DNA from: Prochlorococcus sp. AG-363-K07
GTDB lineage: Bacteria > Cyanobacteriota > Cyanobacteriia > PCC-6307 > Cyanobiaceae
Assembly (NCBI GenBank): GCA_003280225.1
Contig: QCFO01000007.1
Coordinates: 1 to 64,000 of the forward strand
Direction: 5' to 3'
Length of the DNA: 64,000 nucleotides
Shown piece after piece: positions 1 to 64,000 of this stretch. How positions within the stretch are numbered: the stretch's first letter is position 1; every line of letters starts with the position of its first letter. Under the pieces are notes generated by a model. It searched no databases, was not told the DNA's origin, and saw only the letters and a list, made by a program, of their open reading frames with translations. The position numbers and the translations under genes are program-made.

Positions 1-1
1 T

Positions 2-91
2 TGTCCTTGGATTAACTTTCACCCTTCTACTCCTATTGAAGTAGGGATTCAACGCTTTGCAGAGTGGTACAAGAAGTTCTATGAGACCTAA
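2..91 (+). CDS. NAD-dependent nucleoside-sugar epimerase, C-terminal end only (partial at window start)
   Basis: Frame starting at nt 2 reads CPWINFHPSTPIEVGIQRFAEWYKKFYET*, which resembles the C-terminus of NDP-sugar epimerases (CapI/WbpP-like). Confidence 0.65.
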   Translation, partial: CPWINFHPSTPIEVGIQRFAEWYKKFYET

Positions 92-179
92 AATTTCAAC
101 AAGGTACTTTTCTTCCAACTTCGAATTAGCTTACTCACTAGAAAATGATCCTAAAGAGTAACTACCACTTCTAACACCT

Positions 180-413
180 TTGACAGAAAAATGTTGCCAC
201 TCAATTTTGGAGCCTCCCCGAATCACTTTTAAACCTATGTCCTTACTTCGTCCACCTTCCGATGACAGCCCTGGCGAGCAAGCTTCACAAACCCCATCAG
301 GGAAAAAAGTTCCAATGGTGGTGGACGCAATGGTTCGGATGATCCAAAAAGCAAGTAGCCAAGAAGAAAGTAAGAATAAAGAAGCCGATAGAGAAGAAAT
401 GAATGGAAATTGA
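180..413 (+). CDS. Small hypothetical protein overlapping the cpeS start (may start at ATG 237)
   Basis: 77-aa ORF whose stop overlaps the start of the cpeS ORF by 11 bp; same strand as cpeS/cpeT. Confidence 0.4.
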   Translation: MTEKCCHSILEPPRITFKPMSLLRPPSDDSPGEQASQTPSGKKVPMVVDAMVRMIQKASSQEESKNKEADREEMNGN

Positions 414-948
414 AGAATTCTTTTGTAAGAGTGAAGGCAACTGGCGATCTATGAGAAGTAGTCATTCACTAGCTTTTAAGCAGTTTGAACAGGTAATTAG
501 TCAAATAGAAATTAAACGGTTAAAGAAAGATGAACCAAAGGTAACCAATTTAATAAATAAATATTCTCATCTAAAAAACAAATATTCATCAGGGTTCATA
601 ATGAATTGGGAAGCTGAGAGTGACTGGTCAGAAAACGAAAATAAAGCCAAAAGGTCTGGCTCCAGCATCTTAATCCCTATTGCAATGAATAACTCAGAAG
701 GATTAATAATCAACAGCCAAGGTTATACAGAACAAAACCTCACGCTATCAAGCTACATTGTTAGCGAAGGAATAATCCTCATCAAAAACCAATATGAAAC
801 TTCAATTACTGAAGAACGTATTTGGTTTCTCTCAGATAATCTACGATGTAGATCATCTGCGGTTTTTACAAAAAACAAAAAAGGTGTTATACAAACCTCA
901 TACGCTTCAGAACTAAAAATTTCCGAAAAAAATAAAGGCACTAGTTAA
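403..948 (+). CDS. cpeS: Phycoerythrobilin lyase CpeS (phycobiliprotein lyase, lipocalin-like)
   Basis: 181 aa with CpeS/CpcS-like features (FFxxSEGNWRSMRSSHSLAF...; RIWFLSDNLRCRSS) in a phycoerythrin gene cluster. Confidence 0.85.
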   Translation: MEIEEFFCKSEGNWRSMRSSHSLAFKQFEQVISQIEIKRLKKDEPKVTNLINKYSHLKNKYSSGFIMNWEAESDWSENENKAKRSGSSILIPIAMNNSEGLIINSQGYTEQNLTLSSYIVSEGIILIKNQYETSITEERIWFLSDNLRCRSSAVFTKNKKGVIQTSYASELKISEKNKGTS

Positions 949-955
949 TCTAATC

Positions 956-1567
956 ATGAATTCTTCTAATACTCTTATAAAATTTGCAAAGTCGATTTCA
1001 GGCGAATACTCCAATTTTAAGCAAGCTCAACAAAATCCACAGCAATATGCCCATATAAAAATTTACTTTCGACCATTAAAGAACTCGATAATGAAAGGAG
1101 GATGGTTCTACTCTGAACAAAGCTATGATCATGCTCCTTGGTCGCCGTACAGGCAAGGTGTGCATCAATTATCGATTATTGATGATTTAATTATTGTAGA
1201 GAACTACAAACTAAAGAACGCCGAAAGGATTGCAGGAGGTGGGTTTTACCCAGAAATCCTAAGTGAAATAAAGTCGCATCTTCTAACAAAAAGAGAAGGG
1301 TGTTCAATGTATTTCACTAAAGGCAGAGGTGATTTTTTTAGAGGCCACCTTCAACCTGGTCACAAATGTACAATTAAGATGAATAATAAGTTGACTTATT
1401 TAACAAGTTATGTTGAAATAAATGGAGAGGATTGGAATAGCCTTGACGAAGGTTTTGATATCAGTAGTGGACAGAAGCTTTGGGGTTCAGAGTTTGGTCC
1501 ACTGCATTTCAAAAAAATTAAATCGTTAGGAGGTAATATCACTGCAACATGGTTAAATAGCAAATAG
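956..1567 (+). CDS. cpeT: Bilin lyase CpeT
   Basis: 203 aa CpeT/CpcT-like (SGEYSNFKQAQQNPQQYAHIKIYFRPL...; YSEQSYDHAPWSPYRQGVHQL), adjacent to cpeS. Confidence 0.88.
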   Translation: MNSSNTLIKFAKSISGEYSNFKQAQQNPQQYAHIKIYFRPLKNSIMKGGWFYSEQSYDHAPWSPYRQGVHQLSIIDDLIIVENYKLKNAERIAGGGFYPEILSEIKSHLLTKREGCSMYFTKGRGDFFRGHLQPGHKCTIKMNNKLTYLTSYVEINGEDWNSLDEGFDISSGQKLWGSEFGPLHFKKIKSLGGNITATWLNSK

Positions 1568-1581
1568 GTACATATACGACC

Positions 1582-2925
1582 CTATTCACAATGATATTTA
1601 AAAAGCAATTCCTCAGACTTAGCTCTTACAAACCTATTTGAATCTTCTCTAGTAACCAAAAGATACTCAACAAAGGATTTATTCTTACCCATACCTAGAA
1701 TCCGATCAATTACCATTAGAGCTGCATATCTACAAGCCCAAAAAGAAGTGGAATATTGATTAATCCATTGGGGTAAAAATTCTTCTGAAGATGATGGGAA
1801 AAGCTTAGACAAAGCAAGAATTGCAGCAGGTCTAAATTTAATCATAGCTGGCCAACTTTTACCAAGTGCATGCAATATAATTCCCCTTATTTCTTGAAGT
1901 TGCTCTTGATTCCATCTATCTTTAACTCTAAAAAGTATCATCAAAAAGTAAAGCGCTCCATAATCAACTCGCATATCTCCTAATTTAGGATAAAGAATGG
2001 GCCAAATTTCATCTACTTTTCTATTTGAGATCACTTTCAATGCAGTATATGCTCTACGAAAATCGGTGGAGAAGAACTGATCTATATAGAAACTGTCTTC
2101 TTGAGATCCCAAGAAATCGTTTGCAAGGCTTAACTTTTCTGGATTATCCAGAATCAAATCATCAAGACACCTAAGTAATTCTAATTCATTAAATTTTAGA
2201 CAATTCTCTGGCCAAAGAACATCTAAAGCTCGCATTCTAAAGGAGGGAGCGACTGGTGTTTTTAAAATTAAATCTAACAAACTAATTTCTCCTGCTTCTA
2301 TAATATCATTAACAGCACATTGCCTTGTATTTTGATTAGGTAATAGGAGAAATTTAGCAAGCTCTTTAATGTACTGGGAGTCACCAGATAATTTCTTTAT
2401 TGCAACAATTACTGCTCCCCGAACCCCTGGAGAAGTGGATGGATCATGTAATAGATTTTTTATTTTATCCAACACTGATACAGCTTGCATACCAGATAAA
2501 GATTGGATCAAAAGCCTTCTATTCTGATTTGGATTGTCAAGCAATTCAGCGATCAAATTTATAGAAGAAGTTTCTCTACAGCCAAGTTTTTGCAATGCCC
2601 AAGCAGCATTCTCTACTAAATAAGGATCATTACTTTTTAAATAACCGCGAATAGATGGTATAGCTCTTTTGCAACCATGACGAGCTAGAATTTCAATAGC
2701 CTTTCGCTTCGCTAAGCATACACAACTATCTTCAATACTAGAATCAAGTAATTGCAAAAGCTTTTCTTCAGTATCAGCACCTGGATATTTTAATGAATGG
2801 AAAACAGCTTTATAGTAATCACTAGAGAGCTCAAGTTGATGCATTGGCTTGTCAAGAATCTGAAACACCTCATCCTTTGTAAGGATAGGTAGATTGTCGA
2901 ATGAACCATGCTTCACTCTCAACAT
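1582..2925 (-). CDS. cpeY: Phycoerythrobilin lyase CpeY (HEAT-repeat)
   Basis: 447 aa HEAT-repeat protein (AIPSIRGYLKSNDPYLVENAAWALQKLG) in the phycoerythrin cluster; length and context fit CpeY. Confidence 0.85.
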   Translation of the reverse strand: MLRVKHGSFDNLPILTKDEVFQILDKPMHQLELSSDYYKAVFHSLKYPGADTEEKLLQLLDSSIEDSCVCLAKRKAIEILARHGCKRAIPSIRGYLKSNDPYLVENAAWALQKLGCRETSSINLIAELLDNPNQNRRLLIQSLSGMQAVSVLDKIKNLLHDPSTSPGVRGAVIVAIKKLSGDSQYIKELAKFLLLPNQNTRQCAVNDIIEAGEISLLDLILKTPVAPSFRMRALDVLWPENCLKFNELELLRCLDDLILDNPEKLSLANDFLGSQEDSFYIDQFFSTDFRRAYTALKVISNRKVDEIWPILYPKLGDMRVDYGALYFLMILFRVKDRWNQEQLQEIRGIILHALGKSWPAMIKFRPAAILALSKLFPSSSEEFLPQWINQYSTSFWACRYAALMVIDRILGMGKNKSFVEYLLVTREDSNRFVRAKSEELLFKYHCE

Positions 2926-3143
2926 CCATAATGGAGCTGGACTAACAATTTAGGATACAATGAACAATAAGAGTAAATCAATCAAGAAATTGTATAAAAT
3001 AAAATTAGGCTTATATTTTATAAAGACAAATAATGAAAAGGATCTGATCGAAATTCAACATTATTTTTCATTTTATTGCTGAGCAGTAAGATCGATAGGG
3101 TTTTATATTTTCATAGTATTGAAAATCGCACTGAGCAAAAGAG

Positions 3144-4034
3144 TTGTCAACACAATCCTCAAAAGAAATATTTGAGAAGGAACTCATCCTCACAGAAACG
3201 GAAGCCTATGAATTGGCGCTTGAACTGAAATCACAACTCAGGCGAGGTCAAATACTTCAAGCTGATGAGAAACGTTTAAATCTCATAGTTGCAGGATTAG
3301 GTGATAAAAGAGGGCTTCTAAGACGCACTTTTACAGAAAGTCTGGGGGTCATAGGCCAATCTGCACTGCCACTACTAAAAGACGCTCTTCGCAAGCACTC
3401 TAATGTCACAGTAAGGCGTGCCGCAGCTAAAGCCCTGAAATTAATTGGCGACCCAAGCGCACTACCAGATCTACTGGAAGCCGTCATAAAGGATGATGAC
3501 CCTGTTGTTCAAGGCTCATCTGTTGGAGCTATAGCAATCTTCGGTGAAGTCTCAGTCGAACCCTTAATTAGTGTCTTAACCAATCCAGATAGTAATGCTA
3601 TGCAATGCGGACTCGCCTCATGGGGACTGGCATTTATAGGTGCAAAAGCTCCACAAGCTCTCCGTAAAGCCGCTAAATCAAAACATGTCGCAACCAGAGC
3701 CGCTTCTATTGCAGCACTTGGCGAGCTCATTCATGTCTTTGAAGATCCAATCGATCAGGATCTTCTCACACAAGCCCTCAAAGATCCCTCCTATGAAGTT
3801 AGAGCAGAGGCAACTATCCAGCTTGGAAAGCTCGAAGGAAAAACCTGGACACAACCTCTTCTATTGGCAACACTTAAAGACTCGAATGCTGTTGTCAGAA
3901 AAAATGCCGCATTATCTTTAATGAAGTCGGGGGTTAAAGAAGTGATAGATGAACTCAAAAAAATCTCTCGAGAAGAAACTGATGCCCAAGTTATTACTAT
4001 TTTAAATCTCGCGATTAAGAAATTGAATACCTGA
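3144..4034 (+). CDS. PBS-lyase HEAT-repeat protein, CpeF/MpeU/MpeV-like bilin lyase (TTG start)
   Basis: 296 aa with tandem HEAT-like repeats (VRRAAAKALKLIGDPSALPDLLEAVIKDDDPVVQGSSVGAIAIFG); sits between cpeY and cpeZ on the opposite strand. Confidence 0.7.
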   Translation: MSTQSSKEIFEKELILTETEAYELALELKSQLRRGQILQADEKRLNLIVAGLGDKRGLLRRTFTESLGVIGQSALPLLKDALRKHSNVTVRRAAAKALKLIGDPSALPDLLEAVIKDDDPVVQGSSVGAIAIFGEVSVEPLISVLTNPDSNAMQCGLASWGLAFIGAKAPQALRKAAKSKHVATRAASIAALGELIHVFEDPIDQDLLTQALKDPSYEVRAEATIQLGKLEGKTWTQPLLLATLKDSNAVVRKNAALSLMKSGVKEVIDELKKISREETDAQVITILNLAIKKLNT

Positions 4035-4053
4035 AGGTCTCATGAATATGTTT

Positions 4054-4704
4054 TCAAATAGCTGTAATTTCATTTATTGAATTTTCTATATAAAACCTCA
4101 CACTTTCTCGAATAAGGATATCAGTTTCTTTATCCTCATATAATTGATTTAGACATTCTCTTGCTGATGGATGCTCTATCTCTCCAATTGCAGTTACAGA
4201 TGCCTTAGCCTTCAAAAGATCTTTACTCTTTACCTGTCTAATCAATAAGGGAAGTCCCAAAACCCCTAGTTGCCTTAATAAAGAAATCATAGCTAATGAG
4301 ATTTGAGGGCTTGGATCATTTAAGCACGAGTTTAGAACTCGACTTAGTCCATGAGGCATCACTTTATACTTTTCCAGTGCAACTATCTTTACCAATGTTT
4401 TCAGACAACTTGTTCGCAATTCTTCCTTTTTAGTAGAAAAAAAAACTTTTAATATCGGTTCCAATGCTTTATCTCCAAAGGCTCCCAAAGCCTTAACGGC
4501 TTTTCTTCTGAGATGGACATTTTGACTTCCTAGATCAACAATTAATCTCACCATTGATTCTTCTGGCCAAAATTTAACCATATCAAGATAAGCCTTATAA
4601 TTAATATTTGGATTGGGATGGTGATAATCTAAGAACAAATTTTCCAATGAGGGTATGCTCTCAGAAGATGATTTATTCCCTGTAGAAGCTTGACTGTTCT
4701 TCAT
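4054..4704 (-). CDS. cpeZ: CpeZ, HEAT-repeat phycoerythrin lyase/chaperone-like protein
   Basis: 216 aa HEAT-repeat protein immediately downstream of cpeBA on the same strand. Confidence 0.8.
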   Translation of the reverse strand: MKNSQASTGNKSSSESIPSLENLFLDYHHPNPNINYKAYLDMVKFWPEESMVRLIVDLGSQNVHLRRKAVKALGAFGDKALEPILKVFFSTKKEELRTSCLKTLVKIVALEKYKVMPHGLSRVLNSCLNDPSPQISLAMISLLRQLGVLGLPLLIRQVKSKDLLKAKASVTAIGEIEHPSARECLNQLYEDKETDILIRESVRFYIENSINEITAI

Positions 4705-4832
4705 ATGAATTCAGATCAACATACAATGAAAAAGGAATGCTTTAAACAGATAAAAACTCTTTTATAGAAGGTATTTTATAATTATCACATTATAGATTAA
4801 ATCAACTTGAAGCATGAACTTGAATTCAAGTA

Positions 4833-5312
<480 letters not shown>

Positions 5313-5340
5313 TCAAAGGAAGAATGGTTTGATCCGGTTA

Positions 5341-6027
<687 letters not shown>

Positions 6028-6183
6028 TCATTCAAGAAACGTGTTTTATCCGATAGAAGGGTGGCCTGCTCATCATCAATAATTACACTTAATATGAACA
6101 CAATCTATTTTATTAAGGTCTCTCAAAGCTATCCCAAAGTAAAATTAGCATATCAAGGTAATATAAATTACAGCAATAGATCA

Positions 6184-6390
6184 ATGACAAAACCAACTGA
6201 TGACGATCTAAATCAATCAATTGAAGAAATTTCTGCATATCGAGACAGACTAAAACAAGCATTAATTGAAAACGCTAGAAAGCTGCAAATACCAACACAC
6301 AAAATCAACTCTAGTCTTGAAGGGAATCTCGAATTAAATCATCTCAAAACAATTATTGAGCACTTGAAATCAGGTCATGAAAATAATTGA
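6184..6390 (+). CDS. Conserved small hypothetical protein
   Basis: MTKPTDDDLNQSIEEISAYRDRLKQALIENARKLQIP...; ATG at 6184 chosen over the longer ORF from 6061. Confidence 0.55.
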   Translation: MTKPTDDDLNQSIEEISAYRDRLKQALIENARKLQIPTHKINSSLEGNLELNHLKTIIEHLKSGHENN

Positions 6391-6457
6391 ATCAATAAGA
6401 TGATAGTTAAGCATTACCTTTCCCTATCCCAAAACTCAATGTGAATCAAATACAGCA

Positions 6458-8881
6458 ATGAATCTACCTAACATTACTTTCTTAGAAGGTCTAAATACTG
6501 CTCAAAGATGTGCAGTTGATCATCACAAAGGTCCATTACTTGTTGTCGCCGGTGCAGGGAGCGGGAAGACAAGAGCCCTTACTCATCGCATAGCTCATCT
6601 AATCAGTTGCTATGGAGTAGACCCAAGTGAAATTCTTGCAGTGACTTTCACAAATAAAGCCGCTCGTGAAATGAAAGAACGATTGGAAATACTTTTCATC
6701 AAAGAACTGGCCAATAAAAAATTTGGCCAGCCTTGGAATACTTTAGCCTCTGCTGATCAACGTTTATTAAGGAACCAAGTCTATGCAGAGATTACAAAAG
6801 ATCTATGGATAGGTACCTTTCATGCACTTTTCTCACGCCTACTTCGTTTTGACATAGAGAAGTTTAAAGACCCAGAAGGCTACAGATGGACAAGACAGTT
6901 TTCTATATATGATGAATCTGATTCTCAGAGTCTTGTAAAAGAAATTGTTACTCAAGAGATGCAACTTGACCCTAAAAGGTTTGAACCAAAAAAAATAAGA
7001 TGGGCAATTAGTAATGCCAAAAACCAAGGTTTTCTGCCAGATCAATTAGAAATACAAGCAGAAGGGCAACGAGGGAAACTGACTGCTCAAGCATATAGAC
7101 GTTATCGAAATTCTTTAGCCGCCAATAATGCTTTAGACTTTGATGACCTTTTACTTTTGCCCGTTCAGTTACTTCAACAAAATCATGATGTTAGGCACTA
7201 TTGGCACAAAAGATTTCGGCATCTTTTGGTCGATGAGTACCAGGATACTAATAGAATTCAATATGAACTACTAAAGTTGATAGTAACTAATGGTGAGGAC
7301 CCTTCTTTATTTGATAAGTGGAATAATAGATCTGTATTTGTGGTAGGAGATGCTGATCAAAGTATTTATAGTTTTCGAGCGGCAGATTTTAGAATTCTCA
7401 TGGGATTTCAAGAAGACTTTGGAGATAAAACTCCGGATCAACAAGCATCTACTCTGGTGAAATTAGAAGACAATTATAGATCTACATCCAATATTCTTGA
7501 AGCAGCAAATTTTTTAATCGCAAATAACACTGAAAGAATCGACAAAGTATTAAGAGCAACCAGAGGAACTGGAGAACTAATTAAATTGACGAAGTGTGAT
7601 GATGAAATCGCCGAAGCAGAAGCAGTCATACATCGATTAAGAATTCTTGAAGCTGGAAACTCTGATTTGCACTGGAAAGATATTGCTATTCTTTACAGAA
7701 CCAATGCTCAGTCTAGGACTTTAGAAGAATCATTAGTTAGATGGCGAATACCATACATTGTTGTTGGAGGCCTTCGTTTTTATGATAGACGGGAAATCAA
7801 GGATATACTTTCTTATCTAAGGCTTCTAATAAATCCATCTGACAGTGTAAGTCTACTACGTGTTATTAATGTCCCAAGAAGAGGAATTGGAAAAACAACA
7901 ATACAAAGGCTAACTGATGCAGCAAATCAATTAGGAATACCTCTTTGGGATGTAGTGAATGATGCCGAAGCAGTAAGGACATTATCCGGAAGATCTGCAA
8001 AAGGAGTACTGCAATTCTCAGAATTAATTAACTATCTTCAATCTCATATAGAACATTCCTCTACATCTAAACTAATTCAATTAGTTTTGGAAAAAAGTGG
8101 TTATCTAAATGAGCTTATTACTGCTGCAACTGATGAGGCTGAAGAACGTCGTCGTAATCTGCAGGAATTAGTAAATGCAGCCCTTCAGTTTGAAGAAGAA
8201 AATGATATGGCAGATCTAGAAAGCTTTCTTTCTTCTGCCGCCTTAGCTAGTGATGCAGACAGCAAAGATACTCATGCAGACCGAATAACCCTCATGACGC
8301 TTCATAGCAGCAAAGGGTTGGAATTCCCTATCGTTTGCCTTGTCGGAATGGAACAAGGTCTATTTCCAAGCTATCGCTCGCTTGACAACCCTGCTTCATT
8401 AGAAGAAGAAAGACGACTTTGTTATGTAGGGCTAACTAGAGCAAAAGAGAGACTATTCCTTTCACATGCCACAGAACGAAGGATGTGGGGAGGAATGCGA
8501 GAACCAGCTTTGCCCTCAATATTCTTGTCTGAAATCCCTGAAGAACTTGTAGAAGGAGACATCCCTCTTAGTGGCGGAACAGCTTTAAGAAGAACAAGAA
8601 ATCTCGACAGGCAAACCCGAATAGATCGCCCAGAGAATCCGGCAGACAAATCAAGTCTCTCAATCAATAATCCAAAAAATGCTATAAGAAAACGAAGTAC
8701 TGGTCCATCACCAGGAAAGGCCTGGTCTATTGGAGATCAAGTACTACATAAAGCTTTTGGAGCTGGGGAAATAACCCATATTTTTGGGGAAGGAGAAAAA
8801 ATATCAATTGCTGTGAAATTTAAGGGTATGGGACCAAAAATCCTCGATCCTCGCCTAGCACCTATCGAAATTATTCAATGA
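6458..8881 (+). CDS. UvrD/PcrA/Rep-family superfamily-1 DNA helicase
   Basis: LNTAQRCAVDHHKGPLLVVAGAGSGKTRALTHRIAHLI, VDEYQDTNRIQYELLKLI, GDADQSIYSFRAAD, MTLHSSKGLEFPIVCLVGMEQGLFP. Confidence 0.95.
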   Translation: MNLPNITFLEGLNTAQRCAVDHHKGPLLVVAGAGSGKTRALTHRIAHLISCYGVDPSEILAVTFTNKAAREMKERLEILFIKELANKKFGQPWNTLASADQRLLRNQVYAEITKDLWIGTFHALFSRLLRFDIEKFKDPEGYRWTRQFSIYDESDSQSLVKEIVTQEMQLDPKRFEPKKIRWAISNAKNQGFLPDQLEIQAEGQRGKLTAQAYRRYRNSLAANNALDFDDLLLLPVQLLQQNHDVRHYWHKRFRHLLVDEYQDTNRIQYELLKLIVTNGEDPSLFDKWNNRSVFVVGDADQSIYSFRAADFRILMGFQEDFGDKTPDQQASTLVKLEDNYRSTSNILEAANFLIANNTERIDKVLRATRGTGELIKLTKCDDEIAEAEAVIHRLRILEAGNSDLHWKDIAILYRTNAQSRTLEESLVRWRIPYIVVGGLRFYDRREIKDILSYLRLLINPSDSVSLLRVINVPRRGIGKTTIQRLTDAANQLGIPLWDVVNDAEAVRTLSGRSAKGVLQFSELINYLQSHIEHSSTSKLIQLVLEKSGYLNELITAATDEAEERRRNLQELVNAALQFEEENDMADLESFLSSAALASDADSKDTHADRITLMTLHSSKGLEFPIVCLVGMEQGLFPSYRSLDNPASLEEERRLCYVGLTRAKERLFLSHATERRMWGGMREPALPSIFLSEIPEELVEGDIPLSGGTALRRTRNLDRQTRIDRPENPADKSSLSINNPKNAIRKRSTGPSPGKAWSIGDQVLHKAFGAGEITHIFGEGEKISIAVKFKGMGPKILDPRLAPIEIIQ

Positions 8882-8934
8882 AAACTAACCTCAGTCCTTT
8901 TCAATTCTGGCAAATGTAGAAAAAGCCACGATTT

Positions 8935-10188
8935 ATGATTATGGAGAGCCCTTTAGAAAAAAAATTGAAACTTGAATGGCCAGGCTTGCCACACGATTTA
9001 CTATTTACATTTAAAAAAATAGCTGACAAGTTAGGTATGGGTCCAATTGCAATTGTGGGAGGTGCTGTAAGAGACGAACTAATTAGAATACACAATGAAG
9101 GAGTGTCACAAAAAGGTAAAGATATAGATCTCTTAGTAGAAGGCTCAGCAACAAAATTAAGCAAAGCGATATCGAAAGAATTAGGACCCAAAAGAGTCAA
9201 AAATATAAAGCAACATGTCCAATACAACACTGTAGAAATGACCGTAGATGGCTTTTCAATAGATTTAGCCACAGCAAGATTAGAAAAATATCACTCACCA
9301 GGCTTAAATCCAGTAGTAAAAGGCTCATCTCTTCTTCAAGATCTTGGCCGTCGGGACTTCAGTGTCAATGCAATGGCAATAGAACTCTCAGAGATGCAAC
9401 TTATTGATCCATATGGAGGAGAAAATGCTATTAAGAAAAAAAAACTTAAATTTCTTCATGAATTAAGTGTTCAAGAAGATCCAACTAGGGTCATCAGAGC
9501 AGCTAGATATTCAGCAAGATTAAACCTTAATCTCGATGATCAGTCTATAGATCAAATCAAGTCTACATTGCACAAATGGCCTTGGAAATTCAGAGAAGAA
9601 TGCACTCCAAATGAGGTTCCACCAGCTCTAGGTACAAGATTAAGATTAGAACTAGAGCTATTACTAAGAAATGAGCCATGGGAGTTAGCACTTAAGAATC
9701 TAAAGTCATGGGGTGGCTTTTTATTACTAGATAAGAAATTACAAAATGACATGCTCTGGAAAAGAAGAATGAGAAGAGCTAGCAAGTTGAAAGTTGAAAA
9801 ACTAACTGCACTCATAATAGGAGCTGGAGACCCTAACAAAATTGCAAAGAGATTACAAATACCAAAGAATCAACAAGACTTGATTTCTGGCTATCTTAAT
9901 TTAGAAAAGTATTTATTAACAATTCAGAGGAATGAGGCATATTTAATATGGACCTCTTCAGAATGGACTTTTGCTATTGAAAGCGGAGGTTGGGAAGATG
10001 GTTCGATTGCACTTTATATCTCGAATGGCGGGAAATTTTGGCGACAACTTTTCAAATGGATTACACGCTGGAAATCGATTAAATCTTCAATTACTGCAAA
10101 AGATCTTTTGAAACAAGGGTGGCAGCCTGGCCCCGAACTTGGTAAAGAGCTAAGAAGACTTAGGGCATTAGAAATTGACAAGAATTAG
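8935..10188 (+). CDS. CCA tRNA nucleotidyltransferase / poly(A) polymerase family protein
   Basis: IVGGAVRDELIR...GKDIDLLVEG...LGRRDFSVNAMAIEL...LIDPYGG...DPTRVIRAARYSARL. Confidence 0.88.
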   Translation: MIMESPLEKKLKLEWPGLPHDLLFTFKKIADKLGMGPIAIVGGAVRDELIRIHNEGVSQKGKDIDLLVEGSATKLSKAISKELGPKRVKNIKQHVQYNTVEMTVDGFSIDLATARLEKYHSPGLNPVVKGSSLLQDLGRRDFSVNAMAIELSEMQLIDPYGGENAIKKKKLKFLHELSVQEDPTRVIRAARYSARLNLNLDDQSIDQIKSTLHKWPWKFREECTPNEVPPALGTRLRLELELLLRNEPWELALKNLKSWGGFLLLDKKLQNDMLWKRRMRRASKLKVEKLTALIIGAGDPNKIAKRLQIPKNQQDLISGYLNLEKYLLTIQRNEAYLIWTSSEWTFAIESGGWEDGSIALYISNGGKFWRQLFKWITRWKSIKSSITAKDLLKQGWQPGPELGKELRRLRALEIDKN

Positions 10189-10238
10189 ATTTAAATTTAA
10201 TAAAGTATAGTCCCTAAAAATAATAAGATAAGACTTGA

Positions 10239-12425
10239 CTAAACCACACTTCCAATTTTTTTCCAAATACCTTCAGAAGCCAATTTTTTCGCAGTAATTC
10301 TACAACATCCCAAAACCAAAGGTCCACAAGTTTGGGGATCAACTATTAACTCCATAATCCCTTGATATTTCTCACTATCTTTAACAATTCCATTTAATTC
10401 TAAGTGAATATTTGCTAGCTTATTTTGATGTGATAGCAATCTCCAAGCTCTTCTATTTGAAGGTGCAAGTGTACTAGAGAAGCCACGTTTAAAAAGACTT
10501 AAGGCTCCATTAAAAGAGGGAATAAAACGAGCATCAAGTCTTATACTCAATGGCGCGAGACCTAAAGCTAAACGTTGATAATTACTAGCTAAAAGCATCT
10601 CTTCTAAATGGCCAAGTAAGCCAAAGCCAGTGATATCAGTACACGCATGAACTAGTGGCAAGCCTGTGGATTCATCTTTTTTACCTACTAAATTGGCCAA
10701 CAATGTATGCTGGCTAGAATTTAATTGATTAAGCATACTATCTAAGTCCTCAGGGGAGGCTTGGCCCAACATTGCTGCTGCAAAAATAACTCCCGAACCC
10801 AAGCCGCGACTAATCATTAAATCATCACCTGATTGAAGTCCGCTTTTCATCCAAGGCTGGGAATTTAGCGATAACGCTCCATTCACTGTGAGACCTATTT
10901 GAAGACCTAAACTGCTGGGTTGAGGGCTATCACTCCGTGCTTCTAAAGTATGCCCACCAATGAGCTTTGCTCCCTGAGCTGCTAAGGCCGAGTTAATGCC
11001 TGAAAGACTTTGAATTAACAATTCCTGCTGCACACTCTCATGAATAGCAGGAAGAGTTATCAGAGCTTGAGCGGAAGACACATAAATCCCAGTAGCCCAA
11101 AGATCTGAGCAAGCATGAAAGGCTGTCAAACGACCATTGAGCCATGGATCACTAACTAATGAGGGAAATCCATCAATACTTTGAAAAAATCTTTCAGAGG
11201 ACCCTGATGAGGGAACCAAAGAAGCATCTTGAGGGTAACTAGCCAAGTTATCTAATCCTGCGATTCTTAATGCATTTTGCAGAGGTTCTGAAGGTAATTT
11301 AGCTGCACAACCTCTACAAGCCATATGAGTATTAATTAATTCTGAAGTATTCATATTTAAAGGAGCTATATGAAATTTTTTCATGAACCTTTGATCAATA
11401 CTCTGCTTAATCTTCCAAATAAAATGACTTGGACCAAATATCCATTTACCCCAAATCGCCCAAGCGACTGAATGAGATTTCTTACGACTTAATCCACCAA
11501 TTAATTGTAAAGCATTTTTTTGAGGAGTCCAATGCAGGAGTTTTGAATGCTTACTAAATCTAGCAAGATTAGCACCCAAGATATTCGCAGAACGAACCGC
11601 CCAAACTCCTGATGCAGGCCTAAAGTTGTCTTTGACAATTGCGCAGTCACCTACGGCAAATACATAAGGATATTCAATAGATTGCAATGTTTTATAAGTG
11701 ATCACTCTTCCACAAGTGCTCAATTTCAAATCAGTCTCTTTAATCCAATGGGGCGTTTCATTACCAGTGCAGAGCAATGCTGAATTCACAATTGACTCTT
11801 TTCTAGGAATTATCTTAACCTTAGAATTAGCCAAACCTTGCCTAAGTGGAGGTGCTATTTTTGATATATCAGCTTGTATTTCTAGCCTTCTTAAAGGCCA
11901 ACGGCGACGCAAAGCGAAAACAACCTCAATAGCAGCAAGACCCGAACCAATTACTCTAAAAGCGCTTGACTTAATTGATAGAGATTTCTCATCTTCATTT
12001 TGGATAAAGTCCAATGATATAAGGAAAGGTTTAATTGAAGTACTCTTTTTTAATTCTTCAGATTTAGAGTATTGGTTTAAATATTTAGTCTCAGATCCTA
12101 TATCTAGACTAAGTATTGAGAAATAAATAGGTGGTCTACCATCTAACAAAATTAAATTTCTTCTTAAATCAACACCAACTATTTCAGCCATTATGAATGC
12201 AACCCCAGCTCTTGCTGACCAAGCTCTCAAATCTATTGATAAATCATTTTTTTTATAATGACCTGCTATTAAGCCAGGCAACATTCCAGAATAAAGAGTA
12301 ATGCTATTACGATCAATAAGTGTTATGGTTCCTTCAGGCCTTAGACGAGTATTCATCGCCCATTTTCTCAAGACAAGGGCATGTGAGTGCCCTCCACCGG
12401 CAAGAATAATTTGTTGATTGCTCAT
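10239..12425 (-). CDS. selD: FAD-dependent NADH dehydrogenase-like / selenide, water dikinase (SelD) fusion protein
   Basis: N-terminal pyridine nucleotide-disulfide oxidoreductase-like (IILAGGGHSHALVL; YVFAVGDCAIV); C-terminal SelD (MACRGCAAKLPSEPLQ; IGGHTLEARSD; DITGFGLLGHLEEML; LIVDPQTCGPL). Confidence 0.88.
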   Translation of the reverse strand: MSNQQIILAGGGHSHALVLRKWAMNTRLRPEGTITLIDRNSITLYSGMLPGLIAGHYKKNDLSIDLRAWSARAGVAFIMAEIVGVDLRRNLILLDGRPPIYFSILSLDIGSETKYLNQYSKSEELKKSTSIKPFLISLDFIQNEDEKSLSIKSSAFRVIGSGLAAIEVVFALRRRWPLRRLEIQADISKIAPPLRQGLANSKVKIIPRKESIVNSALLCTGNETPHWIKETDLKLSTCGRVITYKTLQSIEYPYVFAVGDCAIVKDNFRPASGVWAVRSANILGANLARFSKHSKLLHWTPQKNALQLIGGLSRKKSHSVAWAIWGKWIFGPSHFIWKIKQSIDQRFMKKFHIAPLNMNTSELINTHMACRGCAAKLPSEPLQNALRIAGLDNLASYPQDASLVPSSGSSERFFQSIDGFPSLVSDPWLNGRLTAFHACSDLWATGIYVSSAQALITLPAIHESVQQELLIQSLSGINSALAAQGAKLIGGHTLEARSDSPQPSSLGLQIGLTVNGALSLNSQPWMKSGLQSGDDLMISRGLGSGVIFAAAMLGQASPEDLDSMLNQLNSSQHTLLANLVGKKDESTGLPLVHACTDITGFGLLGHLEEMLLASNYQRLALGLAPLSIRLDARFIPSFNGALSLFKRGFSSTLAPSNRRAWRLLSHQNKLANIHLELNGIVKDSEKYQGIMELIVDPQTCGPLVLGCCRITAKKLASEGIWKKIGSVV

Positions 12426-12880
12426 TCTCATTGACCTAATCAATTAGCCAAAGAGCTAATAATATTTTTTTGCATGAATCATGAACAACCTTCCAATTCA
12501 TTGTGATTTTATTCTATTTGTCATAGGTTAAAATGGCCAGCATAAATAACCTCGTAATTATTATAGATACTCCTTTTTGTCGAATAAGCATTAATTTTCA
12601 GCTCTCCAGCAAAAGATTAAAGGTGCTTTAGAATGACAAAACAATTGAAATACACAACATATTATTTCACAGAAATCCTCTCACTCTATTTAAACTATAC
12701 TATACTAGTATATAAAGGAAGGCTAGAATAGCTAAGCAGCTAAATAAATAAATTTCAACTTTAACAAGGATACTTTTATTATTAATCTTAATCATTTCAA
12801 ATGATCTTTACATGCAAGGCAAAGGATAACTACAACCATATATAGGAGCAGCTAGAATAGATTTAATTGAGCGAGATTAA

Positions 12881-13792
12881 TTGCAAAATCCAGATTTCTC
12901 TAATCCTCAAAATGCACGACTTGGGGTATTAGGCGGAAGCGGCCTCTACAACATAGATGAACTCAACAATGTACAAGAATTAACTATCAAAACACCTTTT
13001 GGGGATCCTTCAGATCAACTAAGGCTTGGCAATTTAGGAGGTATGGAAGTCGTATTCTTAGCTCGACATGGAAGACATCACACATATACCCCTACAGATA
13101 TCCCTTATCGCGCAAATATCTGGGCAATGAAATCACTCGGTGTGCGCTGGATCTTATCTCCTTCAGCCGTTGGATCCCTTAAAGAACAGATAAGACCTCT
13201 AGACATAGTTGTACCTGATCAATTTATTGATCGTACTCATCAAAGACCTGTGACTTTCTTTACGGAAGGAGCAGTAGCCCATGTAACTATGGCAGATCCC
13301 TTTTGTCCCACCTTGTCAAGAATTTTGGCTGAAGAAGGAGAAAGACTTATGCCAGAAGGAAGACAGTTACATCGAGGCGGCACTTACCTTGCAATGGAAG
13401 GACCTGCTTTCTCGACACGTGCCGAATCAAACCTTTACAGGAGTTGGGGATGTGCCGTTATTGGCATGACAAATCACACAGAAGCACGGCTAGCAAGAGA
13501 AGCAGAAATTGCCTATTCATCTCTTTCAATGGCCACAGACTACGACTGTTGGCATGAAAAAGAAGACAATGTATCTGTAAACATGGTCCTTGAAAATCTC
13601 CGAGCCAACGCAGCATTAGCCTCCAAAATTGTTGCTTCAACGGCTCAAAAGCTTGCATCTTTAAGACCTTCGAGCCCTGCACATCAAGCCCTAAGAACTG
13701 GTTTGATGACTGCAAAAGAAATGGTGCCCTCAGAAACTAGGACAAAACTCGATCTTTTAACCAACCAATACTGGGGGAAGTTCAAAAACTAA
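12881..13792 (+). CDS. mtnP: S-methyl-5'-thioadenosine phosphorylase (TTG start)
   Basis: LGVLGGSGLYNIDEL...FLARHGRHHTYTPTDIPYRANIWAMKSLGVRWILSPSAVGSL; YLAMEGPAFSTRAES; GMTNHTEARLAREAEI. Confidence 0.93.
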   Translation: MQNPDFSNPQNARLGVLGGSGLYNIDELNNVQELTIKTPFGDPSDQLRLGNLGGMEVVFLARHGRHHTYTPTDIPYRANIWAMKSLGVRWILSPSAVGSLKEQIRPLDIVVPDQFIDRTHQRPVTFFTEGAVAHVTMADPFCPTLSRILAEEGERLMPEGRQLHRGGTYLAMEGPAFSTRAESNLYRSWGCAVIGMTNHTEARLAREAEIAYSSLSMATDYDCWHEKEDNVSVNMVLENLRANAALASKIVASTAQKLASLRPSSPAHQALRTGLMTAKEMVPSETRTKLDLLTNQYWGKFKN

Positions 13793-13810
13793 TTTTTAAA
13801 CCCACAAAAA

Positions 13811-13841
13811 AAGACTGACTATGGTAAGTCAGCCTTTTTGA
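13811..13841. terminator. Probable bidirectional intrinsic terminator (mtnP / psbEFLJ)
   Basis: AAGACTGACT-ATGGTA-AGTCAGCCTT stem (one mismatch), flanked by A7 upstream and T5 downstream, between convergent genes. Confidence 0.75.
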
Positions 13842-13889
13842 GAAATCAAAAGTTTTTAGAAATCCTAAAATGTAGTAAAAGCCTTTGAT

Positions 13890-14096
13890 TCAAAGGCCAC
13901 CAGCATTACCAACGCCGGTATAGGAACCATAGAAGAAAATTCCAAGGACAAAAATGACTGCTATACCACCAGCAGCTGCAACTAGCCATAAAGGCAGAGT
14001 GCCTTCAGTCCAACGCCGTTCCCAAGATACGGCTGGTCTTCCGTCTGGGAGTCGATCAGGAATACGACCGTCTGGGCCCTTCAGTTTGGTGCTCAT
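13890..14096 (-). CDS. psbJ: Photosystem II protein PsbJ
   Basis: [68 protein letters not shown]. Confidence 0.95.
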
Positions 14097-14108
14097 AATT
14101 CCAAAGAT

Positions 14109-14228
14109 TCAGTTGAAGAAATAGCTGGAAAACAAAATTCCCATTACGAAGGTCAGCAGTAGCCCCAGGTAGAGACTCGTGCGATTCAACTCAACAGGCA
14201 GATTGTTGGGGTTTTGGTTTACTTGCAT
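14109..14228 (-). CDS. psbL: Photosystem II protein PsbL
   Basis: Minus-strand reading gives [39 protein letters not shown]; too short for the ORF track. Confidence 0.95.
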
Positions 14229-14247
14229 TGCGAGTAATAGCGATCAA

Positions 14248-14385
14248 TCAGCGACGGATAAACTGCATGGCAGCAATCGCACCTAGGAAGAACACTGTAG
14301 GGACTCCCAAGGCATGCACAGCAAAAAATCTAACCGTAAAAATCGGGTAGACGCGATCAGATTGGAGAGGGGCAGATTGTGTCAT
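14248..14385 (-). CDS. psbF: Cytochrome b559 beta subunit PsbF
   Basis: Minus-strand reading gives [45 protein letters not shown]; contains the heme-ligand His. Confidence 0.95.
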
Positions 14386-14388
14386 GTC

Positions 14389-14637
14389 TTATTTCAGACG
14401 CAGGTCTAGTTGGGACTTGGATTCATAACGCTGGCTCACAACTGGAGCTTTTGTCTCTGAACCTTGGAAATAGGCATCAGGTCTTGGTGTCCCGAATGTG
14501 TCATAGGCAAGACCTGTTGACACAAACAAGAACCCAGAAATGAAAATAGCTGGCAGGGTTACGATTTGGATAACCCAGAACTTGATGTCAGTAAGGATCT
14601 CAAAGAACGGGCGTTCCCCCGTAGAGCCGGCAGCCAT
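14389..14637 (-). CDS. psbE: Cytochrome b559 alpha subunit PsbE
   Basis: [57 protein letters not shown]. Confidence 0.96.
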
Positions 14638-14736
14638 AGCCTCATGCGTATCAGCTTGATGATCCTATCAAGACTGCCGCTGAAGTATGGGAATGGTTGC
14701 GACGGTGGTTACAGAGCGTTGCGCAATTTTATTTTT

Positions 14737-15756
14737 TCACGAGTTTTGCGAATCCAAACGCAGCAAAGTTCCTCGTTCCCCAAGAACGAAACCAATCTCT
14801 TTTTCCTGTTGGGGACTGGAGTCAAAGAGGATCCGTATCAAATTCGTTGGCTGGACGTCTCCAACTGGATCTAATTCCCAAGAATCTCCTCCGTCGTCAC
14901 TAACCAACAAAGTTCCATTGCCTCCTGCTGCCCAAATGCGTCCTTTTACGTCCCAGGCAAGGTCCAAATAGTTATAACCATTAACGATAGGGATAATCGG
15001 CTTACCCCAATTTTCTAGATCATCTGTATTGCTTGAAAAACGAATTTCTGCACCCCTAGAGAGCATCCACAGAGATCCATCTGGCTTAAATCCCATGGTT
15101 TGGACTCTCTTGCTACTTGCACGCTGATGAGGCTGCCACATTTCCTGGCCTGGCAACAAGGTTGCATAAAAATTGCCAAGACTACTAACACTTACATATT
15201 CTCCGTTTAATCCTCGTCTTATATCTCTAATACCACCTGAAGCCTCATTAACATTGCCTGCCCATGTTTTCCCTCCATCATGGGTGAGGTAGATCGCACC
15301 TGCAGTGGTAGCTAATTCAGCAGAGTCTGAACCTGTTGTTTTAATCAGATAAGGCTCTCCTGGAAGTTGATTTCCTAGCGACAACCGTGCCCAATTCTTC
15401 CCAGCATCTGTGGAATGCAAGACCAAGCCTGGTTGACCAGCAATCCATCCCTCCTCTCCATTGAAGTCGACACTAATTAATCGGAAGTTCTCCTCACTAG
15501 ATGTGTCAAGACTCCTCTCTTCCCAATTTCTACCCCCATCGTATGTCTCACGAATAAGGCGATTGGTGCCAACCAAAAAACCATGCTTGTCATCAACAAA
15601 ACTGATATCTAAAGGATTTGCATCTGTATTTAGCTGAATTTCCTGCCAAGGGCTGGAACTTGCAACAGGAAGCCTCGACGAAACACAGCCTCCCAAAGAA
15701 AGTCCTAACACGATTACAAGGACGAAATTGATTGATTTTGAAAGCACGCGTTTCAT
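14737..15756 (-). CDS. ycf48: Photosystem II assembly/stability factor Ycf48 (Hcf136-like)
   Basis: Signal/lipoprotein-like N-terminus (LGGCVSS) and BNR/propeller repeats (THDGGKTWAG, STDAGKNWARL, VSDDGGDSWELD); between rubredoxin and psbE. Confidence 0.92.
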   Translation of the reverse strand: MKRVLSKSINFVLVIVLGLSLGGCVSSRLPVASSSPWQEIQLNTDANPLDISFVDDKHGFLVGTNRLIRETYDGGRNWEERSLDTSSEENFRLISVDFNGEEGWIAGQPGLVLHSTDAGKNWARLSLGNQLPGEPYLIKTTGSDSAELATTAGAIYLTHDGGKTWAGNVNEASGGIRDIRRGLNGEYVSVSSLGNFYATLLPGQEMWQPHQRASSKRVQTMGFKPDGSLWMLSRGAEIRFSSNTDDLENWGKPIIPIVNGYNYLDLAWDVKGRIWAAGGNGTLLVSDDGGDSWELDPVGDVQPTNLIRILFDSSPQQEKEIGFVLGERGTLLRLDSQNS

Positions 15757-15773
15757 GGAAAAATTAAAGAAGT

Positions 15774-16133
15774 TCAATGCAAGGAGTAAAGAGAGAGAAA
15801 GCAAGCAAAAGCGAAAGCCAAGCCACCAAAAATCAGGACATTTTTTTGGCCTGGCGTCAGGTTATTGATGCCAAAACCATAATTTAGATTTTCTTCGAAA
15901 CCACTTGGTGCTGATCTGGGGCCAATATCTTTAAATGAATCAACCCCTAGGCGGCAGACAGGACATCGAAAAGTTGCCTTGTCTATTTCCAAAAAAGCTG
16001 TGCCAGGAAAAATACTTAGCTTTTTGACACCTTCAGCAGGATCATAGATATAACCACAACTTCGACACTCATACCTATGATTGCTTCGATCCTCAATCGA
16101 CAGCATTCCATCTTCTGTTTCAGATTCAGACAT
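15774..16133 (-). CDS. rubA: Membrane-anchored rubredoxin (RubA-like)
   Basis: YECRSCGYIYDPAEG...FRCPVCRLGVDSF two CxxC motifs, then C-terminal TM helix; start set at MSESETEDG. Confidence 0.9.
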   Translation of the reverse strand: MSESETEDGMLSIEDRSNHRYECRSCGYIYDPAEGVKKLSIFPGTAFLEIDKATFRCPVCRLGVDSFKDIGPRSAPSGFEENLNYGFGINNLTPGQKNVLIFGGLAFAFACFLSLYSLH

Positions 16134-16304
16134 TGCTTCAACAACATCAGAACCTAATTTACTGAAATTATGCGGATCGCCTAAGGGTTGGATCTCAACA
16201 CCCACAATCCTCTCCACATCCACACAACACTATATGTATTACTCCAATCCAAGGGGAAAGGGATCTACTATTTAGTGGGAATCCATCAAAAATAACCAAT
16301 ATCT

Positions 16305-16667
16305 ATGTTTTCTCTTCCTGGCTACGAATATTTCCTCGGGTTTTTGCTAATCGCGTCGGCTGTCCCGGTTCTCGCTTTAATCACAAACAAACTGCTTGCA
16401 CCTCGAAGTAGGGAGGGGGAAAGAGAACTTACATATGAATCTGGCATGGAACCCATAGGTGGAGCGTGGATTCAATTCAATATTCGCTACTACATGTTTG
16501 CTCTTGTTTTCGTGATTTTTGATGTTGAAACCGTTTTCCTCTACCCATGGGCAGTTGCGTTTCATAAGCTAGGTCTATTAGCTTTTATTGAAGCACTGAT
16601 TTTTATTGCAATACTTGTTGTGGCATTAGCCTATGCATGGAGAAAAGGCGCACTTGAATGGAGTTAA
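16305..16667 (+). CDS. ndhC: NAD(P)H-quinone oxidoreductase subunit 3
   Basis: [33 protein letters not shown]...[41 protein letters not shown]. Confidence 0.96.
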
Positions 16668-17409
16668 TTCCTTGACAGAACAACCATCTACCACAGCGAT
16701 ACGCGATATTCGCTCGGCAACTTGTGGTCCAGTTGGTGCCCCAAGTATTACGAACGAACTCAGTGAGAATATTATTCTCACAAGTCTTGATGATCTCCAC
16801 AATTGGGCAAGACTAAGCAGCCTATGGCCTTTGCTATATGGAACAGCTTGTTGCTTTATTGAATTTGCCGCATTAATTGGCTCTAGATTCGACTTCGATC
16901 GATTTGGTTTAGTACCTAGAAGTTCTCCAAGACAAGCAGATCTTTTAATAGTCGCTGGCACAGTCACAATGAAAATGGCACCTGCACTGGTAAGGCTCTA
17001 TGAACAAATGCCAGAGCCCAAGTATGTAATTGCTATGGGTGCTTGCACTATTACTGGTGGAATGTTTAGTGCAGATTCAACGACAGCTGTTAGAGGCGTT
17101 GACAAACTTATTCCTGTCGACCTTTATCTACCTGGATGTCCTCCAAGACCTGAGGCTATTTTTGATGCTGTAATCAAGCTGCGGAAAAAAGTTGGGAACG
17201 AATCAGTTTTAGAGCGAAGCAAAATGGAGCAAACACATAGATACTTCACGATTGATCATAAAATGAAAAGAATAGATCCTCTAGTAACTGGCGCATATCT
17301 AAGCTCTGAGAGTCAGAAAAAGGCTCTTAAAGAATCATCAGCAAACGTTATTAATGAAAAGGATACTGAAATGGAAAGCATGCTTAATTCACCACCTCAA
17401 GAAAGCTAA
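16633..17409 (+). CDS. ndhK: NAD(P)H-quinone oxidoreductase subunit K (true start may be TTG at 16672)
   Basis: [78 protein letters not shown]. Confidence 0.95.
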
Positions 17410-18005
17410 TGACCCAAAAAGACAACAATACTACCAATCAAGAAAAGGAGATTGGCAAGACAATTCCTAATGATTCTATAGAGATTTCTGAATCTAAAAT
17501 CAAGGCTGGTCCTATTAGTATTTGGCTTAAAGAGAAAGGATTTAATCACAAAATCCTTGAAGAGGACCATTTAGGTGTAGAGACAATTGGAATAGAGGCA
17601 TCTGATTTAAAAAAAACTGCATATGCCCTCAAAGAATATGGTTTTGATTATTTACAGTGTCAAGGAGGTTATGACGAGGGTCCAGGTCAGAATCTGGTTT
17701 GCTTTTACAACTTAATTTCACTAGAAGAAATGATAAGTAATCAATTTGAGGAGAACAATGCTGCACTCAAAGAAATTCGTCTAAAGGTTTTCCTAGCAAG
17801 AGATGGAGATTTAAAAGTACCTAGTCTTTACGGACTTTTCAAAGGATCAGACTGGCAGGAGAGGGAAACCTACGACATGTTTGGAATCAACTTTGATGGT
17901 CACCCTCACCCCAAAAGGCTTCTTATGCCAGAAGACTGGAAGGGATGGCCATTACGCAAAGATTACGTTCAACCTGACTTCTATGAAATGCAGGATGCTT
18001 ATTAA
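17409..18005 (+). CDS. ndhJ: NAD(P)H-quinone oxidoreductase subunit J
   Basis: [59 protein letters not shown]; follows ndhC-ndhK. Confidence 0.95.
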
Positions 18006-19423
18006 AACTCTGTTTTACTCCTCCGATAAAAGCGCATTACTGCCAGTGCAAGACTTCGTGGATCATGCCTGAAAGTAGGAATAGACCTTCTTCCTTGGAG
18101 CTGAGCCTGTATCAACCCATAACCAAGGGAATTAAGTGTTCTGTTATCGCAAGTCACAGGTTCGGCACCTCTTGCCTTGTAGTAATCAAGAAGAGGGGAT
18201 GGTTCGATTTCAGCCTGAGCCAGAATAAAATTAAAAATTCTCTTAGTAATGCCAAAACTAGCTAATTGAGCTTCTATTGCTCGCACGTGGCCTGTGACAT
18301 CAAGACCATCAGTTTCACCAGGTTGAGTCATCAAATTACAGATATATAACTTGGGTGCGTTGCTTTTTTGTATAGCCTCCACTAATTCTGGGACAAGAAG
18401 ATTGGGCAAAAGAGATGTATATAAACTCCCAGGGCCAAGCAAAATCAGATCCGCATTAACTATTGCCGACAAAGCTCTTGGCAATGCTGGTGGTCTCTCT
18501 GGACAGCAACCAATCCTTACTATTGGGCTAGGAGCATTGCCAATTACAGACTCACCTTCAATCCTTTGACCATTCTCAAGTTCAGCCCATAGGCGAACAT
18601 CAACATTCGTTGCAGGGACAACCTGACCTTGAACAGCTAAAACTCGAGAGGATGCTGTGATTGCCGTTTCAAGACTACCGGTAATCGCAGTTAGAGCCGA
18701 TAGGAACAAATTTCCAAAACTATGTCCTTCTAACCCACTACCTGAAGAAAAACGATACTGAAACAACCTAGTTAGCAAAGGAGTCTCAGTTGAAAGCGCT
18801 GCTAAACAGTTTCTAATGTCACCCGGTGGCTGAACCCCTAATTCTCTTCGCAGAATTCCGCTACTTCCACCATCATCTGCAACAGTCACAATTGCTGTAA
18901 TACGACTGCTATAACTTTTTAAGCCACTCAAAAGACTTGAGAGGCCAGTACCTCCCCCAATAGCAACAATATTTGGGCCTCGATTTAGTTTACTTTTGGC
19001 TCTAAGGGCATCCACTAAAACAGTATCTTTAGCTGGCGCAAGTGCCTGTTGAATAGAACCAAAACTGCGACTTTGCCCCCAAAGCAAAAGAGACGCTCCA
19101 ATTATCAAAATCAAAGGGCCAGTAATACTTCTAGGCAAAAAAGTAGTAATCGCAGTCAGAAACCAAAAAATAGTTTCGATACTCCAATAAATTGGCCTTA
19201 AATCTGCCCAAATGGCTAATCCAACCAATGCCAAAAGCAATCCCAAGCCAGAGATGAGCATCCATCGCTTCACCACTAAGCCAGGCAAAAGCCATCGAAT
19301 CGCTCGAACAGAACGCATCATCAAAGCATCGTAATGATGTCCTTGTGGAGATCGTCTAGAGCGCCTGAATATTGAGCGCCCTCTAGATCGACGTTTAGAA
19401 GGAGTTGGATGATTAGAGGTCAA
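18002..19423 (-). CDS. YvcK/CofD-like gluconeogenesis factor family protein
   Basis: [80 protein letters not shown]-terminal TM segments. Confidence 0.9.
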
Positions 19424-19532
19424 ATCTGCTGAAGTGACTCGCCCGAAGACGTTTTTACAACTCTAAAGAAGCTTGTGCATTTGAACATCCCAGGCAAATG
19501 TGAGATAAATAACTTGCCTTTGTAGATATCTA

Positions 19533-20318
19533 GTGCCGGACTCCCCTGCAATGGTTGAAATGCAAGGTCTATCAAAGCAGTGGGAGGGTTCTCCTGTACT
19601 GAATGAAATCAGTTTTAAAATGAAACCTGGAGAAAGAGTGGCCATAGTTGGCCCCTCAGGCTCCGGTAAATCAACCATTCTTAAGCTTTTGGCAGGATTA
19701 ATCTTGCCAACAAAAGGTCACATTTGTTTATTCGGCGAAAAACAGACTTTCCTAAGGCTAGATCAAAGTAATCCTCCAGATGTAAGGCTTGTATTTCAAA
19801 ACCCAGCTCTATTAGCATCTTTGACAGTTGAAGAAAATGTAGGCTTTCTATTACAAAGAAGTGGGATTTTGAATAACGAAGAGATCCATCAACAAGTGAT
19901 GTTTGCTTTGAAAGAAGTCGGTCTTTTCGATGTGGCCAGCAAATTCCCTGGGCAACTAAGTGGGGGCATGCAAAAAAGAGTTAGCTTCGCGAGGGCATTA
20001 ATCAATGAGACTGTAGACCGAAACAATAGACTGCCATTGCTTTTATATGATGAACCAACAGCAGGTCTAGATCCAATAGCGTGTACGCGTATAGAAGACC
20101 TGATCGTTAAAACAACAACTTTGGCAGGAGGGAGTTCAATTGTTGTAAGTCATGTCTTGAGCACTATTGAGAGGTCATCAGAAAGAATCTTTTTGCTATA
20201 TGGAGGCAAGTTCCAATGGGAAGGTTCTATACATGAATTCAGAGAAAGTAAAAATCCATTTGTAAATCAGTTTCGCAACGGTAACCTTCAAGGGCCAATG
20301 CAACCAGAAGACAATTGA
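19533..20318 (+). CDS. ABC transporter ATP-binding protein (MlaF-like)
   Basis: Walker A GPSGSGKST, signature QLSGGMQKR, Walker B LLLYDEPTAGLDP; overlaps the MCE-domain gene. Confidence 0.9.
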   Translation: MPDSPAMVEMQGLSKQWEGSPVLNEISFKMKPGERVAIVGPSGSGKSTILKLLAGLILPTKGHICLFGEKQTFLRLDQSNPPDVRLVFQNPALLASLTVEENVGFLLQRSGILNNEEIHQQVMFALKEVGLFDVASKFPGQLSGGMQKRVSFARALINETVDRNNRLPLLLYDEPTAGLDPIACTRIEDLIVKTTTLAGGSSIVVSHVLSTIERSSERIFLLYGGKFQWEGSIHEFRESKNPFVNQFRNGNLQGPMQPEDN

Positions 20319-21181
20319 ATTCAGTGCGTCGGAGTTTTCGTGATGCGATTGTTGGATTATCGCTCGTAGGAGGGATAATCCTTTTTGCTGGAAGCCTTCT
20401 TTGGCTTAGAGGGGTAAGACTAGGTTCCAAAGCTTGGGTACTGAATGCAAACTTCTCAGACGCGAGTGGATTATCAGAAGGTTCACCCGTCACTTATAGA
20501 GGAATACTTATAGGGTCAGTTGGAGAAATCACTGTTAAACCTGAAACTGTTCAAGCGATTTTGAATATTGATAATGCTGATCTACTGCTAGCTAAGCCAG
20601 TAATCGCAAAACTAGTAAAAAACTCTCTCTTGGGTGGTGATGTCAAAATCACACTAATTAGTCAAGGAGCTCTACTACCTGAGGACTCAGCTCGACCAAT
20701 TGAGCAAGGTTGTATTAGTCAAAAAATGCTATGTGCAGGTGACACAATTAAAGGGCAGCCCTTAACTAGCATTTCCACACTCACAACCGAGATTGAACGA
20801 TTAGTTCGCAAGGCAGGAGAAAAGGATATTATTGATAATCTAGTCAGTTCAGCAGAGCAGTTTGATAAAACTCAAAAAGAACTAGAAAACCTTATTCTTC
20901 AAGCGAAGTTAGAAATGAATCGAGCTGCTCCAATTATATCTGAAATAACAAAAGCAACTATTCATATCAATAATATACTCTCAGCAATCGATAACCCAGA
21001 TACATTAAATAACATCACAGAAACCGCAGAAAATGCTAGGTCTTTATCAGAGAAAATAGATATCATTGGGGGTGACATAAATGAAATAATGGGTGACGAA
21101 GAACTTATGTCTGCAATCAGGAGTGTCACTATTGGTCTTGGAAAATTCTTTGAAGAAGTTTATCCACCAAAGTCAAAGTAA
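20315..21181 (+). CDS. MlaD/MCE-domain substrate-binding protein
   Basis: FRDAIVGLSLVGGIILFAGSLLWLRG...ANFSDASGLSEGSPVTYRGILIGSVGEI; translationally coupled to the ABC ATPase. Confidence 0.88.
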   Translation: MNSVRRSFRDAIVGLSLVGGIILFAGSLLWLRGVRLGSKAWVLNANFSDASGLSEGSPVTYRGILIGSVGEITVKPETVQAILNIDNADLLLAKPVIAKLVKNSLLGGDVKITLISQGALLPEDSARPIEQGCISQKMLCAGDTIKGQPLTSISTLTTEIERLVRKAGEKDIIDNLVSSAEQFDKTQKELENLILQAKLEMNRAAPIISEITKATIHINNILSAIDNPDTLNNITETAENARSLSEKIDIIGGDINEIMGDEELMSAIRSVTIGLGKFFEEVYPPKSK

Positions 21182-21243
21182 ATAAAACCTTTAAGTATCA
21201 ATACTGGCTTAAACCCTCTGAAGAAATATTGAAGTCATTTTAA

Positions 21244-23415
21244 CTACACAACCTCCCCGATTGCATCCATCGCTATTGCAGCTATTGCCTGATCACTTGC
21301 CTTAGGAAGTTGTACATATTTACCACCAGCAGCCTCAGCAAGCTCTTTACCCATTCCGCTCCCAATAAACTTTCGTTCAGTATCTATAACAAGCAACTTA
21401 ATACCAAGATTTCTATATCTAGACGCCACATCTAGCAACTCCTGCTTTAAGTCTATTGGATCGTCTCCCTCAAGTTCTGGCTGTCCCAAGGACTTGCCCA
21501 AAGGTACGTTTCCTCTGCCATCAGTTATTGCAACTACAACGACTTGTCCCAAATCACCAGTTGCAAGAGCATTTGCCCCAACACGTGCAGCCTGAGTCAA
21601 GCCATGGGCCAAAGGGGACCCTCCTCCACAAGGCATTGTTTCTAATCGTCTTTTTGCTGCTGTTATAGACCTAGTAGGAGGCAAGAGCACCTCAGCTTGA
21701 TCTCCTCTAAATGGAATCAAAGAGACCTCATCTCTATTTTCATATGCTTCTGTTAGTAACCTAATTACTGCACCTTTTGCACTTTGCATCCTATTTAGAG
21801 CCATAGAACCACTTGCATCTACTAGAAAAATGACCAAAGCCCCTGCCTTCCTTTGCAAAAGCTTGGCTCTGAGATCACCTTCTTCAACAATTACTTTTCG
21901 CTCTGGATGCCTAACTCTTCTTGCTTTCTGATAGGGAGCCGCAGCTCTTAATGTGGCATCTACTGCAATTCGTCTAACAGGTCCGCGGGGCAAAATAGGT
22001 TTGACATAACGGCCACGACTATCACTCAATACAGCTGATCTACTCCCGCTATTACCACTTTTGGACTTTGCTGCTGAAAAAAGCAAGAGATCCGGATCAA
22101 TCGCGCATGCTTCAGGATCAAGCATGAACTCTTCTGGAATCGGAGGAGAAGATTCTTCTTCAGGAGTATCTTCCTCATCCTGTTCGTTTTGATCTTGATC
22201 GTCTTCAGATTTGTCATCTTCAGGCTTTTCAGGGGGGGGTTGTTGATCCTCTGGGGGAGGCGGTTCTATTGGCTCATCCTGAGGGGGAATTTGAAGAGCT
22301 CTGGGTGCAATTACAAGCCGAACAGCCACTTGTAAATCGTCAGCATCCACGCTATCTCTTCCACCTAATGCCGCGTGAGCCTTAGCAACTCGCACTGCAT
22401 ATAGCTCTGATCGATGTCCTTCAACCCCTCCTCTAATAGCCTCTTTCACAAGATATTCAATTTGTTCATTGGTAATTTGGACATCTGTCAGCCATTGCCT
22501 AGCCAGCAAAAGCTGTGTGGCCAGTGATTCAGTTGATTCAGCCCATAATTTCGAGAAAGTTTCACTGCATTGACCATGTTGCAAAACTGATTGGGTGATT
22601 TCTACACGTTGTTCATTAGTAATCAGCTGGTCAGCAGAAAGAACTATTGCAAATCGATCTAACAAGTGATCTCGAACTGCTCCTTCTTCAGGGTTGTAAG
22701 TAGCTATAAGAAGTGGACGGCAAGGGTGGCTCAGGCTTAAACCTTCACGCTCTACACGATTCTCCCCTGCTCCTACTGCAGCAAGCATCAAATTTACGAT
22801 TCCATCATCTAACAAATTCAATTCATCTACGTAAAGCACACCTCTATGAGACTCAGCTAACAAACCTGGCTGAAAAACTGGAGTTCCACTAGCCAAAGAG
22901 GCTGTCACATCAACTGCGCCAACCAATCGATCTTCCGTCACTCCTAGCGGCAATTGAATAAAGGGAGCCGGAATAACTCGAGTAGGTACTTCAAAATCAA
23001 TATTCCCCTCAGTCCCTTGTTGAGCCTGAACAAATATCTGAGTTGCTTCGTCCCACTCGTCTGGATTTTTGGGGTCGAGATTGATCCCTATTGGCCGATT
23101 GAAAGGAGACCCTAGTTGCTTTTCTCCTTCGCTGTCAGAATCTAAAGAAAGAACCTCTATAGGAGGTAACAGTGCATGCAAGCCCCTAGCCAGGATTGAT
23201 TTACCGGTGCCTCTTCCACCAGCAATGATCACCCCTCCAAGCCCAGGATCTACAGCTGCAAGCATCAATGCCAACTTAAGAGTTCCATGTCCTGTAATCG
23301 CAGCCAAAGGAAAGGCGCGATCTGCCATCCCTTTGGCCATTAAATCTGAAGGCCTTGAGATGCTTTCCTTAGCGGTTGATCCGCTTGCAGCCATTGGATG
23401 CCCCCAACCAATCAA
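21244..23415 (-). CDS. chlD: Magnesium chelatase subunit D
   Basis: N-terminal AAA+ ([26 protein letters not shown]), acidic/proline linker, C-terminal VWA ([31 protein letters not shown]). Confidence 0.94.
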
Positions 23416-23450
23416 ATCCTTACCAGTCTCGCTGATCGGCTCATATTCTC

Positions 23451-24023
23451 ATGACTTTCGAGGAACCAAATCTTCTTGCTGTTGGGCTAGGTGCCAACCT
23501 CCCAAGTCCAATTGGTCCACCAATCTCCACGCTTATTGCAGTAAGACCTATCCTGCAAAAAGTTATTCAAGATTGGCTATCTCAAGTAACTGGTGAAAAA
23601 ACAGATAGAGACAAGCATTCCAATGATTTGGAATGGTGTTGGTCATCTTTGTATGAGACAACTCCAATAGGCGGACCCAGTCAGCAAAATCCTTATATCA
23701 ATGCTGTTCTTGTTGTAAATGGTGAAAGGTTGGCATCTGTAATCCCATGTGAATCTGCAGCAAGAAATCTGTTAGAAAGATTTTTAAAAATCGAAAAAGA
23801 TTTTGGCCGAGATCGCAAAACTACTGAGATCCGCTGGGGGCCAAGATCTCTAGATTTAGATTTACTAGGATGGGGAAGCCTACAAGTACATCAGAAAGAT
23901 CTAATACTCCCGCACCCACGACTTCTAGCAAGAAGCTTTGTCATAGTGCCATTAGGAGAAGCTCTAACCCAAAAAGAATCACAACCTCCGTTCATAAAAA
24001 CCAAGCTGGACTGGCCTAAATGA
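23451..24023 (+). CDS. folK: 2-amino-4-hydroxy-6-hydroxymethyldihydropteridine pyrophosphokinase
   Basis: LLAVGLGANLPSP...YETTPIGGPSQQNPYINAVLVV...FGRDRKTTEIRWGPRSLDLDLLGWG...LPHPRLLARSFVIVPL. Confidence 0.92.
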   Translation: MTFEEPNLLAVGLGANLPSPIGPPISTLIAVRPILQKVIQDWLSQVTGEKTDRDKHSNDLEWCWSSLYETTPIGGPSQQNPYINAVLVVNGERLASVIPCESAARNLLERFLKIEKDFGRDRKTTEIRWGPRSLDLDLLGWGSLQVHQKDLILPHPRLLARSFVIVPLGEALTQKESQPPFIKTKLDWPK

Positions 24024-24053
24024 GACTTTCCTGACGACCAAATAATCAGGTAA

Positions 24054-24653
24054 TTGCTAAAAAAGACATGCTGGTATCCAAAGAATTTGTACATGACACC
24101 ATTATCTCCAACAGAACCTTCAGTCCTTATCGAAGAAAAGGCTTCATTACAAGCTAAAAAAATTAGGTTTGAGATCAATAAGATCAGATTGCCAATGGGC
24201 TTAGAAAAAGAATTTGGATCAATCAAACATCCAGGCGCTTCACTAGCAGTTCCACAAACTAATGATGGGAAATTTGTACTACTCCGACAATACAGATTCG
24301 CGATCTCCAGAAGAATCATTGAATTTCCTGCAGGCACATTAGAAGATGGAGAAAATCCTCTTAGCTCAATGAAAAGAGAGCTTGGAGAAGAAACAGGTTA
24401 TGAAGCATATGAATGGGAATCACTTGGGCAAATGTGTCCTTGCCCAGGATATTCCGATGAAATCATTCATATGTATTTAGCTAGGAATCTTACGCATATA
24501 GCTGAACCACCTCCAGGAGATGATGACGAAGATATTGAAGTATTAATTATGAGCAAAAGCGAAATAAATAAATGCATCTCAAGCGGGAATGAACTCCTAG
24601 ATGGGAAAAGCATTACTGCATGGTACAGAGCTTGTCAATTAATAGAAAATTAG
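24054..24653 (+). CDS. NUDIX hydrolase (ADP-ribose pyrophosphatase-like)
   Basis: Nudix box context EFPAGTLEDGENPLSSMKRELGEETGYEA. Confidence 0.88.
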   Translation: MLKKTCWYPKNLYMTPLSPTEPSVLIEEKASLQAKKIRFEINKIRLPMGLEKEFGSIKHPGASLAVPQTNDGKFVLLRQYRFAISRRIIEFPAGTLEDGENPLSSMKRELGEETGYEAYEWESLGQMCPCPGYSDEIIHMYLARNLTHIAEPPPGDDDEDIEVLIMSKSEINKCISSGNELLDGKSITAWYRACQLIEN

Positions 24654-24716
24654 GAAAGTACTTATAGTCTCATATGGAAAATAGCTTTCTAATTAATTTT
24701 AATAATCAATCTAATC

Positions 24717-25913
24717 TTACTCAGTAAGAATTGTTTTAACCCTAGAGATAACGTAGTCCTGCTGTTCCTTAGTGATTTCAGGAAATATTGGCAAGCTAAG
24801 CACTTCGCAGCAAAGTTTCTCAGTCTTTGGCAAGCTACCGACTTTATATCCTAAGTCAGCATATGCAGGTTGTAGATGAATAGGAATAGGATAATAAATA
24901 ATTGTAGTCACTCCTTCTGATTCAAGATCAAGCTTGAATCTATCCCGAGGATTTTCATTGTTTGGGAAGGAAAAGTATTTGTCTTTGAATGGCTTTTGAT
25001 TCCTAGCGAAGTTTTCAATTTGGTCAGAAAAAGATTTGATTCTTATTACAAATTGATTCCAACAATGCGTTGCATTCTCTTCATCCAACTCGGCAGGCAA
25101 GATCAAACTTGGACAATCACCAAGCATCTCTTGATAGTATTTAGCAACTGCCTGACGTTGATCAATCCAACCCATTAGCTTTGGTAATTTCACATTTAAT
25201 ACCGCAGCTTGAATAGCATCCATACGACTGTTATAACCCAATTCAGTATGCAAATAGCGACTTGGCATTCCATGCATTGAAAGGTGACGCATCCGCATAG
25301 CAAGGGAAGCATCATTAGTAACTACTGCTCCACTATCTCCAGCCGCTCCAAGATTCTTAGTAGGGAAGAAGCTAAAACAACCAATATTGCCCCAACTACC
25401 AACTGAGCAGCCGTTCCACTTGGCACCAGCAGCCTGCGCGCAGTCTTCGATGACTTTTAATTTATACTTTCTTGCAATAGTTAACAACTTCTCCATATTT
25501 ACAGGTCTACCAAAAAGATGAACAGGCATTATTGCTTTTGTCGACGAATTTATAGCTTTTTCTAGCTCCGAAAGATCAAGTAAATAATCATCATCACTTA
25601 CATCAACAAAAACAGGTTTGGCTCCTACAGCACTAATTGCTTCGGCGGTTGCAAAAAAACTAAATGAGCAAGTAATTACCTCATCCCCAACCCCTATATC
25701 AAGAGCTCTTAAAGCCAGAATCAAGGCATCTGTCCCACTATTACAGCTGACTGCATTAGAGACCCCAAGGGTCCGAGCAAATGATTCTTCAAAAGCCTCA
25801 ACTTCTTCACCACCGATGAAGTGGCCACTTCTTAAAACCCTCGAGATAGCAATATCAAGTTCAGGCGCAAGATTGGCAAGCTGCTTGGAAAGACTAAAAG
25901 GTGGGACCTGCAT
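24717..25913 (-). CDS. DegT/DnrJ/EryC1/StrS family aminotransferase
   Basis: AVSCNSGTDALILALRALDIGVGDEVITCSFSFFATAEAI...VIEDCAQAAGAKWNG...GCFSFFPTKNLGAAGDSGAVVTND. Confidence 0.92.
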   Translation of the reverse strand: MQVPPFSLSKQLANLAPELDIAISRVLRSGHFIGGEEVEAFEESFARTLGVSNAVSCNSGTDALILALRALDIGVGDEVITCSFSFFATAEAISAVGAKPVFVDVSDDDYLLDLSELEKAINSSTKAIMPVHLFGRPVNMEKLLTIARKYKLKVIEDCAQAAGAKWNGCSVGSWGNIGCFSFFPTKNLGAAGDSGAVVTNDASLAMRMRHLSMHGMPSRYLHTELGYNSRMDAIQAAVLNVKLPKLMGWIDQRQAVAKYYQEMLGDCPSLILPAELDEENATHCWNQFVIRIKSFSDQIENFARNQKPFKDKYFSFPNNENPRDRFKLDLESEGVTTIIYYPIPIHLQPAYADLGYKVGSLPKTEKLCCEVLSLPIFPEITKEQQDYVISRVKTILTE

Positions 25914-25962
25914 AAAATAACCTTACGACCTGGGAAAAAACGATTGGTAATTAGTGAGGGAA

Positions 25963-26583
25963 TCATCCAAACCAATAAGGCTCCTGTCCAGGGTGCCACT
26001 TGATATTGCACCCAATAGAAGGTTGTTGATCTGAAGAAACTTCTTTGCCTTCTAAAACAGCATCCAAAGCGGAGCGCAAATCAGATCCATTTACGGGCAG
26101 TCTATTTCCTGGTCTACTGCTGTCTAACTGACCTCTATAGCGCAACCTTTGTTGATTATCTTGTTGCATTGAGAATAAAAAGAAATCGGGGGTACACGCA
26201 GCCTTGAGATCTTTAGCAAGAGCTTGTTCTTCATCTATGAGATAGGGAAACCTCCATCCACGTTTTTCTACCTGAAGGGCTAATTGCTGAGGCGCATCTT
26301 GAGGATGAGTAATCAAGCTATTACTTGATACAGCAAGTATTTGCACCTTATCTCCATAGTCATGATCTAACATTGAGATCTGAGGCTCAATATGCTTTAC
26401 AAATGGACAATGAGCACATATCACCATCAAGAGGATAGGTTTCTTATTAAGCATTTTATTGCTGATTGTGCCTGGGCCCCCTGATTGGTCTTGATCTAAC
26501 AAAGTCGAATTTTGAACAACTTTCAAATCAAAGGAGGGGAGCCTTGTCCCCAAAGGAAGCATTGTGGAAAATGTACGAACCAT
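25963..26583 (-). CDS. Thioredoxin-fold/AhpC-TSA family protein
   Basis: ILLMVICAHCPFVKHIEPQISMLDHDYGDKVQILAVSSNS... CxxC (CAHC) peroxiredoxin-like. Confidence 0.78.
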   Translation of the reverse strand: MVRTFSTMLPLGTRLPSFDLKVVQNSTLLDQDQSGGPGTISNKMLNKKPILLMVICAHCPFVKHIEPQISMLDHDYGDKVQILAVSSNSLITHPQDAPQQLALQVEKRGWRFPYLIDEEQALAKDLKAACTPDFFLFSMQQDNQQRLRYRGQLDSSRPGNRLPVNGSDLRSALDAVLEGKEVSSDQQPSIGCNIKWHPGQEPYWFG

Positions 26584-26693
26584 ATGATCGGATAAAAAGG
26601 GCTGTAATGGATTAGTAGCGATATAAGGGCATTCTTTACAAGCAGTGCCCTATATAGGAGAGAATCACACTAATTCAACAAAAATTCTTTCAG

Positions 26694-27476
26694 ATGCTTC
26701 TCGATCTAAGCGGCAAAAAGATTCTTGTAACAGGCATTGCAAATAATCGCTCTATTGCTTGGGGCATTGCTCAACAACTAAGCGCAGCCGGTGCCGATCT
26801 TGGAATCACCTACCTACCTGATGAAAAAGGCAGGTTTGAGGCAAAAGTAAAAGAACTGACCGCTCCCCTCAACCCCAGTCTTTTCCTGCCACTAAATGTT
26901 CAAAATCAAGCGCAGATCGAAGAAGTGTTTAATGCAATCCAATCAAATTGGGGACAATTAGATGGATTAGTGCATTGTCTGGCATTCGCTGGTAAAGAAG
27001 AACTCATTGGTGATTACAGCAACACAACTGCAGAGGGGTTTTCACGAGCTTTAGAGATAAGCGCATATTCTTTAGCACCTCTTTGCAAACATGCAAAACC
27101 TCTATTCTCCGAAGGAGCAGGTGTAGTCACTCTTACCTATTTGGGAGCGGAAAGAGCAATCCCAAATTACAACGTAATGGGTGTAGCAAAGGCAGCATTA
27201 GAGGCTTCAGTTCGCTATCTTTCCGCTGAGCTAGGCGCTGATAAACAAGTCAGAGTCAATGCAATTAGCGCAGGTCCTATAAGAACTTTGGCTAGCTCTG
27301 CTATAGGGGGAATTCTAGAAATGATTCATAATGTTGAGGAGAAAGCTCCTTTGCGCAGAACTGTTACTCAAAAAGAAGTGGGAAATACAGCGGCCTTCCT
27401 TCTAAGTGACTTAGCAAGTGGTATTTCAGGTCAAACTCTTTACGTTGATGCTGGCTATTGCATTAATGGGATGTAA
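26694..27476 (+). CDS. fabI: Enoyl-[acyl-carrier-protein] reductase (NADH)
   Basis: ILVTGIANNRSIAWGIAQQLSAAGADLGITYL...LVHCLAFA...YLGAERAIPNYNVMGVAKAALEASVRYLSAELG...VRVNAISAGPIRTLA. Confidence 0.95.
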   Translation: MLLDLSGKKILVTGIANNRSIAWGIAQQLSAAGADLGITYLPDEKGRFEAKVKELTAPLNPSLFLPLNVQNQAQIEEVFNAIQSNWGQLDGLVHCLAFAGKEELIGDYSNTTAEGFSRALEISAYSLAPLCKHAKPLFSEGAGVVTLTYLGAERAIPNYNVMGVAKAALEASVRYLSAELGADKQVRVNAISAGPIRTLASSAIGGILEMIHNVEEKAPLRRTVTQKEVGNTAAFLLSDLASGISGQTLYVDAGYCINGM

Positions 27477-27517
27477 TTACATTAATGCAATATGCGCTCA
27501 ACTTATAGGCAAGAGAA

Positions 27518-28135
27518 ATGAAATCATCACGTCAGGGGAATGTTCATCGCACCACTAAGGAGACAGACGTGTTGTTGCGTCTCAATCTTGATGGCAGTGG
27601 CAATTGCAAAGTTTCTACAGGTATTCCATTCCTAGACCACATGCTTCAACAAATAGCTAGCCATGGATTGTTTGATCTTGAAGCAAAAGCCAAAGGAGAT
27701 ATTCACATAGACGATCATCACACCAATGAGGATGTTGGTATTGCCTTTGGCCAAGCTTTGGCAACAGCCTTAGGGGATCGAAAAGGAATTACTAGATTCG
27801 GTCATTTTGTTGCGCCTCTAGATGAAGCCTTAGTACATGTAGTTCTTGATTGTTCAGGAAGGCCCCACCTTAGTTATCAGCTCGAAATTCCAGCCCAAAA
27901 AATTGGAAGCTATGACACTGAACTAGTTAAAGAATTCTTTGTCGCCGTTGTAAACAACAGCGGACTAACTATGCATATCAAGCAATTAAGTGGAACCAAC
28001 TCACATCACATAGTCGAAGCATGTTTCAAAGCATTCTCCAGAGCACTAAGAATGGCCACTGAATTTGATCCGAGAAGATCAGATGCAATTCCAAGTAGCA
28101 AAGGGGTACTAGAGCAAGCTGGGCAAAATAATTAA
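27518..28135 (+). CDS. hisB: Imidazoleglycerol-phosphate dehydratase
   Basis: [47 protein letters not shown]...[16 protein letters not shown]. Confidence 0.96.
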
Positions 28136-28212
28136 AGATCTTTTCTTCAAAGCATTACTCACGGCCAAATTCGATTTACGCGAATATGAACTAATAGCTA
28201 AAGCATCAATTC

Positions 28213-29703
28213 GTGGAAGAACCTTTCTTGAATCATTCATCCAAAAGAGCTTCTGGTCAATTTGATAGGGAAGACTGGGCTAGCGCTTACGGCAATGTAG
28301 AAGCTGAATTAACAAATATCTCTTTAAAAGCAAGTCGCGGGAAAATCCCTACTGAAATGAATGGCTTTTTTTATAAAAACGGTCCAGGCCGTCTAGAAAG
28401 AAATGGCCATTGGGTCCATCACCCATTCGATGGAGATGGAATGATCTCTGCTGTTCAATTCAGCAATGGAGAAGTTAATCTAACCAATCGATTCGTTAGA
28501 ACTAAAGCCTGGCAGGAAGAAGAAGTATTAGGGAAATTTCTTTATAGAGGAGTTTTTGGAACCCAAAAAGAAGGCGGAATAATGAAAAATGCCTTTGATG
28601 TCCGGCTGAAGAACATTGCCAATACAAATGTGGTCAAGCTTGGAAATGACTTATTAGCTCTTTGGGAGGCAGCAGAACCTCATGCATTAGATCCAATTAC
28701 TTTGGAGACAAAGGGAATTTCTAACCTTGAAGGAACACTTAAAAAAGGTGAAGCATTTAGTGCTCACCCAAGATTTGATCCAGGACATTACGGACAAAAG
28801 AGGATGGTTTCCTTTGGAGTTAAAACGGGACCAAAAAGCACCATTAGACTCATGGAGTTTGAAGTCGATGGAACAAATTCCGGGAAACTAATTAGTGACA
28901 GACAAGATACTTTTAATGGGTTCGCCTTTCTTCATGACTTCGCCATAACACCGAACTGGGCAATCTTTTTGCAAAATGCAATTGCTTTTAATCCAATACC
29001 ATTCCTTTTAGGCCAAAAAGGTGCAGGCCAATGCTTATCATCACAAAAAAATGGGCGCGCAAAATTTTGGTTAATTCCACGCAATTCAGGGACCTTCGCT
29101 GGTGAATCCCCGAGAGAATTAGATGCTCCTGATGGATTTGTTTTCCATCATCTAAATGCATGGGAAGAAGGTGAGGAAATAATTATAGACAGTATTTACT
29201 ATCGTGATTTTCCTTCCATCGAACCAGAAGAAAACTTTCGAGAAATTAATTTTGATTCAATACCAGAGGGGATCCTCAAAAGATGTCAAATAAATAGTAA
29301 AAATAATAAAGTCAAGACAACACAGCTAAGTCCACAATGCTGCGAATTTGCAATGGTTAATCCACGCTTCGTAGGACTTAAAGGAAGCTATAGCTGGATG
29401 GCATCGGCAGCTAAAAAGTGTGGGAATGGTCCGCTCCAATCTATTAAAAAAATAGATCTCAAAAGTAATGAAGAATTATTTTGGAGTTGTGCCCCCAGAG
29501 GGTTTGTAAGTGAGCCACTCATGGTACCCAAACCAAACTCAAACTTAGAAGATGATGGTTGGGTTCTTGTATTAGTGTGGAATGGCTGTCGTCGTGGAAC
29601 AGACCTAGTAATATTAAATGCAAGTAATCTTCACGAGGAAGCAGTAATAGAACTCCCCCTCTCAATCCCACATGGACTCCATGGAACGTGGGTTGCTGAA
29701 TAA
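28213..29703 (+). CDS. Carotenoid cleavage oxygenase family protein (apocarotenoid 15,15'-oxygenase-like)
   Basis: GFFYKNGPGRLERNGHWVHHPFDGDGMISAVQF...FLHDFAITPNWAIFLQ...IPHGLHGTWV, with the family's iron-ligand His context. Confidence 0.88.
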   Translation: MEEPFLNHSSKRASGQFDREDWASAYGNVEAELTNISLKASRGKIPTEMNGFFYKNGPGRLERNGHWVHHPFDGDGMISAVQFSNGEVNLTNRFVRTKAWQEEEVLGKFLYRGVFGTQKEGGIMKNAFDVRLKNIANTNVVKLGNDLLALWEAAEPHALDPITLETKGISNLEGTLKKGEAFSAHPRFDPGHYGQKRMVSFGVKTGPKSTIRLMEFEVDGTNSGKLISDRQDTFNGFAFLHDFAITPNWAIFLQNAIAFNPIPFLLGQKGAGQCLSSQKNGRAKFWLIPRNSGTFAGESPRELDAPDGFVFHHLNAWEEGEEIIIDSIYYRDFPSIEPEENFREINFDSIPEGILKRCQINSKNNKVKTTQLSPQCCEFAMVNPRFVGLKGSYSWMASAAKKCGNGPLQSIKKIDLKSNEELFWSCAPRGFVSEPLMVPKPNSNLEDDGWVLVLVWNGCRRGTDLVILNASNLHEEAVIELPLSIPHGLHGTWVAE

Positions 29704-29763
29704 CAAATATCTAAGTAAACTAACAAGCTTACTATGCATATTTCACAAGAATAGATATCACAT

Positions 29764-30357
29764 TTACAGGATATTTGCCAATCTTTCTTCTAGCATGCTA
29801 AAAGCTTTCCCTCTATGACTAAGTGCTTGCTTCTCACTGAGTTTCATTTCAGCGAAAGTGAGTCCGCAGTTATTTACTTCAAAAATAGGATCATAACCAA
29901 AACCCTTACTTCCTCTTGGTTCTTTAGTAATCAGTCCTTCGCATTTTGCTTGGACCTCAACTAGAATTTTATTATCAGGAGCAGCTAAACAAAGGGCTGA
30001 ACTAAAATAAGCCGACCTATCATTAAAAGGTTTTAATTCTTGAAGTAACCTTTTAATCCGGTCCTCATCAGTTTCTGCATATCTTGCTGAATGGATGCCA
30101 GGGGCTCCACCAAGAGCATTCACGCATAATCCGGAATCATCAGCAAGAGTCCACTCTCTCGTTATGTTGGCTACTGAAAAAGCTTTTAAACGAGCATTAT
30201 CAACAAAGGTATCTCCTGTCTCATCAATTTGAATATCTTCTGGTTTAGGTTTCACTAAGAATGGAAATTCTGAGAGCAGGTAAGAGAATTCTTTCACTTT
30301 CCCTAAGTTTCCTGATGCAACGACTAAAGTAGTCTTTTGTAAATATCTTTTGCTCAT
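29764..30357 (-). CDS. Non-canonical purine NTP pyrophosphatase (RdgB/HAM1)
   Basis: LVVASGNLGKVKEFSYLL...WTLADDSGLCVNALGGAPGIHSARYA...GFGYDPIFEV...LSHRGKAF. Confidence 0.93.
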   Translation of the reverse strand: MSKRYLQKTTLVVASGNLGKVKEFSYLLSEFPFLVKPKPEDIQIDETGDTFVDNARLKAFSVANITREWTLADDSGLCVNALGGAPGIHSARYAETDEDRIKRLLQELKPFNDRSAYFSSALCLAAPDNKILVEVQAKCEGLITKEPRGSKGFGYDPIFEVNNCGLTFAEMKLSEKQALSHRGKAFSMLEERLANIL

Positions 30358-31814
30358 ACTTTTTGCGCAAGTTCTTTAGCCCAATTGAGAGCTAAATCAA
30401 CTTCTTTTTTAGTAGGTGCTTCGCAATAAATTCTTAATAATGGTTCTGTTCCAGAAAAACGAAACATCAACCAATGTAATCTATCAATACGCAACTTTAT
30501 CCCATCAATAGAAACTACTTCTTTTACTCTCTGACCTGCAACAAAGGATGGAGGCTTTGAATTCAGAAAAGCTTCTAATCGTCTTCTAGCATCCAAATCT
30601 TTTAATCGAATATCAACCCTGTCATAGTAACTATCCCCATAGATCTTCTTTAAATCATCTAATCTTTCTCCCAACAAAACACCGCCTTGAGTAATAGCTT
30701 CCAATAAAAGCAAAGAGGTAAACAAAGCATCTCTCTCAGGCAAATGCCCACCAAAACCAATTCCGCCGGATTCTTCACCTCCAATTAAAACATTCTTTGA
30801 GAGCATCTCCGCTGCAATAAACTTAAAGCCAACCTTCAACTCTAGGACTTCAAGACCTAAAGCTTTAGATACAATACTCATCAAGTCAGAACCACTTACT
30901 GTTTTAATTACACATCCAGGGGTCTTATTTACACTCGCAAGATGATCTATAAGCAACGGCATTAACAATTGAGTACTACAAAACCTACCTTTTTCATCGA
31001 TAGCTGCTATTCGATCTCCATCTCCATCAAATATCAAACCCATTGCAGGCTGTCCATTAGCGGAACACTGACTTACTTCCTTAATTAGTTCTGCAACATA
31101 TGGTTCTAAAGGTTCAGGTGGAGTACCCCCAAATAAAGGATCTCGATTACTTCTAATCTCCTTAAAAAGATTTGTATTTGTACAATCAAAAATCTCACCA
31201 ATACATCCCGCTGCCGAACCATGCATTGGATCAATAATTACTTTTACGCCCATTGATTCAAGTCCAGAACGAAGAGCGGAAATATCAAATTTCTTCCGCA
31301 AATCATCTAGATGCTCCTTTCTTCCATCAAACTTTTGAGACACACCCTCTATTGGAACCCCTATTCCACCTGCAGCAAGTCTCTTCTCAACTGCCTCGGT
31401 GAAATCACCCTCAACTGAGCCTCCCCAAGGAGCCTTAATCTTTATTCCTAACCACTCAGGCGGGTTATGACTCGCAGTCACAACCAAAGCCCCCAAAGCC
31501 TGATGCTTTCTGACTGCCCAACTACAAGCAGGGGTTGGCAATGCACTTGTTGTCACAAGCGGCTCTAACTCGCAACCTCTTACAGCAGAAGCTATTACTT
31601 CAGCAAACTCAGGCGCGAGAAATCTTCTGTCATAACCAATAATGACCTGACGACTTTTTAAATCTAAAGGCGCACGATATTCCAGTTCCCTTACAGCGGC
31701 AGAAGCAACCAATAAAACCCTTTCAAGAGTTACATCAACTCCTATTACCCCCCTCCATCCATCTGTACCAAAATGGAGAGGAGCAGGACTTAACCGCAGC
31801 GGACTTTTCACCAT
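30354..31814 (-). CDS. Phosphoglucomutase/phosphomannomutase family protein
   Basis: FGTDGWRGVIG, VVTASHNPPEWLGIK, FDGDGDRIAAID, GGEESGGIGFGGHLPERDALF, FRFSGTEPLLRIYCEA. Confidence 0.92.
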   Translation of the reverse strand: MVKSPLRLSPAPLHFGTDGWRGVIGVDVTLERVLLVASAAVRELEYRAPLDLKSRQVIIGYDRRFLAPEFAEVIASAVRGCELEPLVTTSALPTPACSWAVRKHQALGALVVTASHNPPEWLGIKIKAPWGGSVEGDFTEAVEKRLAAGGIGVPIEGVSQKFDGRKEHLDDLRKKFDISALRSGLESMGVKVIIDPMHGSAAGCIGEIFDCTNTNLFKEIRSNRDPLFGGTPPEPLEPYVAELIKEVSQCSANGQPAMGLIFDGDGDRIAAIDEKGRFCSTQLLMPLLIDHLASVNKTPGCVIKTVSGSDLMSIVSKALGLEVLELKVGFKFIAAEMLSKNVLIGGEESGGIGFGGHLPERDALFTSLLLLEAITQGGVLLGERLDDLKKIYGDSYYDRVDIRLKDLDARRRLEAFLNSKPPSFVAGQRVKEVVSIDGIKLRIDRLHWLMFRFSGTEPLLRIYCEAPTKKEVDLALNWAKELAQKV

Positions 31815-31867
31815 GACTAAGGGTTAGACCAGCTTGATCTAAAAGGCAAGCAACGTAACGCCAGGCT

Positions 31868-33358
31868 ATGAGAAACACTTCTCAAAATACAAGTGTGATT
31901 ACAAGTCACATGCTTCGCAGCTGGATTCGCTGTAAACGAAAAGCATGGCTTGATCATTACGGAGACAACTCCCAGCGAATTTGGTCTGCTCATAGAGCTC
32001 TCCAACTAGATCATCAACAAAAAAGTATTGCTGCGCTGATAAAAACAGAACCTGGGAAAGGTTTAGAAGCTTGCAAAAAAGGTAATGAAGCAATTCTAGG
32101 CTTACGGCTTAAGGGAATTGGACCAAATAATGAGTCTTTACAAGATCATCCAACTCTTCTACAGCGCATTCAAGGAACAAGTTGCTGGGGAGATTTTTCA
32201 TACAGACCTGTAATAGCACGTCAAGGTAAAAAAATTCTACGAGAGCACAAACTAATCTTAACTTTCACAGGTATTTTACTCGAACAATTTCAAGGATCTG
32301 ATGTCTCAAATGGGTTGGTAATTTCAAAAGTAAGAAATGAGCTAGAATGTCAAAAAGTATTCCTAAATAAAAGCATTAGGAAACAACTTGCAGAGTCACT
32401 AATCCAATTAAATGATGATATTAACAAAAGTTCGCCACCTTCATTGATCTCTGATCGACGCAAATGTTCTATATGCTGCTGGCAAAAAGTCTGCAACCAA
32501 GAAGCGAATCAGAAAGGCCACCTAAGCGAGGTTAGTGGAATTGGGTCTAAAAGAAATGATATATTAAACAACCTAGGTTTATATAGTGTAGAAGATCTCG
32601 CCAAAACAGATCCCAGTGAACTAAGCAATAAATTGAAAATCTATGGAGAACAGCATCAGAAAATCTCTGCAGAAATAGTAGCCCAAGCAAAAGTACAGTT
32701 TATTGGCATAGAAGAAAGAATTAACTTCAAACAATCTATACCAGAACTAATAGATAGCCCTGGCGTTTTGATATATGATATAGAATCAGATCCAGATATA
32801 AATGATGATTTTCTGCATGGTTTTATTTGCATCAAGAAGCAAAATAACAATACTAACAAATGGAATGTTCGTTCAGCAAAATACCATCCAATACTTACTC
32901 TTATAGAACACGGGAAATACTGCCACTGGAAAAGAGTGAAATCTATGCTTAACCACTATAAAAACTGGCCAATTATTCATTATGGGGAAACAGAAAATAT
33001 AAGTGCTTTACGTCTTGCGAAGTCAGCAGGCTCATCAATGGAAGAAATTGATGATCTAAAAGGTCGTTTTATTGATATTCATGCTCGACTGCGAGAAAAT
33101 TGGAGGCTGCCATTAAAAAACTATGGCCTTAAAACGGTAGCTCATTGGACAGGCTTTAGATGGAGCCATAAAGGAGCAGAAGGCGCAAAGGCTCTTTTTT
33201 GGTGGCGTCAATGGAGAAATTCCCCGCAAAATTCAAAAAGAGCAAAGAATACTTTGCAGAAGTTATTCAAATATAATGCAGATGACTGCCTTGCAACCTG
33301 GTCAGTTTCACAATGGTTATTAAGCAAAGATTCTATTGAGATAGAACCTAAAAGTTAG
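31868..33358 (+). CDS. TM0106-type RecB/Cas4-like nuclease with HhH and DEDD exonuclease-like (YprB/RNase H-type) domains
   Basis: RCKRKAWL...CSICCWQKVC Cys set, REHK (ExK), HhH SEVSGIGSKRNDILNNLGLYSVEDLAK, exonuclease motifs LIYDIESDP and YNADDCLATW. Confidence 0.78.
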   Translation: MRNTSQNTSVITSHMLRSWIRCKRKAWLDHYGDNSQRIWSAHRALQLDHQQKSIAALIKTEPGKGLEACKKGNEAILGLRLKGIGPNNESLQDHPTLLQRIQGTSCWGDFSYRPVIARQGKKILREHKLILTFTGILLEQFQGSDVSNGLVISKVRNELECQKVFLNKSIRKQLAESLIQLNDDINKSSPPSLISDRRKCSICCWQKVCNQEANQKGHLSEVSGIGSKRNDILNNLGLYSVEDLAKTDPSELSNKLKIYGEQHQKISAEIVAQAKVQFIGIEERINFKQSIPELIDSPGVLIYDIESDPDINDDFLHGFICIKKQNNNTNKWNVRSAKYHPILTLIEHGKYCHWKRVKSMLNHYKNWPIIHYGETENISALRLAKSAGSSMEEIDDLKGRFIDIHARLRENWRLPLKNYGLKTVAHWTGFRWSHKGAEGAKALFWWRQWRNSPQNSKRAKNTLQKLFKYNADDCLATWSVSQWLLSKDSIEIEPKS

Positions 33359-34221
33359 GACTTTTGGTTTAAACCAACAAACCCAAGAGGAGGATATATT
33401 TCTAATTTTTCTTCATCTAGACAGTGCAGGTCTTTAAGGAGAAAAAGAGAGGAATCCATCAGAGCTGAATGATGGATCATCGCAAGTCCAAAACTTGATT
33501 GGTCATTAGAGTCCATAAAAGATGAGGTTATTAGTCCGACCTTTTTCTCTTCACTCGATGACAGGGGCGATTTCTTCATAGTTGCTCCTATTGGGATGTT
33601 TACCTGGGAAGACCAGCACATTAATTGTTGTTTTATTTTTCCAGCATGAAATAACTTAGCTAATGTTTCCTGCCCTAAATAGCAACCCTTATCTAAACTT
33701 ACCAAATCCGATAGACCTAACTCAAAAGGATTATTTTTCCCATTTAATTCAAAATCACCTAGAGGCAAGCCAATTCTTAATCTCCATTCTTCAACTTCTG
33801 CTGAACTTGCTATAGGAAGATCTCGATATTCTTTTGATAAACTTTGATTAATTTCTAACCATGAGACACTCGCAAAACGTTCGGGTTTCTTCGGATCACA
33901 AACCTGAACCCTCCTAATCTCCCGAATGGGTTGCAATGTTACTTTATCTGCAGGAAAAATGATTTTTTCAAAGGCACTAATTAAATCGTTAATATCTCCA
34001 CCTAAAACTAAAATATCTGCTGCAGAATGTTCTAGGCGAACTTCTAGAAGTGCCCTAACTCTTCCGATAGGGTTTAACCAACAACAATGTATAAAAGAAT
34101 TTATCGTACCTTGTAGAAAATCAGCTGTAGTTTGACCGTGTAGAAAACTCTTAACTCCATCTCCATTCAGCCTAAAAACAGGCATCATTTGATCCCAAAG
34201 TAGTGGCTTGTCAAGGTTCAT
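33355..34221 (-). CDS. YgfZ/GcvT-like folate-binding protein
   Basis: [25 protein letters not shown] (KGCYxGQE motif). Confidence 0.88.
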
Positions 34222-34802
34222 TGCAAAAGTAGACTGGCATGTTTAGCAATATCTTTCAGCAAGAAAAGACTAATCAATTCCAAGCCTGCTGCTTCCATAG
34301 TTACCTGACCTCCTTCTTGCCTATCAACAATCGTAACCACACGATTTACTTGATAGCCAGCTGCTCTGAGGCGATGAACTGCTTTCATTGACGATCCACC
34401 AGTTGTCACAACATCCTCCAAAACTGTAATTAAAGCTCCGGAAGGAGGAGTAGGCCCTTCAAGCCAAGCAGCTGTTCCGTGACCTTTAGGTTCTTTGCGG
34501 ACGATAAGGGCATCTAGTAAGCGACTCTTTTGAGAAGCTGCCATTGCTACGCCACTAACCAGGGGATCTGCTCCCAAAGTGAGTCCGGCAACAGCCAAAG
34601 CATCTTCTTCAACATGTTCTAAAAGAGCATTACTAAGCAATTCAAGTCCCATGCCACTCAGACTTACTGGTTTGCAATTGACATAATGGTGGCTCTTTCG
34701 TCCTGAAGCCAAAAGAAAGTCACCAAAGCGGTAAGCATCCTTAGCAAGCATGTTTAAAAGCTTGTCATTAGAAGAATCGTTGGTTTTTATAGAAATAGTC
34801 AT
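34218..34802 (-). CDS. pyrE: Orotate phosphoribosyltransferase
   Basis: [24 protein letters not shown]...[39 protein letters not shown]. Confidence 0.94.
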
Positions 34803-34911
34803 AGTGGCTTGTGCATCACAGATGCATTGCCTAGTTTGTTCTTCCTCAACCGTAATTGTTCATCCTGCATACTGTTCATTATCATCAAGCAAAATTGAAT
34901 CTCCATCCAAA

Positions 34912-34984
34912 GGGGGTCTAGCAATCTGGTGAATGCACCGAACTCATAATTCGGCTAAGGCGAGTTCGATCCTCGCGACCCCCA
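34912..34984 (+). tRNA. tRNA with CAT anticodon (tRNA-Met elongator; Ile2/lysidine type not excluded)
   Basis: GGGGGTC...GACCCCC acceptor plus A discriminator; anticodon arm CCGAACTCATAATTCGG; T arm GCGAGTTCGATCCTCGC; 73 nt. Confidence 0.93.
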
Positions 34985-34996
34985 TCAAACTCCTTA

Positions 34997-36283
34997 ATGA
35001 GACTTCTCTTCCTCTGCATATTGCTTATTCTTCCAGCTTTTTTTGCCGCTGGAGAGATAGCTCTTTTAAGAGTTCGTCCAAGCAGAGTTCAACGGTTAAT
35101 TGAAGAGAAAAAATCAGGTGCAAAGTCGATCAATCGACTCCAACGTCGCTTAAGAAGTGCACTAATGGTATCCCAGCTTGGCGGGAGCATTGCCCTAGTA
35201 ACGCTTGGTTGGATTGGGAGGGAACTCAGCAGCAAGTGGTGGCCTTCAAATCAAGCCATCAATAGGGTTGGAGACATAGCACTTTTTTTACTCATTGTTC
35301 TATTTGCAACAATCATTTCAGGAGTGCTCCCAAAAGCTGTTGTTCTTAACAAGCCTGAGGTAGCAGCTCTCAGACTAGCTCCTCTATTAGAAGCAGTCAT
35401 GAGAGCACTAGCCCCTTTACTAGCTCTATTAGAAGCATTTACATCCCTGCTCCTACAACTAGTTGGCTTAAACACAAAGTGGGACTCTCTTGTTCCAGCT
35501 TTATCAGCAGGCGAACTCGAAACACTTATCGAGACTGGAGGAGTAACAGGGCTTCGCCCAGACGAACAAAATATTCTCGAAGGAGTTTTTGCACTTCGTG
35601 ACACCCAAGTGCGCGAAGTCATGGTCCCCCGTTCAGGAATGGTGACACTGCCAATAGATGTCTGCTTTTCAAAATTGATGCAAGAAGTTCATCGCACCCG
35701 TCATGCTCGTTTTTTAGTCATAGGTGATTCCTTAGATGATGTAAGAGGCTTAATTGACCTAAGACAACTCGCAGAACCAATCTCTAAAGGGACAATGAGA
35801 CCTGATACTCCTCTTAATCCCTTTCTCCAGCGAGCAAAAATGGTTCTTGAAACAAGAACCTTATCTGAGTTACTCCCACTATTTCGCAATGGCAATCCCT
35901 TATTGGTAGTGGTAGATGAACATGGGGGCACAGAAGGTCTTGTCACGGCAGCAGATCTCACAGAGGAAATTGTGGGTGATGAAATTGAGGCTGACCATGA
36001 AGAAGCCTTATTAAAACCTGTAGAAGGTCAAACCAATCAATGGCTTGTTAAAGGCGATCTAGAACTACTTGAACTTAATCGTCAACTGAATCTCGAACTA
36101 CCTGAGTCAGATGACCATCACACCCTTGCAGGATTTCTTCTTGAAAATCTTCAACATATTCCTGTAGCTAATGAAACTTTTGCGCACAACGGTATCAAAT
36201 TTGAAATTTGCTCTATGAAGGGTCCAAGAATCGATCTTGTAAAGCTATTAATGCCCAAAAATGATCCAGAGGGAAATAAATAG
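34997..36283 (+). CDS. CNNM/CorC-HlyC-type transporter (DUF21 + CBS + CorC_HlyC domain)
   Basis: LLFLCILLILPAFFAAGEIALLRVRPSRVQRL...EVMVPRSGMVTLPIDV...LLVVVDEHGGTEGLVTAADLTEEIVGDEIEADHEE. Confidence 0.93.
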   Translation: MRLLFLCILLILPAFFAAGEIALLRVRPSRVQRLIEEKKSGAKSINRLQRRLRSALMVSQLGGSIALVTLGWIGRELSSKWWPSNQAINRVGDIALFLLIVLFATIISGVLPKAVVLNKPEVAALRLAPLLEAVMRALAPLLALLEAFTSLLLQLVGLNTKWDSLVPALSAGELETLIETGGVTGLRPDEQNILEGVFALRDTQVREVMVPRSGMVTLPIDVCFSKLMQEVHRTRHARFLVIGDSLDDVRGLIDLRQLAEPISKGTMRPDTPLNPFLQRAKMVLETRTLSELLPLFRNGNPLLVVVDEHGGTEGLVTAADLTEEIVGDEIEADHEEALLKPVEGQTNQWLVKGDLELLELNRQLNLELPESDDHHTLAGFLLENLQHIPVANETFAHNGIKFEICSMKGPRIDLVKLLMPKNDPEGNK

Positions 36284-36315
36284 TTGATAATCAATGTGAC
36301 GTCCATTTCGCTCGC

Positions 36316-37320
36316 ATGTCCAGATCCATGGTTCCAGTGAAGGTTGGAGTTATTGGAGTCGGCAATATGGGCTGGCATCATGCTCGAGTATTAAGCCTTC
36401 TCAAAGATGCGGAACTAATTGGTGTTTCTGACCCAGACGAAGAGAGAGGAAGGCTTGCCAATGAACAATTCGGGTGCCAATGGTTTCAGGATTATCAGAG
36501 TCTTCTAACTGAAGTAGAAGCAGTTTGTATTGCTGTGCCTACCTTGCTTCATCACAAAGTCGGCATAGATTGCCTGAAAGCAAAGAAACATGTACTAATA
36601 GAAAAACCAATAGCTGCAAGTCAAGAAGAAGCCTCCTCTCTGATTCAGGCTGCCAACCAGGCAAAGTGTCTTCTCCAAGTTGGACATATTGAAAGATTTA
36701 ATCCAGCCTTTAGGGAGTTAATCAAAGTAGTCGCCAATGAAGAAGTTGTAGTTCTAGAAGCCAGACGACATAGTCCTCATGCTGATCGTGCCAACGATGT
36801 GTCCGTAGTCCTAGATCTGATGATCCATGATCTAGATCTTGTATTGGAACTAGCCCAGTCTCCCGTTACGAAGTTGGCAGCGGTAGGAGGAAGAAGCGCA
36901 GCTGGTCCAATTGATTACGTAAATGCAACTCTTGGATTTAAAAACGGAGTTGTAGCAAGTCTTAGTGCCAGCAAAATGAGCCATAGAAAAATTCGGAAAC
37001 TAAGCGCTCATTGCAAAGGCAGTCTTGTTGAAACAGATTTTCTAAATCACACCCTACACATTCACCGTCGGGCTCATGAGTGGTACTCAGCTGATCATGG
37101 TGAATTACTTTATAGAAATGACGGCTTTGTCGAACAAGTAAGCACCACATCCATAGAACCATTATATGCAGAATTGGAACACTTTCTGCAATGCTTACGT
37201 GGCCGTGAGAAGCCAGCAGTGGACGGCAAGCAAGCATCAAGAGCATTGCACCTTGCTGACTTGATTGAGAGTTCTGTAGAGAACGCTGCTAATCAACTAT
37301 GTTTAGATCGTCCAATTTAA
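36316..37320 (+). CDS. Gfo/Idh/MocA family oxidoreductase
   Basis: KVGVIGVGNMGWHHARVLSLLKDAELIGVSDPD...KHVLIEKPIAAS...LQVGHIERFNPAF. Confidence 0.92.
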   Translation: MSRSMVPVKVGVIGVGNMGWHHARVLSLLKDAELIGVSDPDEERGRLANEQFGCQWFQDYQSLLTEVEAVCIAVPTLLHHKVGIDCLKAKKHVLIEKPIAASQEEASSLIQAANQAKCLLQVGHIERFNPAFRELIKVVANEEVVVLEARRHSPHADRANDVSVVLDLMIHDLDLVLELAQSPVTKLAAVGGRSAAGPIDYVNATLGFKNGVVASLSASKMSHRKIRKLSAHCKGSLVETDFLNHTLHIHRRAHEWYSADHGELLYRNDGFVEQVSTTSIEPLYAELEHFLQCLRGREKPAVDGKQASRALHLADLIESSVENAANQLCLDRPI

Positions 37321-37418
37321 ACCTCTCCTAGAGTAAAGAAAAATATTTAATGTAATTAGTAATTCATAAGTATTATTTAAAGGCAAAATGATCGAATTAA
37401 TTGATTTCATGAGAAACA

Positions 37419-37443
37419 CCCAAACCATTATTAGTGGTTTGGG
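37419..37443. other. Perfect inverted repeat, possible terminator or RNA hairpin
   Basis: CCCAAACCA-TTATTAG-TGGTTTGGG; 9-bp perfect stem between convergent genes, no long T-tract. Confidence 0.55.
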
Positions 37444-37502
37444 TTCATACCAAATGAACTCTGATCAAAGAGCAAAGGCTTGATAAATTTTATTTAGTGG
37501 CT

Positions 37503-37646
37503 TTAGCGGAAGCCTACTGCTGCTTGCCAGACAAAAACCAGCAAGAAGAAAAACAAAGGGATTAGTGGAAGAACGTCAACTGTTGGAGCGAAAGCTTGGT
37601 ATGCCTCCGGAAGTTGAGCCAAAATGTCAAGAGTAAAGCCTGCCAT
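37503..37646 (-). CDS. psbK: Photosystem II protein PsbK
   Basis: Minus-strand reading gives [47 protein letters not shown]; not in the ORF track. Confidence 0.95.
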
Positions 37647-37676
37647 CCCTAAGAATTAATGGGCGTTTCACCGACG

Positions 37677-38795
37677 CTACCACGTGTGATGTGCAATCGA
37701 GTCTGAATTCCAAGGAGCGAAATCCTCTGAAAAACAACCGTCCCGAATCGCTTGCTCCATAGAGCTTGTAAATCGAAGCAGATTTGTAAGGTTATGGATA
37801 CTCAAAAGCGTATGTCCTAAAAGCTCACCAGAACGCACAAGATGATGAAGATATGCCCTGCTGTGCTTGCGACAAGCCTCGCAAATACAGGTTTTATCTA
37901 AAGGCTCATAGTCGGTACGAAATCGCGCATTTTTTAAATTCCACCTTTCATTCCTTACTGAAGCGGTCCCATGACGACCTAATCGAGTTGGGATCACGCA
38001 ATCAAAAATATCCATTCCATTCGCAACTGCAATTGTCATTTCTCGAAAACTACCAATACCCATGAGATAGCGAGGTCGTTCTTCTGGCAGCAGAATTCCA
38101 ACATGCCGCAAAATCTTATGAATTTCCTCACTTGGCTCTCCCACACTGACTCCTCCAACAGCAATCCCAGGTAAATCAAAATCCGAGATATCTTTTACGC
38201 ACTTCTCTCGAAGATTAAGAAAACATCCACCCTGAATAATTCCAAAAAGAGCTTGATCTGATTTGCTATGGGCCTCAACACATCGAGCAAGCCAAGTATG
38301 TGTTCTTTCGCAGGCTTCTTCTACATCGTTCTCAGTAGCTGGATAAGGAGGACACTGATCAAAAGCCATTACCACATCAGAACCGAGAGTCATCTGAATT
38401 TCCATTGCCTTTTCAGGCGTCAAGTGAACTTGACTACCATCACGAGGATTCCGAAAGGAAACGCCTTCATCATTAATCCTATTAATCTTTGAAAGGCTGA
38501 AAACTTGATACCCCCCTGAATCGGTGAGGATTGGCCGTTCCCATCCCATAAATTTATGAATTCCGCCTACCTCCTGAATTATTTGCTCTCCAGGCTGTAA
38601 ATGCAGATGATATGTATTTGCCAAAACCATCTGAGCTCCAGTTTCGACCAACTGGTTTACAGAAACTCCTTTAACTGTCCCTAAGGTCCCTACAGGCATA
38701 AACCTAGGCGTCGTGAATGAGCCATGAGAAGTGTTGATGCGCCCAACTCTTGCTCGAGTCTTAGGGCATTGAGCCTCTATTTGAAAACTAAACAC
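37677..38795 (-). CDS. tgt: tRNA-guanine transglycosylase (GTG start assumed; ORF extends to 38825)
   Basis: [43 protein letters not shown]...[14 protein letters not shown]...[15 protein letters not shown]...[17 protein letters not shown]. Confidence 0.95.
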
Positions 38796-38803
38796 ATTGC
38801 ACC

Positions 38804-39646
38804 TTGCAAAAATGGCGAAAGTCAATTAAAAATTTAGGCCGAAAATCACCCTACTTTGAGCTTTTACCATCTAGAAAGGAGCTTATTCTGATTAATTCAA
38901 CTTGGTTCCGAGATCTTGCTGGAGCATTGATCTTCTACACAGTTCTTCCAGGCTTTCCCTTTATTAAACCTAGGTTTGAACGCATTGCACGTTTTGCGCC
39001 GTTAATCGGGATAGTAATAGGATTCATCCAAGGTTCTATTTGGCTAATACTGTCAGATTTAGATTGGCCAAAAGAATCTATAGCTCTTTTTGTTGTCGCT
39101 TCTGGCATTGTTCTAACAGGAGGTCTTCATTTAGATGGACTCATGGATACTTCTGACGGGCTATCTGCTGGCAAAATTAGATGCTTAGAAGCGATGAAAG
39201 ATAGCAGAGTTGGGTCTATAGGAGTTCAATCCTTAATTATCATCCTACTCATACAAATCAGCGCTTTAATCAAACTAGAAAAATATGCTCCCACTGCCAT
39301 TATCATGGCTAATTTCTGGGGGAGATGTGCACCTCTCTTAGCAATTAACCAATTCAAATATCTTCACCAAGGAAGGTACTCCGACTTGCACAGAGCTCAC
39401 TGGAAAGGCTGGCATGAGTTAAAGCCAGCCTTTTTAACTATTATCGCAATAATAGCAATCTTCTCTTTCATTAAAACAAGTCTGATTAGCCCTTGGAAAC
39501 TAATATTGATAGGTATATTCCCGACAATTATCATTCCCAAAAAACTAGGGAAATGGTTAGGTGGACATAGTGGTGACTCATATGGTGCTTCAATTGTTTT
39601 AGTAGAAACTATTACTCTGATTTTACTGGCCCTATTTTGGAATTAA
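38804..39646 (+). CDS. cobS: Adenosylcobinamide-GDP ribazoletransferase (cobalamin synthase)
   Basis: [40 protein letters not shown]; multiple TM helices. Confidence 0.92.
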
Positions 39647-40748
39647 GACTTAAAAAGAATGCATTACCAGTCTCTGGAAGATGAGAACTAACAAGGGAAG
39701 GTGGAATTATTAAACCAAGGTCTCCTCCTAACTGCTCTGCCAATTCACGACCAACTGCAAGGCCAAGGCCTGAACCAGAGCTTTTCAAAACTTTTTTTCC
39801 ACGAATACCTTTTTCGAAAATTCTTTCTCTTTCATCTAAAGCAATTTGAGGTCCTGAATCCCAAACACAAATACCTTTTTCACACAAATAAATTCCCAAA
39901 GAACTTGTAGATTCACTGTATCGGAAAGCATTTTCAAGCAAATTAGCCACCACCTCTGCAATTACCCCATCCCGAGCTGGCCTCATCTCTGATGTCCAGG
40001 CTGGCCATTGAGAAGGAGGAATCCATTCTCTGCCTTGCAAACGAGCTGTCGCGGAAGCTCTTTCAATCAAAGGTTTTAAAAGATCCTTGATATTTAAGGA
40101 GCTTTCCTTTGAAACAAGAGGAGGGAGCAAAAGTCCAGAGGAAGATATTTTTGCTGAAGGCAATTTGTTCTGACTTAACTCATCCAAAGCAGATATATAA
40201 CGATGCAATTGATCTTGCTCACTTAGCAAACCTTCCACCAAAGTGCGATAGTTACTCTCTGGACCAAGTTTTCTCAATAAAAGCTGAGCATAAGTTCGCA
40301 AAGCTGCTAATGGATTTCTCAACTGATGAACCATCAAACCAATTTGCTCTCGTTGTTGATTTAATTCATCTAAAAGTCTTCTTCTATCAAGCTCTAATCC
40401 CAAGCATTGAGCAAGGGCATTTGCCGTTAACTGAAGGCGTTGATCAAGCAATTCAGACCAAGGGTCATCTGAACAAAATCGTTCGACCCTAAGCACCCCT
40501 AAAAGGATTGACCCTTCCTGAAGGGGATACCAGCGTCTATCTAGGGAGGGATCTCTCAATTCTGGGTCAGCTTCAACTGGGGGCAAAGCCTTTTCGAGAG
40601 ATGGCCATTGCCCAATAGGCTCCAAACTTGGAGCCTTCCCTTCCTTGGACTGAGCGACATAAACAACCAATTGCTCAACCTCAGACTCATGCTGAAAACT
40701 TTCCAACTGCTGTTGAACAAGATTCAAAAACCTTTGCGATAACTGCAT
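39612..40748 (-). CDS. Sensor histidine kinase (GAF-like N-terminus)
   Basis: H box MVHQLRNPLAALRTYAQLLL, N box NLLENAFRYSE, G boxes VWDSGPQI and GSGLGLAVGRELAEQLGG. Confidence 0.9.
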   Translation of the reverse strand: MQLSQRFLNLVQQQLESFQHESEVEQLVVYVAQSKEGKAPSLEPIGQWPSLEKALPPVEADPELRDPSLDRRWYPLQEGSILLGVLRVERFCSDDPWSELLDQRLQLTANALAQCLGLELDRRRLLDELNQQREQIGLMVHQLRNPLAALRTYAQLLLRKLGPESNYRTLVEGLLSEQDQLHRYISALDELSQNKLPSAKISSSGLLLPPLVSKESSLNIKDLLKPLIERASATARLQGREWIPPSQWPAWTSEMRPARDGVIAEVVANLLENAFRYSESTSSLGIYLCEKGICVWDSGPQIALDERERIFEKGIRGKKVLKSSGSGLGLAVGRELAEQLGGDLGLIIPPSLVSSHLPETGNAFFLSLNSKIGPVKSE

Positions 40749-40797
40749 AGCTATTTATCTCCAAGTGATCGGGAGGTTTCCAAAAAGAGGGAATTTG

Positions 40798-40825
40798 TTG
40801 AAAATTCAAAAAAAAGTATTAAGAT
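40798..40825 (+). promoter_or_regulatory. Sigma70-like promoter for the DUF3155 leader transcript
   Basis: TTGAAA (40798-40803), 16-bp spacer, TAAGAT (40820-40825). Confidence 0.55.
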
Positions 40826-40831
40826 AGTGGT

Positions 40832-41103
40832 ATCGGCCGTCACAACGCTTATCCGTTTTTACTCAAAGGTCTACTCCGGTGTGTTGCACAACGGGTGCTT
40901 CCAAAGCTACAGCAGAGGTAGATGGGTTTCCTCTATTAAGCAACCGAGTTGACCATTTAGTTTGAGAATTTGTTGTCTGCATTAATGCAACAATCCAAGC
41001 TGGGTGCTATCGGATGATTGTGGATCAAAACCTCGTGAAAAGCACGAGATCTCAAAGCTCCGGATTGAAGCCGATTCTTTTCTGTCCCTATCTCACTCAC
41101 TAA
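40832..41103 (+). other. Structured, putatively transcribed leader/ncRNA with small upstream ORFs
   Basis: Hairpins TTGT(C)TGCAT-TA-ATGCAACAA and CTCGTG-AAAAG-CACGAG enclosed by ATCGG...CCGAT; uORFs 40881-40952 (GTG), 40985-41017 and 41014-41103. Confidence 0.45.
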
Positions 41104-41116
41104 AGAGTTGCCTCAA

Positions 41117-41485
41117 ATGTCTAAAAAGCGCAAGCGTATCAGTCGTAGAAGGTTAGCTGGTCAGAGAGTTTTAGCCCACGTTTCAACGCACCATTTAGAA
41201 ACTGGGGAACATAAGCCCGTCACCGCTGCCAGGCGTTACATTGCAGAAGCAGGACTATTTGCTCCAGCACTTTTAAATGTTCGACGAAACGAGCACACAA
41301 CCGATCGTTTCTTTTGGGGAGAAAAAGGATTATTTAGCGCTCAATATGCTGAGGAAAACCATTTTCTTTTTCCTTCACTGAGATCAATAGTTGATGGAAT
41401 TGGGGAATCCATTATCTTTGAAGGTCTAGAGCTGACTGCAGACGACTGGGAAGAAATTGAAGAGTATGAATATGCTTTTGTATAA
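41117..41485 (+). CDS. DUF3155 domain-containing cyanobacterial protein
   Basis: MSKKRKRISRRRLAGQRVLAHV...KPVTAARRYIAEAGL...VRRNEHTTDRFFWGEKGLFSAQYAEENHFLFPSLRS. Confidence 0.88.
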   Translation: MSKKRKRISRRRLAGQRVLAHVSTHHLETGEHKPVTAARRYIAEAGLFAPALLNVRRNEHTTDRFFWGEKGLFSAQYAEENHFLFPSLRSIVDGIGESIIFEGLELTADDWEEIEEYEYAFV

Positions 41486-41502
41486 GCCTTACGAAACTAT
41501 TT

Positions 41503-42117
41503 TCAAATAATCCATTCTTTAATTGCATCTCTAATTCTCAGTATCATATCCTGTGGAATTTCATGTCCTCCCTCAAATAAAACCAATTCTAAATACCTAT
41601 CTTCATAATTTCTTTTTAAAGAGTCAAATAACTCCTTAGAAGCCAGTAGAGGTACGATTTCATCCTTAGTCCCGTGAATCAGGAGGACGGGAGGACCTTT
41701 GAAAGAGTAGGAGCTACCTAGATGGGGATAGCCACTACAACCAATAATGCCCCCCAACGGCAAATCTAGACCAGTAGCTAAAGCCATTGCAGCCCCTTGA
41801 GAAAAACCCAAGAGGATCGTTTTTTCAAGACTTATTGAGCTCTGTTTAAAAACTTCTATTCGAGAACGAAGGTTTGCTATCGCAACAGGTACAGAGTCCC
41901 AGTCTGGTGGAAATAATCTATACCACTGTCTCCCAAGACCATCGGGATGCTCTTCAGGCGCACGGAGTGCCACTATCTCAAAAAGGTCGTCACCCAAACC
42001 CTTTACTAGCTCCTTACCAAGAGGCAATAAATCATCTGCATCTGCCCCCCAACCATGAAGTAATACCAATCTCCACAAAGCCCCAGAAGGTTTGATGGAT
42101 ATAAAGTCCCTTTTCAT
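41503..42117 (-). CDS. Alpha/beta hydrolase (phospholipase/carboxylesterase-like)
   Basis: RLVLLHGWGADADDLLPLGKEL...ILLGFSQGAAMALATGLDLP...PVLLIHGTKDEIVP...EGGHEIP. Confidence 0.88.
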   Translation of the reverse strand: MKRDFISIKPSGALWRLVLLHGWGADADDLLPLGKELVKGLGDDLFEIVALRAPEEHPDGLGRQWYRLFPPDWDSVPVAIANLRSRIEVFKQSSISLEKTILLGFSQGAAMALATGLDLPLGGIIGCSGYPHLGSSYSFKGPPVLLIHGTKDEIVPLLASKELFDSLKRNYEDRYLELVLFEGGHEIPQDMILRIRDAIKEWII

Positions 42118-42179
42118 TGCAGCAATTTTGATCTCGATTGCGTAAGTTGGCGCATGGAATGCCTCACCTATCATCTGCC

Positions 42180-43736
42180 ATGGCACCAATCGCCCTGCTA
42201 AGTGTTTCAAATAAAAAGGATTTACTCCCTTTTGCCAAAGCCCTAGTTGATCTACATAATTTCCAACTTATTTCCAGTGGTGGTACTGCTAAGACACTTG
42301 AAAACGAAGGTCTAGCTGTAACACGAGTGGCTGATTACACTGGAGCTCCTGAAATCCTCAATGGAAGAGTCAAGACCCTTCACCCAAAAGTACATGGTGG
42401 CATTCTTGCAAAAAGAGATAAACCTAATCATTTAAGCGATCTAAAACAACAAAACATTTGCCAAATAGACCTAGTGGTAGTCAATCTCTACCCATTTCAA
42501 GAAACTATCGCAGACCCAAATGTTAGTTGGGAACATGCTATTGAAAATATTGATATTGGTGGTCCTGCGATGATTCGCGCTGCTGCAAAAAATCATTCTG
42601 ATGTATCAATTCTCACTAGACCTGATCAATATTCAACCTTCCTAGAGGCCTTGAAAAACAAAACCATCACCGACTCATTGCGCAAGCAACTAGCTCTAGA
42701 GGCCTTTGAACATACAGCTTCATATGACATAGCTATTAGTCAATGGCTTTCTAAAAGGGTTAAAGGGGAAAGATCACCATGGCTTGAATCGCTGCCTCTA
42801 CATCAAAATCTTCGCTACGGTGAAAATCCCCATCAATCTGCTGCTTGGTATAGCATTCCATCAAAAGGTTGGGGTGGAGCTAAGCAATTACAAGGCAAAG
42901 AGTTGAGTACAAATAACTTATTAGATCTTGAGGCAGCTTTAACTACAGTCTACGAGTTTGGCTATGGCAACACTGGCAAAACAAGCTTTGAGCATAAGGC
43001 TGCTGTTGTTATAAAGCACACCAACCCTTGTGGAGTAGCAATAGAAACACCTACCAATAGTGCACTAACTAGAGCATTAGAAGCAGATCCTGTTAGCGCA
43101 TTTGGAGGAATTGTGGCTCTGAATCATTCGGTAAATTCTAAGGACGCAAAGTCGCTAACTAGTCTCTTTCTTGAATGTGTAGTAGCACCCTCATTTGAAA
43201 CAGAAGCTTTAGAAATTCTTTCTGTAAAACCAAATCTTCGACTTTTAGAGCTCTCACCAAATGCCTTAGAGAACTTAAGTAATGAACATATTCGCAGTAT
43301 ACTTGGAGGTGTACTAATTCAAGAAAGAGATAACAGCTTCATAGAGATTAAAAACTGGAATGTATCAACTCAACGACCTCCATCAGCACTAGAAAAAAAC
43401 GACCTTCTTTTTGCATGGAAATTAGTTCGTCATGTTAGATCCAATGCAATTGTGGTTGCATTAAATGGACAAAGTCTCGGAATTGGAGCAGGACAAATGA
43501 ACAGAGTTGGCTCCGCTAGGTTAGCTCTAGAGGCGGCTGGCTCAAAAGCCAAAGGAGCTGTATTAGCTAGTGACGGTTTCTTCCCTTTTGATGACACAGT
43601 CAGACTAGCTGCAGAATATGGCATAAAGGCAATAATTCAGCCAGGAGGAAGTATTAGAGACTCAAATTCTATTGATGCATGTAATGAATTGGGTATCACT
43701 ATGATCTCAACTGGAATCAGACACTTTCTACATTAG
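42180..43736 (+). CDS. purH: Bifunctional AICAR formyltransferase/IMP cyclohydrolase
   Basis: [21 protein letters not shown]...[47 protein letters not shown]...[12 protein letters not shown]. Confidence 0.96.
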
Positions 43737-43812
43737 TTCAAACAAGTTGATTAATTTGGTTGAACTATTTAATATACTTAATATAGTATTAATCGTCTAA
43801 TCACATAAGATA

Positions 43813-44373
43813 TTAACTCTCTTGCTTTGGATAATAAGTAATTGTATTTGTCTTTCTAAATGCCGCAAGTCTTCCTGGGCCTGCACAGGCAAAATAAAAG
43901 AAAATTGCAGCATAAATTGCTGACAACTCAAAAGTATAATTATGAGCTTCGACAACTGCGAAGGGGAATCCTTCAAGGCCTGTATCGAGCATATGAAAAT
44001 ACAAAGCAAATATCATCGTAGAAAGTAGTCCCAATGCGGAGATCCGTGCAAATAATCCAATAGCTAATCCAATTGGACAAACTATTTGTGTTGCAGCTGC
44101 GGCATATGTCCATAGAACAGGATTGCCCGGAAGAAAAGACAAATATTTCCCTACTACGAATTCTGCAAAACCTTCTGGGTCCTGGAACTTCTCCAAACCA
44201 TGATGAATCATCATGACACTAACCCCAAGTCTTAGAAGAAAAATGGCTAATTCAGCAGTGATATTAATTTCACCCTGAGAGCTAGGACTTTGAACAACCA
44301 CCTCTACCTTCTGAGGGGCCTTGGAGGCATTTAGATTAGGTGCTGAACTTGCCTGAGATTCGCTTTCTGTCAT
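43813..44373 (-). CDS. DoxX family membrane protein
   Basis: FLLRLGVSVMMIHHGLEKFQDPEGFAEFVVGKYLSFLPGNPVLWTYAAAATQIVCPIGLAIGLFARISALGL. Confidence 0.85.
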   Translation of the reverse strand: MTESESQASSAPNLNASKAPQKVEVVVQSPSSQGEINITAELAIFLLRLGVSVMMIHHGLEKFQDPEGFAEFVVGKYLSFLPGNPVLWTYAAAATQIVCPIGLAIGLFARISALGLLSTMIFALYFHMLDTGLEGFPFAVVEAHNYTFELSAIYAAIFFYFACAGPGRLAAFRKTNTITYYPKQES

Positions 44374-44502
44374 CTGAAGCTTGAGTTATCAGAAGCATCT
44401 TAGGCGTTAATCCGCTTAAACCGTGTCAAAAACAACTAAACAAGGAACATAACCAAGCAGAGTTTATAGGAGCTCTAAATCAAATTAAATAACTTAAGTT
44501 AT

Positions 44503-45711
44503 CTACACAGTCAAATGATCGCTGAGCTTAATTAATTTCTGAATAACATCTTCAACTACTCGATCTGGCGTTGAAGCTCCAGAAGTAATTCCTACAGATA
44601 TATTCCCTTCAGGTAAAAAGTTTTCTTCCTTTACTAATGATTCACCTAATGGCATATGAGTAATTGTGTTATCAACTTCCCCTATCCTCTCTGGTGCATC
44701 AATATGGAAAGATCGAAGTCCACGGGTAACTGCAATTTCTTGGAGATGAGTAGTATTAGACGAATTAAATCCACCAATAACAACTAGCATATCTAATGGC
44801 TCATCTACCAGTGAGAACATAGCACCTTGCCTTTCTTCAGTAGCATCACAAATAGTGTTAAAAGCCAAGAAATGATCATTTAAATCTTTAGGACCATATT
44901 TTTTCAACATTGTCATTTCAAACAAACGTCCAATTTCCTCAGTCTCACTTTTTAACATTGTCGTCTGATTAGCTACACCAATACTCTTTAAATCTTTATC
45001 AGGGTCAAAGCCTGGGGAAGAAGCTCTCGCAAACCGCCTGAGAAAATCATTTCGATTACCATTTCCTAATATATAATCCGCGACATATTGAGCCTCTTCA
45101 AGGTCAAGTACTACAAGATAAGTTCCCGCAAAAGAACTTGTTGCAAGGGTTTCTTCGTGCTTATATTTGCCATGAATAATGGATGTAAAAGTATGTTTTT
45201 TATGCTTCTCAACTGTATGCCAGACCTTTGATACCCATGGACAAGTGGTGTCAATAATATGGCAACCTCGCTCATGCAAAAGCTGCATTTCCTGAACGGT
45301 TGCACCAAAAGCAGGCAGAATAACAACATCTCCACTCTCAACACCTGAAAAGTCCTTGACTCCTTTTTCAGCTGAGATGAAACGAACATTCATTTGACGC
45401 AAATGATCATTCACCGATGGGTTATGAATGATTTCATTCGTGATCCAAATTCTCTCATTGGGGTAATGCCTTCTGGTTTCATAAGCCATAGCAACAGCCC
45501 TCTCAACTCCCCAACAAAACCCAAACGCTTCTGCAAGCTTTACACGCAATCTTCCATGTTCTAAGAGGTAACCGTTATCACGAATGGAGCCTATCAAGCT
45601 ACTTTGATAAACCTTTTCTAGAGCTTGCGCTCTTTTAGTAGGAGAGCCAAACCCCCTTCGGTTGTAACGATCAGACTGGTGAAGCGAACGCTTAAAGGCT
45701 TGAGTATCCAT
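44503..45711 (-). CDS. ispH: 4-hydroxy-3-methylbut-2-enyl diphosphate reductase
   Basis: [49 protein letters not shown]...[13 protein letters not shown]...[18 protein letters not shown]...[18 protein letters not shown]. Confidence 0.96.
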
Positions 45712-45763
45712 ATTCTGAAGATTAACGCATACAACGAATCTATTGGGAAAAACAATAAATCCG

Positions 45764-45797
45764 AAAAAAAAGCCTGGCAGATAATTGCCAGGCTTTT
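45764..45797 (-). terminator. Intrinsic terminator downstream of amt
   Basis: AAAAGCCTGGCA-GATAAT-TGCCAGGCTTTT; T8 run when read on the minus strand. Confidence 0.88.
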
Positions 45798-45819
45798 AGC
45801 TTAATAGATCAAACTATTA

Positions 45820-47283
45820 TCAATTTCCTGAAGAAGCAAAGTCTGGATAAGCCTCCATTCCATGCTCACCTATATCCAAACCTTGGATCTCCTCAGATTC
45901 AGAGACACGAATACCTCCAAACAAGCCGCCAATCAGCGACCAAGCTATCCAACAAGTAACAACAGTCCAAATACCATAAGCAAGACAACCAATGAATTGA
46001 ATCCAAAGTTGGCCAAAACCACCTCCAGTTAAGAGACCAAGCCCTGCTCCAGAACCTTGAATATCGAAACCCCAAAGCCCAATAACCAGAGTTCCCCAGA
46101 TGCCACATACACCGTGAACAGAGAAAGCACCAACAGGATCGTCTATTCCAAAAGAATCCAAAGCTGCAACAGAGAAAACAACAATTACCCCACCGACTAA
46201 CCCTGCCAACCAGGCACCTGACATCGTGAGATTCGCACAGCCTGCTGTAATACTTACTAAGCCAGCAAGAATTCCATTGATAATCATTGTTAAATCTGGT
46301 TTTCCTGAAGTCAAAGTTGAAACAACAGTTGCTCCAATTGCTCCACCAGCCGCAGCTAGCGTAGTAGTTACAGCTACATATGGAACCCACTGATCCATAG
46401 CAAGCTGAGATCCTGGATTAAAGCCGTACCAGCCAATCCAAAGGACCAATGCGCCAAGCGTCGCAATCGCCATGTTGTGACCAGGCATTGCTTGAGCTTT
46501 ACCATCTACAAATTTCCCTATACGGGGCCCTAAGAGCATTGCTCCAACTAGACCTGCCCACGCTCCTACTGAATGAACAATAGAAGAGCCTGCAAAGTCA
46601 ATAAATCCCGCTTCGCTAAGCCAACCACCATTCCACTGCCAACTACCTGAAATTGGATAAATAACAGCGGTTAGAACTAAGGAAAAAACAACAAACTCTC
46701 CAAACTTGACTCGTTCTGCAACTAAACCAGAAACAATTGTGGCAGCAGTTCCAGCAAACGCAGCTTGGAAAAGAAAGTCAACTGTGGGGACCAATCCAGC
46801 TTCGCCAATAATTTCAGGAGTAACAGTCGGATCAAAGAAAAGACCACTAAAGAAAAGCCAACCTGCTGCAACCGCGTCCCCATACATTATTGAATAACCA
46901 ACAAACCAATATGCTGTTACTGCTAATGCAAAGACAAAAAGATTTTTAGCAAGAATGTTAACGGCATTCTTTTGACGACACATGCCTGCCTCCACCATTG
47001 CAAAGCCTGCGTTCATAAAGATCACAAGGATCGTCGCAACTAATAACCACAAATTATTAGCTAAGAACGCTGCATTCAATTCGGGCAAATCAGCTGCATG
47101 AGCTGACAGATTAAAAAGACCTAAGCCCAAAAAAGCAATTGGTACACAAGCCAGCCAAACCAAAGAACGATGAGAACTGAAACCGCGAATACTTCTAAGT
47201 AGAAGCATTGGCCCTTCAAGGAGGCTGGCCTCTTGGAGAGTAGAAATTCGCCTACCAGGAGGCGAATGCAAAGCAGTGGTCAT
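45820..47283 (-). CDS. amt: Ammonium transporter
   Basis: MTTALHSPPG...LNAAFLANNLWLLVATILVIFMNAGFAMVEAGMCRQKNAVNILAKNLFVFALAV...FAGSSIVHSVGAWAGLVGAMLLGPRIG...FSVHGVCGIWGTL. Confidence 0.95.
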   Translation of the reverse strand: MTTALHSPPGRRISTLQEASLLEGPMLLLRSIRGFSSHRSLVWLACVPIAFLGLGLFNLSAHAADLPELNAAFLANNLWLLVATILVIFMNAGFAMVEAGMCRQKNAVNILAKNLFVFALAVTAYWFVGYSIMYGDAVAAGWLFFSGLFFDPTVTPEIIGEAGLVPTVDFLFQAAFAGTAATIVSGLVAERVKFGEFVVFSLVLTAVIYPISGSWQWNGGWLSEAGFIDFAGSSIVHSVGAWAGLVGAMLLGPRIGKFVDGKAQAMPGHNMAIATLGALVLWIGWYGFNPGSQLAMDQWVPYVAVTTTLAAAGGAIGATVVSTLTSGKPDLTMIINGILAGLVSITAGCANLTMSGAWLAGLVGGVIVVFSVAALDSFGIDDPVGAFSVHGVCGIWGTLVIGLWGFDIQGSGAGLGLLTGGGFGQLWIQFIGCLAYGIWTVVTCWIAWSLIGGLFGGIRVSESEEIQGLDIGEHGMEAYPDFASSGN

Positions 47284-47454
47284 AAAAAGTTTGCAGCTGC
47301 TAATAAAAATTGGACTATTAAGTCCAACTGTACATAGCAAAAAATGGCCTAAATCAAGAATTTCTCAAGTGATGGTTGATACAAAACAGCAGTAAAGCAA
47401 TAATTTATTTACGTTATCTCCAGATTCAACGGACATCCTAGGCAATCTAGGCGT

Positions 47455-48210
47455 CTAGGAAAATCTATCAAGCACCTCACGCGTTCCCTCCCAGGTGATC
47501 TTATCTAGATGAAATCCAAAGCAGCATGGGATCACCTCAATGCCCGCATCTAAACCCATCCTGAAAAGCCTTCCATAATCAGGATCAGCACTGTCACCTG
47601 GAGCGAACGATCCAACATCATTACGACTTAAGCAAGGAACCAATACTGCTCGAGAGTCAGGCAAAATATCCATCAGCTCTTGCAAATGTTTTTGACCTCT
47701 GGTGGTAATGGTGTCAGGGAAAAGAGCTACATGCTCTTTTTCCCAAGTTGTATTTTTAACTTCCAGAAAAATTGCTCTTTTATCCAAAGAATTCTCTGAG
47801 GGGTATAAAAGCAAATCAATTCGACTACGTTTATTTTTCCCGTAAGGAACCTCTTGACGAATTTGATCAACGGAACCCAATTGCTTTGCAAGCAACCCAG
47901 CTTCTATCGCCAAGCGAACAAGTTTATTAGGCAAGGCAGTATTAACCCCAACCCAACATGAGCCACCCCCAGAAGAAACAACCTCTGCTTGCTCCCAAGT
48001 CCAAGATAACTTCCTAGTAGGAGATGGGGCGAAACGCAATCTGACGCTCCCACCTATATGAATCACTCCTGTCATAGGTCCAGTATTTGCACAATGCGCA
48101 GTAACAATTTCGCCACTTTTCAACTCCACCTCAGCCAAAAACCGCTTATATCGTCTTAGCAAGATGCCTTCTTGCAGGGGAGAGAATGAAAACAATGGCT
48201 GAGGAACCAT
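47455..48210 (-). CDS. sfsA: DNA-binding/sugar fermentation stimulation protein SfsA family
   Basis: RRYKRFLAEVELKSGEIVTAHCANTGPMTG...RIDLLLYP...IFLEVKNTTWEKEHVALFPDTITTRGQKHLQELM. Confidence 0.93.
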   Translation of the reverse strand: MVPQPLFSFSPLQEGILLRRYKRFLAEVELKSGEIVTAHCANTGPMTGVIHIGGSVRLRFAPSPTRKLSWTWEQAEVVSSGGGSCWVGVNTALPNKLVRLAIEAGLLAKQLGSVDQIRQEVPYGKNKRSRIDLLLYPSENSLDKRAIFLEVKNTTWEKEHVALFPDTITTRGQKHLQELMDILPDSRAVLVPCLSRNDVGSFAPGDSADPDYGRLFRMGLDAGIEVIPCCFGFHLDKITWEGTREVLDRFS

Positions 48211-48289
48211 TAGATTGATTTTTTTTTCTATATTGGCCTATAAGAACCCTAAGCAAACTAGTTATTGAGCAATTTCTCTAATTTAAAGA

Positions 48290-49897
48290 ATGTCAAGATC
48301 TCTCAAAAAGATTGCACTAGTAGTCAGCTTAGGGACTCTAATCAGCAAAATTGGTGGCTTAGCAAGACAACTCGTCATTGCAAGTGTTTTTGGGGTAGGC
48401 GCTGCATATGATGCCTATAACTATGCATATGTAATACCTGGTTTTTTTTTAATCCTACTAGGAGGAATTAACGGTCCATTTCATAATGCAATCGTAAGTG
48501 TACTGTCTCGCAAAACAAGGGAAGATAGCAACCATGTAATCACCTCACTAAATACTTTAGTATTTTATACATTAGCTTTAGTGACATTAATTCTCTTCAT
48601 AGCATCTGATCCACTCATTACATTAGTTGGCCCTGGACTAAGTCAGGAAGTACATAAAATTGCAGTGATTCAATTAAAGATCATGGCGCCAATTGCACTA
48701 TTTGCAGGTCTAATTGGAATTGGTTTTGGATCACTAAATAGCATCAATCAATTTCTAACTCCATCAATCTCTCCTATAATATCAAGCATAGTAATTATAA
48801 CTTTCATTTGGATACTATCGTTACAAGATGGAGTTAATATTGAGCCAAGTCAACTTAATATTAAAGGTGGGGTAGTACTAGCAGTTGCCACATCAACAGG
48901 AGCACTACTTCAATGGCTAGTTCAAATCCCCGCATTATTAAGACAAGGTCTATTTAACATTAAATTAACTTGCGACTTAAAGCACCCTGCAGTCCAAGAA
49001 GTTCTAAAGATTCTCGCTCCTGCGACACTATCTTCAGGGATGCTACAAATTAACGTTTTTACAGATCTTTTTTTTGCATCAGCAATTAGAGGAGCCGGAG
49101 CTGGGCTTAGTTATGCAAACTTCCTGGTTCAGGCACCTTTAGGCATCCTATCTAATACATTATTGATACCTCTATTACCTACATTTTCAAGGCTTACTAG
49201 CCCTAATGATCGTTCTGAATTAATAGGAAGAATTCGCCAAGGACTAATTTTTTGTTCCGCAAGCATGATCTCAATAGGGGCAATATTTATATCTTTAGGA
49301 ACACCTATAGTGCAACTCTCTTATGCAAGAGGTGCCTTTGCAGATGAAGCAATAAAACTTGTCTCGGCCATACTAGTAGCTTATGGATTTGGCATGCCAG
49401 CCTATCTGTGCAGAGATCTATTGGTAAGAGTTTTTTATGCACTTGGAGATGCTAGAACTCCCTTTCGACTATCTACATTAGGTATTGGTTTAAATATTTT
49501 ATTTGATTGGTGCCTAGTAGGAGCTCCAACCCCATGGGGAAATCAAATTCCATTTAATTTTGGAGCCCCAGGGCTTGTATTCTCGACTACAGCAATTAAT
49601 TTTCTAACTTGTATCGCCCTATTACTTAAACTAAATGTACGATTGCAAGGATTACCTCTAAAAGAATGGGTTGTAGATATAGCAAAGCTTATTATATGTG
49701 GAATGACATCAGGATTAGTCGCCTGGTCAATGAATTCAATCATTAATTGGCCATCGAGTTTTCTAGGCTTATTAACAGAAATCACTATCTGCCTCTCATC
49801 AAGTCTTTTGATTTTCTTTATACAGGCTAATTCTTTAGGGATAAAGGAAGTTAGTGAATTAACTTCTCTATTAAAGGAAAAGATCAGCCTTTCTTAA
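48290..49897 (+). CDS. murJ: Lipid II flippase MurJ/MviN
   Basis: GTLISKIGGLARQLVIASVFGVGAAYDAYNYAYVIPGFFLILLGGINGPFHNAIVSVLSR...; about 14 TM segments. Confidence 0.92.
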   Translation: MSRSLKKIALVVSLGTLISKIGGLARQLVIASVFGVGAAYDAYNYAYVIPGFFLILLGGINGPFHNAIVSVLSRKTREDSNHVITSLNTLVFYTLALVTLILFIASDPLITLVGPGLSQEVHKIAVIQLKIMAPIALFAGLIGIGFGSLNSINQFLTPSISPIISSIVIITFIWILSLQDGVNIEPSQLNIKGGVVLAVATSTGALLQWLVQIPALLRQGLFNIKLTCDLKHPAVQEVLKILAPATLSSGMLQINVFTDLFFASAIRGAGAGLSYANFLVQAPLGILSNTLLIPLLPTFSRLTSPNDRSELIGRIRQGLIFCSASMISIGAIFISLGTPIVQLSYARGAFADEAIKLVSAILVAYGFGMPAYLCRDLLVRVFYALGDARTPFRLSTLGIGLNILFDWCLVGAPTPWGNQIPFNFGAPGLVFSTTAINFLTCIALLLKLNVRLQGLPLKEWVVDIAKLIICGMTSGLVAWSMNSIINWPSSFLGLLTEITICLSSSLLIFFIQANSLGIKEVSELTSLLKEKISLS

Positions 49898-50147
49898 GAT
49901 GAACATCTCGTTCTGCTCTAATTTTAATTGGAAACTTCAAATACTTTTCATTAGTCAAAATAGGTCCGCTTACAGAGAGAATTCGAGCTTCAATACCAAA
50001 CTCTTCAAAAGCTAATTCCATCTCCTGAATTAAAGCCTTCTCAACCTGAGACTCAGCATCAACAACCTTACCAATCAAACGATCTCCTAATCGCCCAATT
50101 CGCTCACGCATTACTTCGCGCGCATTGGTGACCTCAATAATTAGCAA
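49884..50147 (-). CDS. Conserved hypothetical protein
   Basis: 87 aa, MLIIEVTNAREVMRERIGRLGDRLIGKVVDAESQVEKALIQEMELAFEEFGIEARILSVSGP. Confidence 0.7.
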   Translation of the reverse strand: MLIIEVTNAREVMRERIGRLGDRLIGKVVDAESQVEKALIQEMELAFEEFGIEARILSVSGPILTNEKYLKFPIKIRAERDVHLKKG

Positions 50148-50172
50148 GGTTCCTCCTTAGATAATTTCAACC

Positions 50173-50469
50173 TTATCTGCAATAGGGGTCCAAAATGTCC
50201 TCTAAGTCAAAAATTTGTCCAGAAGGAATTAATCTTGCGAGCGGTAGGCGGGCACTGCCTCCACCAAGCTGAACTTGTACTGACTCAAGCCCTTTCCTGG
50301 CAGCAACACTTGCACCCTGTTCAAGGTTTGCAACGCATTCAATCGCTAAATTTTTAGCAATTCCAGCATCTCTTAAATAGAGATGCCAACTTGCTACCTG
50401 AATGTAGAGGCGATCTCCAATTGAAACTTCAAGTTCTCTTAGTTGAGCTTGATCAAAAGTCATGGGCAA
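50173..50469 (-). CDS. DUF3181-like conserved cyanobacterial protein
   Basis: 98 aa, LEVSIGDRLYIQVASWHLYLRDAGIAKNLAIECVANLEQGASVAARKGLESVQVQLGGG. Confidence 0.7.
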   Translation of the reverse strand: MPMTFDQAQLRELEVSIGDRLYIQVASWHLYLRDAGIAKNLAIECVANLEQGASVAARKGLESVQVQLGGGSARLPLARLIPSGQIFDLEDILDPYCR

Positions 50470-50552
50470 ATGAAGAATTTATTTAATTGTGGTGCCAATT
50501 CAATCGCAGAGTTGACGAAGGTGCCCTTCATGGAGTCTTATTAATTCAATAT

Positions 50553-50626
50553 GCGCCTGTAGCTCAGCGGATTAGAGCATCTGACTACGGATCAGAGGGT
50601 CGGGAGTTCGAATCTCTCCAGGCGCG
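50553..50626 (+). tRNA. tRNA-Arg (ACG)
   Basis: GCGCCTG...CAGGCGC acceptor plus G; anticodon loop CTACGGA; T arm GGGAGTTCGAATCTCTC; 74 nt. Confidence 0.96.
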
Positions 50627-50632
50627 TTAATG

Positions 50633-50658
50633 AACTGCCCTAAGGGCAGTTTTTTTTG
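50633..50658 (+). terminator. Intrinsic terminator downstream of tRNA-Arg
   Basis: AACTGCCC-TAA-GGGCAGTT followed by T7. Confidence 0.92.
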
Positions 50659-50751
50659 TGTTTTTAAACGTAAAAGCGCCATCATCATTATCCAAGAGGG
50701 GAACTTGTTCCTACTATCCCAAAGTCGATAAAAAATCTGGAGGGTCTCTCC

Positions 50752-52011
50752 TTGCTTTCGATTAACGCCGATTTAAAGGTTGCAGATTCGGCCATTGCTC
50801 TCCAAATTGCCAACGAAGAAGAAAGGCAAGAATTCCATCTGGAACTTATTGCAAGCGAAAATTTTGCATCCAAAGCTGTTATGCAGGCCCAAGGGTCTGT
50901 TCTGACTAACAAATACGCAGAAGGACTCCCTAGAAAGCGGTATTACGGTGGATGCGAACACATTGATGCTATTGAAGAATTAGCCATTGAGCGCGCAAAA
51001 AAACTCTTTAAAGCAAATTGGGCAAATGTTCAGCCCCATAGTGGAGCTCAAGCCAATTTTGCTGTTTTCTTAGCTCTTTTAAATCCCGGAGAGAAAATCA
51101 TGGGAATGGACCTATCCCATGGAGGTCATCTCACCCACGGTTCCCCGGTCAACGTAAGCGGAAAATGGTTTCAAATCGTGCACTACGGGGTAAATCCAGC
51201 AACACAAATGCTTGATATGGAAGAAATTAGAAAGCAAGCATTAGATCATCGGCCAAAATTAATTATCTGTGGATATTCAGCATATCCACGGATAATTAAT
51301 TTCAAAGCTTTTAGAGAAATTGCCGATGAAATAGGCGCATATTTACTAGCAGACATGGCTCATATAGCTGGATTAGTAGCAGCCGGTCTCCATCCAAACC
51401 CAGTTCCGCATTGCGATGTAGTAACTTCTACAACTCATAAAACCCTACGAGGACCAAGAGGTGGACTGATTCTTTGTAAAGATGAAGAATTTGCACGTAA
51501 ATTCGACAAAGCTGTTTTCCCAGGGAGTCAAGGGGGACCTCTTGAGCATGTAATTGCAGCTAAAGCAGTGGCATTTCATGAAGCTCTACAAGAAGATTTC
51601 ATTGCATATAGTCATCAAATAATCAAAAATGCCCAAACATTAGCCAACCAAATTCAACAACGAGGCATTGATATTATTAGTCAAGGAACTGATAATCACA
51701 TAGTCCTTCTTGACCTTCGAAGTATTGGAATGACTGGGAAAGCTGCAGATAGGCTGGTTAGTACTGTAAATATCACAGCGAACAAGAATACTGTGCCTTT
51801 TGACCCAGAATCACCATTTGTCACTAGTGGACTCAGGTTAGGGACTGCTGCTCTTACAACAAGAGGTTTTAACGAAGAATCTTTTATAGAAATAGCCAAT
51901 ATTATTGCTGATAGATTACTAAATCCTGAGGACAAGATAGTTGAAGAAAAATGTCTAAATAGAGTGCTAAAACTTTGCAAACAATTCCCCCTGTACAAAG
52001 TCAATGTCTAA
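50752..52011 (+). CDS. glyA: Serine hydroxymethyltransferase (TTG start)
   Basis: [46 protein letters not shown]...[20 protein letters not shown]...[14 protein letters not shown]. Confidence 0.96.
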
Positions 52012-53302
52012 AAATTCTCTGAAGTTTGAAGCAGAGAAAGAAAATTGTGTAGAGATAATTTGCATTGGCACAGAACTTCTACTTGGGAACATAGTCAACA
52101 CAAATGCTCATTGGCTAGCCAATGAGCTAGCTGAACTAGGGCTAACTCATTACAGGCAGACAGTTATTGGTGACAACCGACTACGTCTACAAAACCTCAT
52201 CAAAGAAGTTGCTCAAAGGAGCAAGATTCTTATCACTACTGGCGGTCTAGGTCCGACAAATGACGATATAACGACTGAAGCTATTGCATCTGCTTTCAAA
52301 AGCCCTCTAAAACTTCGTGAAGAGATTTGGGAGGATATTCAAGCCAAATTATCTCTCTCCGAACACCCAGTAGCACTAAACAATCGGAAACAAGCGCTTT
52401 TTCCTATAGATGCCCAGATACTTCCTAATCCTCTAGGCACTGCTCCAGGAATGATATGGAAACCAGAAAATGCAGAGAATGGCTTAACAATATTGACTTT
52501 CCCTGGAGTGCCATCTGAGCTCAAACAAATGTGGTTTGAAACTGCGGTGCCATGGCTAAAAAAATATGGAGGTTCTCAAAATTGCTTTTTCAGCAAAGTC
52601 CTGAGAGTAACAGGAATGCCAGAATCAAACGTAGCTGAAAAATTATCGGATCTTTTAGAAAATCAAAACCCAACAATCGCCCCATATGCAAGCCTGGGAG
52701 AAATAAAACTTCGATTGACGGTTAATGCCTTAAGTCATAAGGAAGCTAACAATCTACTTAAGCCCTTAGAGACAGAAATTCGTCATCGTATAGGAGAAAA
52801 CTGTTATGGGGAAAATAATCAAAATTTGTCTTCTGTAGTACTTGATCTTCTAAGAAGGCGAGGAGAAACTCTGGTAGCAGCTGAATCCTGCACTGGGGGA
52901 AGGCTAGGAGCCTTTCTCACTTCTGAGCCAGGTTCTTCTGATGTCTTCCTTGGTGGAGTCATTGTTTACAGCAACCATCTAAAGCAAAAATTGCTCGACA
53001 TTCCGCATGAACTATTAGAAGCTCACGGAGCTGTATCTAAAGAGGTGGCAGAAGAAATGGCAAAAAATGTCAGGGAAAAGCTACAAGCAACCTGGTCAAT
53101 AGCAATTAGTGGTTTGGCAGGGCCAGGAGGTGGAACAACCTTAAAGTCAGTTGGTCTAGTTCATATCGCAATAGCTGGTCCCGGCAGGAATAAATCAATT
53201 CAAAAAAACTTCTCAAAGCACAAGGGCCGAGTCGACATTCAAAAGTTGAGTGTTTTGTGCGGACTGAATCAACTTCGCCTACTTTTACTCGCGCAGAGCT
53301 AG
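52004..53302 (+). CDS. cinA: CinA family competence/damage-inducible protein (nicotinamide-nucleotide amidase-like)
   Basis: [31 protein letters not shown]...[20 protein letters not shown]...[34 protein letters not shown]. Confidence 0.93.
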
Positions 53303-53333
53303 GGTCATTTATCTTGCATTCAATAATCAAACA

Positions 53334-54746
53334 TTGAGCTCAGGAACGCTCTACGACAAAGTATGGGATCTCCACCGGGTAACCGAACTTCCTGGAGGGG
53401 CAACTCAACTTTTTGTGGGCTTACATTTAATCCACGAGGTAACTAGTCCTCAAGCATTCTCAGCCATAGAAGAAAAAGGTTTAAAAGTTCGATGTCCTAA
53501 AAACACAATTGCAACAGTCGATCATATTGTTCCAACAATTAATCAAAGTAGACCTTTTGAAGATTCTCTCGCAGAAGAAATGCTTCTGACCCTAGAAGCA
53601 AACTGCAAAAAGCATGGAATTAAGTTCTTCGGGATTGGAAGTGGTAGTCAAGGAATAGTCCACGTAATAGCTCCTGAACTTGGATTAACTCAACCAGGTA
53701 TGACCATTGCATGTGGGGACTCTCATACATCAACCCACGGTGCATTTGGAGCAATCGCATTTGGCATAGGTACTAGCCAGGTTCGAGATGTACTTGCAAG
53801 TCAAACTCTTGCAATGACGAAGCTCAAAGTCCGTCGTATTTGGCTGAATGGGAAACTAAGCGATGGTGTTTTTGCAAAAGACTTAATTCTGCACGTAATC
53901 CGATTACTAGGTGTAAAAGCAGGTGTGGGATACGCATATGAGTTTGCTGGACCCGCAATAGAACTTCTCTCTATGGAAGAGAGAATGACCATATGCAATA
54001 TGGCTATAGAAGGAGGTGCAAGATGTGGCTACATAAATCCAGATTCGACTACATTTAGATATCTAAAAGGACGAATAAATGCACCCAGTAAAATTAAATG
54101 GAAAGACGCTGTAAATTGGTGGCTCAGTCTTGCAAGTGATCAGTTAGCTGTCTTTGATGACGAAGTAAAAATTGATGCAAGCTCAATCGCTCCCACTGTC
54201 ACCTGGGGTATAACACCAGGTCAAGGAATCTCAATAGAAGAACAACTTCCTACAATTGATTCGCTCGATCCAAATGAACGTCCCATAGCAAAAGAAGCAT
54301 TCGCTTATATGAAGCTAAAACCAGGAAGTTCTATATCAGGCCTCCCAGTTGATGTGTGTTTTATTGGAAGCTGTACAAATGGTCGCCTTAGCGATCTCCA
54401 AGCTGCGGCAAAAATACTAAAAGGTAAAAAAATTGCTAGTGGGGTAAAGGCATTTGTAGTGCCTGGCTCTGAAAAAGTAGCCAAAGATGCCGAAAAAGAA
54501 GGGTTAGACATTATTTTTCGTTCTGCAGGCTTCGAATGGCGAAAACCAGGCTGCTCAATGTGTTTAGCAATGAACCCTGACAAATTGAGTGGAGCAGAAA
54601 TCAGCGCAAGTTCTAGCAATCGAAATTTCAAAGGTAGGCAAGGGTCATCTACCGGTCGAACATTATTGATGAGCCCTTCCATGGTGGCTGCGGCCGCAAT
54701 CAAGGGAGAAGTTAATGATGTAAGAAAAATGCTTAAGACAAACTAA
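53334..54746 (+). CDS. leuC: 3-isopropylmalate dehydratase large subunit
   Basis: [39 protein letters not shown]...[34 protein letters not shown]...[24 protein letters not shown]...[12 protein letters not shown]. Confidence 0.96.
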
Positions 54747-54765
54747 CTATAATCAAAATCATTTT

Positions 54766-55392
54766 ATGAATCCTGAACCTTCTTTCCCGTTAGGGATAAT
54801 CACACAAATCAGAGGTAAGTGCATAGTTATGCGGGGCTCTGATATAGATACAGACCGAATAATTCCTGCGCGTTTCTTAAAATGTGTAAGTTTTCAAGCC
54901 TTGGGTGAAGCAGTATTCGCTGATGATCGAACACAATTAAAAGGAGAGCATCCATTTGATTTAAGCAAAAACCAGAACGCGTCGATACTTATAGTAAATG
55001 AAAATTTCGGATGTGGTTCTAGCCGAGAACATGCTCCTCAAGCTCTACTTAGGTGGGGAATTAGAGCAATTATTGGGCAAAGTTTTGCGGAAATATTTTA
55101 TGGTAACTGCCTAGCACTTGGTATTCCATGCGTCACGACAACTGAAGCTGATATACTCCAAATTCAAAATACAATCAACAACGATTCTAACGAAAATTGG
55201 AGCTTAAATCTTACAGAATTAAAATTGAAAAATCCATATAGAAGTTGGGATATAAAAATGAATCAAGGCCCCTTAGAAATGCTTATTAGTGGCAATTGGG
55301 ATATAACATCTCAGTTACTAAATAATGATAAAAAAATAACTGATACTATAAAGAAAGTGCCATATCTAAATAATTTTATACCAATTAAATAG
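54766..55392 (+). CDS. leuD: 3-isopropylmalate dehydratase small subunit
   Basis: MRGSDIDTDRIIPARFLK...NFGCGSSREHAPQALLRWGIRAIIGQSFAEIFYGNCLALGIPCV. Confidence 0.95.
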   Translation: MNPEPSFPLGIITQIRGKCIVMRGSDIDTDRIIPARFLKCVSFQALGEAVFADDRTQLKGEHPFDLSKNQNASILIVNENFGCGSSREHAPQALLRWGIRAIIGQSFAEIFYGNCLALGIPCVTTTEADILQIQNTINNDSNENWSLNLTELKLKNPYRSWDIKMNQGPLEMLISGNWDITSQLLNNDKKITDTIKKVPYLNNFIPIK

Positions 55393-55431
55393 GAAGATAT
55401 AGCACACTAAATCATTTCAGTGCATAGAGAG

Positions 55432-58400
55432 TTATTTGATTTCTTTAGGAGAGTATGGAACAAAAGGCAAGCCTGTTCCTCCAAAACTAAAGTCATTCAA
55501 ATGTACACTTATGCCCCCTTTCCGTTTAGAAGGATTATAGAATAGGCCAAAATCATAAGATCTTCTTTGCCATCGCAATTCTACATTTGAATCAATAGCC
55601 TCACCATAATATTCAGAACCACTATCAATGTTAAACTCAAAACCTGTATTCAGAACCAAAGGTCCTACCAATTGCTGAGTCAAGCCTACTCCTAAGGTAG
55701 CAAGGTCTACGACATCATCAAAAGAAAATGGACTAGAACCTTCCTTAATAGAAGAACCATAATAAATTGATACCTTTGTATAATCAAAAAATGGCTTGCT
55801 AAATGTTCCCAATGTCATCGTCGGTCCTGCTGTAAAACCAATGATTTTTTGACTGCTATCATCTTGATATACAAAATAAGCCTGATTCAAATTAATATCA
55901 AAATCTATTTTTGGAACTATAGGGACTGGAGAGTATCGATAAGCATAGCTTGGGGAGAGAGTAGCACTTCCTCCAGTCCAGATATTATAGCTAGTAGTAA
56001 ACGATGAATATATATTAGCTCGCCAAAGTTCATCAAGTTTTCCGCCAACTAAAGTCTCAGCTTGATACTTTCCAAGCCCAACTTTAAAAGTATAAGCATT
56101 ATTAAATTTATCTCCCCACGCCCAAGGAATTGTTTTTTCCAAGAAACCACCATAAGCCGTATAGATCTCTGTCTCTCCCCTAGAACCATTCCAAACTCTA
56201 TATCTATACGAACCAAATAAAGTGGCTTCTGATTGACCTAAAAATGCTACATCAACGTTCTTTTTAAGGCTAGATGAAAATCGACTTGCATTAGCAATCC
56301 TCTCTGGATTAAAGGAACTTATATTCGCATCAAATTCTGTGTCAAATCCTAGCGCTTTCCCATCCAATTTTGCCCTAAGGCCAAACAAATCATAAGCATT
56401 AATATCTGCTGTTACATTATCACTAGTGATAGAAGATCCATTCTGGATATAGCTATTGGTTTCATAAATTACAGAACGCTGTATAAGGAATTGAGGCTGA
56501 AACTTTAGCCTGAAATCATTGCCTATAACTATAGGCTTAAATGACCTCCCCAAAAAGAAGCCATCTCTATCCTTTTTATCATAACTGAAAACCCATCTAT
56601 TTTCTACAGTTTCATTTCTTTGAATTGTTGTTGACTTAACTATTGGGATGCGAATACGTTCTTCTATTAACAAACTAGCTCTATTAGATGTAATCAAAAT
56701 ATCCCCATTCAATTCTTCTTTCGCAACCACATTGTATGCATCAATTCTCGTCTGAGTTGGCGTAAAAGGATCATTTGTAAAACTGATCTTACGAGCCTTC
56801 CAGCCATCTGGAGTGATAATTATTTTCCCTGCCTGTATTCTCCAACGTCTAACTGAACCTTCCACAAGTCTCGAACCTGCTTTTGGATTAAGTTGAGAAA
56901 TGCTTAGGCTGCTGGATTGATTATTCTCTTCTATACCCCTTTCAGGCCTCAAAAGTCCAAACCGGCCTTGCAAGCTAAAATCATCTTTAAATTTAACATC
57001 AAAGATTCTTTGATCTATTAATCCAATTGCATCTCTCCTCAACTTCTCTTGCTGATACAAATTTAATTTAGAAAAGTTGGTTTTTGCAAGTCCAGAATAA
57101 GAATCATCAGAGTTCTTAAAAGCAAATTTTTCTATGCCTTTAATCTTAGGGTAAATATTCTTTCTACTAATAAATAAAAGTTCCAAATTCTCATCAATAG
57201 ACCTTGGTAATTGCCTAAATGAACTTTCTGCCTTTCTACACTCCAATGGAGGTCTAAGAGTATTCATATTTTCAGCATTCTTTGCTGCTCCCCATCTATA
57301 CCTGAAACCAAGAAGATAGGCATTGCTCCCACCTTCAACTCCTCCAAAAGAACCAAAGGCACCCGATCTATGATGAATTCTACTAACTAAAGAAACCCTT
57401 TCAGACAGAAGTGCTTCAATCTCAAAACCTAAATAATTTAACAATTGTGAATTGGCACTTCTATTCGTTTGTTCAAAATTACTAATCGTACTGTTATAAC
57501 TAACACCCTCCACAATTCCTAAGCTAAAGCCTGGTAAAATCCAAACCCTACCAGCTATTCCAAGAATTGCTTCGTTAAAAGCTTGAGAAGATGTCTCAGC
57601 ATAAGGGTCGGCTTGGTTATATCCACCAACTTGCTTATTTGCAATATGTCTAAAAATATCTGCTCCTAGCTCAATAGAAAATGGACCTGATCTAAAAATC
57701 CTTTTACTTAAACCAACTCCAAAAAGATATTCATCGCGAACATGTCCTCCAATAATAAATGTCTCTCCAAAATCAGCATCAGTCATCTGCCCTCCCCAAG
57801 TTGTAATCGCCCAATTGTATGGACGCCAATCAGGTAAAGATGGCAACACTGGAGGGCATGCAAGTTCAGTAGATTTTGTTATTTTTGTATCCTCAGAATT
57901 AGCTTTTAAATTAGACCGCTCTAACTGAGTAGCAATCTTAGAAGAAGAAACTGACTCACTTGAATTACTATTTATAATTTCTTGCTTTAGTGAAGAGCTA
58001 ACACTACCTGATGTAGTATATGTTTTATTAAATGTATCTACATTCTTCTTAGAATTCTTTAAATTATTCTTCTCTTCGACTTGAAAAGATGAAGGCGTCT
58101 TGAATTTTCTCTTAGATATAAATCTTAGATCTTTGGATAAATTCTCAAGATCAACTACCCCATATACATCATTTAATATTCCCTTCCTTTCAATCAAGCT
58201 ATAACGAAAAGAACTTGCTTGAAAATATTGAGAGGCTTTTTTGAATCGCACCCTGCCATGTGCAATAAGGGTTTGAAATTCTCTATCAAATTCAATTCTA
58301 TCTGCCTTTAAAACTGCTCCATCAAGTTGAACACTGACTCTGCCTTCAGCAATAAAACGTTTTAAGCGTGCATCATAACTCTGTTTATCTGCACGTAATT

Positions 58401-58662
58401 GCAACTCACTGGGCGGACTGACAGCAAGATAATCCAACTCTTGAGAAGTTTTCTCATTAGAAATTAGTCCTACTTTGTCAAAGGGCAAACCTGACAAAGA
58501 AGAATTTTTAGAGTTAACAGAATTCCCTAGATTCCTAAATGCAAATGATTTAGCAGTTCCAGAAAAGGTGGCAATAGACAACCCTCCTGAAGCTATCAGC
58601 CCTGTAATACAAATATAAGGGCTTTTTACCGCCAAGACCGTCCTGCTAAAGGACGTGATCAT
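55432..58662 (-). CDS. DUF3769/LptD (OstA)-like outer-membrane beta-barrel protein
   Basis: 1076 aa; OstA-like ELQLRADKQSYDARLKRFIAEGRVSVQLDGAVLKADRIEFDREFQTLIAHGRVRFKKASQYFQA; C-terminal barrel-like strands. Confidence 0.78.
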   Translation of the reverse strand: MITSFSRTVLAVKSPYICITGLIASGGLSIATFSGTAKSFAFRNLGNSVNSKNSSLSGLPFDKVGLISNEKTSQELDYLAVSPPSELQLRADKQSYDARLKRFIAEGRVSVQLDGAVLKADRIEFDREFQTLIAHGRVRFKKASQYFQASSFRYSLIERKGILNDVYGVVDLENLSKDLRFISKRKFKTPSSFQVEEKNNLKNSKKNVDTFNKTYTTSGSVSSSLKQEIINSNSSESVSSSKIATQLERSNLKANSEDTKITKSTELACPPVLPSLPDWRPYNWAITTWGGQMTDADFGETFIIGGHVRDEYLFGVGLSKRIFRSGPFSIELGADIFRHIANKQVGGYNQADPYAETSSQAFNEAILGIAGRVWILPGFSLGIVEGVSYNSTISNFEQTNRSANSQLLNYLGFEIEALLSERVSLVSRIHHRSGAFGSFGGVEGGSNAYLLGFRYRWGAAKNAENMNTLRPPLECRKAESSFRQLPRSIDENLELLFISRKNIYPKIKGIEKFAFKNSDDSYSGLAKTNFSKLNLYQQEKLRRDAIGLIDQRIFDVKFKDDFSLQGRFGLLRPERGIEENNQSSSLSISQLNPKAGSRLVEGSVRRWRIQAGKIIITPDGWKARKISFTNDPFTPTQTRIDAYNVVAKEELNGDILITSNRASLLIEERIRIPIVKSTTIQRNETVENRWVFSYDKKDRDGFFLGRSFKPIVIGNDFRLKFQPQFLIQRSVIYETNSYIQNGSSITSDNVTADINAYDLFGLRAKLDGKALGFDTEFDANISSFNPERIANASRFSSSLKKNVDVAFLGQSEATLFGSYRYRVWNGSRGETEIYTAYGGFLEKTIPWAWGDKFNNAYTFKVGLGKYQAETLVGGKLDELWRANIYSSFTTSYNIWTGGSATLSPSYAYRYSPVPIVPKIDFDINLNQAYFVYQDDSSQKIIGFTAGPTMTLGTFSKPFFDYTKVSIYYGSSIKEGSSPFSFDDVVDLATLGVGLTQQLVGPLVLNTGFEFNIDSGSEYYGEAIDSNVELRWQRRSYDFGLFYNPSKRKGGISVHLNDFSFGGTGLPFVPYSPKEIK

Positions 58663-58743
58663 TGCATAAGCAAGCTACACACTGTCTCCTTAGAGTCCAG
58701 TATGTGGCGTGACTTTAGAGAAGTCTCAACAAACTAAATATTT

Positions 58744-58872
58744 TTAGTCTTGAGGACTCTCTAGATCCTTTCTCGCTGGAGTTCTACTTGGATCACTAGC
58801 CAAGAAGCCAAAGAGAAAAACTCCAACAAAAAAGAAGACGACCGTGTATACGGATATCTTGAGGGCAAGCAT
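58744..58872 (-). CDS. psbI: Photosystem II protein PsbI
   Basis: Minus-strand reading gives [42 protein letters not shown]; not in the ORF track. Confidence 0.95.
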
Positions 58873-59207
58873 GAATACCGACCACATCTATGTAAGCGAA
58901 TTCATCTTATGTGGCTTCGAGGGGAAATCACCAGTTAAAAGTCGCTTAAGCCCCTTCGATTGGCGTGGATTGAAATGTTTCGCATTAGCCAAGGGCAAAT
59001 TTTCGCAAAACATGACCCTTATAAAGGCCTCCCACGGGGTAGAAAAAGATCTATTTTTCCGAAAATATGCTCCAAAAGGCCTAATTCAGATAAATCTGAG
59101 ACTGAATTCAACTACTTTGCATCAAATCTCTCCAAAGAGATCTGGTTTTAAGGGCCATGCCCATACAATGGGTCTACTAAACTATCGATTCAGACTCGAG
59201 CAACGTC

Positions 59208-59408
59208 ATGGGACAAAAAACTGCGCTTGGAAGCCTGCTCAAAAAGATTGGGAATAGCGGTCAAGGGAAGGTTGTCCCAGGCTGGGGAGCAACACCTGTA
59301 ATGGCTTTCATTGGCACAATGCTGATTGTCTTTTTAGTCATCATGCTCAATATCTACAACGAGTCTGTTGTCCTACAAGGCTTTTCTGTTGACTGGAATG
59401 GCATTTAA
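59208..59408 (+). CDS. psbH: Photosystem II protein PsbH
   Basis: [66 protein letters not shown]. Confidence 0.96.
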
Positions 59409-59445
59409 GTAAAACTAAGCAGTATTGAAAATCTGAGAAATTCTG

Positions 59446-59685
59446 ATGAATATCTTCGGCATTGGCCTGCCTGAGATAGCCGTTATAGGTGCCTTGGCAC
59501 TGATCATTTTTGGACCAAAGCGTCTTCCAGAGCTAGGCAAAAGCCTTGGGAAAACTTTAAAGGGCTTACAAACAGCATCTTCGGAATTCGAAAAAGAGGT
59601 TCAAAAGGCTATGTCTGATGAAAGCCCAGAGGATATGGTTCATGAGGAGAAAGTATCAAAAACTAGCGATAAAAATACCAAATAA
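59446..59685 (+). CDS. tatA: Sec-independent protein translocase TatA/E family
   Basis: MNIFGIGLPEIAVIGALALIIFGPKRLPELGKSLGKTLKGLQTASSEFEKEVQKA. Confidence 0.94.
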   Translation: MNIFGIGLPEIAVIGALALIIFGPKRLPELGKSLGKTLKGLQTASSEFEKEVQKAMSDESPEDMVHEEKVSKTSDKNTK

Positions 59686-59723
59686 TTCTGAGGATGAAAA
59701 ATTCTTTTCAAGTGCTTATTTAG

Positions 59724-60344
59724 ATGAATAAATGTAATCTACGTCTATTAATAGGTCTAGGGAATCCTGGATCAAAGTATGTAAGCACAAGGCACAATGT
59801 TGGTTTTTTAGTTTTAGAGAAAATAGCAAGACAACAAAACCTCACCTTTCGGCAATCAAAAAAGTTATATGGTCTCATTGCTGAAACTTCTTTTGGTGCA
59901 AACTCACTTCGTCTATTGATGCCAACTACTTATATGAATGAGAGTGGGAAATCTATAAAAGCAGCTATTGATTGGTTCGGACTTGAAGTAGAGGAAATCC
60001 TAATTCTTGTAGATGATATGGACCTTCCACTCGGTCGAATGAGGGTTAGGTCTCAAGGGAGCTCTGGGGGACATAATGGTCTAAAGAGCATTATCCAACA
60101 CCTGGGAACACAAAATTTCTGTAGAGTAAGAATTGGTATTGGACCTCCAAAAAACCTCCAATCAGAAAGAAAAAAGATGGCTATTCCTCATGTTCTGGGA
60201 AGATTTAATTCTCACGAAATCCCCATAATAAATGATGTCATAAATGAAGTAATTGAAGGGTTGGATATAATCGAACAATTAGGGATAGATAGAGCTGCTA
60301 CACGTATGAATTCCTATAACGCTAAAAATTGCATTTCACAATGA
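59724..60344 (+). CDS. pth: Peptidyl-tRNA hydrolase
   Basis: LLIGLGNPGSKYVSTRHNVGFLVLEKIA...LLMPTTYMNESGKSIKAAIDWFGLEVEEILILVDDMDLPLGRMRVRSQGSSGGHNGLKSII. Confidence 0.96.
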   Translation: MNKCNLRLLIGLGNPGSKYVSTRHNVGFLVLEKIARQQNLTFRQSKKLYGLIAETSFGANSLRLLMPTTYMNESGKSIKAAIDWFGLEVEEILILVDDMDLPLGRMRVRSQGSSGGHNGLKSIIQHLGTQNFCRVRIGIGPPKNLQSERKKMAIPHVLGRFNSHEIPIINDVINEVIEGLDIIEQLGIDRAATRMNSYNAKNCISQ

Positions 60345-60598
60345 GTTCACTGCCCATCACCAAAGCTCACATTCGTATTGCACGCCAAAGTTTCGCAGAA
60401 CAATGTATCGACGGTGAAGTATCTGCTGGCGACTTCGAATGGCAGTTCACCTGGAATTTTGGTATAGGAGAACTATATGTTGAGCCTTCACTCGGACGAG
60501 CTCTTATACAAGATGCCCTAATGCGATTTCTAGTAAAAGCAGATTACAATCTAGAAACTGGTGGTGACTATATCTTTACTGTTCGTGCCAAATTTTAA
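60341..60598 (+). CDS. DUF3146-like conserved cyanobacterial protein
   Basis: MSSLPITKAHIRIARQSFAEQCIDGEVSAGDFEWQFTWNFGIGELYVEPSLGRALIQDALMRFLVKADYNLETGGDYIFTVRAKF. Confidence 0.75.
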   Translation: MSSLPITKAHIRIARQSFAEQCIDGEVSAGDFEWQFTWNFGIGELYVEPSLGRALIQDALMRFLVKADYNLETGGDYIFTVRAKF

Positions 60599-61013
60599 AG
60601 TCAATTTCACCCGTCCACCGCATCTTTCTACCGTAGTAATCCTCTACCAAAATCAAAGCGGCAACAGCATCTAAATGATCTGATGGCAAAATCAATCCTC
60701 GTGGAAGTAATTTAAGGAAAAAACTAGGTGGCCAAAGGTCCCAGTATCTATTTCTTGCTCGAAGTGTAGAGCCTTTTTCTTCAACAACAGTAATTTCACA
60801 TACGCCGCTAAGTAATCTTTGCCAACGCAGACTAGTAGTACCATTTCCAATAACTATTTGATTAATCTCCCAAACAGACCTCCAACAATGAATTAATTTC
60901 AGTACAGAAGATTGGCTAACTACCTTCCCATCCAAAACAACCTCAGCACATATATCAACAAGTAATAGGCCGCATTTACTGTTCCCAGGATCTATAGCGA
61001 TAACAATACTCAT
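60576..61013 (-). CDS. RuvC/YqgF-like RNase H-fold protein
   Basis: IVIAIDPGNSKCGLLLVD...VIGNGTTS...VVEEKGSTLRARNRYW...DHLDAVAALIL. Confidence 0.72.
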   Translation of the reverse strand: MSIVIAIDPGNSKCGLLLVDICAEVVLDGKVVSQSSVLKLIHCWRSVWEINQIVIGNGTTSLRWQRLLSGVCEITVVEEKGSTLRARNRYWDLWPPSFFLKLLPRGLILPSDHLDAVAALILVEDYYGRKMRWTGEIDFKIWHEQ

Positions 61014-61019
61014 AATTAG

Positions 61020-61943
61020 CTAGCTCTGAGCATCATCTTCACTTTTTTCTTGGACTTGTAAAGACACTAAGACTGGATCAGTTGTGTCACTTCTTCTCAT
61101 CGAAACAGCTTCTAACTTCACAGTGCCTTCCTTTCTCCGCAACAATTCTTCAGTAATAAAGCTGATGGATCTAGAATTAAACTGTATGACTGAACTCAAA
61201 GAACCTCTTCTCTTAATCTCAGATGAAGTTGATTGAAATAACAACTTAATTTGCTTACTCAGAGTCTCAAAATTAATTTCCTCTAGTTCAATAGTCGTAC
61301 TTACTAAAACCTCACCCTTTTTAACAATATTTTTATTTGGTCTTACCTCAGGAAAAGCATAAACAGCTTTCTCTCCAAGTAAAACATTGCCAGCTGATCT
61401 AATATTTACAGCCCATGAACCTTTTTTGCTAAGAATTTCTTCTAAACGTTTAATATCACCTCTTAGGATAAAGACTATTCTTTTATTAGGTTTTTCACCA
61501 GGTAACACTCTGCGATAGGCATCAAAATTTGCTCTTTGAAGTAGTCTTTCTATCTCTTTTTTGGACTGATCAGGATCATTTACATTAATTGTTGATGTAG
61601 CAAGAGCTTGCCCACTGCTAATAACAACATCACCTTTTCTTAAGGCATATAAGTTCTTCTCTAGATATTTTAATTCTTTTTCACCGGACTTAATTTTTGC
61701 CTGAATAGCATCTAGCTCAAACAAGCCAACTCTTAGTTCCCGACTTACAAGAAGCATTAAGCCTAGTGAAATAGCACTAATCAAACTTCCAGTAAATACT
61801 GTAATTAAAACAGCAGTTCGTCGAGGTCTAAGGTTAAAAAAGCTCAAGCGTGCCTTCCCAATACGACTACCTAGCAAATCCCCAAGAGTTGCCAGAACAC
61901 CCCCTAAGAGGAGTAAGGAAATAACCAGTAGCCAGCCAGACAC
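61020..61943 (-). CDS. DUF3084 domain-containing protein
   Basis: MSGWLLVISLLLLGGVLATLGDLLGSRIGKARLSFFNLRPRRTAVLITVFTGSLISAISLGLMLLVSRELRVGLF. Confidence 0.85.
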   Translation of the reverse strand: MSGWLLVISLLLLGGVLATLGDLLGSRIGKARLSFFNLRPRRTAVLITVFTGSLISAISLGLMLLVSRELRVGLFELDAIQAKIKSGEKELKYLEKNLYALRKGDVVISSGQALATSTINVNDPDQSKKEIERLLQRANFDAYRRVLPGEKPNKRIVFILRGDIKRLEEILSKKGSWAVNIRSAGNVLLGEKAVYAFPEVRPNKNIVKKGEVLVSTTIELEEINFETLSKQIKLLFQSTSSEIKRRGSLSSVIQFNSRSISFITEELLRRKEGTVKLEAVSMRRSDTTDPVLVSLQVQEKSEDDAQS

Positions 61944-61997
61944 AAAAAAAGCCTTTAAATAATGGAGCTTTAAATACCATCCTCTCCCAACACAGAC

Positions 61998-62732
61998 TTA
62001 ATTAAAACGTTTTGCTAGGGCTATTGGATCAAGAACGGTTATTTTCTTTCTTTCTATAGTTACTAAACCTGAATTACGCAGATCTCCCAATAATCTTGTA
62101 ATTGTTACTCTAGTTGAACCTATCGCTTCCGCAATGGCCTGATGAGATAAGCGCAAATCAATCGTGATGCCCTTTTGGCCAGGCATCCCAAAATCTCGAC
62201 AAAGCACCAGAAGAAAACTGACTAATCGCGATGACATATCTCTATGCGTAAGCGTTTCTATCATGGTCTCGGTTTGTAAAATCCGACTGGATAACCCCTG
62301 CAGCAGCATCAACCCGACTCCAGCGTCATTTTCTATAGCATTACGCACTGATGCGGCAGGAGCAGCAACCATTTCTACTCTTGTAAAAGCAACAGCATGA
62401 TAAAAACGATCTGAACGATGTCCTGTGAGAAGAGAAAGAACTCCGAATAGGCTGTTTTCTCTTAATAAAGCAACAGTGATTTCCTCTCCAGATTCATAAA
62501 CCCTTGACAAACGTACGGCACCCCTACGAATGAAATAAACCCGTTCTGCAGGATCCCCAGGAAAAAAAATAGTTTTCGATCTTTCCACCTGCTCATTATT
62601 TGCACCATCAAGAGCCCTCATTTCATCCAGGAGGACTCTATTCAACGGCGGCTTCTGATTAGCTGCAGGTACAGATTTTTTTAGATCAGGTTGTGGGGAA
62701 TAACGGTTAAAACCGTTAACAGCATCAACCAT
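61998..62732 (-). CDS. ntcA: Global nitrogen regulator NtcA (Crp/Fnr family)
   Basis: cNMP-like domain [82 protein letters not shown]. Confidence 0.95.
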
Positions 62733-62800
62733 GATGGCGAAGCAATTTCAAAGACGTTAAGGACAGCACTTATAACCACATGTAGCAAAAGCAACTGTTT

Positions 62801-63571
62801 TCAGCCTTGGTTCTCCAAAGCTAAAAGTTGTGCTTCGAGAAGATCCTTGATCCCAACCTGAGCAGTATCCAGTAAAGCGCTCAATTCCTCCCTAGTAAAT
62901 GACTTACCCTCAGCAGTCCCTTGAATCTCAAGCAACGAACCACAGCTGTCCATTACGACATTTAAATCAACATCAACCGTCGAATCTTCTAAATAATTGA
63001 GATCTAACAAACCCACACCCTTCTTTAACCCAACTGAGACTGCCGCGACTTGACCAATTAAAGGATTTACAGACAATTCTCCCCGAACCAGCAAACGTGA
63101 ACACGCTAAATACAGTGCAACCCACGACCCTGTAATTGCAGCGGTCCTAGTGCCTGCATCAGCCTGTATCACATCACAATCAATGAGAAAAGTCTTCTCC
63201 CCAAGGAGAGACATATCCAGCACTGCTCTCAAACTCCTTGAGATGAGTCGCTGAATCTCCTGTGTTCTACCGGAAAGCTTTAGTAACTCCCGTTTTTGTC
63301 GATTAGGAGTAGATGCGGGAAGTAATCGATATTCAGAACTTAACCAACCTTTACCCTCTCCAGCACGCCAATTAGGAACACCATCTTTTATAGAAACGCT
63401 ACATAAAACTGAGGTCTGACCGATTTTGATAATTAATGAACTCAGAGCAAATCCCATTGGGTCCAATTGGATATCAAACGGTCTCAATTCATCACAGGAG
63501 CGGCCGTCAATGCGAACAGAGTTGAGATAAGTCACGGATCTAAGAGGTGATGAATTGCTTGTATGTGGCAT
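62801..63571 (-). CDS. rph: Ribonuclease PH
   Basis: KIGQTSVLCSVSI...GWLSSEYRLLPASTPNRQKRELLKLSGRTQEIQRLISRSLRAVLDMSLLGEKTFLIDCDVIQADAGTRTAAITGSWVAL. Confidence 0.92.
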   Translation of the reverse strand: MPHTSNSSPLRSVTYLNSVRIDGRSCDELRPFDIQLDPMGFALSSLIIKIGQTSVLCSVSIKDGVPNWRAGEGKGWLSSEYRLLPASTPNRQKRELLKLSGRTQEIQRLISRSLRAVLDMSLLGEKTFLIDCDVIQADAGTRTAAITGSWVALYLACSRLLVRGELSVNPLIGQVAAVSVGLKKGVGLLDLNYLEDSTVDVDLNVVMDSCGSLLEIQGTAEGKSFTREELSALLDTAQVGIKDLLEAQLLALENQG

Positions 63572-63670
63572 TCAGCATATCTATAACACCATAGATAGTG
63601 TCATAAAACTTGTACGACCCAATCTTGCCGCTAGATTTAATCAATACAGTTCAGAGGGACAAAGGTTTTT

Positions 63671-64000
63671 ATGACCACTAGCTTGAGCCCTCGGTATGGC
63701 TCGAATCCAAAGCCCAATAACCATAACCATTCTGGATTGCATTCTGTGCAATCTTTTGTCCAGCAACCAACCCTGCATCTAGTTGAGCCTGAAGGTCAGC
63801 TACAAATTCACACAGCAGCTCATAGGGGCAGTTTCTCCAGAGTCCTTAGTGAAGCATTAAGAGCAGCAGGACTAGGACGCAGGGTCATGGTCGCCCAGTT
63901 TTTAAAAGGCGGTGTTTCTCAAGGGCCTGATCGGAGCATCCAACTCTGTGGTCGACTTGACTGGGTTAGGCCTGATATCCCAGCCTTGCTGACACAAAAT
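63671..64000 (+). CDS. Cob(I)alamin adenosyltransferase-like (CobO/BtuR family) protein, 5' part (runs off the window)
   Basis: Frame from ATG 63671 reads MTTSLSPRYGSNPKPNNHNHSGLHSVQSFVQQPTLHLVEPEGQLQIHTAAHRGSFSRVLSEALRAAGLGRRVMVAQFLKGGVSQGPDRSIQLCGRLDWVRPDIP... Confidence 0.7.
   Translation, partial: MTTSLSPRYGSNPKPNNHNHSGLHSVQSFVQQPTLHLVEPEGQLQIHTAAHRGSFSRVLSEALRAAGLGRRVMVAQFLKGGVSQGPDRSIQLCGRLDWVRPDIPALLTQN

Follow-up and report, generated by a model that had tools for sequence, protein, structure and literature searches.

A conserved, structured mRNA leader upstream of the DUF3155 gene in Prochlorococcus and related Cyanobiaceae

In the streamlined genomes of Prochlorococcus and marine Synechococcus, regulatory proteins are few and 5'UTRs short. 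A leader of about 285 nt that is kept across the family in front of a single gene would mark a point of tight control. In Prochlorococcus MED4, 5'UTR length has a median of about 29 nt and exceeds 100 nt in only 8.86%, while a scan of these 5'UTRs against Rfam found no element (PMC3898218); given such short leaders, one of 285 nt would be costly there. The DNA analysed here, a 64,000-nt stretch of Prochlorococcus sp. AG-363-K07 (the window), raises the question of what such a leader might do upstream of a gene encoding a DUF3155 protein. A preliminary description, made from the sequence of the window alone, had proposed a structured leader with four paired elements and three chained small upstream ORFs, with a role as an attenuator, a riboswitch-like element or an independent non-coding RNA.

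The locus and its predicted transcript

The locus comprises the following features.

39612-40748, minus strand: histidine kinase gene (HisKA and HATPase_c by Pfam), divergent from the DUF3155 gene
40798-40825, plus strand: promoter TTGAAA-16-TAAGAT (TTGAAA at 40798-40803, TAAGAT at 40820-40825, spacer of 16 nt)
40832-41116, plus strand: whole DUF3155 mRNA leader, about 285 nt, its extent predicted from the promoter
41117-41485, plus strand: DUF3155 gene (PF11352, 122 aa, Pfam score of 156 bits)

The promoter lies where the preliminary description had placed it and predicts a transcript start at about 40832. Its spacer and -10 element (AAAAAGTNTTAAGAT) are kept in nearly all family loci in the intergenic alignment, and a search of the same genome at up to two mismatches found the promoter motif at the DUF3155 locus only. 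We observed that this stretch (40804-40825) is unusually conserved in the family, as though a factor or a special sigma recognized it.

In protein searches, DUF3155 turned up in 140 of 151 family genomes, including all 94 with a completeness of at least 90%, and, in the wider class, in each genome among those listed. Its N-terminus is strongly basic (MSKKRKRISRRR). An AlphaFold2 model based on 28 near-identical sequences was poor (pLDDT 58), and a PDB fold search with it returned nothing above noise; a PDB sequence search gave chance matches only, and in the literature searched, DUF3155 was mentioned only in a software paper. For comparison, we assembled about 90 Cyanobiaceae DUF3155 loci with their upstream DNA. 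The divergent kinase gene precedes DUF3155 in all loci examined, with its start 369 nt upstream of DUF3155 in the window and mostly 310-440 nt from the DUF3155 ATG elsewhere (138-253 nt in a few loci). This constant divergent pairing (39612-42210) hints that kinase and DUF3155 are functionally connected.

A junction followed by a chain of hairpins

A lack of conservation upstream of DUF3155 in relatives had been named in the preliminary description as grounds for abandoning a structured leader. Instead, both sequence and structure were found to be kept across about 90 relatives' loci, which strongly supports a structured mRNA leader under selection. Its elements in the window are as follows.

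40862-40966, plus strand: 5' domain, a three-way junction closed by the long stem P0, delimited by folds, pair counts and a covariance model
40862-40867 with 40961-40966, plus strand: outer pairs of P0, CTCAAA/TTTGAG
40868-40871 with 40951-40954, plus strand: P0 pairs GGTC/GACC
40873-40876 with 40946-40949, plus strand: P0 pairs ACTC/GAGT
40878-40880 with 40943-40945, plus strand: P0 pairs GGT/ACC
40882-40902, plus strand: hairpin P1 (TGTTGCAC-AACGG-GTGCTTCC; consensus GGTTGCAC..GTGCNACC)
40903-40919, plus strand: most conserved core AAAGCUACAGCAGAGGU, comprising a junction strand and the 5' arm of P2
40914-40934, plus strand: hairpin P2, AGAGG at 40914-40918 with CCTCT at 40930-40934
40971-40992, plus strand: hairpin P3, conserved and covarying
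41005-41027, plus strand: hairpin P4, consensus GACG-TTTGGG-CGTC
41032-41048, plus strand: hairpin P5, CTCGTG (41032-41037) and CACGAG (41043-41048) around AAAAG, with 93% of cells paired across 17 relatives
41061-41073, plus strand: hairpin P6, CGG/CCG (consensus CGGC..GCCG), for which relatives have compensatory stems instead
41076-41094, plus strand: C/U-rich, G-poor tract
41095-41108, plus strand: hairpin P7 in the ribosome-binding region, ACTC(ACTAAA)GAGT

Three of the hairpins proposed in the preliminary description are conserved and covary. They correspond to P3 (TTGTTGTCTGCATTAATGCAACAA at 40970-40993), P5 and P2, the last lying one base off the position first given. To these, the comparison adds P0 and P1 in the 5' half and the C/U tract and P7 in the 3' half. 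The fourth proposed element, an enclosing pair of ATCGG (41009-41013) with CCGAT (41071-41075), is present in the window, but the pairing is not conserved: depending on the base pair, between 1 and 11 of the 15-17 relatives form it, and one pair occurs in only 1 of 17. It was therefore rejected, those bases being taken by the conserved P4 and P6.

The 5' domain carries a conserved block, GGUUGCAC..GUGCNACC-AAAGCUACAGCAGAGGU, which lies about 50 nt after the predicted transcript start and is still recognizable in G+C-rich freshwater relatives with unalignable flanks. Loop lengths within it differ by single bases, so the block is not coding. When diverged relatives were folded singly, the same junction emerged, with a long closing P0, P1, the conserved core and P2. 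For the core 17-mer, the second-best match in the same genome was AAAGCTACCGCAGAGAT, with two mismatches (G000:C4:90049-90065).

An alignment of 24 sequences built without reference to structure was used for the 5' half. Over 30 pairs, 78.6% of cells formed standard pairs, compared with 31-42% when the partners were slid, and changes on both sides occurred at 18 pairs. The RNAalifold consensus energy was -32.8, whereas column shuffles gave -8.2 ± 2.3 (z -10.5, sense strand), and the antisense strand was weaker (z -6.8). The default setting of RNAalifold recovered P0 only, whereas RIBOSUM scoring recovered all three 5' helices. In the 3' half (17 aligned sequences), RNAalifold yielded five hairpins, P3, P4, P5, P6 and P7, with a z of -9.7 on the sense strand against column shuffles; 80.5% of cells were standard compared with 38-45% after sliding, and both-side changes were seen at 19 pairs. 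Six coding-sequence controls from the same loci gave z values of -0.1 to -2.0. A phylogeny-aware test of single pairs, which is underpowered, was significant for 1 of 30 pairs in the 5' half and 0 of 28 in the 3' half, so that the support for the structure rests on whole-helix statistics. What emerges is conserved base pairing ahead of a single gene, in the strand that is transcribed.

This structure extends over the ribosome-binding region, as would be expected of a cis-regulatory leader. A strong stem in the P7 region was found in 45% of 76 loci compared with 10% in dinucleotide shuffles, and its arms differ among relatives (ACTCC..GGAGT, CTCCC..GGGAG, ACCCC..GGGGT and TCCCT..AGGGA). The 3' arm lies mostly at -11 to -16 and is sometimes a poor Shine-Dalgarno sequence (GGGGT, AGGGA). 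In the window itself, P7 has 4 bp only, and the minimum-energy single-sequence fold of the whole leader pairs this region otherwise; conserved folds that exclude each other did not emerge from the comparison. The adjoining C/U tract is a family-wide trait, with C at 0.41, U at 0.31 and G at 0.10 over positions -50 to -17.

Distribution and origin of the leader

A covariance model built on the 5' domain (P0/P1/P2) matched the window at 40860-40966 with 84.8 bits, its sole significant match in that genome, where the next best reached 18.8 bits (E 6.6). It also matched the DUF3155 leader in 60 of 90 loci. In a search of 81 family genomes under strict filters, 41 had a match, always one per genome and always at the DUF3155 leader (41 of 41). 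With such filters, the lack of a match in G+C-rich family genomes does not speak for a loss, and most of these genomes show the core motif. No copies of the 5' domain were found before other genes, either in the genome of the window or in the 81 family genomes, and no cyanophage match was obtained. The Rfam comparison suggested in the preliminary description likewise returned no family: with a cut-off as loose as E<=5, none of the 4227 families of Rfam 15 matched the window region, and at E<=0.1 none matched the leaders upstream of DUF3155 in 20 related loci.

Within the family, the 35-nt unit formed by P1 and the core, AGAGGTTGCACAAAT(T/C)GTGTCACCAAAGC(C/T)ACAGC, is duplicated in tandem in the Prochlorococcus sp. 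MIT 0701 clade, where the two copies stand head-to-tail and are 94% identical (L145:1177-1246; also in loci L022, L028, L037 and L141). This duplication suggests that the unit is a functional module.

Other cyanobacteria have a much shorter predicted DUF3155 leader (about 51-70 nt, and about 91 nt or more in one case). It carries one conserved hairpin, UUUUGUAR..YUACA (z -3.0), directly behind the predicted start of the transcript; the AGGAGG of these DUF3155 genes is open, and their start codon is usually UUG. The UUUUGUAR-loop-YUACA hairpin is common to distant cyanobacteria (loci L092-L121 and L204-L215). In the deepest family genus sampled (L090 and L091), the upstream region is likewise short and lacks the 5' domain. 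Given these short leaders outside the family and in its deepest sampled genus, the long leader is probably an innovation that arose within Cyanobiaceae. The YUACAGC string that both leader types have in common may be a relic of the older cyanobacterial hairpin.

Judged by these sequence comparisons, the DUF3155 leader is an undescribed RNA family among the structured cis-acting mRNA leaders, which are a known kind of element.

Possible functions of the leader

The reading that we favour, with a probability of about 0.7, is that the leader acts as a cis-acting translational control element of the DUF3155 mRNA, specific to Prochlorococcus, Synechococcus and Cyanobium, whatever its effector. P7 would partly occlude the ribosome-binding site, the C/U tract would offer a standby or landing site for the ribosome, and the 5' domain would serve as a recognition platform. 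An effector binding to P1 and the core module could then shift the folding or the access of the ribosome and so set the output of DUF3155. What the leader senses would offer a direct route to the function of DUF3155.

The likeliest effector would be DUF3155 itself, as in ribosomal-protein autoregulation. We favour it over other effectors considering that the element is confined to the DUF3155 gene, that the conservation of the protein is extreme and that its N-terminus is basic; in every genome tested, the element occurred only at the gene of its putative binder, as in autoregulated leaders. This is nonetheless a guess, to which we give somewhat less than even odds, and the RNA binding of DUF3155 is putative. 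Autoregulatory leaders are known from ribosomal-protein mRNAs, for example those of the S15, L1 and S20 types. Like these, the DUF3155 leader is gene-specific, occurs in single copy, ends at the ribosome-binding site and precedes the gene of a small basic protein. Unlike them, it serves a protein that is no known ribosomal protein and whose binding is putative, and no mimicry of rRNA was apparent. A more detailed scenario, in which the leader would be a feedback RNA of a new class, is doubtful: the P1-core module would bind either DUF3155 or a ligand connected with the function of DUF3155, and the Cyanobiaceae leader would have expanded from the older UUUUGUAR..YUACA hairpin with its open Shine-Dalgarno sequence, gaining a switch at the ribosome-binding site and, where the module is duplicated as in the MIT 0701 clade, a further binding module. 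Were this scenario true, it would give a handle on the role of a core cyanobacterial protein.

Control of the leader in trans by a small RNA, RNase E, another RNA-binding protein or temperature, the last through a thermometer or a processing or stability element, is rather unlikely. A single-stranded C/U tract beside a short hairpin at the start codon would suit such control, and the long stable 5' stem could shield the 5' end. RNA thermometers and hairpins that occlude ribosome-binding sites similarly place a short hairpin over this region, as P7 does, but a thermometer needs neither the size of this leader nor a conserved core, whereas the DUF3155 leader adds a conserved upstream junction of 100 nt with a near-invariant core.

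The main rival, a variant of the control leader as regards its effector, is a metabolite or ion riboswitch in which the junction and core would form the aptamer and P7 the expression platform. A junction whose unpaired core is near-invariant and a stem over the ribosome-binding region are consistent with it, as is the tandem core module, a pattern also known from glnA RNAs, which sometimes occur in tandem (PMC2864571). The element nevertheless occurs once per genome and with DUF3155 only (41 of the 41 genomes matched), whereas known riboswitch classes usually govern several different genes, a recurrence that is customary rather than strictly required. DUF3155 also lacks a metabolic annotation, and the leader is without an Rfam match, which leaves a riboswitch unlikely. 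The glnA riboswitch (RF01739) and the Downstream-peptide RNA (RF01704) resemble the DUF3155 leader as cis-acting leaders of cyanobacteria, marine ones included, but they precede several nitrogen genes or small peptides, and the DUF3155 leader matches neither in sequence nor by model.

An independent small RNA transcribed from the DUF3155 promoter and ending before the gene, as the preliminary description had considered, would fit the strong conserved promoter and the compact 5' domain. It is very unlikely, since the covarying structure continues into the ribosome-binding region, up to the hairpin beside the DUF3155 start codon. Experimental evidence may bear on this as well. Axmann et al. (2005) listed in MED4 a cluster 217, flanked on one side by the gene of a two-component sensor histidine kinase and on the other by that of a conserved hypothetical protein; the experiment on this cluster was negative (PMC1242208). 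MED4 has four histidine kinase genes in all (PMC1242208), and cluster 217 is therefore probably the DUF3155 leader locus of this strain. The Yfr1-Yfr7 and later Yfr RNAs of Prochlorococcus were, like the DUF3155 leader, found by comparing intergenic regions in the same organisms, but they are free small RNAs on Northern blots, whereas the DUF3155 leader is joined to the start site of its mRNA.

Attenuation through upstream ORFs, in which the translation of chained small ORFs would control DUF3155 or the folding of the leader, had been raised for three ORFs.

40881-40952, plus strand: first upstream ORF, GTG start, 23 aa, not conserved and probably due to chance
40985-41017, plus strand: second upstream ORF, 10 aa, not conserved and probably due to chance
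41014-41103, plus strand: third upstream ORF, 29 aa, not conserved and probably due to chance

These ORFs exist as described, with an ATGA overlap and a run to 13 nt before the main start. They are not conserved, however: no counterparts at an equal distance from the main start were found in seven relatives, the same genus included, and their start codons are absent at the corresponding alignment positions. They are probably chance ORFs specific to the strain of the window, which, together with the single-base length variation in the conserved block, makes control by their translation hardly credible. An intrinsic-terminator attenuator signature (a G+C stem with a U-run) was not noticed in the leader sequences either.

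Conservation at the level of DNA only, as operators of a bidirectional promoter, or chance folding is most improbable, for although the region lies between divergent genes, its sense fold exceeds the antisense fold and the shuffles, G-U pairs are frequent and the slid controls collapse.

Translational control in cis therefore remains our preferred reading of the leader. As a separate observation downstream of the gene, the small RNA Yfr1 (RF01116) lies shortly after DUF3155 in one of the genomes compared (L115:1947-2016).
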